From Chthonomonadaceae bacterium (GTDB taxonomy: Bacteria; Armatimonadota; Chthonomonadetes; Chthonomonadales; Chthonomonadaceae): DNA of 40,953 bases. The DNA lies in the NCBI GenBank assembly GCA_027459665.1, contig DAIDHN010000035.1, positions 1 through 40,953 of the forward strand, in the 5' to 3' direction. The notes below the pieces were generated by a model. The model saw nothing but the letters and a program-made list of their open reading frames with translations. It had not been told where the DNA came from and made no database searches. Position numbers and translations under genes: made by a program. Of this stretch, positions 1 through 40,953 are shown in pieces. Numbering within the stretch: position 1 is the stretch's first letter; every line of letters begins with the position of its first letter.

Positions 1-1
1 A

Positions 2-643
2 TATACGGCGACAAACTTTTTGTACCGTTACATTGCTTCTACCGGGAAATGGCAGGTGCATCTGGGCGGTCAGAATTTAACTGGAGGGAATGCGGTAGTG
101 CGCTGCATTCGTATTGCGCCCTCCAATTCGCAAGTGCTGTATACCTCTTCAGACAATGGAAAAGTGTATATGACCACAGATGCCGGAGCGCATTTTACCG
201 AAATAGATGAGGGTAAGTTTTATTCTATTATCTCAATTGCCATCAATCCGCACAACCCCTATAGTATTTATGTATCAGGCAGCGGGCCGAGAGGAAGGCA
301 TGTATGGTACTGTGCAGATACGCGAACTCCGCACTGGTGGAATATTACCGGTACAGGCGCGCATGCCCTGCCCAATCTGTACGCCATGTGCGTAGGCTGC
401 AGCCCGCTAGACCCGCTTAATACAATATTTGTAGGCACTCAGTATGGGCTGTTTTACACCCTGGATGGCGGGCAAAACTGGTACCCGGCTTCTCGCACCA
501 GCGCGCTGCCAAACGTTTGGGTATACAATATGCGCTTCACCGAGGGAACTGCCAAATACAAGGGGCATCTATTCCTCACTCTCTCTACCTACGGGCGAGG
601 AATATGGCAGGCTGATCTCACAGGGAGCAGCGACAAATTCTGA
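2..643 (+). CDS. C-terminal part of a BNR/Asp-box beta-propeller protein (5' truncated)
   Basis: The reading frame is open from the window edge to the TGA at 641-643, so the true start lies outside and only about the last 213 residues are seen. The fragment carries repeated beta-propeller blades with Asp-box-like turns, for example TTDAGAHF and TLDGGQNW, of the sialidase/VPS10/photosystem-stability-factor type, plus a GRGIWQ blade ending. Such proteins are usually secreted or surface-exposed sugar- or protein-binding propellers, but no catalytic residue is visible here, so the substrate is unknown. Its last 75 bases overlap the end of rsmI on the opposite strand. The fold is fairly sure; the function is not. 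Confidence 0.75.
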
Positions 644-1348
644 ACTTTTGCTGCAGGCTTCTGCACCTTCAATGAGCAGGACAAACTCTCCGTGGGGTGT
701 TTGACTGCCAACCATCTGCAGCAGTGCTGAGAGAGTGCCTCTCTCTATATGTTCAAAGCGTTTTGTAAGTTCTTTTGCCAGAGCTGCCCTGCGGTCGCCA
801 TACACCGCAAGCGCGTCTGCCAGACTGGCTGACAGGCGGTGTACGCTCTCATAAAAAATGAGGGTGTGAGTTGAATGCAGGTCAAGCTCGAAGAAGCGTT
901 TGCGTGCAGCCGACTTACGCGGCGGAAAGCCGCGGAAGGTAAAGCTGTGCGAGGGGAGACCAGATAGTGCGAGGGCCATCACCATAGCAGATGGACCGGG
1001 GGTCATAGTGCATGGAATGCCGTTTTCGAGAGCGGTTTTCACCATGCTGTAACCGGGGTCGGCTATTCCAGGCGTTCCGGCGTCGCTCACCAGCGCCACG
1101 GTTTTTCCAGATTTCAGCAGTGCCAGCAGCCCGGATGCGGCATGGTTTTCATTGTGTGCATGAAAAGCCACCACCCGTGCCTGTATGCCGTGTTTGTTCA
1201 GCAGTACACGAGTGGTACGCGTATCCTCACAGGCCACCACATCTGCCTCTCTCAGGGTTTCCAGCGCCCTCAAGGTAATGTCCTGCAGGTTTCCAATAGG
1301 AGTCGCCACAAGAACCAGATGCCCCTGGTTTTTGCTGTCGTCACTCAT
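569..1348 (-). CDS. rsmI: 16S rRNA (cytidine1402-2'-O)-methyltransferase RsmI
   Basis: RsmI transfers methyl from SAM to the 2'-O of C1402 in the ribosomal decoding centre. The protein has 259 residues. It starts with the family signature [16 protein letters not shown], followed by [31 protein letters not shown] and FYESVHR, which are the tetrapyrrole-methylase-fold motifs of this family in the right order. The ATG at 1348 overlaps the vanW stop by eight bases, so the two are probably translationally coupled in a cysE-vanW-rsmI transcript. About 27 residues after the usual family end (FVLLIEGA) form an unconserved-looking tail, and this tail is the part that overlaps the propeller gene. Confidence 0.96.
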
Positions 1349-2876
1349 CGGGAGGGTGCGGGGCGGCTGGCGCAGTGCCTGCTGCAGGCGGCAGCGCAGC
1401 AGTTTTTCCGACTTCTACAATAGTGGGGAAGGCATGGTAATGCGTGTAAAGCGGTTCGCGGGAGATTACCCTGCCATTCATGCTCACCACTCTGTACCAG
1501 AGTGCGCGTATATCTGGGTGGCCGCTTTGTTCCACTTCTTTTTTGCCTGACGGCAGGCTTGAGGTGGGGACGGTTTCTACAGGAACATCGCCGTATTTGA
1601 TATAGCCGCGCTGCAGTGAAATGGATTCGCCGGGCGTTTTGTGACCAAAAATGGTGAAGGTCATCACCCCTCCGCGCGCATGCCCAACCAGAACGATGGG
1701 GTAGGCAGAACTGTTTTCAAACTGAAAGTCTATGGCTCCGTACGCAACTGTGGCATCCCGCCCAGGTGAAAGATAGTGAACAGGGAAGCCGTGGTGAGTT
1801 CGAAGGGTTACTTTGAGACCAGAAAGCAAAACAGCATTGTAGAGCGTGCTGGATACCTGACACACCCCCCCTCCCATACCTGGTTTGAGCTGGCCGTCTA
1901 TAATGACTGGCGCTGGCTTGAATCCATCGGATGCATCGCGGGGGCCAACGGTTTTGTTGTAAGAAAAAACCTGGCCGGGCAGCAGCACCATGCCGCTGAT
2001 GTGTTTGGTAGCCAGGTGAATGTTGTCGCCTCTCAGCCCTACGATGTAATAGGTGGTGAACGACCCCAGTTCTCCGTTGATCTTGTTTAGCATGGCATAA
2101 GTGATTTCAGGCTGCGCAGGCTCAAATACCAGCGGCACAACGATAGGTGCGGCAGACGGTTGTGGGGCAGCGCTGCCTGCCGTTGAAGCAGGCGGCGCAG
2201 ATGGCGCTGCATGAGCAGGCGGCGCTGTGTGTGCCAGTGAGGCAAGATACTGCTGCCATGCAGTTTGTACCGCCTGTGCAGAGGCGCTAATGTTTACAAC
2301 TCTGCCTGCCACCTCGTGTTTCAGGCCGAGGCCGCCGCCCTTCATTAGTTCAACTTTGGCATTTACTGGCGTGCGGTTGAAAGTGAGAGCGGCTCGGCGC
2401 AGCTCATGCATGAGGCGCGGGGAATCTATTTGTGCGATGAGCGAAACAGGCGGCGGAGAAGTGCCCTGCACCAGGGATGCGGCACGAGCTACCGCCAGAG
2501 ATGAGCCTGCATGTTCTGCACTGACAATGGTGGCATTTACATCTATGCCCAGCCCCATATGCTGTGCATCGGTGTACCAGCGCTTCACGGTGCCGTTTGG
2601 CAGGGTATTAGTGAGTACGACTGGTACGTGCAGCTGATCTTTTGCCATTGCTGCAACTGCCTGCTGAGCAGTATTTGTGCTCATGCCCTGCAGCATGAGG
2701 CCGTTGAGCTGTACGCCAGGTGCAAACGGTCCGCTGAGGCTTTGCAAAGTCACGACAAGGGCAATTGTGCCAGCTATCAGCAGAATGCCGACGAAGAATT
2801 TCCCCCGGTGTTTCCATGAAAAACGGGGGCGAACGAGAGATGTAGCGGTTTCTCGGGAAGTCACTGCCTGATGCAC
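1341..2876 (-). CDS. VanW-family membrane-anchored protein with peptidoglycan-binding-like domains
   Basis: The protein has 511 residues. A basic start and one membrane segment at roughly residues 25-50 anchor it with the bulk outside. Two repeats resembling the PG_binding_4 domain follow (about 55-255), interrupted by an Ala/Pro/Ser-rich linker, and then the VanW domain (about 265-420). The VanW domain shows [30 protein letters not shown] and [18 protein letters not shown]5-like end follows. VanW was named from vancomycin-resistance clusters but its biochemical role is unknown; cell-wall association is the family expectation. The start is GTG at 2876, preceded by AGAAAG. An in-frame ATG start is not available nearby. 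It lies 18 bases after cysE and overlaps rsmI. Confidence 0.9.
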
Positions 2877-2894
2877 CTTTCTTGTACTGGAGGG

Positions 2895-3596
2895 TTAGCT
2901 CTCCAGCGTCTCCCACCCGTGGGGGCGTCTCTCATGTTCTTCCAGCCTCAGTATAAGGTCTTCCAGTTTTTCTATATGGCTTTCCATCAGTTCAATTCTC
3001 TGCCGCATCTCTCGCATCGATGCGTCCTGCGGGTCTGTAGAGTTGATTACATTGTCCATCACTGTCTGCTGGGGGACCGGCTCTCCGTTTCTGCGAACTA
3101 TTCTGCCTGGTATGCCCACTACGGTACAGTCTTTTGGAATATCTTTATTTACTACGGCATTGGCCCCTATGCGGCAGTTGTCTCCTATGGTAATGGGACC
3201 AAGTATGGCAGCGCCCATGCCAATCATTACGTTGTTTCCTATAGTTGGATGCCTTTTTGCACGTATAAGAGTGGTGCCTCCCAGCGTAACCTGATGATAC
3301 ATCAGTACGTCATCACCCACTACCGCAGTCTCTCCTATCACAATACCGTTGCCGTGGTCTATAAAAAACCTTCTGCCAATGGCAGCGCCAGGGTGTATTT
3401 CTATCCCTGTAAAGTGCCTGCTGACTTGTGACAGTATACGAGAAGGCAGTTTGAGATTGTGCTGCCACAGCCAGTGTGCAATTCGGTGAGCAATAACAGC
3501 ATGCAAGCCCGGATAGGTAAGCACCTCAAGAACACTGCGTGCTGCCGGGTCGCGGGCGAGCGCTGTGGCGATGTCTTCTTTTATTCTGGCAAACAA
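2895..3596 (-). CDS. cysE: Serine O-acetyltransferase
   Basis: CysE makes O-acetylserine from serine and acetyl-CoA, the committed step toward cysteine. The 233-residue protein has the short N-terminal helical part, then left-handed beta-helix hexapeptide repeats with [27 protein letters not shown] and YHQVTLGGT, including the catalytic Asp-His of IDHG. A distinctive end follows: after [18 protein letters not shown] there is a predicted coiled coil (about 195-225, [18 protein letters not shown]). The start is TTG at 3596. A stop lies three codons upstream, so no longer form is possible. It is first in the leftward cysE-vanW-rsmI group and complements sat and sulfite reductase at 16-19 kb. Confidence 0.95.
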
Positions 3597-3624
3597 AGGG
3601 CTTCACTCTCAATCTGTAGTGATG

Positions 3625-3663
3625 CAGAGCTTGCTCTGGTAAACTTAATACGTACAAGTGTAC
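3625..3663. promoter_or_regulatory. Two short perfect dyads upstream of cysE
   Basis: CAGAGC-TT-GCTCTG lies at 3625-3638 and GTACA-AG-TGTAC at 3652-3663, 30 to 65 bases before the cysE start. The 2-base centres fit protein-binding dyads better than RNA hairpins, so they are candidate operators for the cysE operon. I found no convincing -35/-10 pair for cysE in this spacer. Confidence 0.3.
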
Positions 3664-3715
3664 CATTTTCATAACATTTCATGCTGTGTGATTTGAACAT
3701 CTGCTTTACCCCTGT

Positions 3716-3744
3716 TTGCATTTAGTTAGTATGCCTGCTATTGA
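3716..3744 (+). promoter_or_regulatory. Candidate sigma-70 promoter for flhF
   Basis: TTGCAT (3716-3721), a 17-base spacer and TATTGA (3739-3744) form a moderate promoter reading toward flhF. The expected start of transcription, about 3751, is the first base of the long helix described in the next entry, which supports both. Confidence 0.45.
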
Positions 3745-3750
3745 GGCTGT

Positions 3751-3969
3751 ATTTACCGCAGTAGTATGGCCGCCCTGCATTCACAGCCTTGTGCGTGCTG
3801 CCTTGTTAGCAATTCTACTCTGCTGATTTCACCGGGTATATGTCTGTGCCTGCGTGCCTGAAAACACTTCTGCGGTAAATTGTGCCCCAGCCCTCTATTT
3901 TTACGGTGTATGAACCGATAATTGCTTTGAAAAGCCACCGTAAGAAGCAGATTCAAGCTGACGGGGCAC
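3751..3969 (+). ncRNA. Structured 5' leader upstream of flhF (candidate cis-regulatory RNA)
   Basis: This spacer has no credible gene but contains nested complementary arms. Helix 1 is an 11-bp perfect pairing of 3751-3761 (ATTTACCGCAG) with 3870-3880. Helix 2 is GTGCCCC at 3882-3888 with 3963-3969. Inside it, helix 3 pairs TTACGGTG at 3901-3908 with 3936-3943. Helix 4, GCTTT-GA-AAAGC (3924-3935), abuts helix 3. Within helix 1, TTAGCA at 3806-3811 can pair with 3821-3826 and CACAG at 3782-3786 with 3844-3848. The block ends 18 bases before the GGAGG of flhF and has no terminator, so a 5' leader is more likely than a free RNA. It matches no riboswitch class I can recognise. Confidence 0.4.
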
Positions 3970-4003
3970 CCCATTTATCTAGATTCTGGAGGCAGAATTC
4001 CCC

Positions 4004-5332
4004 ATGCAAGTTAAGGAATTTGAAGCGGAAAACCTGAAAGCCTGTCTGCAACTGGTACGTGATGCCTTAGGGGCAGATGCAGTGATTCTGGAGACACGCA
4101 AAACCAGAAAAAAGGGCATACTGGGTATGGGCGGCAGAGATATGGTGAATGTAGTAGCTGCTACCGGAATATCTGTGAAAAGCGATGAGCTTGTGCGTGA
4201 GCAAAAACCTTCTGCAGCTTCACCTGCGACGAAAACCTCACCTTCTGCCGTGCGCTCATTGTATGCAAATACAGCAGAATCTACCCAAAAAATGGCGTCT
4301 GTGGCCAGAGATGAGGCTGCGCGTACTGCTGCGGGGCAGGGCGCTGCAATTGCCGCAAACCGCGTTAAGCCAGATTTGAGAGAAGCCGCAACGCAGACTG
4401 CTGCTGCCGAACGCCTTTCTTTTGTAGAGCGTGCCATGCGCGAAATACGAGACAGTCTGAACGCAATGCAGCGTGAGCAGCGAGAGGCACATGAGCGCAC
4501 TGTTTCGGCTCTTACTGCAGTGACACTGCCTGCCGCTTCCCCTGCCGAGACATCTCCCATTCTCTGCCCCGAACTGCACAGAAGGCTTTTGAGCGCAGGG
4601 TACACAGATGAGGCAGCACGCGAGCTTCTAGACAGACTGCCCGACATGAGCGCATGGACTGAACCGGCGCGTTTGCCGCTTGCTACAGCGGCGCTGCGTG
4701 ATTTGCTTGCGCATGACCTTCCCTGCTCAGGCCCGATACGACTTACGCCGGGCAAACTGAAAGCGGTAGCGCTCATTGGCCCTACAGGGGTTGGCAAAAC
4801 CACCACGATTGCAAAACTGGCTGCCCATTTTGCACTGGTTGAGAAGAAACGGGTTGGCCTGCTGACAATGGATACCTACCGCATTGCGGCCGTAGAACAT
4901 CTGAAAACTTACAGCCAGATCATAGGCATTCCGGTGAAGGTAGCGTACAGCCAAAGTGAAGTGCTGCCTGCCACTGAAGAGTTTCATGACTATGATTTGC
5001 TGCTGATTGATACAGCGGGCAGAAGCCAGAAGAACATCATGCAGGTTGGGGAATTGAAAACAATGCTAGAGCCTCTGCACTGTGAAACTCACCTGGTGCT
5101 CTCTGCATCTACCAAAGAGCAGGATATGCTCGATTCTGTGCAGCGGTTTTCTGCAGCCAGAGTAGACCGCATCATTTTCAGCAAGCTGGATGAGACTTCC
5201 ACGCATTCCAGCCTGCTTAGTGTTGCCGAACAGTGCGGCAAACCAATTTCTTATTTAACCACAGGGCAGAAGGTGCCGGAAGATATAGAAGTAGCAACCG
5301 GCACATCCCTGGCTTCGCTGGTACTGCCCTAA
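4004..5332 (+). CDS. flhF: FlhF-type SRP GTPase
   Basis: FlhF is the third SRP-family GTPase, which places the flagellar apparatus at the cell pole and recruits early basal-body parts. The N-terminus MQVKEFEAENLKACLQLV with LGADAVILETRK is typical of FlhF. A long Ala/Thr-rich linker follows (about 65-150), then the NG domain with GPTGVGKTTT near residue 259, MDTYRIAA, DTAGR near 336 and SKLDE near 392. The protein has 442 residues. GGAGG at 3988-3992 sets the ATG at 4004. No flagellar gene adjoins it, so this is an orphan flhF here. Its stop overlaps the convergent peroxiredoxin stop by four bases. Confidence 0.92.
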   Translation: MQVKEFEAENLKACLQLVRDALGADAVILETRKTRKKGILGMGGRDMVNVVAATGISVKSDELVREQKPSAASPATKTSPSAVRSLYANTAESTQKMASVARDEAARTAAGQGAAIAANRVKPDLREAATQTAAAERLSFVERAMREIRDSLNAMQREQREAHERTVSALTAVTLPAASPAETSPILCPELHRRLLSAGYTDEAARELLDRLPDMSAWTEPARLPLATAALRDLLAHDLPCSGPIRLTPGKLKAVALIGPTGVGKTTTIAKLAAHFALVEKKRVGLLTMDTYRIAAVEHLKTYSQIIGIPVKVAYSQSEVLPATEEFHDYDLLLIDTAGRSQKNIMQVGELKTMLEPLHCETHLVLSASTKEQDMLDSVQRFSAARVDRIIFSKLDETSTHSSLLSVAEQCGKPISYLTTGQKVPEDIEVATGTSLASLVLP

Positions 5333-5979
5333 AGAGTTTTCTTGCTGAAGTACCAGTCTTTCACGTCGAGGCTGGAATCGCTGCTTCGTTTCTCTGCTCC
5401 ATCAACCGTAGTAGGGGCGGGCACTATCACCGCCTCTCCCGGGTTCCAGTTGACAGGAGTAGCGACCTTGTTTGCATCTGCTGTCTGCAGTGCTTTCACC
5501 AGCCGAAGCACCTCTTCTACATTGCGTCCGGTGGTGAGGGGGTAGTAGATCATGGCGCGCACAATGCCCTTGTCATCGATTACAAACACGCAGCGCACAG
5601 TAGCAGTGCTGCTGGCTCCGGGGTGAATCATGCCGTAGAGTTGAGCCACGTGCGTATTGAGATCGGCAATCATGGGGTATGGAATTTTTACTCCAAAGTT
5701 TTCTTCCATGCTGCGCACCCATGCAATGTGCGAATAGATGCTGTCGATAGAAAGCCCCATCAGCTGAGTATTGATGCCTTGAAATTCATCATTTCGGCGT
5801 GCAAATTCGGTAAGTTCGGTAGTGCATACGGGGGTGAAGTCGGCCGGGTGCGAAAAAAGCACCACCCACTTTCCGCGCATGCCTGAAAGTGTGATAGGGC
5901 CATGTGTAGATTCGGCAGTAAAATCTGGTGCAGGTTCGTTCAGTCTCGGCAGTGTAATGGCCGATGTAATGTCGCTCAT
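5329..5979 (-). CDS. Peroxiredoxin (Prx6-like, AhpC/TSA family)
   Basis: This enzyme reduces hydrogen peroxide and organic peroxides with a thiol. The 216-residue protein has the peroxidatic cysteine at about residue 52 in HPADFTPVCTTE, the conserved LSIDSIYSHIAW segment, and a C-terminal PVNWNPGEAVIVPAP typical of the Prx6/archaeal type. The only other cysteine is near residue 130 and no C-terminal resolving pair is present, so a 1-Cys mechanism is likely. GAGGAGGAA precedes the ATG at 5979 and a near-consensus promoter lies just upstream. The neighbouring iron exporter suggests a shared role against peroxide and Fenton damage. Confidence 0.95.
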   Translation of the reverse strand: MSDITSAITLPRLNEPAPDFTAESTHGPITLSGMRGKWVVLFSHPADFTPVCTTELTEFARRNDEFQGINTQLMGLSIDSIYSHIAWVRSMEENFGVKIPYPMIADLNTHVAQLYGMIHPGASSTATVRCVFVIDDKGIVRAMIYYPLTTGRNVEEVLRLVKALQTADANKVATPVNWNPGEAVIVPAPTTVDGAEKRSSDSSLDVKDWYFSKKTL

Positions 5980-6048
5980 ATTGGCAAGGTTCCTCCTCGA
6001 AATAAATAGCCTGGTTTCTCGTCTGTAATCCTTACTTGTTCTATCTAA

Positions 6049-6078
6049 ATTGTACCTTTATGGTTTCCCAGGTGTCAA
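6049..6078 (-). promoter_or_regulatory. Sigma-70 promoter of the peroxiredoxin gene
   Basis: On the minus strand TTGACA (6078-6073), an 18-base spacer and TACAAT (6054-6049) precede the peroxiredoxin ATG by about 70 bases. The match to the housekeeping consensus is close. Confidence 0.8.
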
Positions 6079-6120
6079 GCGGTTTTCCAGGCAGCAGGCC
6101 GGGCAACGCTGTGTGCTGCC

Positions 6121-7305
6121 TCAGGCTCCCAAATGCCCCAGCCCAATACCTATGATATAGGTCACAATTCCTTCCAGTGCGCCTACAATAGTCATCTCCA
6201 GCCCGCTGCTCCACCATGATCGTACTGTTACCATGCTTTTGGCAGCGCCTACGGCAAAGTGAGCAATAAGAGAAATGACCGCAGCCGCAATAACTGCCGG
6301 AATGCCTTTAAGAAAAAAGAAGGGAAGAATGGGAATGAATGCGCCAACTGCAGTAGAAAGAGAGCCGGATAACGCAGAAACCAGCGGATCGGAGAGCGCA
6401 TCTTCGGTGAGATTGAGCTTTTCAGAGGCCATTGTACGTAAAAACTGTTCGGGATTTGCTGCAAGAAAATCTGCTATTCGAGCAGCATCTTCTTCGGGCA
6501 CCCCCTTGAGGCGGTAAAAAATGGTCATTTCTTCACGTGCTGCTTCGGGCTGTTTTTCCAGCGCTTCTTTTTCTTTTTGCACTTCTGCCTCAAAAATTTC
6601 CCGCTCGCTTCTTGCAGCCAGCCATGCTCCAGACCCCATTGAAAGCGCGCTTGCCACCATGCCTGCCAAGCCGGCCAGCAGCACGTAGTGGCTGTTGCCC
6701 AGCGTAGCGCCCGATACGCCGCTTACAATACCGAAAATGGCTCCCAGCCCATCATTCACCCCGTACACCGCATCGCCTATCCAGCTCCCAGTGCCCTGCC
6801 TTTGCCTGTTTGCAAGGTAATCAAGCACAGACCCCGGAGAACTCTGTGAGTAGAGACGGTGCAGTACGTGCGCATGAGCAAACTCATCCAGCACTATTTC
6901 ACGCAAAATCGCGGCTGTCTCATCATCCCTGTACCTTTGCATCTGGTACAGGTAGCTGGAAACATCGCGCCGTTCCTCTTCTTCAATGGCAAGTATAATT
7001 TCCTGCATTCCGCCTGTGGTATCTGTGTAGCGGGCAGCGTGCGCTTTACCATTGTGCGTTGGGGGTAATTCGGCACCCAGGCTTTGCAGCCTCTTCGCCC
7101 ATTTATCTGCATGGCGCTTTTCTATGCCAGCCAGCCGGCGGAAAATTTCTTTTCGTTCAGGTATCAGATCACGTTCAGCCAAAGCCATGTACATCTCTAC
7201 GCCGTCCATTTCAAGTGCCCAGTTGCGTTTAACCACTTCGATCAGACGCGAATTGCCTTGCTGCTCAGTGTCGGCATGCTCTATTTCTGAACCCTGCAAA
7301 TTCAT
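6121..7305 (-). CDS. mbfA: Membrane-bound ferritin-like/VIT1 fusion, probable iron exporter (MbfA-like)
   Basis: The protein has 394 residues in two halves. The first (about 10-165) is a rubrerythrin/ferritin-like four-helix domain with spaced carboxylate/His motifs: ALEMDGVEMY, IEKRHADKW, EEEERRDVSSY and DEFAHAHVLH. The second (about 175-394) is a VIT1/CCC1 iron transporter with GVNDGLGAIFGIVSGVSG and several membrane segments. This fusion matches MbfA of rhizobia, which exports iron and protects from peroxide. I chose the ATG at 7305 because AAAGGGGCA lies eight bases before it; the frame also opens at a TTG 14 codons upstream without a ribosome site. It is divergent from mutS2 and its downstream neighbour is peroxiredoxin. 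Confidence 0.9.
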   Translation of the reverse strand: MNLQGSEIEHADTEQQGNSRLIEVVKRNWALEMDGVEMYMALAERDLIPERKEIFRRLAGIEKRHADKWAKRLQSLGAELPPTHNGKAHAARYTDTTGGMQEIILAIEEEERRDVSSYLYQMQRYRDDETAAILREIVLDEFAHAHVLHRLYSQSSPGSVLDYLANRQRQGTGSWIGDAVYGVNDGLGAIFGIVSGVSGATLGNSHYVLLAGLAGMVASALSMGSGAWLAARSEREIFEAEVQKEKEALEKQPEAAREEMTIFYRLKGVPEEDAARIADFLAANPEQFLRTMASEKLNLTEDALSDPLVSALSGSLSTAVGAFIPILPFFFLKGIPAVIAAAVISLIAHFAVGAAKSMVTVRSWWSSGLEMTIVGALEGIVTYIIGIGLGHLGA

Positions 7306-7361
7306 GTAATCTGCCCCTTTGAATAAATAAACATTCACATCAGCCAATATAAACTACATAT

Positions 7362-7374
7362 CAGGTATACCCTG
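7362..7374. promoter_or_regulatory. GGTATACC palindrome between mbfA and mutS2
   Basis: The divergent spacer 7306-7466 has a palindrome GGTATACC at 7364-7371 within CAGGTATACCCTG, about 60 bases upstream of mbfA. It could be an operator for an iron- or peroxide-responsive regulator. No strong promoter hexamers were found for either gene. Confidence 0.25.
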
Positions 7375-7466
7375 CAATGCCTGTTTGAGCAAAACTGCCT
7401 TTTGGGGCGTATGTTTGTAGGGGAGTATGTGATTTTGAACAGATGGGAGAAAGAGCAGGAAGAGGT

Positions 7467-9854
7467 ATGGACGAACATTCGCTGAAAGTATTGGAATACA
7501 ATCGGGTAATTGAGCGACTGGCAGCACACGCCTCTACCACAATAGGCCGCGAATTTGTTTTGGAACTAATGCCGCTGCCTTACCCGGAAACAGTGCTGCG
7601 CAGACTGCAGGAGACCCGCGAAGCGAGGCTGCTGCGCGACAGTGAGGGCGGTCTTCCGCTGGGTGGTCTGCACGATTTGCGCGATACCCTGGAGAGCGCC
7701 CGAATTGGAGTGCGCCTGGCAGGCATGGAGCTGGTACGGGTGCGGCATACAGTTGAGAGCGCCCGCCGGCTGCGAATGCATTTGCTGAACCGAGCTGCCA
7801 AAACTCCCCTGCTGGCGCAAATGGCCTCTAATTTACCCTTGCTGCCCCTGCTTGAATCGCGCATAGAAACCTGTTTGAGCGAGAGTGGCGAGGTAAAAGA
7901 CAGTGCCAGCCCCGAACTGGGGCGTATTCGAAGCCAGCAAAAGACTATGCAGGCACGTCTCACCGATCGCCTGCAGTCGATACTTACCTCAGAACGGTAC
8001 AAAACATTTATACAGGACGGGGTGGTAACAGTGCGCGAAGGGCGTTACTGCATACCTGTAAAGGCAGAATTTGCCCGTGCCTTTGGGGGCATTGTACACG
8101 ATACCTCTGCATCGGGCGCAACCGTATTTATGGAACCTGTTGCCGCTGTAGAACTGGGAAATGAACTGCGTCAGCTTGCAGTGCAGGAAGAGCAGGAAGT
8201 GGGGCGCATTATGCGTGAGCTTGCCGGTCTGGTTGCCGGTTCCTACGATTTGCTTCAGCAGATGCTTTCCATTACAGGGCATCTGGATGTGATACACTGC
8301 CGGGCACTTTTGGCAGAAGAGATGAGCGGTATAGAGCCTGCGCTGAACAGAAGGGGAATTGTTCGGCTGATCAATGCCCGGCACCCGCTGCTTACGGGGG
8401 CGGTGACGCCAGTGAGCCTTGAAATGGGCGACCGCTTTACCACTCTGCTGATTACCGGCCCCAACACGGGCGGCAAAACGGTTGCACTTAAAACGCTGGG
8501 CCTGTTTACGCTGATGACGCTGGCCGGCATGCAGATACCTGCCTCGGCAGACAGCGAGATTGCGCTGTTTGATCAGGTGTGGGCTGATATTGGAGACGAG
8601 CAGGACATACGTCAGAGCCTTTCCACATTTAGTGCACATATGAAAAACATTGTGCACATTCTCTCCTCTGCGAGTGGCAATTCTCTGGTTCTGCTAGATG
8701 AGGCCGGGGCTGGTACCGATCCTGCGGAAGGCGCCGCGCTTGCACGCGCCATTTTGCAGCGGCTTTTGGAGCGTGGTGCGCGGGTGATTGCTACCACTCA
8801 TTACGGTGAATTGAAAGAGTATGCATTTTCGCAGCAGGGGGTGGAAAATGCCTCTGTAGAATTTGATCGGGAAACACTGTCTCCTACCTACCGCATACTG
8901 CAGGGCACGCCCGGCGGATCGAATGCATTTTATATTGCTGCCCGCCTGGGGCTGGATGCAGGCGTGATTGAGGAAGCAAAAGGTTATTTGTCACGCAGGG
9001 ATGTGGAGACGGGCGAGTTGCTGGAACAGATTGAAATAAGCCACCGCAAAACAAGGGAAGCAGAGCATCTGGCTCGGCGAGCAAGGGAGGCGGCAGAGAA
9101 GGCGCAGAGAGAGTACGAAAAACGCCTGGAGCAGATAGCGGAGGTGCAGCGCACTGTGCGCCAGCAGGCGCAGGAGGAGGCGCGTGCTACGCTTGGAAGG
9201 GCAGCTGAAAAAGCAGAGAATTTGCTGAAAGAACTGCAAAAAGCCAACAAAACCACGCGGAAAACCATGGGGGTTCGCCAGAAACTCAATACTCTGCGCA
9301 ACGAGACATATGAGGCTCTTCAGCCAGCTCCCCCTCAGCTGACAGAAGTTGTGGAGGCGGACACAGAGCATGTGTACCGCAAGGGAGACAAGGTGCGGGT
9401 GCTGACGCTGAATTTGGATGGGCAGCTGCTGGAAAACCCGCGTGAAGGGTATGCTACCGTGCAGATGGGAGCGATGAGGGCAACACTGCCTCTGGCGCAG
9501 CTTCGTCCGCTGCGGGCGGCATCATATCAAGACACCGAGCAAAAACCTGCCCGCCGCACAGAAACCAGCGGAGCCTCTCAATTGGCCATGCGCAAGGCGA
9601 TGCAGATATCACCTGAGCTAATGCTGAGAGCATTGCGAGCAGATGAAGCCCAGTCGCTGCTTGACCGCTATCTGGATGATGCCTATGCAGCAGGGCTGCA
9701 GCAGGCGCGCATTATACATGGCAAAGGCACAGGCGCACTGCGCAGGGTGGTGCATGAGTTTCTGAATGGGCACCCAATGGTGCGAACTTGGAAACTGGCG
9801 GATGAAAATGAGGGCGGCGATGGGGCGACCCTGGTCTATTTCAAGGAGGCATAG
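7467..9854 (+). CDS. mutS2: MutS2 family ATPase with C-terminal Smr domain
   Basis: MutS2 proteins act on branched DNA to limit recombination, and in some bacteria they split collided ribosomes. The 795-residue protein has the MutS core, Walker A TGPNTGGKT, Walker B SLVLLDEAGAGTDP, the ATTHYGELK switch, then a long charged coiled coil (about 520-620), a KOW-like segment and the Smr domain. Smr shows IIHGKGTGALR, but the usual LDLRG is replaced by LMLRA. I chose the ATG at 7467 because AGGAAGAGG precedes it, over the ATG at 7443. GGAGG inside its last codons serves the next gene. Confidence 0.95.
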   Translation: MDEHSLKVLEYNRVIERLAAHASTTIGREFVLELMPLPYPETVLRRLQETREARLLRDSEGGLPLGGLHDLRDTLESARIGVRLAGMELVRVRHTVESARRLRMHLLNRAAKTPLLAQMASNLPLLPLLESRIETCLSESGEVKDSASPELGRIRSQQKTMQARLTDRLQSILTSERYKTFIQDGVVTVREGRYCIPVKAEFARAFGGIVHDTSASGATVFMEPVAAVELGNELRQLAVQEEQEVGRIMRELAGLVAGSYDLLQQMLSITGHLDVIHCRALLAEEMSGIEPALNRRGIVRLINARHPLLTGAVTPVSLEMGDRFTTLLITGPNTGGKTVALKTLGLFTLMTLAGMQIPASADSEIALFDQVWADIGDEQDIRQSLSTFSAHMKNIVHILSSASGNSLVLLDEAGAGTDPAEGAALARAILQRLLERGARVIATTHYGELKEYAFSQQGVENASVEFDRETLSPTYRILQGTPGGSNAFYIAARLGLDAGVIEEAKGYLSRRDVETGELLEQIEISHRKTREAEHLARRAREAAEKAQREYEKRLEQIAEVQRTVRQQAQEEARATLGRAAEKAENLLKELQKANKTTRKTMGVRQKLNTLRNETYEALQPAPPQLTEVVEADTEHVYRKGDKVRVLTLNLDGQLLENPREGYATVQMGAMRATLPLAQLRPLRAASYQDTEQKPARRTETSGASQLAMRKAMQISPELMLRALRADEAQSLLDRYLDDAYAAGLQQARIIHGKGTGALRRVVHEFLNGHPMVRTWKLADENEGGDGATLVYFKEA

Positions 9855-9857
9855 TGC

Positions 9858-10136
9858 ATGTGGTGGTTTTGTATGATGCTGTATGGGTTTGTGCTGGGTG
9901 CATTTGCTGCCTGGACACAGGGCGGCCTGCGTGTGTTTATGAAAACCCTTGGGATGCCGCTTGCGCTGCTGCTGGCCCACATACTATTTCATCGTGATGC
10001 GCCAGCCGGCCCATTTGCTGTACTTGCTGATCTGTTTATACTGGCTGGGGCGGGTTTTTGTGCAGATTACCTGGTGGGGCTGAAACTGGGCAGGCACGGC
10101 CGCGATGGCATGAGGGGTGATTCGGTAGGGCATTGA
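9858..10136 (+). CDS. Small membrane protein downstream of mutS2
   Basis: The 92-residue protein is not recognised. It has a hydrophobic N-terminal segment (about 4-20), a second one (about 30-45) and a third (about 52-75), with a basic, glycine-rich end. It starts three bases after the mutS2 stop. GGAGG at 9845-9849, inside mutS2, is eight bases before its ATG, so it is almost certainly expressed together with mutS2. Some mutS2 loci carry a CvpA-like membrane gene nearby, but I cannot assign this one to that family. Confidence 0.7.
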   Translation: MWWFCMMLYGFVLGAFAAWTQGGLRVFMKTLGMPLALLLAHILFHRDAPAGPFAVLADLFILAGAGFCADYLVGLKLGRHGRDGMRGDSVGH

Positions 10137-10158
10137 TGCTGTTTGAAGCCTGAAGAGT

Positions 10159-10190
10159 TCCCCCTCCCTGCATGCTGTCGGGGAAGGGGA
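10159..10190. terminator. Hairpin between convergent units
   Basis: TCCCCCTCCC at the left can pair with GGGGAAGGGGA at 10180-10190 around a short loop. It sits between the small membrane protein and the convergent serine hydrolase. There is no T-run on either side, so it is only a possible bidirectional terminator. Confidence 0.35.
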
Positions 10191-10202
10191 TGCGAACGCG
10201 TT

Positions 10203-11615
10203 TCAGCGGATAATCCCGATTACTTCCTGCAGTCTGTCGTTGCCGAACCCGGCATTTGTTTCACATTTGAACTGCACTTTCTCTTCTTCAAACTGAATGC
10301 ACAGCATTCGTGTGAATGGGGTGAGAGTGTAGCAAATTTTCGCCTCTAAGGTATTGGGGGCGCTCCAGGCGGCTGTGGCAGCAATGGGCTGCACTTCTCT
10401 GCACTCATACAAAGTGCCGCTGCGCAGCCACTGACCCTGCAAATCGCATTCTATGGTGTGCAGTTTTTGCCTCTGGCTGATCACAATGCGAATGTTTTCT
10501 TTGCTGCTTTCAATGTGCAGTGTTTCCAGGCCGTATGGGTTGTGCAGAAAATGCACGGTTTTGCCTTCCAGTTTTAATGCAGTTTCAGATACTGCTTCAC
10601 CCTGCGGCGCCGATATAGTAAGCGGATAGCGCAGCGGCTCTCCTTCCTGCTGCCCAGCAGCGGCGTCTGCCATTGCAGGCAGCAGGTGTTTCCATACCAA
10701 ATTGAGCACTGTTCCCATATCCTGTGTGCCTGAGGTAATGGCAGCAACAGCATTTTGTTCGGGCATTACTACGCAATACTGTCCGAATGCTCCATCTCCG
10801 CGGTATGCGTTGTGGCGGCAGCGCCAAAACTGAAAGCCATATCCCTGATGCCAGTCGTTGTTTGGGTCTGAGCCATTAGAAATGTGGCTGCTGGTGGCCG
10901 TTTCCACCCATTCAGGTGAAAGCAGCTGCCTATTGTTCCATTTGCCATTTTGCAGGTAGAGCAGGCCCAGTTTTGCAATGTCTTCGGTGCAAAGTTTCAG
11001 TCCCCAGCCACCAACCGCCACCCCCATGGGGCAGGTTTCCCAGCTTGCGGTTGCGATTCCAAGCGGCCTAAAGAGTCGTGATGAAAGGTAGTCGAGCAGA
11101 AACTGCCCTGTTACCTTTTGCACTATGTTTGCTACCATGTAGGTGGCCATGCTGTTGTAGAGAAAATGCGTTCCTGGTTCAAAGGGCACTGGGGCCTGCA
11201 GAAACTCCAGTGCCCAGTTTTGGCTGCCTCTGCCTGGCTCTGTTTCATGGCCGGTTGCCATCGAAAGCAGGTGCCTGAGCCGCATGCTGCGCAGGTTTTC
11301 ACTTGGGTGTGCGGGTGTTTCATCGGGGAAGAAGGAAATTACAGGGCTGTTTAGCGAGAGCAGCCCTTCCTGCACAGCAAAGCCTGCTGCGGTGGAGGTG
11401 AAGCTTTTGCTAAGCGAAAAGAGTACGTGGGGCAGGGCAGGGTGGTAAGGATGAGCATAGCTTTCTGCTACCACGCTGCCGTTTCGCACAAGAACAAAGC
11501 TGTGCATTTCTTTTACAGTGCGGCTTACCTCTTGCAAAAAAGCCTGCAGGCCATCCCGGCTCACTCCTTCTGCCTCAGGAGCAGAGCGCGGCAGCAGTTC
11601 AGATGAGTGAAGCAT
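10203..11615 (-). CDS. Serine hydrolase of the class C beta-lactamase/DD-peptidase fold
   Basis: The protein has 470 residues. The catalytic SxxK is SLSK at residues 67-70, and the second motif is YNS at 153-155 with GTHFLYNSMATYMVANIVQ. A GDGAFGQ segment stands where HxG/KTG is expected. No signal peptide is visible, so it may act in the cytoplasm. After about residue 345 comes a C-terminal beta-rich region of unknown role, which lengthens it beyond the minimal domain. Related enzymes are esterases, D-aminopeptidases or beta-lactamase-like, so the substrate cannot be stated. AGGAGGAAT precedes the ATG at 11615. Confidence 0.88.
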   Translation of the reverse strand: MLHSSELLPRSAPEAEGVSRDGLQAFLQEVSRTVKEMHSFVLVRNGSVVAESYAHPYHPALPHVLFSLSKSFTSTAAGFAVQEGLLSLNSPVISFFPDETPAHPSENLRSMRLRHLLSMATGHETEPGRGSQNWALEFLQAPVPFEPGTHFLYNSMATYMVANIVQKVTGQFLLDYLSSRLFRPLGIATASWETCPMGVAVGGWGLKLCTEDIAKLGLLYLQNGKWNNRQLLSPEWVETATSSHISNGSDPNNDWHQGYGFQFWRCRHNAYRGDGAFGQYCVVMPEQNAVAAITSGTQDMGTVLNLVWKHLLPAMADAAAGQQEGEPLRYPLTISAPQGEAVSETALKLEGKTVHFLHNPYGLETLHIESSKENIRIVISQRQKLHTIECDLQGQWLRSGTLYECREVQPIAATAAWSAPNTLEAKICYTLTPFTRMLCIQFEEEKVQFKCETNAGFGNDRLQEVIGIIR

Positions 11616-11648
11616 GTATTATTCCTCCTGTACGATTGGGTTTGTAGC

Positions 11649-11657
11649 AGTATACCA
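11649..11657 (-). promoter_or_regulatory. Extended -10 promoter of the serine hydrolase
   Basis: On the minus strand TGGTATACT reads as an extended -10 (TG-N-TATACT), about 33 bases before the ATG. No good -35 is present, which is normal for extended -10 promoters. Confidence 0.5.
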
Positions 11658-11695
11658 GTTTCTCTGTTTACTGCAGTTTTATGTTACAGCGATAA

Positions 11696-11720
11696 TTCTG
11701 CTGCGTACAAGGCAGCAGAA
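11696..11720. repeat. Perfect 9-bp inverted repeat in a divergent spacer
   Basis: TTCTGCTGC and GCAGCAGAA flank a 7-base loop. The repeat lies about 40 bases upstream of the serine hydrolase promoter. The rest of the 274-base spacer (11616-11889) holds that promoter, a GTACGCGTAC palindrome at 11836-11845 and the promoter of the next gene; no small gene was seen. Confidence 0.45.
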
Positions 11721-11874
11721 GCAGATCAAAAACCGGCTGAATACTTGCAATTCTCAAACAGCCAGTTGAGCTATTCCATTGCTCCGCCTCAACAGGTGTA
11801 TGGGTACAATTCACCGAAAAACCTGGCATCGGTGGGTACGCGTACAACAGCATGGGTAAATGATTTCTTATTTA

Positions 11875-11883
11875 TGGTATAAC
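11875..11883 (+). promoter_or_regulatory. Extended -10 promoter giving a probably leaderless transcript
   Basis: TGGTATAAC (TG-N-TATAAC) ends six bases before the ATG at 11890. Transcription would therefore start on or next to the start codon. No Shine-Dalgarno sequence precedes the ATG, as expected of a leaderless message. Confidence 0.55.
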
Positions 11884-11889
11884 AACGCT

Positions 11890-13050
11890 ATGAGCAATGT
11901 TGCAGCAATACCTATTCATATTGAAGACCCGGTGAATGCCGCCATTCTGGCGGTTTCAGAAGACCGCATACAGGGGTTTGAGCCAGACCCGATTGGCGTG
12001 ATTGCCAGAGAAACAGGCATCGATGCGAATACTGTGCTGGAGCGAGTGCGCGCCATGCTGCAGGGAGGGGTGATCAGGCGCGTGCGACAGACGCTGCTGG
12101 CTACCAACCTGGCACAGGGGGCGCTGGTTGCCTGGCAGCTTGAAAAACATCAGCTGGACGAGGCATTTGATTTTCTGTTTCAGCAAGACCCCTTTTCAGG
12201 GCACGTGGTGGTGCGTTCTGCCGATCCCGCTACCCCTGGTGCGCAATACCGCCTGTGGACTACACTGAAAGTGCCGCAGGGGTATTCACTGCACAAGCAC
12301 TGCCTGTTTCTTCAGAAGCATATTGGCGCAAAAAGTTTTCTGATTATGCCGGCCAAACGCCTGTTTGCCCTGGGAGTAGGGCATGTACGCAGACGGGGGC
12401 TGGAGATTGGCAGCAAGAGCGAGGCACACGCTGAAGCGCTGACTACAGAGGTGGTGCAGCTGAGTGAGCTTGACTGGCAGGTTCTAGTGCCTTTGAAACG
12501 CGAATTTGCTCCTGAAGAATTGCAGCGCGACTTGTGGCGGGCAAGAGCAGTAGAGGCTGGGGTGGATTTTGACACTTTTTGCAGGGTGGCACAGCTGCTA
12601 AATGAGCGCAAGGTAGTAGGAAGATTTTCTACATTTCTTGAACATGTAAAACCTGCTACAGATGGCGAAAGGCATGTTACACGCTACAACGCCCTGTTTC
12701 ACTGGGCAGTGCCGGCAGGCAGAGAGATGGAGGCAGGGCAGGAAGTGGGCAGGTTTCATATTATGACGCATGCCTACTGGCGTGAGGGCGGCCCCGAGTT
12801 TCGCAATGTGAACATTATGGGGGTGGCGCACGGGCTGGACAAGGAGGTTTTGCTTGCACACAAGGCTGCAATGGATGCACACTTGCAGGAATGCGGCATA
12901 CCTCTGCTTTACACCAATGTTTTCTGGGGTGGCCGCAGTGAAATAAAGCCTTCTGAAATTGCTCCCGATGCATACAGAGCTTTCTGTGTGCAGATGGCAG
13001 TCAACCCGGATGAGATGCGCGCCGAACCGGGTGAATACGCTGGCTCGTAA
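11890..13050 (+). CDS. Two-domain AsnC/Lrp-like protein of the siroheme decarboxylase (AhbA/AhbB, NirD/L/G/H) type
   Basis: The protein has 386 residues built as two AsnC-like units, each a winged-helix part plus a RAM-like ligand fold. Unit one covers about 15-165 (GVIARETGIDANTVLERVRAML, then DPFSGHVVVRS); unit two about 190-375 (GRFSTFLEH, then VGRFHIMTHAYWREGG and NVNIMG). This arrangement resembles fused AhbA/AhbB, which remove two carboxyls from siroheme to make didecarboxysiroheme for heme b or d1. Because siroheme-dependent sulfite reductase and sat lie 3 kb away, a role in siroheme supply or sensing is possible; a plain transcription factor is the alternative. The ATG at 11890 fits the leaderless promoter; an upstream in-frame ATG at 11860 is less likely. 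Confidence 0.75.
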   Translation: MSNVAAIPIHIEDPVNAAILAVSEDRIQGFEPDPIGVIARETGIDANTVLERVRAMLQGGVIRRVRQTLLATNLAQGALVAWQLEKHQLDEAFDFLFQQDPFSGHVVVRSADPATPGAQYRLWTTLKVPQGYSLHKHCLFLQKHIGAKSFLIMPAKRLFALGVGHVRRRGLEIGSKSEAHAEALTTEVVQLSELDWQVLVPLKREFAPEELQRDLWRARAVEAGVDFDTFCRVAQLLNERKVVGRFSTFLEHVKPATDGERHVTRYNALFHWAVPAGREMEAGQEVGRFHIMTHAYWREGGPEFRNVNIMGVAHGLDKEVLLAHKAAMDAHLQECGIPLLYTNVFWGGRSEIKPSEIAPDAYRAFCVQMAVNPDEMRAEPGEYAGS

Positions 13051-13059
13051 CGGTCTGAT

Positions 13060-13072
13060 GCAGTAGTACTGC
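13060..13072. repeat. Short palindrome between convergent genes
   Basis: GCAGTA-G-TACTGC fills most of the 23-base gap between the siroheme-decarboxylase-like gene and htrA. It could act as a weak bidirectional stop or be chance; there is no T-run. Confidence 0.25.
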
Positions 13073-13073
13073 C

Positions 13074-14225
13074 TTACGGGGCATAGGGAGGGTTGCTCGG
13101 CATTGCTGCTAGCGTGAGGTGCAGAGTGAGCAAATTTGTGCTGCCTGGGCGCAGTACCTGCAGCGAAAGCACATCTCCGGGATGGTGTTTGCGTACTGTA
13201 AGCGCCAGGTCGTCGTTGTTGTGAATGGCAATGCCATTTACCTGCAGCAAAATATCATCCTGCTGCAAACCCGCGGCAGAAGCGGGGGTTTCACTGTAAA
13301 CCCTGCTTATCTGTACCCCCTCATTTTGCTGCAGTTTAAGCGCCTGCGCTACATTTTGAGGAACTGCTTCAAATTCTATACCCATCCAGGGCGGGGTTTG
13401 CCCGCCGGCAGGATGCCCTTGTGCGATGAGCTGGCGCACCACGCTGCGCACTGTGTTGGAGGGTATGGCGAAGCCGAGGCCGATACTGCCTCCATCTGGC
13501 CCTGAGCTGAGAATAGCGGTATTGATGCCTACAAGCTGCCCGGCGATATTGGCCAGCGCCCCCCCCGAATTTCCCCTGTTGATTGGTGCATCGGTTTGAA
13601 TAGCGTTTTTCAGGTCGTGTCCCTGTTCAAGCTGCAAGTTGTGCCTGTTCAGTGCAGAACATACTCCAACGGTAACAGTAGAGCCGAGGCCAAGCGGATT
13701 GCCTACCGCCAAAGTCCAGTCTCCAACCTGCAGCTGGCTTGAATTGCCTATGACAGCGCAGGGAAGGTGCGAGGCATGTATGCGCAGTACTGCCAGGTCT
13801 GTGGCAAGGTCTGCGCCAACGATTTGGGCGTAGTACCATTTGCCGCTGGGAAGGGTGACACGAATTCTGCTGGCGCCCTGAATTACGTGATTGTTGGTGA
13901 CAATGTAGCCATCGGGGGTCAGGATAACGCCTGAGCCTTTGCCGTGCACTTCCTGGTTGAGAAAGAAAGGGACCCCGTTTGCATCCTGCATAGAGAGTTT
14001 GCCTACGGTATCTATATTCACCACAGTGGGTTCGATTCTTTTAACTGCCGTACGAAATGGGCTGGTATCTGGAGGTACCGGAGGCGGGGGAGCATCTAGA
14101 ATGGCAAGCGCGTTTCTGCGTGCAGCCGAGGCAGAAGCTGAGTGGTTTTTGTAATGCAGTACAATGCCCGCCCCGGCGAGTACGCCAAAGAAGAAAAGCA
14201 GCAGGGGCAGAATTTTTTTTGCCAT
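13074..14225 (-). CDS. htrA: HtrA/DegP-like serine protease with one PDZ domain
   Basis: This is an envelope quality-control protease. Residues 4-24 form an N-terminal membrane anchor followed by an Ala/Pro-rich stalk. The trypsin-like domain (about 60-265) carries the triad His113 (IVTNNHVIQG), Asp143 (ATDLAVLRI) and Ser220 (INRGNSGGAL). One PDZ domain follows (about 275-370; GLQQDDILLQVNG). With 383 residues it is the short, single-PDZ DegS/HtrA-like type. Its ATG comes directly after the ribH stop, so it is last in ribBA-ribH-htrA. Codons 2-5 contain a run of eight A on the coding strand. Confidence 0.94.
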   Translation of the reverse strand: MAKKILPLLLFFFGVLAGAGIVLHYKNHSASASAARRNALAILDAPPPPVPPDTSPFRTAVKRIEPTVVNIDTVGKLSMQDANGVPFFLNQEVHGKGSGVILTPDGYIVTNNHVIQGASRIRVTLPSGKWYYAQIVGADLATDLAVLRIHASHLPCAVIGNSSQLQVGDWTLAVGNPLGLGSTVTVGVCSALNRHNLQLEQGHDLKNAIQTDAPINRGNSGGALANIAGQLVGINTAILSSGPDGGSIGLGFAIPSNTVRSVVRQLIAQGHPAGGQTPPWMGIEFEAVPQNVAQALKLQQNEGVQISRVYSETPASAAGLQQDDILLQVNGIAIHNNDDLALTVRKHHPGDVLSLQVLRPGSTNLLTLHLTLAAMPSNPPYAP

Positions 14226-14705
14226 TTACCCGCCGTCTTTCAAACCTGCAAGCAGGCTGGCCATTTCCACTGCAGTCAGAGCGGCTTCTGCACCTTTGTT
14301 ACCGGCCTTGCTGCCTGCACGTTCCATTGCCTGTTCGATATTTTCTGTGGTAAGCACCCCAAAACCAACGGGTATGCCTGTGTCAAGCATTACCCTGCTG
14401 ATGCCAGAGGTTACTGCAGATGCGATTAGGTCGTAATGTGAGGTTGCGCCGCGTATAATGCAGCCCAGAGCAACGATGGCCTGAAACCGCCCCGATCGCG
14501 CAAGCGCCTGCACCGCAATGGGAATTTCGTAGCTTCCGGGCACGTGTATCACTTCAATGGCGCTCTCGTCGGCTCCACAGCGTCGGAGCGCATCGTGCGC
14601 ACCCTGCAGCAGCGGGCGGGTGATGAGTTCATTCCATCTGCTTACCACTACTGCTATGCGCATACCCTGTGCAGAGATGCTTCCTTCTTTTTCCTGCGCA
14701 CTCAC
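14226..14705 (-). CDS. ribH: 6,7-dimethyl-8-ribityllumazine synthase
   Basis: RibH condenses ribityl-aminouracil with dihydroxybutanone phosphate, the step before riboflavin. The 159-residue protein contains [46 protein letters not shown] and [15 protein letters not shown], all diagnostic. It starts at GTG 14705, four bases inside the end of ribBA (GTGA overlap), with GGGAG before it. Coupled translation with ribBA, which supplies both precursors, is expected. The riboflavin synthase and deaminase genes are not in the window. Confidence 0.97.
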
Positions 14706-15937
14706 AGGTTTTCTCCCTTCTGTGCAGCTGTATCGTCGAGCATATGGCCCATTTTTTCCTGTTTTGTACGCAGGTAATTTTCATTGTGCGGATTAGGGGC
14801 TATGCGCAGGGGCACGTGCTCCTGTATGGTGATGCCATATCCTTCCAGCCCGGCTACCTTGCGTGGATTGTTGGTAAGAAAGCGTATATTTTGCAGCCCC
14901 AGGTCGGTCATAACCTGTGCTCCTATGCCGTAATCTCGCAGGTCGGGCTTAAAGCCAAGCATTTCGTTGGCCTGCACAGTGTCTGCCCCGCTGTCTTGCA
15001 GCTGGTAGGCGCGCAGCTTGTTGATGAGGCCAATGCCTCTTCCTTCCTGTTCCAGGTAGATGAGAGCGCCTCTGCCTTCTTCTGCGATGTTTTGCAGTGC
15101 AAGATGCAGCTGACTGCCACAGTCACATCGTAACGAATCGAGCAGGTCTCCTGTGACACAGGAAGAGTGTACTCGCACCAGCGGGGGAGGAAGCGCGGGG
15201 TTCAGAATATCTCCTTTTACCAGGGCAACCACATGGTTTGGCTCAACGCTTGCCTCGTAGGCATACACAGTAAATTCTCCATATTTACCGGTAGGCAGGC
15301 GTGTTTCTGCCACTCGTGTGATGAGCCTCTCTGTACGACGGCGGTAGGCAATGAGGTCTGCCACGGTGATGAGAGTGAGTTGAAAGCGGTCTGCAATGCG
15401 CAGCAGTGCCTCCAGGCGTGCAGCATTGCCATCATCATCCAGAATCTCGCACAGTACGCCTGCCTCTTTAAATCCTGCCAGTCTGCACAGGTCGAGGGTT
15501 GCTTCTGTGTGCCCTGCCCGCTTGAGTACTCCGCCCTCCACGGCGCGCAGGGGGATAACATGTCCTGGGCGCATCAGGTCTTCGGGCACTGCATTGTCGT
15601 CTGCAAAAACAGCCACTGTGCGCGCCCTGTCTGGAGCGGATATGCCAGTGCTGGTGCCATGAGCAGCATCCACTGTAATAGTCATAGCTGTTCCCAGCCG
15701 TGCCGTATTCTGAGTTACCATCATGGGCAGCCGAAGCTTTTCCAGCCTTTGTTCGGTGGTTGCCACGCAGGGAATGCCTCTACCGTGCATGATGAGAAAA
15801 TTCATGATTTCTGGCGTGCAGCATTCTGCTGCCACAATAAAATCGCCTTCATTTTCCCGGTCTTCATCATCTACAACGATGACTGCCTTGCCCTGTTTCA
15901 GGTCTTCTACTGCCTGTTCTACTGTTCCGAACCCCAT
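14702..15937 (-). CDS. ribBA: Bifunctional 3,4-dihydroxy-2-butanone-4-phosphate synthase / GTP cyclohydrolase II
   Basis: The protein has 411 residues. The N-terminal half (about 1-205) is the DHBP synthase with [35 protein letters not shown] and RRAGHTEA-type motif (here [12 protein letters not shown]). The C-terminal half is GTP cyclohydrolase II with the zinc cysteines of [25 protein letters not shown] and FLTNNPRKV. Together they make the two riboflavin precursors. AGGAG precedes the ATG at 15937. The 5' leader is only about 25 bases, too short for an FMN riboswitch. Confidence 0.97.
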
Positions 15938-15969
15938 GTGCCCGCTCCTGAGTGCAAACAGATATGTAC

Positions 15970-15975
15970 ATTATA
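15970..15975 (-). promoter_or_regulatory. -10 element of the ribBA-ribH-htrA operon
   Basis: A perfect TATAAT on the minus strand lies 32 bases before the ribBA ATG and just after the terminator of the upstream unit. The -35 region is poor, so regulation by an activator is possible. Confidence 0.5.
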
Positions 15976-16081
15976 CGCTTAAAAAACCAGAGGGTGCGGC
16001 GTTCTGCACTGCAACATTACTGTTTAGCACATGCAATTGCACGTCTACTCTTGCATCTGCCCGTACAGTGCGTCTGAAACC

Positions 16082-16113
16082 AAAAAAGCTCCTGCTGGCA
16101 CAGCAGGAGCTTT
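16082..16113 (-). terminator. Rho-independent terminator of sat-sulfite reductase
   Basis: AAAGCTCCTGCTG pairs perfectly with CAGCAGGAGCTTT (13 bp) around a 3-base loop, and the minus strand then runs into six T. It lies 13 bases after the sulfite reductase stop. Confidence 0.92.
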
Positions 16114-16125
16114 AGGGGAGAGACT

Positions 16126-17757
16126 CTACTCTACTCCGGCAGGGGCATGAGTACGGGGGGGGGGCGGCGTCCAGTTGGGATCATCCTTCGCCAGCAGATG
16201 CAAACCGATGTGTTCACCCAGCTCGTGGTCAGTGTGTCGGTCTACCCACTGCCCAAAAGTCTCCTCGGTCTGCCGTGTATTTTGGAAGGCGCAGAGCAGG
16301 TTTTCAAGCGCATATTTCACCTTGTCGGCGGGCACCTTGCGTGAGATGGCCCGCACAAATTTGGCGTCTTCTCCCAGTCTTCCTCCCAGGCAGACATCGT
16401 ATGCCTCTACCTGTTCACCGTTGTTGAGACGTGCGAGGCATCCCTGCAGCCCTATGTCTCCTATGTGGTGCTGGCCGCAAGAGTTGGGGCATCCGTTGAG
16501 ATGTATTCGCACAGGTTCTTCCCAGAGCATTTTCTGTTCAAGATGGGTTATTATTTCACGCAGCCTTGCCTTGGTTTCGGTGATGGCCAGGTTACAGAAT
16601 TCATTGCCAGTGCAGGAGACTGCTCCCTTGTGGAATTCTGAAACATCCCAGCGAAAGCCTGCATCCAAAATAGCCTGCTTTGCTGCAGGCAGGTCTTCTG
16701 CCGCAATATTTGGAAACAGGAAGTTTTGCTGGTTGGTGGTGCGAATGTTTCCCTGGCAGTAGCGTTCGGCAATATCTGCTGCCGCAGAGAGCTGTTCGGC
16801 AGTAACGCGGCCAGTGATAATAGATACTCCAATCCAGTACAAGCCAGCCTGTTTTTGTTCATGCACACCCAAATGGTCTTGCTGTACATGCCCTTGCGGG
16901 TCTGGGATGGGCAGCGCAGGTTCGGGCGTCCAGCCCAGTCTTTTGATCACTTCTTCCTGAAACTTTTCTGCTCCCCAGTCGGCTACCAGGAATTTGAGGC
17001 GTGAATGGTTTCTGCGCTTGCGGTACCCTTCATCGCGGAATATTTCGGTAACCGCCCTGCACACATCCAGTGCCTGTTCTGGGCGGATGAACATATCGAG
17101 CTTTTGTGCCAGGTGCGGCTGGGTAGAGAGGCCGCCTCCTACTCGCACATGAAAGCCTGTTTCTTCTCCTCTTCGCACAGCCTGCAGTGAAAGGTCGTTG
17201 ATTTCGGGCTGATTGCAGTGAATGGTGCAGCCTGAAATAGAAAGCTTGTACTTGCGGGGCAGGTCTGAGTATTCCTTGTTGCCCAGAAAGTAGCTTGTGA
17301 TTTTCTCTATGACAGGTCGTGCATCCAGTACCTCATCCGGGTCTATGCCGGCTACAGGGCATCCGCAGACATTGCGCATAATGTCGCCGCATGCGCCTGT
17401 AGTAGAAAGCCCTGCGCTGCTGAACAGTTGCAGAATGGCAGGGAAGTCTTGAATGGTGAGCCAGTGAAACTGAAAGTTCTGACGCGTGGTGATATCTGCA
17501 ATTGAGCGCCCGTACTGTTTGGAGACATAGGCCACCGCCCGCAGTTGTTCTACTGTGAGGCTGCCGCCCGGTATGCGCACTCGCATCATGAAGTGACCTT
17601 CTTTTGGCTGCTGCTCGTATATGCCGTACCAGCGGAACAGTGCCATATCTTCCGGTGCGATAGCGTCGTATCCCAGTTCTGCATAGCGCAGAAGGTCGGG
17701 CAGCACGTCTAGGCCGTCTTTCTCTTTTTTTAGTACCTCAATGTCAATTTTTGCCAT
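16126..17757 (-). CDS. Ferredoxin-type sulfite (or nitrite) reductase, siroheme and 4Fe-4S
   Basis: This enzyme performs the six-electron reduction of sulfite to sulfide, or nitrite to ammonia. The 543-residue protein has two nitrite/sulfite reductase half-repeats. The cluster/siroheme cysteines are at about 382, 388, 423 and 427, in SCTGNEFCN and NGCPNSCGQHH. The neighbouring sat, 38 bases upstream in the same operon, favours sulfite. I chose the ATG at 17757 since GAGGAG precedes it; a TTG one codon earlier is also open. The last codons contain a run of ten C on the coding strand (16164-16155), encoding PPPP. Confidence 0.93.
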   Translation of the reverse strand: MAKIDIEVLKKEKDGLDVLPDLLRYAELGYDAIAPEDMALFRWYGIYEQQPKEGHFMMRVRIPGGSLTVEQLRAVAYVSKQYGRSIADITTRQNFQFHWLTIQDFPAILQLFSSAGLSTTGACGDIMRNVCGCPVAGIDPDEVLDARPVIEKITSYFLGNKEYSDLPRKYKLSISGCTIHCNQPEINDLSLQAVRRGEETGFHVRVGGGLSTQPHLAQKLDMFIRPEQALDVCRAVTEIFRDEGYRKRRNHSRLKFLVADWGAEKFQEEVIKRLGWTPEPALPIPDPQGHVQQDHLGVHEQKQAGLYWIGVSIITGRVTAEQLSAAADIAERYCQGNIRTTNQQNFLFPNIAAEDLPAAKQAILDAGFRWDVSEFHKGAVSCTGNEFCNLAITETKARLREIITHLEQKMLWEEPVRIHLNGCPNSCGQHHIGDIGLQGCLARLNNGEQVEAYDVCLGGRLGEDAKFVRAISRKVPADKVKYALENLLCAFQNTRQTEETFGQWVDRHTDHELGEHIGLHLLAKDDPNWTPPPPRTHAPAGVE

Positions 17758-17795
17758 CAAAATCTCCTCAAACCATCATTTGGCTTTTGTTTCGG

Positions 17796-18983
17796 CTAGT
17801 TGCTCTTCATAGCCTCTATCAGCACCTGTGCAACCTCAGGACGTGTAAACTGCATGGGGGGGATTTCGCCTGCGCGCAGCATTTCGCGTACTTTGGTGCC
17901 AGAGAGCGCGATTCTGGTTTCCGGGGTGTGTGGGCAGGTTTTAGTTGAGGCCATGCCTTCACATTTTGTACACCAGAATGTATGCTCAAACTTGAGCGGA
18001 ACGATGCCTATTTCATCTGGAGTAAACGAATCGAAAATAGTTTGGGCATCGTAGGTGCCGTAGTAGTTTCCTACCCCTGCATGGTCGCGACCAACAATAA
18101 AGTGGGTGCAGCCGTAGTTTTTACGAATGAGGGCATGAAAAATTGCTTCTCGCGGGCCTGCATAGCGCATGGCCGCCGGGTTCACTGCCAGCAGCGTTCT
18201 ATCCAGCGGGTAGTAATTGTCCAGCAGTACGCGGTAGCACTTCATGCGCACATCGGCAGGAATGTCGTCGCCTTTTGTCTGCCCTACCAGCGGATGAAGC
18301 AGCAGGCCGTCTACCATTTCGAGTGCGACTTTCTGCAGGTATTCATGAGCACGGTGCACAGGGTTGCGCGTTTGAAAGCCTACCACAGTGCGCCATCCCT
18401 GTTTGGCGAAATATGCCCTTGTTTGCGCCGGGGAAAGGTAGTACTCTGCAAAGTCGGTGTGTTTCGGCAGAGAGAGTACAGTGACCTCGCCTCCTACGCG
18501 TACCTGCGGTTCTGCAAGCAGCGCCGCTACACCGGGGTGGGCAGGGTCTGCGGTGCGGTATACCTGTTCTGCTTCTTCCTGCACATTGGGGGTAAACAAA
18601 TCTTGTACGGTTAGAATGGCAAGCAAAGTACCAGCCTCATCCTGCAGTGCTGCCTTGCCATCCAGGGTAAGCGCCGCTGCCTCATCTCTGTCTGCCGAAA
18701 GGGTGACAGGAATGGACCAGGGCAGGCCGCTGGCGAGTCGCATGCTGTGTACAACGCTCTGATAATCATCACGGTTGAGAAAGCCGCTCAGCGGGCTGGC
18801 AGCGCCAGTGGCAATGAGTTCGAGATCGCTGATCTGGCGTGTATTGAGTGTGAGTTTGGGCAGGGAATCTGCGCTTGCCCGCAGCTGCTCGCTTTCCTGC
18901 TCTGATGCAAAACGATTGACAAGTGCGCCACCATGTGGAGCAATGGCGGAGACACCAGCTGGTGCTTCTGAAACGGCGGACAT
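17796..18983 (-). CDS. sat: Sulfate adenylyltransferase (ATP sulfurylase)
   Basis: Sat makes APS from sulfate and ATP. The 395-residue homo-oligomeric type has a PUA-like N-domain with [12 protein letters not shown] and the catalytic domain with [10 protein letters not shown] at 204-213, [40 protein letters not shown] and the cysteine-rich FWCTKCEG. There is no fused APS kinase. GAGGAGGAA precedes the ATG at 18983. With sulfite reductase it forms a two-gene operon; the APS/PAPS reductase needed between the two steps must be elsewhere. Confidence 0.97.
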
Positions 18984-19028
18984 ATGTTCCTCCTCAAAAT
19001 CTGACTAAAATGGTCTGGTTACTCAACA

Positions 19029-19058
19029 ATTTTACCGCAGCTTTCTGAAAAATGTCAA
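19029..19058 (-). promoter_or_regulatory. Sigma-70 promoter of sat-sulfite reductase
   Basis: On the minus strand TTGACA (19058-19053), an 18-base spacer and TAAAAT (19034-19029) lie about 45 bases before the sat ATG. The leader is too short for a SAM or T-box element. The rest of the spacer to 19225 shows no gene. Confidence 0.8.
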
Positions 19059-19225
19059 GCAGAGCGCAGCATTTCAGATAAAGGCTTTGCAGTGCATGGG
19101 TGAAAGCCGACAGTTCAGTTTACAGAGAGGTATCTATCCCTGAATCTGCGTTGAATGTTCTTTTGAGCGCCTTGAAAGCGTTTAATTATCTGTAGAGCAT
19201 TCTACGTGCTACAATAAAATAGTTT

Positions 19226-19909
19226 TTATCCGTTTGGGCTGAGGTAGCCGGGCTTGCCAAGTCGGTGCAGGTAGGGAGGCAGAGTAGCGCCCACAACCAC
19301 CCCCAGCACGTCGCGTTCAGGCACAGGGCCAAAAACCCTGCTGTCTTCTGAAACCGGCAGGTTGTCTCCTAAAACTACCAGAAACCCTTTGGGCACTGAA
19401 AGCTGGATTTTTGGTCCATGCGGCGTCTGAATGGTTTTCTGTTCGTAGTAATCTGCCAGTCCAGTGCGAAAAGCCTGGTCTTTTACATCGGGAAAGGTGC
19501 TGTGAATAACATCACCCGGCAGTGCGAAGATGCGCTTGATGATGATATTGCGTCCCTGTTTGAGCAGCACCACCTGAAACCGTTGCAGGGGCGGGTTGAA
19601 CCACCCTCGTCTTCTCATAAGCACCAGTTGCCCGTTGTGAAAAGTTGGCATCATAGAGATGCCATGTACAATGCCCATGCGGAAAGCGCTTACAAAAAAA
19701 AGCACAAGCAGCAGAAATATAGTGAGCAGGATAGACTGTCGTCTTGCCTGACGAGACAATTGGTCCCTCCTTTGGGCATATTCGAGTTGGAAGAGATTTT
19801 GCCCATTCGTGTTCAGTATACCTTGCTGCTGCATCTGCAGAAACACTATTTTGAGGAGTAGAATATCATCAACGCTCAGGCTTTTTCCCACATTAGTTTG
19901 AACAGCCAA
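19226..19909 (-). CDS. lepB: Signal peptidase I
   Basis: LepB cuts signal peptides from exported proteins at the outer face of the inner membrane. The 227-residue protein has one membrane anchor (about 59-77), the catalytic Ser85 in HGISMMPTF, Lys125 in NIIIKRIFALPGD and the box E GDNLPVSEDSRVFG. About 55 residues before the anchor form an unusual cytoplasmic extension. The frame opens at TTG 19909; a GTG seven codons in is an alternative, and neither has a clear ribosome site. The TTG adjoins the ATG of the divergent DUF4446 gene with no base between. Confidence 0.92.
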   Translation of the reverse strand: MAVQTNVGKSLSVDDILLLKIVFLQMQQQGILNTNGQNLFQLEYAQRRDQLSRQARRQSILLTIFLLLVLFFVSAFRMGIVHGISMMPTFHNGQLVLMRRRGWFNPPLQRFQVVLLKQGRNIIIKRIFALPGDVIHSTFPDVKDQAFRTGLADYYEQKTIQTPHGPKIQLSVPKGFLVVLGDNLPVSEDSRVFGPVPERDVLGVVVGATLPPYLHRLGKPGYLSPNG

Positions 19910-20377
19910 ATGCTGCCGTTATTTTTGTATGTGCTGGCAGGGTTTGTTCTGCTGCTTTTTATATGCTACACAGCGCTTTTTGTGCAGACCCGTGCACTTA
20001 GAAAGCGTCTGGCAGTGTTGATGCAAGGTGATGAAGGACAGAGTCTGGAGCAGATACTGCATCAGCATTTGCAGAAGGTAGAGAGTGCAGTGCAAAGGCA
20101 GGAGACTTTGGAACAGGCAGTTGGGGTGTTGCAGGCGCAGGTGCCGCGGTGCATAAGCCGTGCAGGCATGGTACGCTACAATGCCTTTGCAGATGTAGGG
20201 GGAGAACAGAGTTTTGCCATTGCCCTGCTAGATTCAAAAGGAAACGGCATGGTGCTTACCAGCCTTTACAGCCGTTCTGAAATGCGCGTGTATGCCAAGA
20301 CGATACAGGACGGCCGGGCGAGCCACAACCTTTCAGACGAAGAAAAAAGAGCTATACAGGAGGCAGTTTCACATTGA
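19910..20377 (+). CDS. DUF4446 family membrane protein
   Basis: The 155-residue protein has an N-terminal membrane segment (about 3-25), a coiled-coil stretch (about 30-75) and the conserved DUF4446 core with GMVRYNAFADVGGEQSFAIALLD, LTSLYSR and YAKTI followed by LSDEEKRAI. Its function is unknown. It overlaps the sigma factor gene by four bases and is probably co-transcribed with it. I chose the ATG at 19910, since it lets the membrane segment start the protein; a TTG four codons upstream would run into lepB. Confidence 0.85.
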   Translation: MLPLFLYVLAGFVLLLFICYTALFVQTRALRKRLAVLMQGDEGQSLEQILHQHLQKVESAVQRQETLEQAVGVLQAQVPRCISRAGMVRYNAFADVGGEQSFAIALLDSKGNGMVLTSLYSRSEMRVYAKTIQDGRASHNLSDEEKRAIQEAVSH

Positions 20378-20973
20378 GCGGTGTTGCAGCTGGAATGCAG
20401 CCGGAAGAAAAGGCCCTTATACAGCGCTGTCAGAAAGGCGAGAGAGATGCTTTTGATTCTCTCTTTCGCCAGTATGAGAAGCGTGTGTACAACATGGCGT
20501 TTCGGTTATGCAACAACTACGATGAGGCCGGTGATGTTACAGTAGACGTGTTTTTGCGCATTTTTAGAGCAATTGGCCGCTTTGAGTTTAAGTCTTCGTT
20601 TTCTACCTGGGTGTTTCGCATAGTGACCAATGTGTATCTTGACCGCAGAAAGCGTGCGAGCAACCGGAGCAGCCTTTCGCTGGAAGAGTACATTGCTTTG
20701 GAAGAAACATCTGTTACCCGCCAGCTGGAATCTGCTGATCCTTCCCCTGCGCAGATTGCCGAGCAGAATGAACGAACAGATGCGCTTCAGCATGCCATTG
20801 CCCAGCTGCCAGATTATCAGCGCGCCATGGTGGTGTTGTATCACACAGAAGGTCTTTCATATGAAGAGATAGCAGAAGTGCTGACTTTGCCAATAGGTAC
20901 TGTGAAATCTCGTTTGAACAGGGCGCGTTTGCTGCTGCGTCAGATACTGCAAAATCAGCAGGAACTATTTTAG
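20374..20973 (+). CDS. ECF-type RNA polymerase sigma factor
   Basis: The 199-residue protein has sigma region 2 (about 28-95: FDSLFRQYEKRVYNMAFRL, then DVFLRIFRAIGRFEFKSSFSTWVFRI) and region 4 (about 135-190: LPDYQRAMVVLYHTEGLSYEEIAEVL, GTVKSRLNRAR). It starts with TTG at 20374 inside the DUF4446 stop (TTGA), supported by AGGAGG ten bases before. The next gene encodes a zinc-finger anti-sigma, making a standard envelope-stress pair. I did not find a repeated autoregulatory promoter motif upstream. Confidence 0.94.
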   Translation: MSGVAAGMQPEEKALIQRCQKGERDAFDSLFRQYEKRVYNMAFRLCNNYDEAGDVTVDVFLRIFRAIGRFEFKSSFSTWVFRIVTNVYLDRRKRASNRSSLSLEEYIALEETSVTRQLESADPSPAQIAEQNERTDALQHAIAQLPDYQRAMVVLYHTEGLSYEEIAEVLTLPIGTVKSRLNRARLLLRQILQNQQELF

Positions 20974-21040
20974 AGCCTATGTCGTCGTACAAAAAGCCGC
21001 AGATATTGAATGTTACATGTCATGGTATAGAGGTGAGTGT

Positions 21041-21730
21041 ATGTCTTGTGAGGAAATGAGAGAATTGTTTTCGGCTTCATTGGAAAGCAGCCTGGATGCA
21101 GCCTTGACTCTGAAGCTGGAGAGCCATATACAAATGTGCAGCGCGTGCCGTACCGAACTGGATGGCCTGCGCTTGGTTTGGGATAAGCTGGATGTTTTGG
21201 AAACGGTTGAGCCTCCCAAACTGCTGCATGGAGAAATTATGGAGCGGATAGATGCAGAGCGGGAAAGCGTTCAGCGCCCGGGTCTGCTCGTCCGTTTGCG
21301 CCAAATGTTTCCCAGCCCGCGCGCGCTTGCCGCCGCCGCCGCCTTCGCGTTTGTGCTTTTGGCTGGATACAGCCTGCATTACACCCAGCAGGCTACGCTG
21401 GGGCCGATACATTTTCCTGTAGTGCAATCGCAGCCCAACCATTTTACACCTGCCTCTATTACAAGCATAAAACAAAATGCCTTGCATCAACATCTTTGGG
21501 AAATAACTATTAAGGCCGCTGATTCAGAGCCGGGAATGCTTTCCTGTACCATTGAATCTCCCTCTGCGGCAGTATCTCCATCGCAGGTAAACATACAGCT
21601 CAAACCCGGAGAAACCAGGCATGTGCAATTTTATCTTGCTGGTTCAGGCACTGTTGCAAACCTGACTGTTGTTTCACGGTACCAGAATCTAAACGGCGAG
21701 AATACAAGTCAGATTGGCCTCTCGCAGTAA
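21041..21730 (+). CDS. Zinc-finger (ZAS) anti-sigma factor, single-pass membrane protein
   Basis: The 229-residue protein begins MSCEEMRELFS and has the anti-sigma zinc motif His-x3-Cys-x2-Cys in HIQMCSACRTEL. A membrane segment lies at about 95-115 (ALAAAAAFAFVLLAGYSL) and a beta-rich outer domain of about 110 residues follows. It presumably holds the adjacent ECF sigma at the membrane and releases it on an envelope signal. GAGGTGAG precedes the ATG at 21041, which I prefer to the ATG at 21017. A strong terminator follows its stop. Confidence 0.85.
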   Translation: MSCEEMRELFSASLESSLDAALTLKLESHIQMCSACRTELDGLRLVWDKLDVLETVEPPKLLHGEIMERIDAERESVQRPGLLVRLRQMFPSPRALAAAAAFAFVLLAGYSLHYTQQATLGPIHFPVVQSQPNHFTPASITSIKQNALHQHLWEITIKAADSEPGMLSCTIESPSAAVSPSQVNIQLKPGETRHVQFYLAGSGTVANLTVVSRYQNLNGENTSQIGLSQ

Positions 21731-21746
21731 AATAGGGTTCTTTTAC

Positions 21747-21785
21747 AAAGCGGTCTGCTTTTGTAAGCAGGCCGCTTTTGTTTTG
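21747..21785 (+). terminator. Rho-independent terminator after the sigma/anti-sigma operon
   Basis: AAAGCGGTCTGCTT pairs with AAGCAGGCCGCTTT (14 bp with one G-U) around TTGT, followed by TTTTGTTTT. Confidence 0.93.
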
Positions 21786-21832
21786 GAAGGCTAAAAATAC
21801 GCCTCAGGGCGGATGTACCACTTGTATAGACC

Positions 21833-21841
21833 TGATACAAT
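21833..21841 (+). promoter_or_regulatory. Extended -10 promoter of the UspA gene
   Basis: TGATACAAT (TG-N-TACAAT) lies 33 bases before the ATG. The -35 region is weak. GTAT and ATAC arms (21823-21839) form a small dyad over it. Confidence 0.45.
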
Positions 21842-21873
21842 GCTTTTTGAAAACAGCCGCAGGAGGTGACGCC

Positions 21874-22317
21874 ATGTTTGAGAAAATAGTAGTTTGTTCA
21901 GACGGTTCAGAGCCTGCCTTGCATGCATTGCGCACTGCGGCAGAGATTGCTCAAAAATTCAGCGCTCATGTTGTCGTAGTGCATGTATTCGACCCGAGTA
22001 CTCTTCCGCTGCCTTTTGCCGGGATATCAGATTCTGAAATGATAGCTGCAGGCGAGTGCGGCTCTTACGCCGACAGGGTGTTTGACTGTGTTGAGAAGCA
22101 GACTTCGGAACTGCTGGAGAAAAACGAAATTGCTTTCAAGATGCGCAGGGAGTTTGGTCATCCGGCAGAGCGCATACTGAGCGCTGCACAGGATGAGAAT
22201 GCCGACCTGGTGGTGGTGGGCAGCAGGGGGTTGAATGCGTGGAGGGCTATGGTGATGGGCAGTGTTTCTGTGCATATTGTACAGCATGCTCACTGCCAGG
22301 TGCTGGTGGTACGGTGA
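21874..22317 (+). CDS. Universal stress protein (UspA family)
   Basis: The 147-residue single-domain protein starts EKIVVCSDGSEPALHAL and ends with the ATP-binding signature GSRGLNAWRAMVMGSVS, then HCQVLVV. It is thus likely the nucleotide-binding type. A strong AGGAGGTGA at 21861-21869 fixes the ATG at 21874, 32 codons inside the open frame. It is a monocistronic unit between two terminators. Its partner or stress is not shown by the sequence. Confidence 0.95.
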   Translation: MFEKIVVCSDGSEPALHALRTAAEIAQKFSAHVVVVHVFDPSTLPLPFAGISDSEMIAAGECGSYADRVFDCVEKQTSELLEKNEIAFKMRREFGHPAERILSAAQDENADLVVVGSRGLNAWRAMVMGSVSVHIVQHAHCQVLVVR

Positions 22318-22356
22318 AAAAACGTTCCACCCCGCATAGGAACGGCGGGGTGGAAC
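22317..22356 (-). terminator. Terminator shared by the UspA gene and the DUF2089 operon
   Basis: GTTCCACCCCGC and GCGGGGTGGAAC form a perfect 12-bp stem around nine bases. On the minus strand GTTTTTT follows, so it is a classic terminator for the leftward operon; it may also stop uspA on the plus strand. Confidence 0.85.
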
Positions 22357-22365
22357 AATGTTTGG

Positions 22366-22914
22366 CTAGGCTGTTTTTTTGCGCAGTTCGTACACCGCAT
22401 CTGTCTGGCGTATGAGTCGTTCAGCTTCTGTAGCGCTGAGGCGGCCGTTTGTTACCATTTGCAGTATGCTACGTCGGGCTTCCAGCCTCTGCCCTTCCAG
22501 GGCATCCAGTGGGTTCACCACAGTGCCTGTTTTTTCGGGCGATCGCGTTACCTTGCTACGCACCGCCTCAGTTACCTCGGCAGATTTGTTGCGTACAATG
22601 TTTTTTAAGCCATCCCAAGTTTCACGGGTTGCGGTGCGCGCCGACTCTTTTACATACACTTCCACCATTTTGAGCAGTGCCGGCGCCAGTCCGTTTACTT
22701 CTACAGAATAGTGTGAACCATCGGGGCGCTGTATCTCTACAGTTTGCTGCCGCGGGCGTGCCGTATCTTCTTTGGCGGGGGGTTCTTTATCGGCAGGTTT
22801 TGCATTAGCTGCAGGGGCTGCCAGCGCTGCAAGCAGAGCGGCCGCTTCGTCAGCTCGAATCAGGCCGTCTGCCAGCATTTGCATAATGCGCTCGCGCTCG
22901 GCTGTCTCATTCAT
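22366..22914 (-). CDS. SHOCT-like domain protein, third gene of the DUF2089-DUF4097 operon
   Basis: The 182-residue protein is soluble. A SHOCT-like helix pair at its start (about 8-33; RERIMQMLADGLIRADEAA) and a second copy at its end (about 145-172; RRSILQMVTNGRLSATEAERLI) flank a Pro/Lys-rich linker and a middle segment with a beta-like EIQRPDGSHYSVEVNG and a charged helix. Its ATG overlaps the DUF4097 stop as ATGA, so it is coupled to that gene, and GGAAGGAA precedes it. The same helix pair occurs in both upstream proteins. The function is unknown; a shared oligomerisation role is my inference. Confidence 0.8.
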   Translation of the reverse strand: MNETAERERIMQMLADGLIRADEAAALLAALAAPAANAKPADKEPPAKEDTARPRQQTVEIQRPDGSHYSVEVNGLAPALLKMVEVYVKESARTATRETWDGLKNIVRNKSAEVTEAVRSKVTRSPEKTGTVVNPLDALEGQRLEARRSILQMVTNGRLSATEAERLIRQTDAVYELRKKTA

Positions 22915-24293
22915 ACTGTGGTTCCTTCCGTATTGCGCAGCAGGTGTATATCCCCCGATATGGTCTGCACATTCAGAGTACCGGTTCCACTGCCAAGCTG
23001 TCCGCTCCAGAGGGTTTCGCCAGCTTGCACGCTGCTTGCATCGTGTTCGCATCTGAGGCTGCCAGAGGTAGTGGAGAGAGATGCTCTTACATCACTGCCC
23101 TGCACCAGCGCCAGTTGTACATCTCCGCTTACGCTGGAAACCTGAATACTGCCCGAATACGGTTGGCTGAAGCGAATTTGAATGTCGCCGCTTACTGTTT
23201 GCGATTGTGTTTTGCCAGAGATGAGTGAAGCAGCATTTATATCGCCTGAAACCGACTTCATGGCAATGCTGCCGCTGGCATTCTGCAGGGATATATCACC
23301 GCTCACCGAATCGCAAACAATATCAATGGGGCAGACAACACCTACCCGCTGCAGAAGAATATCGCCAGACACCACCTTGCATTCCACTTTTCCACCCTCC
23401 AGGTCTGAGGCGTTCAGGTCTCCACTGCCGTTGCGCGCCAGCAGCCCGCCGCCGACCTTGTGAATTTGCATGTCTCCGCTTGCACTGGTGGCCACGGCAG
23501 CGGCGGCAATGTTTTGCATGGTGATGCTGCCCGAAGCTGTTTCTCCTCTCACATCCCTAACATCCGTAAGGGTAAGAGAACCTGAAGCGGTAAAGGCTTC
23601 TACACTGGCTTCTATCCCGGTTACAACAGCCTCGCCAAAGGTGGTGCGCAGATGAAGCTTGTCGGCATGCACAGGGATGTACAATTCCAGATCGACTGTT
23701 CCATCCTCAAACGGGTCGGGAGCGCTCACCTTGATGTCCAGCCTCGAATCGGTGCCGTGTATAGCTACCTCCATGCGCGAACATACGCTTTCGGGCGACT
23801 GCGCCGCCCATGCTACTTTATGTACAGAAACCGAGGCGGGGCCATTTTGAATCCCTGTAATTTGTATGTTGCCCAGTGGGTTCTCTACCAGAATCTGTGA
23901 GCCATCGGTGAGATGAAATTCCTGCTGATGGTTTTCTTCATGTACAGGCAGATTGCCTGAATTAACCGGTCGTTCATCGTGCATTGTTGCCCAGCTGCGC
24001 ACTCTGGCAGACATAAGTGTAGACCAGTGAGAAGTGGAACGGGTGACTCCTTTGAGTTGTTTGAGAATGCGTTCGGGCTGCACTTTTGAAACCGCTTTGG
24101 TAATTCGCTCACCTAGGTCATCCAGGTCTATGTGCAGATCCACCTTTTTCTTTTCCTGAGGCGGCGCATCTGTTTTGGCAGCAGCAGCTGGCGCTCCTTC
24201 GCCGCGCAGTGCGGCAATCAGCATTTCAGCTTCCTGCGGGCTGATCTGGCCGTCCTGCAGCATTTGCAATACCCTCATTACACTTTCGTCCAT
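22911..24293 (-). CDS. DUF4097 beta-solenoid protein with N-terminal SHOCT-like/YvlB-type motif
   Basis: The 460-residue protein starts with a helix pair (about 5-30; VMRVLQMLQDGQISPQEAEMLI), then a charged linker, then a long right-handed repeat region of the DUF4097 putative-adhesin type. That region has at least eight SGD repeats (VSGDIL, VSGDIS, VSGDIN, VSGDIQ, VSGDVQ and others). No signal peptide or membrane segment is visible, so despite the family name it may be cytoplasmic, like YvlB/LiaX relatives in envelope-stress responses. AAGGAAG precedes the ATG at 24293; the frame opens 12 codons earlier without support. Confidence 0.88.
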   Translation of the reverse strand: MDESVMRVLQMLQDGQISPQEAEMLIAALRGEGAPAAAAKTDAPPQEKKKVDLHIDLDDLGERITKAVSKVQPERILKQLKGVTRSTSHWSTLMSARVRSWATMHDERPVNSGNLPVHEENHQQEFHLTDGSQILVENPLGNIQITGIQNGPASVSVHKVAWAAQSPESVCSRMEVAIHGTDSRLDIKVSAPDPFEDGTVDLELYIPVHADKLHLRTTFGEAVVTGIEASVEAFTASGSLTLTDVRDVRGETASGSITMQNIAAAAVATSASGDMQIHKVGGGLLARNGSGDLNASDLEGGKVECKVVSGDILLQRVGVVCPIDIVCDSVSGDISLQNASGSIAMKSVSGDINAASLISGKTQSQTVSGDIQIRFSQPYSGSIQVSSVSGDVQLALVQGSDVRASLSTTSGSLRCEHDASSVQAGETLWSGQLGSGTGTLNVQTISGDIHLLRNTEGTTV

Positions 24294-24347
24294 CGTCTCT
24301 ACTTCCTTTCTGCCCCTTTGAGCGGGCAAGGCAGTTCATTTTCAGAT

Positions 24348-24788
24348 TCAGGTAAGGTCTTTCAGAATTTGTGCGGCTTCTTCTGCGCTCATATCGCCAT
24401 GTGCCAGAGCATCAAGAACTTCCCGCCGTTTTGCGGTATGGTCTGCTGGCTCAGCGGTTTGCTGCGCCGAGGCAGAAGAAACGCTGTAAGAGAATGTAAC
24501 AGTAGAATGCTCGCTGGAAGGTTCTTCGTTGAGCTGCAGTGCGTTGAGCGCGTTTTGCAGCCGGTTTCGCACCGTTGGGTATGAGATGCCCAGTTCTTCA
24601 CCCACTCTTGTAAGATTTCCCTCACATCGCAGAAACAACTCTATAAACGAGTACTGGTCGGCCGGGAGGCGGCAAAAGCGACAGAGATCGAACTGGCTGT
24701 GCACGCTGGTTTTACAGTGATTGCACTGCAGTTCTGCTACAGTCATACCACCCTGGCATACCGGGCACTGAGACAGTGGTTTGGCCAT
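24348..24788 (-). CDS. DUF2089 zinc-ribbon, helix-turn-helix protein
   Basis: The 146-residue protein begins with a zinc ribbon (CPVCQGG, CNHC, then CRFCRLP). A sigma-like helix-turn-helix follows (about 48-80; LFLRCEGNLTRVGEELGISYPTVRNRL). It ends with the SHOCT-like pair RREVLDALAHGDMSAEEAAQIL. It is probably the DNA-binding regulator of its own operon. AGGAGG at 24806-24801 supports the ATG at 24788, and a near-consensus promoter lies directly before. It is first of three genes. Confidence 0.9.
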   Translation of the reverse strand: MAKPLSQCPVCQGGMTVAELQCNHCKTSVHSQFDLCRFCRLPADQYSFIELFLRCEGNLTRVGEELGISYPTVRNRLQNALNALQLNEEPSSEHSTVTFSYSVSSASAQQTAEPADHTAKRREVLDALAHGDMSAEEAAQILKDLT

Positions 24789-24813
24789 GGTTTTACGTAT
24801 CCTCCTATGTGTT

Positions 24814-24842
24814 ATAATACAACATATTGAAGAATACGTCAA
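24814..24842 (-). promoter_or_regulatory. Sigma-70 promoter of the DUF2089-DUF4097-SHOCT operon
   Basis: TTGACG (24842-24837), a 17-base spacer and TATTAT (24819-24814) on the minus strand. Just upstream (24843-24891) lies an A/T-rich block like an UP element. The leader is about 20 bases. Confidence 0.82.
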
Positions 24843-24891
24843 GAAAAATAAAAAAAGTTGAATTTGTACTGAAAAAAGTAGATGTTATTTT

Positions 24892-25944
24892 TTATGGCGA
24901 GGGTGGTGTAGCATTTGCAGCCGAAATAGAATGAGTTACTTTAGAAAAGGCAGCAGCTTTGAGCGATGGCAGTTTGAGCAGGGTGAATGTGCCTGCCGGG
25001 GCAGGCTGGGGCATATTTGCTAGATGTGCGGCGGGGGTTGGAGGCTGGGGGGAGTCGTTGTGTTTTGCAATATCAGCCAGCAGTTTTCTGGCGCGGCGGC
25101 TGGATGCATTATAAAAGAGAGCAGTTTGTGCTGCAGACTGGGCCAAACCTCGGTGGTTTGCGTGCATGGCAGCCAGCGCCAGGTGGTAGTACATAATAGA
25201 GGTGCTTGTATGATCCGGGCTGTGAACCGGCAGGTCGCTGACAGCCTGATTGAGGGCTGCCACTGCCTGTGAAAGAGTATTTGCCGCCTGCTGAGGCTGG
25301 CCGTAAATACTCAGACGGTAAAGCGCCCAGCCGTAACTGTCTTCGTACGAGGCAATTTGCGCCTGACTGATTTGTTCTGAACTGAGCATGAACGGGTGGG
25401 TAGCAAGAGTAAGCGCACGCCGAATATTGTTGAGACCTTCTTCAATTTCTGTGGGTGATGTACTTGTTGCCGCCAGAATGTATCCCGCCTGATTGAGAGC
25501 ATCCGGGCTGTTTGGTGCCAGTGTGATGGCCTGCTGAGCCGCTGCTTCTGCCTGCTGTACCATGGCTGGTCCCTGTGAGTAGAGTGCCTGGCTGAGCAGC
25601 AGATAGAGCCGTGCGCGGCTGGAACCTGAGATATTGCTGCATTGCCTCAGGCCCTGTCTGGCATAGTCTGCGGCCATGCATGGGTGATTGTAGTTCAGGC
25701 AGAGCAGAGAAGCATACTGAAACGCCCTGGCAGAAGTAGAATGTGCCGCCAGGTAGCCATTGATGTGCGACTGGGCGGCTGCGGTGTCGTTTTGCTGAAA
25801 ATCTTTCTTCACCAGTTTGAATGCGGTAGGAATGCCTGTGTTGCGGTTTTCTACCCAGAGTAAAAGAAACCATCCCGCAGTTACCAGCATAGCCACACGC
25901 AAGAGACTGATTAAAATATTCCAGGGCGATTTTGTAGAATACAT
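24892..25944 (-). CDS. Membrane-anchored TPR-like protein
   Basis: The 350-residue protein has an N-terminal membrane segment (about 10-32) followed by helical repeats of the tetratricopeptide type (for example AAAQQAITLAPNSPDALNQA at about 135-160 and a later SAAQTALFYNASSRRARKLL). It ends in a Pro/Ala-rich tail. It is likely an outward-facing scaffold of unknown partner. AAAGGAAA precedes the ATG at 25944. It starts 23 bases after the CPBP gene, so it is third in the ABC ATPase-CPBP-TPR operon. Confidence 0.8.
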   Translation of the reverse strand: MYSTKSPWNILISLLRVAMLVTAGWFLLLWVENRNTGIPTAFKLVKKDFQQNDTAAAQSHINGYLAAHSTSARAFQYASLLCLNYNHPCMAADYARQGLRQCSNISGSSRARLYLLLSQALYSQGPAMVQQAEAAAQQAITLAPNSPDALNQAGYILAATSTSPTEIEEGLNNIRRALTLATHPFMLSSEQISQAQIASYEDSYGWALYRLSIYGQPQQAANTLSQAVAALNQAVSDLPVHSPDHTSTSIMYYHLALAAMHANHRGLAQSAAQTALFYNASSRRARKLLADIAKHNDSPQPPTPAAHLANMPQPAPAGTFTLLKLPSLKAAAFSKVTHSISAANATPPSP

Positions 25945-25967
25945 CGTTTCCTTTCATTCTCTGGCAA

Positions 25968-26576
25968 TCAATGGTACAGACACCAGAGTGCAAGTGCATT
26001 ATTGAGGGCATGCATAGTTACAGTAGTTGTCAGCGTGCCGCCGGCCTTGCGCGCCTGTGCCAGTACCGCTCCCATTAAAAAAAGCGGCAGCGCATGCAGC
26101 AAACTGCCGTGCGCCAGTGCAAAAAGCGCTGCACTTGCTAAGAGCGCGGTTTTGTGAGAAAATTTGCGCTGCAAACTTCCGTACAACCACCCTCGAAACA
26201 GAAGCTCTTCTGCCAGCGGTGCAAGCGTGCATGCCAGTGCTGCAACAAGAGCCTTCTGTAACACAGGCAGATGCTGCATCTGCGCTGCAGGGTTTACACT
26301 GCTGCTTTGCTTGTGCAAATAGAAAAGCATATGGGCAGACAGCAGATGCTTTGCGGTTACCTGCTGCAGTTTGAGGGCTGCAGCGGCAAGGGCAAACATA
26401 CCTGCCCCATACAACAACCCGGTGCCTGCCTGGCGCATACGCGGCGGCAGCATTCCAGATTCCGCGGCGCTCATGTGCGCCATGCGCATAAGAAACAGCG
26501 CTGTGCATGCCATGAGAGCATCTTGTGCAAGAAGAAAAGGAACCACTGCGCTAGCCCAGGTATTGCAGCAGGTCAT
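25968..26576 (-). CDS. CPBP-family intramembrane metalloprotease (CAAX-protease-like)
   Basis: About 202 residues, mostly membrane segments. The three family motifs are in order: PLAEELLFRGWLYG (the EExxxR), FALAHG (the FxxxH) and MHALNNA (the HxxxN). Members cleave membrane substrates or process peptides and often adjoin ABC exporters, as here. The start is uncertain. The ATG at 26576 overlaps the ATPase gene by 26 bases; a GTG near 26549 and an upstream frame opening at 26642 are alternatives without a clear ribosome site. Confidence 0.82.
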   Translation of the reverse strand: MTCCNTWASAVVPFLLAQDALMACTALFLMRMAHMSAAESGMLPPRMRQAGTGLLYGAGMFALAAAALKLQQVTAKHLLSAHMLFYLHKQSSSVNPAAQMQHLPVLQKALVAALACTLAPLAEELLFRGWLYGSLQRKFSHKTALLASAALFALAHGSLLHALPLFLMGAVLAQARKAGGTLTTTVTMHALNNALALWCLYH

Positions 26577-27318
26577 TCTGTTCCGGGTCAGATGTGAGCC
26601 TGAGAAACAGTTCTTCCAGGTCTGTTTGCTGTTCACCGGCATGCATTTGCTGAAGCAGCTCAGACGGAGTTCCTTCTACTGCAATACGCCCTCTGTTCAC
26701 AATAGCAATGCGGCTGCAGAGCCGTTCTGCTACGCTCATCTGGTGTGTGGTTATAAATACGGCTGTGCCGCGCCTGCACAGTTCCCGCAGTATCTGCTGC
26801 ATGATGCGCGCTCCCTTTGGGTCGAGGCCGACTGTTGGCTCATCGAGAAAAAGAGCCTTTGGGTCATGTATGAGTGCGCCTGCCAGTGCAACTTTCTGGC
26901 GCATGCCCCGAGAGTAGCCCTGCAGTATCATGTCGCCTTTTTGCTGCAGCTCGAACAACCTGAGCAGGTTTTCCACCTTCTCCTGTCTGCCTGCCCGTGA
27001 AACACCGTAGAGGTCTGCCATAAAGTGGAGAAACTCCCTGCCTGTCAGTTTTTCGTAAAGAAACGGGTTGTCGGGCACATAGCCAAGTTTCGCACGAGCC
27101 GCCAGCGGCTCAGCGTTCATGCTGCTGCCATCTATAAAGCGCTCGCCTGAAGTTGGCTGCAGCAAACCCGTGAGCATTTTGATGGTGGTGGTTTTTCCCG
27201 CACCGTTTGGGCCAAGAAACCCAAACAATTCACCTGCTTCTACAGCCAGGCTGATTTCATCTACGGCAACAAAGTCGCCGTACACTCTTCTCAACCCGCG
27301 GCATTCTATTACTGCCAT
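26551..27318 (-). CDS. ABC transporter ATP-binding protein
   Basis: The 255-residue ATPase has Walker A GPNGAGKTT (about 37-45), signature YSRGMRQKVALA (degenerate LSGGQ, normal for the ABC-2/NatA-like exporters), Walker B ALFLDEPTVGLD and the switch TTHQ. It should drive efflux together with an integral membrane partner. No permease gene follows, only the CPBP protease, so either the permease is elsewhere or the CPBP-like protein is the only membrane partner here. AAGGAAAA precedes the ATG at 27318. Confidence 0.95.
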   Translation of the reverse strand: MAVIECRGLRRVYGDFVAVDEISLAVEAGELFGFLGPNGAGKTTTIKMLTGLLQPTSGERFIDGSSMNAEPLAARAKLGYVPDNPFLYEKLTGREFLHFMADLYGVSRAGRQEKVENLLRLFELQQKGDMILQGYSRGMRQKVALAGALIHDPKALFLDEPTVGLDPKGARIMQQILRELCRRGTAVFITTHQMSVAERLCSRIAIVNRGRIAVEGTPSELLQQMHAGEQQTDLEELFLRLTSDPEQNDLLQYLG

Positions 27319-27397
27319 AGTGCGTTTTCCTTGCAGCCATGCGTCTGCCAGAATAAACCGTCAGCTAAAATGGGTGCATTACCGTATTTGGTAGGCC

Positions 27398-27425
27398 ATA
27401 ATAACAAGTGAGAAGTACACAACAA
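27398..27425 (-). promoter_or_regulatory. Candidate promoter of the ABC ATPase-CPBP-TPR operon
   Basis: TTGTTG (27425-27420), a 16-base spacer and TATTAT (27403-27398) on the minus strand, in the 121-base spacer shared with the divergent sugar-nucleotide gene. No comparably good plus-strand promoter was found there. Confidence 0.35.
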
Positions 27426-27439
27426 AGGAGAAAGCGTAC

Positions 27440-28390
27440 ATGCCCCGTTCCATTGTAACAGGAGGAGCAGGTTTTCTGGGGTCTCATCTGTGTGACCGTT
27501 TGCTGGCGGAAGGCCATGAAGTGGTTGCCCTGGATAACCTGATTACCGGCAGCACAGACAACATTGCCCATCTTATAGACAATCCCCTTTTTCGCTTCAT
27601 ACGTTATGATGTTACCGAGTATCTTTACGTAGATGGAGCGGTAGATTACATCTTTCACCTGGCATCGCCCGCAAGCCCGGTAGATTTCACCACAAAATCT
27701 ATTCAGATTATGAAGGTGAATGCACTGGGAACGCACAAGGCACTGGGTTTGGCAAGAGCCAAAAACGCTACTTTTTTTCTCACCTCCACGTCTGAGGTCT
27801 ACGGCGACCCTCTCATTCACCCCCAAACAGAAGATTACTGGGGCAATGTAAACCCCATTGGCCTGCGCGGGGTTTACGATGAGTCGAAACGTTTTGCCGA
27901 GGCGATTACACTAGCCTATCACCGTGCGCACAGCGTACCTGTAAAAATTGTACGCATATTCAATACCTACGGCCCCCGCATGCGCCTGAATGATGGGCGC
28001 GTAGTGCCGAACTTTATCGGGCAGGCTCTGCGCGGCGACCCCATTACGGTGTACGGCAGCGGCAGCCAGACACGTTCGTTTTGCTACTGCTCAGATTTGA
28101 TTGAAGGTTTTTTGAAGCTTGCTTTTTCCGATCAGACAGGCCCAATCAATATTGGCAACCCAACCGAGCGCACCATGCTGGAGTTTGCCCAGGAGATTAA
28201 GCGGCTTACCAACAGCAGCAGTGAAATAGTGTTTGAGCCATTGAAAACCCCGGATGACCCAAAGCAGCGCCGGCCCGACATCACCCTGGCGCGCACACTG
28301 CTGGGCTGGGAGCCGACCGTGACGCTGGAGGAAGGGCTGCAAAAAACCATAGAGTGGTTTGCAAAACGGCTGGGAGCAACCCAGGTGTGA
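27440..28390 (+). CDS. UDP-glucuronate decarboxylase-like (UXS) sugar-nucleotide SDR enzyme
   Basis: UXS converts UDP-glucuronate to UDP-xylose, a precursor for surface polysaccharide. The 316-residue Rossmann protein has the NAD site [11 protein letters not shown] at the start, [10 protein letters not shown], the [15 protein letters not shown] segment, the catalytic YDESK, and [21 protein letters not shown] and [11 protein letters not shown]. These place it with bacterial UXS rather than general GalE enzymes, though a related epimerase or dehydratase cannot be excluded. AAAGGAG precedes the ATG. Its stop overlaps the next start (GTGA). Confidence 0.87.
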
Positions 28391-29706
28391 ACCCGCTGGA
28401 GATAATTGCCGCCAAGCGGGACGGCATGGAATTGAGCAGCAGGCAGATAACCGCGCTGATAGAGCAGGTTACTGCCGGCAATGTGCCAGACTACCAGACT
28501 GCCGCCTGGCTGATGGCAGTCTATTTGCGCGGCATGACGCTGCAGGAAACCACCGCGCTTACTTTGGCCATGCGTGATTCGGGAAGCGTGGTGCAGGCAG
28601 CCGGCCTGCCAAACGGACCATTGCTCGATAAGCACAGCACAGGCGGAGTGGGGGACAAAACCTCGCTGGCATTGGTACCCATGCTTGCTGCATGTGGCGC
28701 GCCTCTGCTGAAAATGAGCGGCAGGGGGCTGGGAATTACAGGCGGCACCATAGACAAGCTGGAATCGATACCCGGCTTTCGCGCAGGGCTTGCTCTGCAC
28801 GAAGCTGTAGAGCAGGTACGTACCGTGGGGGCGGCAATGGTGGCTCAGTCGAAGGAGCTGGCGCCAGCAGACGGTATTTTATATGCCCTGCGCGATGTTA
28901 CGGGCACTGTGGCCAGCATGCCCCTTATTGCAGCCTCTATTATGAGCAAGAAGCTGGCGAGCGGGGCAGACTGCATAGTGCTGGATGTGAAGGCGGGCAG
29001 CGGAGCGTTTATGCGCACACGCACCGAGGCGCGCGCACTGGCAAGATTGATGATGCAGTTAGGCAGGGAGGCAGGAACCTCGGTGCATGCCCTGATTACC
29101 GACATGAATCAGCCTCTGGGCAGAACCGTAGGCAATGCACTGGAACTGGAGGAAGCTCTGGATGTACTGGAGAACAAGCCTGGTTTAGACGCTCGTTTTC
29201 GCCGGCTGTGCATACAGCTGGCCGGCTATGCCCTTGCGGTTTCAAACAGAGCAAAAACCTGGCGGCATGGAAGAGAGCTTGCAGAAAATGCACTGGCAAG
29301 CGGCGCTGCAGCAGAAAAGTGTGCAGCAATCATATCTGCCCAGGGCGGCCCGCACAGTCTGGCGCAGGTACGTGCCACTCTGCCCCGCGCACATGTGCAG
29401 AAAACCGCCGCCGCCCGCCGGTCAGGGTATCTGACCGGCATGGATGCAGCAGAGATTGGAAAGATTGCGCTGGAACTGGGAGCAGGGCGAACGAGGAAAA
29501 ATGAACCGCTGAATCATGCTGCCGGCATTAAATTTTGGGTAGGGCTGGGAGACTACGTTCAGAAGGGGGCTGCTTTAGCTTCTGTTTATGGCAGCAGCAA
29601 CGAGATGGAACCTCAGATTGAGCGGCTGGCAGATGCCTGTACAATAGAGCCTCACCCGCAGCAGCCTGATTTTGCACTGCTGGAAGTAGTGAGGTTAAAA
29701 CGCTGA
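28387..29706 (+). CDS. deoA: Thymidine/pyrimidine-nucleoside phosphorylase
   Basis: The enzyme splits (deoxy)pyrimidine nucleosides with phosphate to base and sugar-1-phosphate. The 439-residue protein starts [19 protein letters not shown] and carries [32 protein letters not shown], the [13 protein letters not shown] segment and [11 protein letters not shown]. It fits both the DeoA and Pdp subfamilies. The start is GTG at 28387, four bases inside the upstream gene, with GGGAG ten bases before. Coupling to a UDP-sugar gene is unusual functionally and may only reflect shared transcription. Confidence 0.95.
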
Positions 29707-29725
29707 AACGGATGTATGCCGTTTC
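29705..29725 (+). repeat. Hairpin at the end of the phosphorylase gene
   Basis: GAAACGG and CCGTTTC form a perfect 7-bp stem around seven bases, overlapping the stop codon region. No T-run follows, so it may stabilise or process the mRNA rather than end it. Confidence 0.4.
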
Positions 29726-29764
29726 ACGTAGAGAAAGCAGCACGGCTGTGCCGGAGTGATGCAG

Positions 29765-30859
29765 ATGGACCAGAAAAAAGCCGACGAACTGAACAAACTG
29801 TACAAGGTTTTGAAAAAAGAGACAGGCTACGATGTGACCTCTGCTGCCTCGCGTGCTGCCAGCCTGCCATCAGAAGACCTGCATTATTTGGCTGAACGCA
29901 CTGCAGCAGAATTTCCACACCTGCGCTGCAGGCTGTTGAACATGCTGCCCGAAAAGTTTCCTCGGTGGGTTTACTGGTATATACCCATGGTGGAGTTTGC
30001 AAACTCCAACCATGCTGTGCGTGCGGTCAGGCATTTCCTGCAGCATCCGCCTGCAGGAGAATATGCACATATGCAAGAAAAACTAGTTGCTTATGTTAGC
30101 CCATATGCGCATGCTCTGCAGCTGAATGTACAGAATTTGAATATTGTCTGCGGTGTTTTGCTTGCTCTCTTCTGCTACAAAGCCTCTCTGATTTTATTCG
30201 ACAGCTTTTTGCATGCTGCCAGGTTTCTGCTCAATTTCAAAACCCCGCTGGATGCACTGACACGGGCTGTGAATCGTGTTGACGCAAGGCTGCTGCCTGC
30301 TACGCTTACCCTGATTCCTCTTTGTGATGCGGCGGGCAAGAAAACTGAGAAAGCAAAGCTGAAAGAGATGGTGCTAAAGCAGGCAAAACTGCTTACCCAA
30401 AGCAATGCAGTGTGGTTGAGCAGTGAACAGGAAAAAACTCTGCTTTCGCTGCTTCCTTCCCGCTGGAGGCTGAAACTACCTGGCAGCTTGCAGCACAAAA
30501 ACGCAGTGGCTCTGCTGCATGCCATTGGCTGCTGCGGTGGGCAGCTTTCTCTCGACCGTTTGCACAGCCTGAGAGTTTTGGAATATGGGCAGCACACTCC
30601 AACTGCAAGGGCTTTGTGGGAAAGCCTGGATGCTCTGGAGGTGAGAGTTTCTGCAGCGCAAGACCAGGCCACCCTGCTTCGTGCTTCCAATGAGGCGGGC
30701 GAACTGCTGCGTGCAGCAGCAGGCCATGCAGAGACAGAGCAGGATGGCAGAGAACTGCTGCGAAGTTATGCAGAGGCAGCAGAACCAGCAAAAGAGAAGG
30801 TACAGGCTGATGACGTGCAGCCAGAGCATGTACAGCAGGCAGGTTTGACAGGCGGGTAA
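29765..30859 (+). CDS. Protein of unknown family
   Basis: I do not recognise this 364-residue protein. It begins with a charged helix (MDQKKADELNKLYKVLKK), then a segment rich in aromatic residues (FPRWVYWYIPMVEF near 70). A long hydrophobic stretch (about 125-155, with FCYKASLILFDSFLHAARFLL) could be membrane-associated. Helical, Leu-rich sequence follows and the end is charged and Ala/Glu-rich. GGAG at 29753 is ten bases before this ATG and four before the ATG at 29759, so either start may be used. It lies 58 bases after deoA. Confidence 0.65.
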   Translation: MDQKKADELNKLYKVLKKETGYDVTSAASRAASLPSEDLHYLAERTAAEFPHLRCRLLNMLPEKFPRWVYWYIPMVEFANSNHAVRAVRHFLQHPPAGEYAHMQEKLVAYVSPYAHALQLNVQNLNIVCGVLLALFCYKASLILFDSFLHAARFLLNFKTPLDALTRAVNRVDARLLPATLTLIPLCDAAGKKTEKAKLKEMVLKQAKLLTQSNAVWLSSEQEKTLLSLLPSRWRLKLPGSLQHKNAVALLHAIGCCGGQLSLDRLHSLRVLEYGQHTPTARALWESLDALEVRVSAAQDQATLLRASNEAGELLRAAAGHAETEQDGRELLRSYAEAAEPAKEKVQADDVQPEHVQQAGLTGG

Positions 30860-30875
30860 ACGCAGTTTGCCTGCT

Positions 30876-32399
30876 TTATGCTATGCCTTCCATCTCCAGT
30901 TCTTTTTTGAGCAGGCGTTTCACTACCTTGCCTGTGCCTCCCAGCGGCAGCGCAGTGCGAAACAGCACTCTGCGGGGCGCTTTGTAGTCTGCCATGCGTG
31001 CCCGGCAGAACTGTACAATCTCCCTTTCTTTGGCCTCTGCTCCCTGGCGCAGCACCACCACGGCAGTTACCATTTCACCCCGCATTCCATCGGCAAGGCC
31101 AATCACTGCCGCATCCAGCACGGCAGGGTGACTGCGCAGCGTTTCCTCCACCTCACGCGGATACACATTGAGACCTGAGGTGATGATCATATCTTTTTTG
31201 CGGTCTAGTATCGCAACATAGCCGTCGGTATCTTTTGTACCTATATCACCTGTATGGTACCAGCCGCCCTGCATTGCCTCGGCGGTTGCTTCTGGCAGAT
31301 TGAGATAACCCAGCATCACATTGTCGCCGCGCACAACAATTTCCCCTGTTTCGCCGCTGTGAAGCGGGTTACCCTCTTCACTCCATATCTCTATCTCTAC
31401 TCCGGGCAGCGCGGGGCCAACGGTTCCGGGTTTTCTAGGTCCTTCCAGCGGGTTGACCGAAGTGACAGGCGAACACTCGGTAGGGCCGTCGCCTTCCAGC
31501 ACAGGCGCATTGAAGCGTTCTTCCAGCAGGCTGATGAGGCTGACCGGGAGAGGCGCGCCGCCGGAGACGAGCATTCTGAGAGAGTTTTCTACCCCGGTGT
31601 TGTGCGGCGAAACAGCCAGCAGCGCCTGAAACATAGCAGGAACCGCCGGCAGCACGGTGATTTTTTGTGTTTGAATGGCTTCCAGCACCTTCGCAGGCGA
31701 GAAGCTTTCAAGCATAACGCTTGTCATGCCGCTGGCCAGTGCGACATTCATGCAAACTGTGGCGGCAAATGCATGAAACAGAGGCAGAACAGTGAGAATA
31801 GCATCGTTTTGAGTAAAGGGGAGGCGAGCCAGTGTTTGCTCTACGTTGCGTGTCAGGTTTTTATGCGAGAGCATAGCCCCCTTGGGTCTGCCGGTAGTAC
31901 CCGATGTATAGAGAATAACCGCGCAGTGGTCATCAGTCACAGAAGGGCTTGGCAAGTGAACATTTTTATATGTATGCATCGTCTCACTAATAGAGGCTGC
32001 CTCACTGCAGGGAATGTCTGTGAGTATGTGCCTCAAGGCAGGCAGGTTTTGGCGGGCAGCTTGAGCAGCGGGCAGCGTGGAAGCGGCAGCGAGTGCAAAG
32101 CTCACTCCGGCATCTTTCCACAGATACTCCAGCTCAGCAGGTTTCAGAGCAGGGTTAGCAGGCACGACAGTTCCGCCGAGGAGGGCAGCTGCGTAGTACC
32201 CCCATACAAAGGGGGCGCCATTGGGCAGCAGAATGCCCAGCCTTTCACCAGGCTGAAAGCCAAGCGCAGCCAGCCCTGCTGCAAGTGAATGAACCTGCTG
32301 CTGCAGCTCTGCGAATGTGATGATCTGGTTTTGCCAAAAAAGCGCAGGGTGATGCGGACGCAGCAGTGCGCCCTGTTGCAGATAGTCGGTGAGCAGCAT
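30876..32399 (-). CDS. AMP-forming acyl-CoA synthetase (long-chain fatty acid-CoA ligase type)
   Basis: This enzyme activates a carboxylic acid, probably a fatty acid, as acyl-AMP and then acyl-CoA. The 507-residue protein has the P-loop ILYTSGTTGRPKGAMLSHKN, an EGDGPTECSP A5 motif, GWYHTGDIG, DRKKDMIITSGLNVYPREVE and the catalytic lysine region GGTGKVVKRLLKKE at the end. The length and motifs fit FadD-like ligases; medium-chain acids or malonate remain possible. I chose the ATG at 32399 because AGAAGGAAA lies before it. The frame opens 26 codons earlier in a sequence without a ribosome site. Confidence 0.92.
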   Translation of the reverse strand: MLLTDYLQQGALLRPHHPALFWQNQIITFAELQQQVHSLAAGLAALGFQPGERLGILLPNGAPFVWGYYAAALLGGTVVPANPALKPAELEYLWKDAGVSFALAAASTLPAAQAARQNLPALRHILTDIPCSEAASISETMHTYKNVHLPSPSVTDDHCAVILYTSGTTGRPKGAMLSHKNLTRNVEQTLARLPFTQNDAILTVLPLFHAFAATVCMNVALASGMTSVMLESFSPAKVLEAIQTQKITVLPAVPAMFQALLAVSPHNTGVENSLRMLVSGGAPLPVSLISLLEERFNAPVLEGDGPTECSPVTSVNPLEGPRKPGTVGPALPGVEIEIWSEEGNPLHSGETGEIVVRGDNVMLGYLNLPEATAEAMQGGWYHTGDIGTKDTDGYVAILDRKKDMIITSGLNVYPREVEETLRSHPAVLDAAVIGLADGMRGEMVTAVVVLRQGAEAKEREIVQFCRARMADYKAPRRVLFRTALPLGGTGKVVKRLLKKELEMEGIA

Positions 32400-32493
32400 G
32401 AAAATATTTCCTTCTGTTTCCCCTTTTTGGGGGAGCATTGTGTGTAAGGAAAAGATACCCCGTATACGATGCTGCAAGTTGCCTGGGGCGCTT

Positions 32494-32565
32494 CAAAAAA
32501 ATTTTTTAAAAAAAATGAAAAATCTGACTAGACTACTTGTCAAATTAAACTAACTAGTGTATAAT
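32494..32565 (+). promoter_or_regulatory. Strong sigma-70 promoter with A/T-tract upstream element
   Basis: TTGTCA (32537-32542), a 17-base spacer and a perfect TATAAT (32560-32565). Just upstream, 32494-32523 is nearly all A and T in runs, resembling an rRNA-type UP element. Transcription should start near 32572. Confidence 0.85.
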
Positions 32566-32571
32566 GTAATT

Positions 32572-32721
32572 GGAACTAGGGTACTGCACCAAACGCGGGG
32601 GGCGTATGGAGTAGCCCACATCCACCGACTGCATTATGTTCTTATCAGGGAGACCGGAACAGAAGCAGAATCAGTAGAACGGAACGGCATCTGGGGGGAT
32701 TGCCGTTCCGTTCGTTTTTTT
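32572..32721 (+). ncRNA. Candidate 150-nt non-coding RNA of unknown class
   Basis: This is a short unit with its own strong promoter and strong terminator and no open frame with a ribosome site. Predicted structure: stem 1 pairs GGGTACT (32579-32585) with AGTA-G-CCC (32610-32617) and is capped by ACGC/GCGT. Stem 2 pairs CTGC (32629-32632) with GCAG (32665-32668) and TGTTC (32637-32641) with GAACA (32657-32661). The third stem is the terminator. GTTCT at 32638-32642 can alternatively pair with AGAAC at 32676-32680 at the foot of the terminator, so it could be an attenuator for thuA. It matches none of the SRP, 6S, tmRNA, RNase P or riboswitch signatures I know. Confidence 0.6.
32677..32721 (+). 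terminator. Rho-independent terminator of the RNA unit
   Basis: GAACGGAACGGCA pairs perfectly with TGCCGTTCCGTTC (13 bp) around 11 bases, then G and seven T. It lies 126 bases before the thuA start. Confidence 0.93.
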
Positions 32722-32792
32722 GCCTGCCGCAATGCGAAATAGGCCGTTTGCAGGAAAAAACAATGACATCAGGCGGGCTGTCTTTGCGTAAG

Positions 32793-32823
32793 TACAGTAA
32801 GGGTACACTGTATTCGGAATACA
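32793..32823 (+). promoter_or_regulatory. Paired palindromes before thuA (candidate operators)
   Basis: TACAGT (32793-32798) mirrors ACTGTA (32807-32812), and TGTATTC-G-GAATACA (32809-32823) is a perfect 15-base palindrome overlapping it. They end about 25 bases before the thuA ATG, inside the region where its promoter must lie. A sugar-responsive repressor is plausible. The remainder of the 448-base spacer (32400-32847) holds the RNA unit and a CCCC/GGGGG hairpin near 32420-32433. Confidence 0.45.
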
Positions 32824-32847
32824 AAATATTCTGCAGGGAGAATAAAG

Positions 32848-33603
32848 ATGGCAAATGATGAAAAGCTGCGCGTGATGGTATGGGACGAGAATCCCGCTCA
32901 TGCCCCCAAGGATGTGTATCCTGAAAGCATCAATGGGGCTATTGCAGAGGGTTTGAATGAACTGGGTAAAGGCAGCATTCTGGCTTATCGCTCTCACATT
33001 GACGGTCCTGAGCAGGGATGCAGCGATGAGGCGCTGAGCGAGGTAGACGTTCTTTTCTGGTGGGGGCATGCACGGCACCGTGAAGTAACAGATGATGTTA
33101 TGATGCGGGTTTTCCACCACGTGCACCATCGCGGGATGGGTTTTGTGGCGCTCCATTCTGCACATTATTCCAAGACCATGCAGGCTGTTCTCTCGTGTGC
33201 GGGGCACCTGCGCGGTGGATGGCGTGAGGGCGAGCCGCCTGATACCGAGGAAATTCGCGTGTGCGCACCCAAACACCCCATTGCAAAAGGCATAAAAGAT
33301 TTTACTCTGCCGAAAGAGGAGATGTATGGAGCGCCTTTTGATGTGCCGCCCCCGCAGTGCGTAGTGCTGCAGTCTTATTTCCCGGCGGGCGGAGAGTACT
33401 TCCCTTCGGGAATGTGCTGGACTGTTGGGCAGGGCAAGAAGGCAGGGTTTACCTCTGGTGGCGGCAATGGGGAAAACGAGGGAGAAGGGATAGGCCGCGT
33501 ATTCTACTTTCGGCCCGGCCATGAAACGTTTCCCACCTATTACGACCCGAATGTGAAGCAGATTCTGCGGAATGCCGCGCTTTGGTGCGGGCGGCGCATC
33601 TAG
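32848..33603 (+). CDS. ThuA-like domain protein
   Basis: ThuA proteins have a class-I glutamine-amidotransferase-like fold and occur in sugar-utilisation operons; the one in rhizobial trehalose/maltitol/sucrose use gives the name. The 251-residue protein has VMVWDENPAHAP, then VLFWWGHARHREV, GFVALHSAHYSK and a C-terminal GRVFYFRPGHETFPTYYDP, characteristic of the family. The catalytic role is unsettled. AGGGAG precedes the ATG. It is followed by a terminator and an oxidoreductase that commonly accompanies it. Confidence 0.92.
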   Translation: MANDEKLRVMVWDENPAHAPKDVYPESINGAIAEGLNELGKGSILAYRSHIDGPEQGCSDEALSEVDVLFWWGHARHREVTDDVMMRVFHHVHHRGMGFVALHSAHYSKTMQAVLSCAGHLRGGWREGEPPDTEEIRVCAPKHPIAKGIKDFTLPKEEMYGAPFDVPPPQCVVLQSYFPAGGEYFPSGMCWTVGQGKKAGFTSGGGNGENEGEGIGRVFYFRPGHETFPTYYDPNVKQILRNAALWCGRRI

Positions 33604-33650
33604 TCTGATTTGCAATCGTGCAGGAATTGGCTCTGGATGAGTGGAAGTTG

Positions 33651-33681
33651 AATGAGGGAGTATTCACTCCCTCATTTTATT
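33651..33681 (+). terminator. Terminator-like hairpin between thuA and the oxidoreductase
   Basis: AATGAGGGAGT pairs perfectly with ACTCCCTCATT around ATTC and is followed by TTATT. The T-run is imperfect, so read-through into the next gene, 15 bases later, is possible. Confidence 0.65.
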
Positions 33682-33695
33682 CAGGAGCGCCGCTT

Positions 33696-34808
33696 ATGTC
33701 TGTAGAAAACCGTAAAGTACGAATTGGCATTATTGGCTGTGGCCAAATTGCGCAGCAGCACCTGCGCAACTATCGTGAGATTGCGCAGGCGGAGGTGGTG
33801 GCCTGTGCCGACATACTTCCCGAAGCCGCCAACGCCACGGCAGCTGTGTTTGACATACCCAATGTGTACTACACTGCGCAGGAGATGCTGCAGAGAGATG
33901 ACCTGGATGCAGTGGATGTCTGCCTGCACAACAACCTGCACGTATCGGGCACGCTTGCAGTGCTTGAGCGCGGGCTGCCTGTGTATTGCGAAAAGCCTAT
34001 GGCAGGCTCGTATCGTGATGCTGTTACTATGCTGGAAGCAGCTAAAAAACATGAAAAAATGCTTCACATACAACTCGGCATGATTTATTCAGACGAAACA
34101 AGGGCGGCTCGCGAGCTGATAGACGCTGGCGAGCTGGGGGATATATACCATGCTAGGTCAACGGGCTTTCGCAGAAGAGGGCGCCCATATGTAGACGGGT
34201 ACGGGAAACCACCCTTTGTGCAGATACAAAATTCGGGCGGCGGGGCGCTGTATGATATGGGTGTATACCATATTTCGCAGATGCTCTACCTGCTGGGCAA
34301 CCCCGTTATCACCCGTATTAGCGGTACTACCTATCAAAAACTGGCAATGAACGAGGAGCGCCGCCGAGCAGCCGGCTACAGCGTGGAAGAGCTTGCAGTG
34401 GGACTGGTGCGCTTTGAGGCTGGCCTGACGCTTGATATTATAGAGGCATGGGCCATACAACTGGGTGGAATGGAAGGTTCTTCACTGGTGGGCACAAAGG
34501 GTGGAATCAGGCTGTCTCCTTTCAGTTTTCATCGCAGTGTGGGTGAACTCGACCTGGATGCGGAGACGGACCTTCATTCTGCAAGGTACCGATGGAACAA
34601 GCTGCATGGCGAGAATGACCTTTATGCCAATTCGCAGGTACACTGGATAGCGGCTTTGCAGGGAAGAGCGCAGCTGCTGCCCACCGCTGAAATTGCTCTG
34701 AACACCATGCTGATCTCAGCGGGAATTTACCTTTCTGCAAAACTGGGGCGCGAGGTGAGTGCAGAAGAGGTGCGAGAGTCGGCAGTCTCTACCGCTATTC
34801 CGCTGTAG
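33696..34808 (+). CDS. Gfo/Idh/MocA family oxidoreductase
   Basis: This is an NAD(P)-dependent sugar or inositol dehydrogenase-type enzyme. The 370-residue protein has the Rossmann start IGIIGCGQIAQQHLRNY, the family EKP motif in VYCEKPMAGSY, and the C-terminal substrate domain with GGGALYDMGVYHISQMLYL. AGGAG at 33683-33687 sets the ATG at 33696; the frame opens earlier through the terminator. Its context with ThuA, and with inositol oxygenase 1 kb away, suggests sugar or cyclitol catabolism; the substrate is not fixed by the sequence. Confidence 0.93.
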   Translation: MSVENRKVRIGIIGCGQIAQQHLRNYREIAQAEVVACADILPEAANATAAVFDIPNVYYTAQEMLQRDDLDAVDVCLHNNLHVSGTLAVLERGLPVYCEKPMAGSYRDAVTMLEAAKKHEKMLHIQLGMIYSDETRAARELIDAGELGDIYHARSTGFRRRGRPYVDGYGKPPFVQIQNSGGGALYDMGVYHISQMLYLLGNPVITRISGTTYQKLAMNEERRRAAGYSVEELAVGLVRFEAGLTLDIIEAWAIQLGGMEGSSLVGTKGGIRLSPFSFHRSVGELDLDAETDLHSARYRWNKLHGENDLYANSQVHWIAALQGRAQLLPTAEIALNTMLISAGIYLSAKLGREVSAEEVRESAVSTAIPL

Positions 34809-34858
34809 TTGTTTGAAACATTGGCGAACACTCAAGTAAAAGAGGAAGGAACAATACG

Positions 34859-35134
34859 ATGAGCGATATTTTGAAAAACCTCGCAGAAGAGCAGGTAAAA
34901 TCCCGTTTGGGCGATGAAGCCGGCAGCGTGGTAGACGATGCCTTGCAGGGCAATCTGCAGGGAGCAGCTACCGCCGCTTTGGGGGCGCTTGGTCTTGGCG
35001 GCGGTCAGAGCAGTTCGAACAACTCTGGTGCGCAAAACGACAATAGCAGTGATGATTCGAGTGATGATTCTGACAGCAGTTCAGATGATTCGGACGACGA
35101 TTCTTCATCTGATGATTCTGACGACAGCAACTAA
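34859..35134 (+). CDS. Small protein with a Ser/Asp-only acidic tail
   Basis: The 91-residue protein is not recognised. Its first half (about 1-48) is helical, MSDILKNLAEEQVKSRL then an Ala/Gly-rich LGALGLGG. From about residue 50 to the end it is almost only Ser, Asp and Asn (for example SSDDSSDDSDSSSDD), strongly acidic and likely disordered. AGGAAGGAA before the ATG makes it a credible gene. Such tails bind cations or act as spacers, but no function can be assigned. Confidence 0.7.
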   Translation: MSDILKNLAEEQVKSRLGDEAGSVVDDALQGNLQGAATAALGALGLGGGQSSSNNSGAQNDNSSDDSSDDSDSSSDDSDDDSSSDDSDDSN

Positions 35135-35158
35135 ACTTCTGCAGCAAGGTTGACCAAC

Positions 35159-35208
35159 TGCCCGCGGCATTGAGCGTTTTACAGTATTTTGCCTCAACAC
35201 CGCGGGCA
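35159..35208. terminator. Long hairpin between convergent genes
   Basis: TGCCCGCGG and CCGCGGGCA (9 bp) enclose a second pairing TTGAG/CTCAA. An overlapping 14-base palindrome GGCATAATTATGCC lies at 35205-35218. Without a T-run this is a possible bidirectional terminator or a transcription barrier. Confidence 0.5.
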
Positions 35209-35228
35209 TAATTATGCCGGCAGACAGA

Positions 35229-36089
35229 TTACCAGGCAATTTGGGTAGGGAAGTAGCGGGCAATGAGGTTTTGGTAATAGTCTGTTAATGCCTCGGTATT
35301 GGGAGCCTCTTCAGATTTTGAATAGAGATCGTAGGGCTGAAACGCGCGCACCCAGGCAAAAACCTTCTCGTCTTTTTCGTTCATAAGGTGTGCATAGGCA
35401 TGCTCTTTGTGAATGGGATAGCATGAGTGGTAGCGTATGATGGCAAGTGCTTCTTCGGGCAGATAATTTTTCACCACCTGGTACAGGTATTCATCATGCC
35501 CCCAGGAAAAGTGTACTTTATCGAGACCGCAGTGCTGCTTATAGATGCCGCATTCGGTTTGATACTGCGGGTTGAGGCTGTCGGGGTTGGCAGCAAAAAA
35601 TTCATGGTACACAATGGCAGGGGAATATCTGCAGCCTACCGGGAACGTGTCGCCTACCACTGCCCACTGCGGTTCACCCTTGAGGCAGAGCAGCTTGCCC
35701 AGGTCGTGTATCAGCCCCGTTAGCACAAACCAGTCTGGATGCCCGTCAGCGCGAATAGCCTCTGCCGTTTGCAGCAGGTGGTCTATCTGCGTGAGGCTGG
35801 TATCGGGGTCGCTGTCGTCTACCAGAGTATTGAGGGTTTCCATGGCTTCCCACACTCCCATAGTTTCATGTGAGGGCGGCAGATATTCATTCTTTTTGTT
35901 CAGCACAAATTCAAGCGTCTGGTATTGATGATTGATACGGTAAAACTCGCGCACTCCCGCTTTTTCGGTGGTTTCGTAATCTCTAAACTTGCGCGGTTCA
36001 TCTGCCTGAGTTTCGTATCGCTGCTTGCGCTCTTCATCAAGCGCGTCCAGGTCTTTCAGCGGGCTGCTGTCTGATACATTCTTGTTCAT
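35229..36089 (-). CDS. Inositol oxygenase (MIOX family)
   Basis: MIOX is a di-iron enzyme that cleaves myo-inositol to D-glucuronate with O2. The 286-residue protein carries all six iron ligands of the family: His in DHLLQTAE, His-Asp in LIHDLGK, His in WGHDEY, His in IRYHSCYP and Asp in [19 protein letters not shown] is also family-typical. MIOX is best known from eukaryotes and scattered bacteria. AGGAGA precedes the ATG at 36089, just after a hairpin with a T-run. It follows the exporter operon on the same strand. Confidence 0.93.
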
Positions 36090-36101
36090 CTCATTCTCCT
36101 G

Positions 36102-36121
36102 AAAAAGCATTTCAGAAATGC
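36102..36121 (-). terminator. Hairpin with T-run directly before the MIOX ribosome site
   Basis: The 15-base palindrome GCATTTC-A-GAAATGC is followed on the minus strand by TTTTT, and AGGAGA begins one base later. It can end the TetR-exporter transcript or work as an attenuator on inositol oxygenase. Confidence 0.5.
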
Positions 36122-36165
36122 GTTTGCTTTTTCGTATGTTCCTTCTGTTTGAAAAATATTCCTTC

Positions 36166-37254
36166 TTACCCAACGCTTTTGTGAAATCGGCGGGTTGAGG
36201 CAGTAATCAGCACCAGAGTGATGATGAGCAGGCTGTAGAACTGCGGCAGCAGGTCGGTGAAGCCAGCTCCGCGCACTGCTATGCCCCTGCAGATGCTTAC
36301 GAAGTGGGTGACAGGCAGCAGCTCGGAGACAAGATAGAGCGGGCCGGGCAGGGTTGAGCGCGGGACGATGTAGCCTGAGAGCAAAATGGAGGGCATGGTG
36401 GTGAGCAGCGTCATTTGCATTGCCTGAGACTGGCTTTGCGCCACCGTGCTGATAAACAGGCCAAGTGAAAGCGCTGCCAGCACAAACAGCATGGCCAGCA
36501 GCAGAAGAAGAATGATGCTGCCCACAATGTTTATATGAAAAATTAGCCAGCTTGCAAACAAAACCACGCACATTTCACCCATGCCCAGCAGGAAGTAGGG
36601 AGTGAGTTTACCCAGCATGAGGCCAAGCCCTCCAACCGGGCTGACCATTAGCTGCTCAAGCGTACCCTGCTCACGTTCTTTCACCAGGCTGAAGCTGGTG
36701 AGAGAAACCGTAGTGAGCTGCAGCAGCACGCAGACCAGGCCAGGAATAGTAAACACCTGGGTGCGAGCATCTGGATTGAAGAGAACGTCTAAGCGGGCAT
36801 CCACAGTCCCCTTGGCGCCTGCGGCAGGAGGCCGCGAGAGAGCATTCTGAACGGCGCTGGTGGTCTGGCTGTCTGAGCCGTCTACCAGCATGCGTACAAC
36901 AGGTGGGCGGCTGGTATTGTATCTTTGTGCAAAGTCTGGGGGAACGATGATGGCTACCTTGGTTACATTTCTGCGAATGTCATCTGCAGCTTCGCCCGGT
37001 GTGGCAGCGCTGCCTGTGATCTGCAAGTATCGTGTGTTTTGCAGCTGCTGCAGGTAGTTGAGGCTTTGAGCCGACCTATCCATATTTACCACCAGCGCCG
37101 GCACATGCTTGATGTTGAAATTGAGCGCGTACCCAAACAATATCAGCTGCACAAGGGGAATGATGAGGGCAAAAACGAAAGTAGAGGGGTCTCGGCGAAT
37201 GTGCATCCATTCCTTCAGCACAATGCTTCTATAACCAAACATGGGTGTATTCAT
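36166..37254 (-). CDS. ABC-2 type exporter permease
   Basis: The 362-residue protein has one N-terminal membrane segment (about 25-45), a large outer domain (about 46-190) and five or so C-terminal segments with [20 protein letters not shown] and [15 protein letters not shown]. This is the YhhJ/YbhS/YbhR class. It forms the channel for the ATPase upstream. Its ATG overlaps the ATPase stop as ATGA. Only one permease gene is present, so it may work as a homodimer. Confidence 0.94.
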
Positions 37255-38189
37255 TTTGCTGCCAGCTTTCTGGTAAGTATCACAAACACATCTTCGAGTG
37301 AAGGCTCTACCGGCCTCATGGAGATCACTTCTCCTCCCGCCTGCTGCACCACATTTTGCACATCAGCGTCTTCGGCATGGTTTTGCATGAGCAAATGAAT
37401 TTCCGCCTCCACCAGCGTGGCATCCTCTGCCCATGGCTGTTTTTTGAGGGCGCTGAGCGCAATGGAGGGCTGGTCGGCAGCGATGGCTATGCGCCTAGTG
37501 TTTGGCGGCGATACCTCTGGCAGCGCCTTGAGATATGCAGGCGAGCCCAGCGCCATCAGTTTCGAAAGGTAAATGTAGGCAATCTGGCTGCAGCGTTCCG
37601 CCTCATCCATATAATGAGTGGTAACAAAAAGCGTTTTGCCCTGCGCTGCCAGTTCAAACAGAAGGTCCCATAGTTCCCTGCGGGCAACCGGGTCTATTCC
37701 TGCAGTCGGCTCATCAAGAAAAACCAGCTCTGGTTCATGAATCAGCGCCGCGGCAAGCGCCAGTCTTTGTTTCCAGCCGCCAGAGAGCTGGCCGCTGCGC
37801 CGCTGCAGATAGCCTCCTATTCCCACCAGATCGACCACTTCTTTTTTTCGCTGACGCAGTTTTTCTCCTCGCAGACCATATACGCTGCCGAAAAACGTAA
37901 GGTTTTCATCTACGGTGAGGTCTCGGTACAGACTAAAAATCTGATTGAGGTAGCCAATTGACTTTTTAATGGCTTCTGTCTCTTTCACAATGTCATATCC
38001 GTTCACTGAGGCGCTTCCTTCAGACGGTTCCAGCAGGCCGCAGAGCATGCGTATGCAGGTGGTTTTGCCGCTTCCGTTTGGCCCCAGAAAGCCAAAGATA
38101 GAACCCTTTGGCACTTGAAACGTAAGGCTGTCTACGGCAGTAAAGTTTCCAAATCTGCGGGTAAGTCCGTTGAGTTCTATAGCGTTCAT
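37251..38189 (-). CDS. ABC exporter ATP-binding protein
   Basis: The 312-residue ATPase has Walker A GPNGSGKTT, signature LSGGWKQRLALA, Walker B LVFLDEPTAGID and TTHYMDEAE, followed by the longer C-terminal region of the CcmA/YbhF type. It partners the permease and the HlyD adaptor in an efflux pump. I chose the ATG at 38189 (MNAIELNGL); a TTG four codons upstream has equal support. It starts 17 bases after hlyD. Confidence 0.95.
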   Translation of the reverse strand: MNAIELNGLTRRFGNFTAVDSLTFQVPKGSIFGFLGPNGSGKTTCIRMLCGLLEPSEGSASVNGYDIVKETEAIKKSIGYLNQIFSLYRDLTVDENLTFFGSVYGLRGEKLRQRKKEVVDLVGIGGYLQRRSGQLSGGWKQRLALAAALIHEPELVFLDEPTAGIDPVARRELWDLLFELAAQGKTLFVTTHYMDEAERCSQIAYIYLSKLMALGSPAYLKALPEVSPPNTRRIAIAADQPSIALSALKKQPWAEDATLVEAEIHLLMQNHAEDADVQNVVQQAGGEVISMRPVEPSLEDVFVILTRKLAAK

Positions 38190-38206
38190 GTTCTCTTTCA
38201 AGCAGT

Positions 38207-39664
38207 TCAGGGTTTCCAGCCGCCTATGCGCAGCACAGTGGCGTAGATGCCGGGCTTTATCTTTTTGTGTGGGTGCAGGGTGCGCAGTTTCACAGCGAAA
38301 ACCTGCTTACCCCTTTCATCTGGCGTTTGCAGGTTGGTTGGGGTGAACTCGCCTATGCCTGCAATGCTTTCCACCTTCGCCAGCACGGTTTGCTTCATGC
38401 CGTCTATTCTCAGCACGGCGGTCTGCCCTATGGAAACAGATGCCAGTTTTTTTTCTGGCACATACACTTTTATCCAGACGTCAGCGGGGTTTTCCATCTC
38501 AACAAGCTCTTCTCCCGGGTTCACCAGGTCGCCTGCGGCAACGGGGATAGTCTGCACGAATCCTGTAAACGGAGCGCGCACCACTTTTTCTGAAACAGTG
38601 AACAGTTTACTTTTTGCCAGGGCCTGCGCCGCCATCGCGGCAGCTTTGCGCTGTGCAATGTCTTCCTGCCTGCTGCCTGCCAGCAGTTTGGCAAGCAGGG
38701 CCTTCTGCATTTGCAGCTCATCCTGTGCCTGGTGCAAGGTTTCGGTGCGTGTGCCAGCCAGCAGCTCTTTCAGCGCTTCTGCTGCCTCATCGCGAGCCGC
38801 TTTGTCTGCTGCAATCTGCTGCGGGCGCGTGCCTGCCAGAACAAGCGCCAATGATGCCTGTGCCTGCTGCAGCTCGGCCCTCTTGATGGCAATTTGCTGC
38901 CTGGTAGAACCTTTTATGGTGCGCTGGTAAGCCTGCTGCAGCTGCAGAGCGTTTTGGCTTGCCGTGTCGCTGCTGGTTTTGTACTGCTCATACTCCTGCA
39001 GGCTCACGGCGTCTTCTGTGTAGAGAATGCGGTAGCGCTGTGCATTGCGGCGTGCCAGTGCTGCCTCTGCAGCCGCCGCCCTGTAGAGTGCTCTTGCCTC
39101 TGCACGTGCCTGCTGGGTAGGCCCCCTAAGCGTTTGCTGCAGGTCTGCAGCAGCCTTTTGCTCTGCAGCGCGTGCAGCAGCAATATCCTGTGGCCTGGGG
39201 CCTTGCAGGGCATCTTCGTAAACCGCCTGCCTTTGTGCCAGCTTTGCCCTCGCCTGCGCGATGTCTTCCGGCCGCGGGCCGTGCTGCAGCTGAAGCAGGC
39301 TGGCCTCAGCCGCTGCAACTGCAGCCTGCTGTGCCTCAATGTCTTGCTGCCGCGGGCCGTGGAGCGTTTCCTGCAGCGCCGCTGCCGCTTCCAGCGCCTG
39401 CTCCTGGCTTGCTTTTGCGTCTTCTATCTGCGGTGCAGCATTGAGAAGCAGCAGCGGTTCACCTTTCTGCACACTATCTCCTTCATGCACGAGTATTTGA
39501 CGTATTCTGCCCGATGTTCGTGAGGAAACCTCGGCAGGGGTTGTTTGAAAGAAACCCGAAAGCGCGCTTCGCTGACGAATGCGCTGCAGATTGATATACC
39601 AGCCGCCCAAGCCTATAATGAATGCAGCAAAGAGCGCGAAAAAAAAGGGCAGTCTTTTTTTCAT
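38207..39664 (-). CDS. HlyD/YbhG-family periplasmic adaptor protein with expanded repeat hairpin
   Basis: The 485-residue protein links the inner-membrane ABC pump to an outer-membrane channel. It has an N-terminal membrane anchor (about 5-25), the lipoyl half (GRIRQILVHEGDSVQKGEPLL, about 52-75), then a long helical hairpin and a second lipoyl half (VVRAPFTGFVQTIPVAAGDLV) with a beta-barrel end. In the hairpin a motif L-x-G-(P/S/T)-(R/T) recurs with its Gly at 103, 129, 155, 181 and 252, 278, 304, 330, always 26 apart inside each set. Arg210, Leu214 and Ser221 match the AcrA-type RLS TolC-docking motif in spacing. No tolC gene is present in this window. Confidence 0.92.
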   Translation of the reverse strand: MKKRLPFFFALFAAFIIGLGGWYINLQRIRQRSALSGFFQTTPAEVSSRTSGRIRQILVHEGDSVQKGEPLLLLNAAPQIEDAKASQEQALEAAAALQETLHGPRQQDIEAQQAAVAAAEASLLQLQHGPRPEDIAQARAKLAQRQAVYEDALQGPRPQDIAAARAAEQKAAADLQQTLRGPTQQARAEARALYRAAAAEAALARRNAQRYRILYTEDAVSLQEYEQYKTSSDTASQNALQLQQAYQRTIKGSTRQQIAIKRAELQQAQASLALVLAGTRPQQIAADKAARDEAAEALKELLAGTRTETLHQAQDELQMQKALLAKLLAGSRQEDIAQRKAAAMAAQALAKSKLFTVSEKVVRAPFTGFVQTIPVAAGDLVNPGEELVEMENPADVWIKVYVPEKKLASVSIGQTAVLRIDGMKQTVLAKVESIAGIGEFTPTNLQTPDERGKQVFAVKLRTLHPHKKIKPGIYATVLRIGGWKP

Positions 39665-39720
39665 GTATTAGTCTTTCTGTGCTGTTGTGCCTGAATGAGG
39701 CAGCGGGAAAGAGAGAAGAT

Positions 39721-40338
39721 TCATTTTGCCTGCAGCCCCTCCAGAAAAATTCGAATGGTTTCCTGCAGAATCACCGAGTTCTCCTGTTTTGGCTGCTCTT
39801 GTATAAACAGCAGGTTGCGTGTGAACATGTAGGTAATCAGCGGCCCCAGAAAGCAGCGCGCCGCCAGAAACGGATCGGCGGCCAGAAGCAGCTTCTCATC
39901 CATTTTTTTCTGCAGAAACCCTGCAGTCAGGGCCATAATGCGCAGCGGGCCAGCCTCTGCCGCTACACAGGCAATGGTTTGCGACTGCACCACCTCGCTC
40001 ACAATTACCCTGAAACCGGCAGCTGCATCCGGGTTATCGACAAGTGAGAGGTATGCCGCCCCTATCATCTGCAGCCCCTCGCGCGGGGGGAGTGCAAGCA
40101 GGGTCTGCGATTGGTACAGCAGTTTCATTTCAGGTGCAAAGTTTTCTATAACTGCGCGCAGCAGGTCTTCCTTGTTTTCGAAATAGTGATAGATTAGGCC
40201 CGGTGATCTGATGCCTGCAGCATTTGCAATGTCTCGGTTGGTAGCTTTTGTGAATCCTTTGAGAGCGAAAACGTGCAGTGCGCCCTGAATGATCTGTGCC
40301 CTTTTTTCTGCTGCGGTATCGGTTTTGCTGTTTTTCAT
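39721..40338 (-). CDS. TetR family transcriptional regulator
   Basis: The 205-residue protein has the TetR DNA-binding head (about 12-60; IIQGALHVFALKGFTKATNRDIANAAG and GLIYHYFENKEDLLRAV) and a variable ligand domain. It is first in a leftward operon with the adaptor, ATPase and permease, so it most likely represses this efflux pump in the absence of its ligand. I chose the ATG at 40338; a TTG ten codons earlier would extend into the operator. A perfect dyad overlaps its promoter, so autoregulation is likely. Confidence 0.94.
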   Translation of the reverse strand: MKNSKTDTAAEKRAQIIQGALHVFALKGFTKATNRDIANAAGIRSPGLIYHYFENKEDLLRAVIENFAPEMKLLYQSQTLLALPPREGLQMIGAAYLSLVDNPDAAAGFRVIVSEVVQSQTIACVAAEAGPLRIMALTAGFLQKKMDEKLLLAADPFLAARCFLGPLITYMFTRNLLFIQEQPKQENSVILQETIRIFLEGLQAK

Positions 40339-40355
40339 GGGTTTCTCTTCATTTG

Positions 40356-40369
40356 ATTGACTGGTCAAT
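40356..40369. promoter_or_regulatory. TetR operator
   Basis: ATTGAC-TG-GTCAAT is a perfect 14-base dyad four bases downstream of the -10 of the tetR promoter, around the start of transcription. Its half-sites resemble known TetR-family operators. Confidence 0.75.
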
Positions 40370-40373
40370 TAAT

Positions 40374-40402
40374 AGTATAATTTGTATCGGTGGTTTTGTC
40401 AA
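40374..40402 (-). promoter_or_regulatory. Sigma-70 promoter of the tetR-exporter operon
   Basis: TTGACA (40402-40397), a 17-base spacer and TATACT (40379-40374) on the minus strand. The operator lies immediately downstream, where a bound repressor would block initiation. Confidence 0.88.
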
Positions 40403-40627
40403 GCTGTTATGTGCTGAGAGAGCGGTTGTGAGTGTGCCGGGGGTAGGGAAAAGTTTATTCTGCCTGCTGCGCTTGCGTGCAGCAGATATGGAAGAGGGTG
40501 GAGTTTGTGCGGGGGGCTTGCTTTGTGTTGCCCTGTACCGCCAGGCGGGATGATGGCAGTCTAACCTGGAAAAACTGGGAGCATTGGGGCAGTTTTCACA
40601 TTTTTTGAAGATAGCCGGTTTTTACCC
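40403..40627 (+). other. Non-coding spacer upstream of the rRNA promoter
   Basis: No credible gene. It contains one clear hairpin, CTGCTGC (40464-40470) pairing with GCAGCAG (40479-40485). The small plus-strand frame crossing it lacks a ribosome site and runs antisense through the tetR start. Confidence 0.5.
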
Positions 40628-40656
40628 TTGACATTAAGGCAGAGTGGGTGTACAAT
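40628..40656 (+). promoter_or_regulatory. Promoter of the rRNA operon
   Basis: TTGACA (40628-40633), a 17-base spacer and TACAAT (40651-40656), near-consensus and about 230 bases before the 16S start. A T-rich stretch with TTTTTT lies about 20-40 bases upstream. Confidence 0.88.
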
Positions 40657-40662
40657 AATCGG

Positions 40663-40884
40663 GCTTCCGCAGAGTTAGCGGCAACGCAGACGAAGCGGGA
40701 GATGATGCTCAACTCCCAAAGTTGGAGTGAGCGTAATTTGATCCTTGAGAGTCGTGTGTGACAAATAACGAACTTACGTCATGTTTCTTTGAAACATTGA
40801 TTGTGCAAACGAAAGTACTGGAGTTCAGGTTTCAAATTAGTAATACCACCCTGTCTGCAAAGACAAGGGTTTTATATCCATTTT
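40663..40884 (+). ncRNA. rRNA operon leader
   Basis: The leader has hairpins CCGC/GCGG (40667-40681), GCTC-A-ACTCC/GGAGTGAGC (40707-40732) and a GCAA-capped CCCTGTCT/AGACAAGGG (40849-40869). TGTTTCTTTGAAA (40782-40794) resembles the boxA antitermination site with one extra T and lies within a perfect 7-bp inverted repeat ATGTTTC/GAAACAT. These are expected features of a 16S precursor leader; the matching 3' processing arm is outside the window. Confidence 0.6.
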
Positions 40885-40953
40885 TTGATGGAGAGTTTGA
40901 TCCTGGCTCAGGACGAACGCTTGCGGCGTGCCTAAGAAATGCAAGTCGAGCGG
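40885..40953 (+). rRNA. rrs: 16S ribosomal RNA, 5' end only
   Basis: AGAGTTTGATCCTGGCTCAG at 40892-40911 is the universal 16S start (E. coli positions 8-27), which puts position 1 at about 40885. About 69 bases are seen, ending in GCAAGTCGAGCGG. The variants GCTTGCGGCG and CCTAAGAAATGC differ from the common GCTGGCGGCG and CCTAATACATGC; I recall the second from Armatimonadota sequences, but this is not proof of lineage. Confidence 0.98.

Follow-up and report, generated by a model that had tools for sequence, protein, structure and literature searches.

Mirror-ordered glycine knuckles in the long hairpin of a YbhG-like periplasmic adaptor from a Chthonomonadaceae bacterium

Introduction

It is poorly understood how adaptors determine how far an export machine extends across the cell envelope. 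The locus described here raises one part of this question, namely how a long helical hairpin can change its length while its two arms stay in register. It lies in a 40,953-nucleotide stretch of DNA from a Chthonomonadaceae bacterium (GCA_027459665.1, contig DAIDHN010000035.1), the whole of which is called the window below. A sequence-only reading had interpreted the adaptor encoded here as a hairpin with matched pairs of repeats in register around an RLS tip. That interpretation is supported by our analysis, with the amendment that 26 residues is one of several steps by which such arms are built.

Results

The adaptor gene and its neighbours

The features of the adaptor and of its operon are listed in Table 1. 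The protein possesses the lipoyl domain split by a helical insertion and the beta-barrel which define the periplasmic adaptor (HlyD/membrane fusion) superfamily, with Pfam matches above cut-off, and it has the RLS-type hairpin tip of that superfamily, R210, L214 and S221 being located at the tip loop. In structure comparison, the adaptor model aligns to MexA, AcrA and EmrA. Its best NCBIfam match is NF002939 (YbhG), at 136 bits versus a curated cut-off of 393, which places it outside the YbhG equivalog. The TetR regulator, adaptor, ATPase and permease genes follow one another as in a YbhG-type operon, both in the window and in relatives, and the adaptor-ATPase-permease order is kept in the relatives checked, which span hairpins of the 4+4, 3+3, 2+2 and 1+1 types (knuckles per arm). 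Outside this locus, the genome has genes for several TolC-like proteins. From its sequence, we identify the protein as a YbhG-like periplasmic adaptor of an ABC exporter, with a predicted biological role.

A gene for myo-inositol oxygenase (35229-36173; Pfam MIOX, E 1.7e-108) shares eight bases with the end of the permease gene, although none of the relatives checked showed it next to the adaptor operon. At the contig end, 40885-40953 correspond to the initial 69 positions of a 16S rRNA gene, and the contig therefore breaks within that gene. Among the other genes of the window, a neighbouring group at 22366-24842 specifies DUF2089 helix-turn-helix, SHOCT-like and DUF4097 toastrack domains, and perhaps forms a small regulatory set. 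The region 11860-17760 contains a protein with an AsnC-like ligand-binding domain and a weak match to NirDL-like siroheme decarboxylase, roughly 3 kb away from a gene for sulfite/nitrite reductase.

Table 1. Coordinates in the window of the adaptor, its parts and its operon
Feature	Position	Strand	Basis
Adaptor, HlyD/YbhG-like periplasmic	38207..39664	(-)	485 aa; Pfam HlyD_3 3.7e-20, HlyD_D23, Biotin_lipoyl_2
N-terminal membrane helix, residues 5-32	39569..39652	(-)	Lower-confidence model helix; hydrophobic sequence
Lipoyl domain, first half, residues 36-75	39440..39559	(-)	Pfam Biotin_lipoyl_2 at 45-72; model strands
Left-arm base helix, residues 77-102	39359..39436	(-)	Model
Knuckle G103-P-R105, left arm, outermost	39350..39358	(-)	Sequence, model, knuckle matrix
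Knuckle G129-P-R131, left arm	39272..39280	(-)	Sequence, model, knuckle matrix
Knuckle G155-P-R157, left arm	39194..39202	(-)	Sequence, model, knuckle matrix
Knuckle G181-P-T183, left arm, innermost	39116..39124	(-)	Sequence, model, knuckle matrix
71-residue tip module, residues 181-251	38912..39124	(-)	Superposes on AcrA and MexA hairpins
RLS triad R210-L214-S221, hairpin tip (loop 217-221)	39002..39037	(-)	Sequence and model
Knuckle G252-S-T254, right arm, innermost	38903..38911	(-)	Sequence, model, knuckle matrix
Knuckle G278-T-R280, right arm	38825..38833	(-)	Sequence, model, knuckle matrix
Knuckle G304-T-R306, right arm	38747..38755	(-)	Sequence, model, knuckle matrix
Knuckle G330-S-R332, right arm, outermost	38669..38677	(-)	Sequence, model, knuckle matrix
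Right-arm base helix, residues 333-358	38591..38668	(-)	Model
Lipoyl domain, second half, residues 361-391	38492..38584	(-)	Model and structural alignment
Beta-barrel region, residues 396-480	38225..38479	(-)	Pfam HlyD_3 at 361-472; model strands
ABC ATPase, same operon	37251..38201	(-)	Pfam ABC_tran 3.4e-32; adjoins adaptor in relatives
ABC-2 permease, same operon	36166..37254	(-)	Pfam ABC2_membrane_3 3.9e-41; neighbour kept in relatives
TetR-family regulator	39721..40368	(-)	Pfam TetR_N 2.2e-13; position as cecR in E. coli

Glycine knuckles and repeat units

The hairpin (residues 77-358) contains eight glycines only (103, 129, 155, 181, 252, 278, 304 and 330), all of them where the sequence-only reading had placed them, and their steps are 26-26-26-71-26-26-26. 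As had been claimed, the 26-residue step is exact in both arms, giving six pairs 26 apart, and the central gap is 71 residues long, with its midpoint at 216.5 (about 216 in the claim). When eight glycines were placed at random 200,000 times, six equal pairs were never reached at any spacing from 10 to 60, the maximum being five; chance spacing was ruled out on this basis. The motif ascribed to these sites, L-x-G-(P/S/T)-(R/T), holds for its L-x-G part at six of the eight; residue 129 (LQHGPR) and residue 252 (IKGST) depart from it. Similarly, the repeats are exact in spacing and not in sequence, as units within one protein are approximately 26-45% identical and are therefore old.

Among 22 aligned relatives, G103, G129, G155, G181, G278, G304, G330, R210 and L214 are listed as invariant, and G252 is conserved at 90% or more. 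In one relative, L049, the region of the first knuckle shows a gap or Q and the fifth knuckle is missing; it is palindromic by coincidence only, one knuckle having been lost per arm at non-matching places. In a sequence search, the knuckle repeat was absent from solved protein chains, the best match (E 0.99) being a designed protein.

The 26-residue unit carries hydrophobic residues at positions 6, 13 and 20 and Ala at 9 and 16, while in the 33-residue unit, which comes from a distant family, hydrophobic residues stand at 6, 13, 20 and 27. The latter would appear to be the 26-residue unit plus one heptad, with the same 12-residue knuckle zone. In the unit alignment, identity between proteins is 46% for units at the same position versus 33% for units at other positions. 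Because the units have retained signatures specific to their positions, growth of the arms by repeat duplication, as originally proposed, is graded as likely only.

Predicted structure of the hairpin and its tip

AlphaFold2 was applied to the full-length protein (mean pLDDT 89.7, pTM 0.48) and to the hairpin only (mean pLDDT 94.3, pTM 0.58). Both models interrupt both arms at the same eight sites, which are the knuckles. The left arm consists of segments 77-102, 106-128, 132-154, 158-180 and 184-216 (26, 23, 23, 23 and 33 residues) and the right arm of segments 222-251, 255-277, 281-303, 307-329 and 333-358 (30, 23, 23, 23 and 26 residues), such that the helix lengths of the two arms mirror each other around the tip at 217-221. 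In both models the RLS region is thus at the tip, as had been expected, and the breaks match between the two arms, across which the repeats would pair. The enlarged helical hairpin that had been envisaged has its mirrored arms; each arm, though, is made of successive helices interrupted at G-x-R and is not one long helix. Taken end to end, the hairpin model matches long antiparallel hairpins, for example a chemoreceptor domain, with an rmsd of about 22 Å. The overall shape, which we infer from the models, is uncertain because of the low pTM values and the rmsd of approximately 20 Å in the full-length matches.

The tip module (residues 106-177 of the hairpin model, 181-252 of the protein) superposes on AcrA residues 99-170 with an rmsd of 1.5 Å over 72 residues, and on MexA residues 69-137 with an rmsd of 1.2 Å over 69 residues. 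The proposed RLS-like triad R210-L214-S221 is present and lies at the modelled tip. Across 96 tip modules, the R, L and S residues occur in 95%, 97% and 53%, respectively.

Survey of related hairpins

Knuckles were located with a position matrix derived from 22 relatives; trained on 26-step relatives, this finder may miss very different knuckles. Genome contigs queried with an alignment yielded 48 loci, and queried with the single protein, none. The sample leans on Armatimonadota, together with samples of other phyla, and after removal of identical hairpins comprised 103 sequences. Knuckle counts were 1+1, 2+2, 3+3, 4+4 and 5+5. In the first pass, 82 hairpins were strictly mirrored, 15 were non-mirrored and six had too few knuckles to judge.

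With the tip module written in brackets, the first-pass classes were 26-26-26-[71]-26-26-26 (18/103), [71] alone (18/103, E. coli YbhG among them), 26-[71]-26 (14/103), 33-33-[71]-33-33 (13/103) and 71-[71]-71 (8/103). Mixed step series are still mirror-ordered around the tip, as in the single cases 71-26-[71]-26-71 (L151), 33-71-[71]-71-33 (L220) and 33-26-26-26-[71]-26-26-26-33 (L207). The window adaptor falls into the proposed mirror-module hairpin group, having equal, mirror-ordered knuckle series around a 71-residue tip module, with the pattern 26-26-26-[71]-26-26-26. The 26-residue length step that had been predicted does occur; it is not the sole one, as 33, 71 and others were found.

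Clustering of the C-terminal domain at 60% gave 20 clusters with extended arms, 15 of which were strictly mirrored versus 2.6 expected with right arms shuffled. None of 100,000 right-arm shuffles reached 15, a figure to be taken as a guide and not as an exact probability, since the clusters are related by descent and the shuffles overstate their independence. One 60% cluster combines 33-[71]-33, 71-[71]-71 and 33-26-26-26-[71]-26-26-26-33. In one cluster, the inner step takes values of 71-72, 85-86 or 99-100; the extra 14 or 28 residues lie on the base side in both arms, in the left module within its first half and in the right module within its second, as expected for paired arms and unlike self-contained hairpins. 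The base segments also vary together (27|32, 59|63, 79|84) in a crude motif search, where motif errors or overlooked knuckles were taken to account for a few outliers. The survey supports the view that, in almost every relative with a longer or shorter hairpin, the change is equal in the two arms. Repeat numbers had been expected to change in matched pairs, and among the 103 hairpins the arms are matched with one clear exception, L134 (4+3).

Exceptions

Most of the non-mirrored hairpins contain a knuckle-like stretch without Gly at the mirror position. Unequal arms were rejected for L159, L198, L165, L191, L193, L177, L128 and L132, in which such a stretch lies within one residue of that position (weak in L191), and for L138, L141 and L146, in which the tip finder had picked another module and the spacing lists are palindromic. 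The two arms of L149 mirror each other with a deviation of at most one residue, and L196 and L232 have one extra weak knuckle match each. A knuckle-like stretch sought at the mirror position of L115 gave no convincing partner (score 1.0). The series of L089, L161, L201, L202 and L226 are one-sided or have no partner, and may be incomplete.

In L134 (163-2268), seven knuckles follow one another at intervals of 71, with four ahead of the RLS module and three behind it, and this protein is a real exception to the mirror rule. Since its two most similar modules are just 77% identical in DNA, the arrangement is unlikely to be a plain assembly copy. In the non-tip 71-residue modules of this hairpin and of L133 (1471-2970), the mid-module motif tends to differ by arm, being STELKQQVD-like in left arms and YxERLxxRQQ-like in right arms.

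Discussion

The window very probably encodes a YbhG-type exporter adaptor in which an AcrA-sized docking hairpin stands on matched segments, its length changing by matched additions to both arms. The docking hairpin, that is, the 71-residue RLS tip module, would be carried by matched coiled-coil segments, each arm supplying three 26-residue steps and a base segment, with four knuckles marking them. Each G-x-R knuckle would end a segment, break the helix and reset the heptad register, the left and right knuckles lying at nearly the same level. The arms would be in register only if both carried the same ordered series of segments, so that arm length would have to change by matched additions of 26, 33 or 71 residues. 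Packing along the arms may be continuous and antiparallel, the adaptor oligomer may reach a TolC-like channel, and the hairpin segments might set its reach or provide joints.

The mirror rule would hold equally if the knuckle pairs were sharp turns at which both arms folded back together into a short stack of helix pairs. Each break comprises three non-helical residues from the Gly on, above the usual need of a mild kink; a straight 140-residue arm would measure about 210 Å versus 127 Å for the EmrA hairpin (PMC4158417); and a review describes a CusB hairpin folded back on itself on a small scale (PMC4446572). Nevertheless, we regard such folding as unlikely, for the long structures that the hairpin model matches best, at large rmsd, are extended antiparallel coiled coils and not compact bundles or solenoids; they include the chemoreceptor hairpin (284/285 residues), SMC arms, a colicin hairpin, EmrA and F-BAR.

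Were each 71-residue module its own helix-turn-helix, a 71-71-71 series would seem mirrored without any pairing of the arms. The non-tip modules do match the tip module in length and resemble it, and the odd arrangement in L134 would suit this proposal, which we nonetheless hold to be quite improbable: mixed series such as 71-26-[71]-26-71 and 33-71-[71]-71-33 are mirror-ordered, the 14- or 28-residue insertions sit in opposite halves of the modules of the two arms, on the base side in every case, and the 26- and 33-residue steps are not amenable to it. There is also only a very slight chance that the pattern is an incidental result of ordinary coiled-coil duplication, the Gly repeats marking old tandem copies and arm matching reflecting shared ancestry and no constraint. 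The relatives come from few lineages, and some architectures are each a single clade, yet architecture switches among close relatives (as in one 60% cluster) while the mirror order stays.

Returning to a docking tip on matched segments, three paralogues in the same genome show the 1+1 pattern, which is at odds with one fixed length for the whole periplasm. We tentatively suggest, as a possibility somewhat short of an even chance, that YbhG-like hairpins are combinatorial, with a constant AcrA-like tip on nested interchangeable segment pairs, nested blocks being swapped between paralogues by recombination at the knuckles such that both arms change in one event. If true, this would provide modular control of length or joints in bridging the envelope. 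Countable matched length steps and a constant docking tip make the question of reach testable, and the mirrored series offers a simple rule for predicting residue pairing along very long hairpins.

Comparison with known systems

E. coli YbhG, the adaptor of YbhFSR, shares with the window adaptor its fold family and gene order (cecR-ybhG-ybhF-ybhS-ybhR), and is thought to connect YbhFSR with a channel, probably TolC (PMC7190983). Its knuckles, GYR and GNR, are exactly 71 apart around an RLS-type tip; unlike the window adaptor it has this single pair, and its operon contains two permease genes where that of the window contains one. In AcrA, MexA and MacA, with hairpin lengths of 58, 47 and 67 Å (PMC4158417), the whole hairpin superposes on the window tip module, and the body of the window adaptor aligns with MexA over 209 residues (Z 17, rmsd 3.9); these proteins differ in being without knuckle-bounded arm segments. 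Aquifex EmrA, the best Foldseek match, likewise has a long hairpin (127 Å), with register insertions of 4 and 3 residues opposed in the two arms (PMC4158417), but possesses one helix per arm, and Gly repeats are not described for it.

Outside the adaptors, chemoreceptor hairpin 2ch7 can be aligned to the hairpin model from end to end. Chemoreceptor cytoplasmic hairpins undergo symmetric seven-residue insertions and deletions around a conserved signalling tip (PMC5907407); they are an unrelated family that varies by single heptads, and the cited passage does not describe Gly knuckles. Our search of the open-licence literature found no mirrored array of Gly-knuckle modules. In a review, adaptor coiled coils are said to gain or lose heptads in both helices (PMC4446572), whereas the family of the window adaptor adds blocks of heptads together with a 12-residue knuckle zone, in mirrored series of mixed size. 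Change of adaptor hairpin length is thus already known, and the new element would be the knuckle-bounded, mirror-ordered array.
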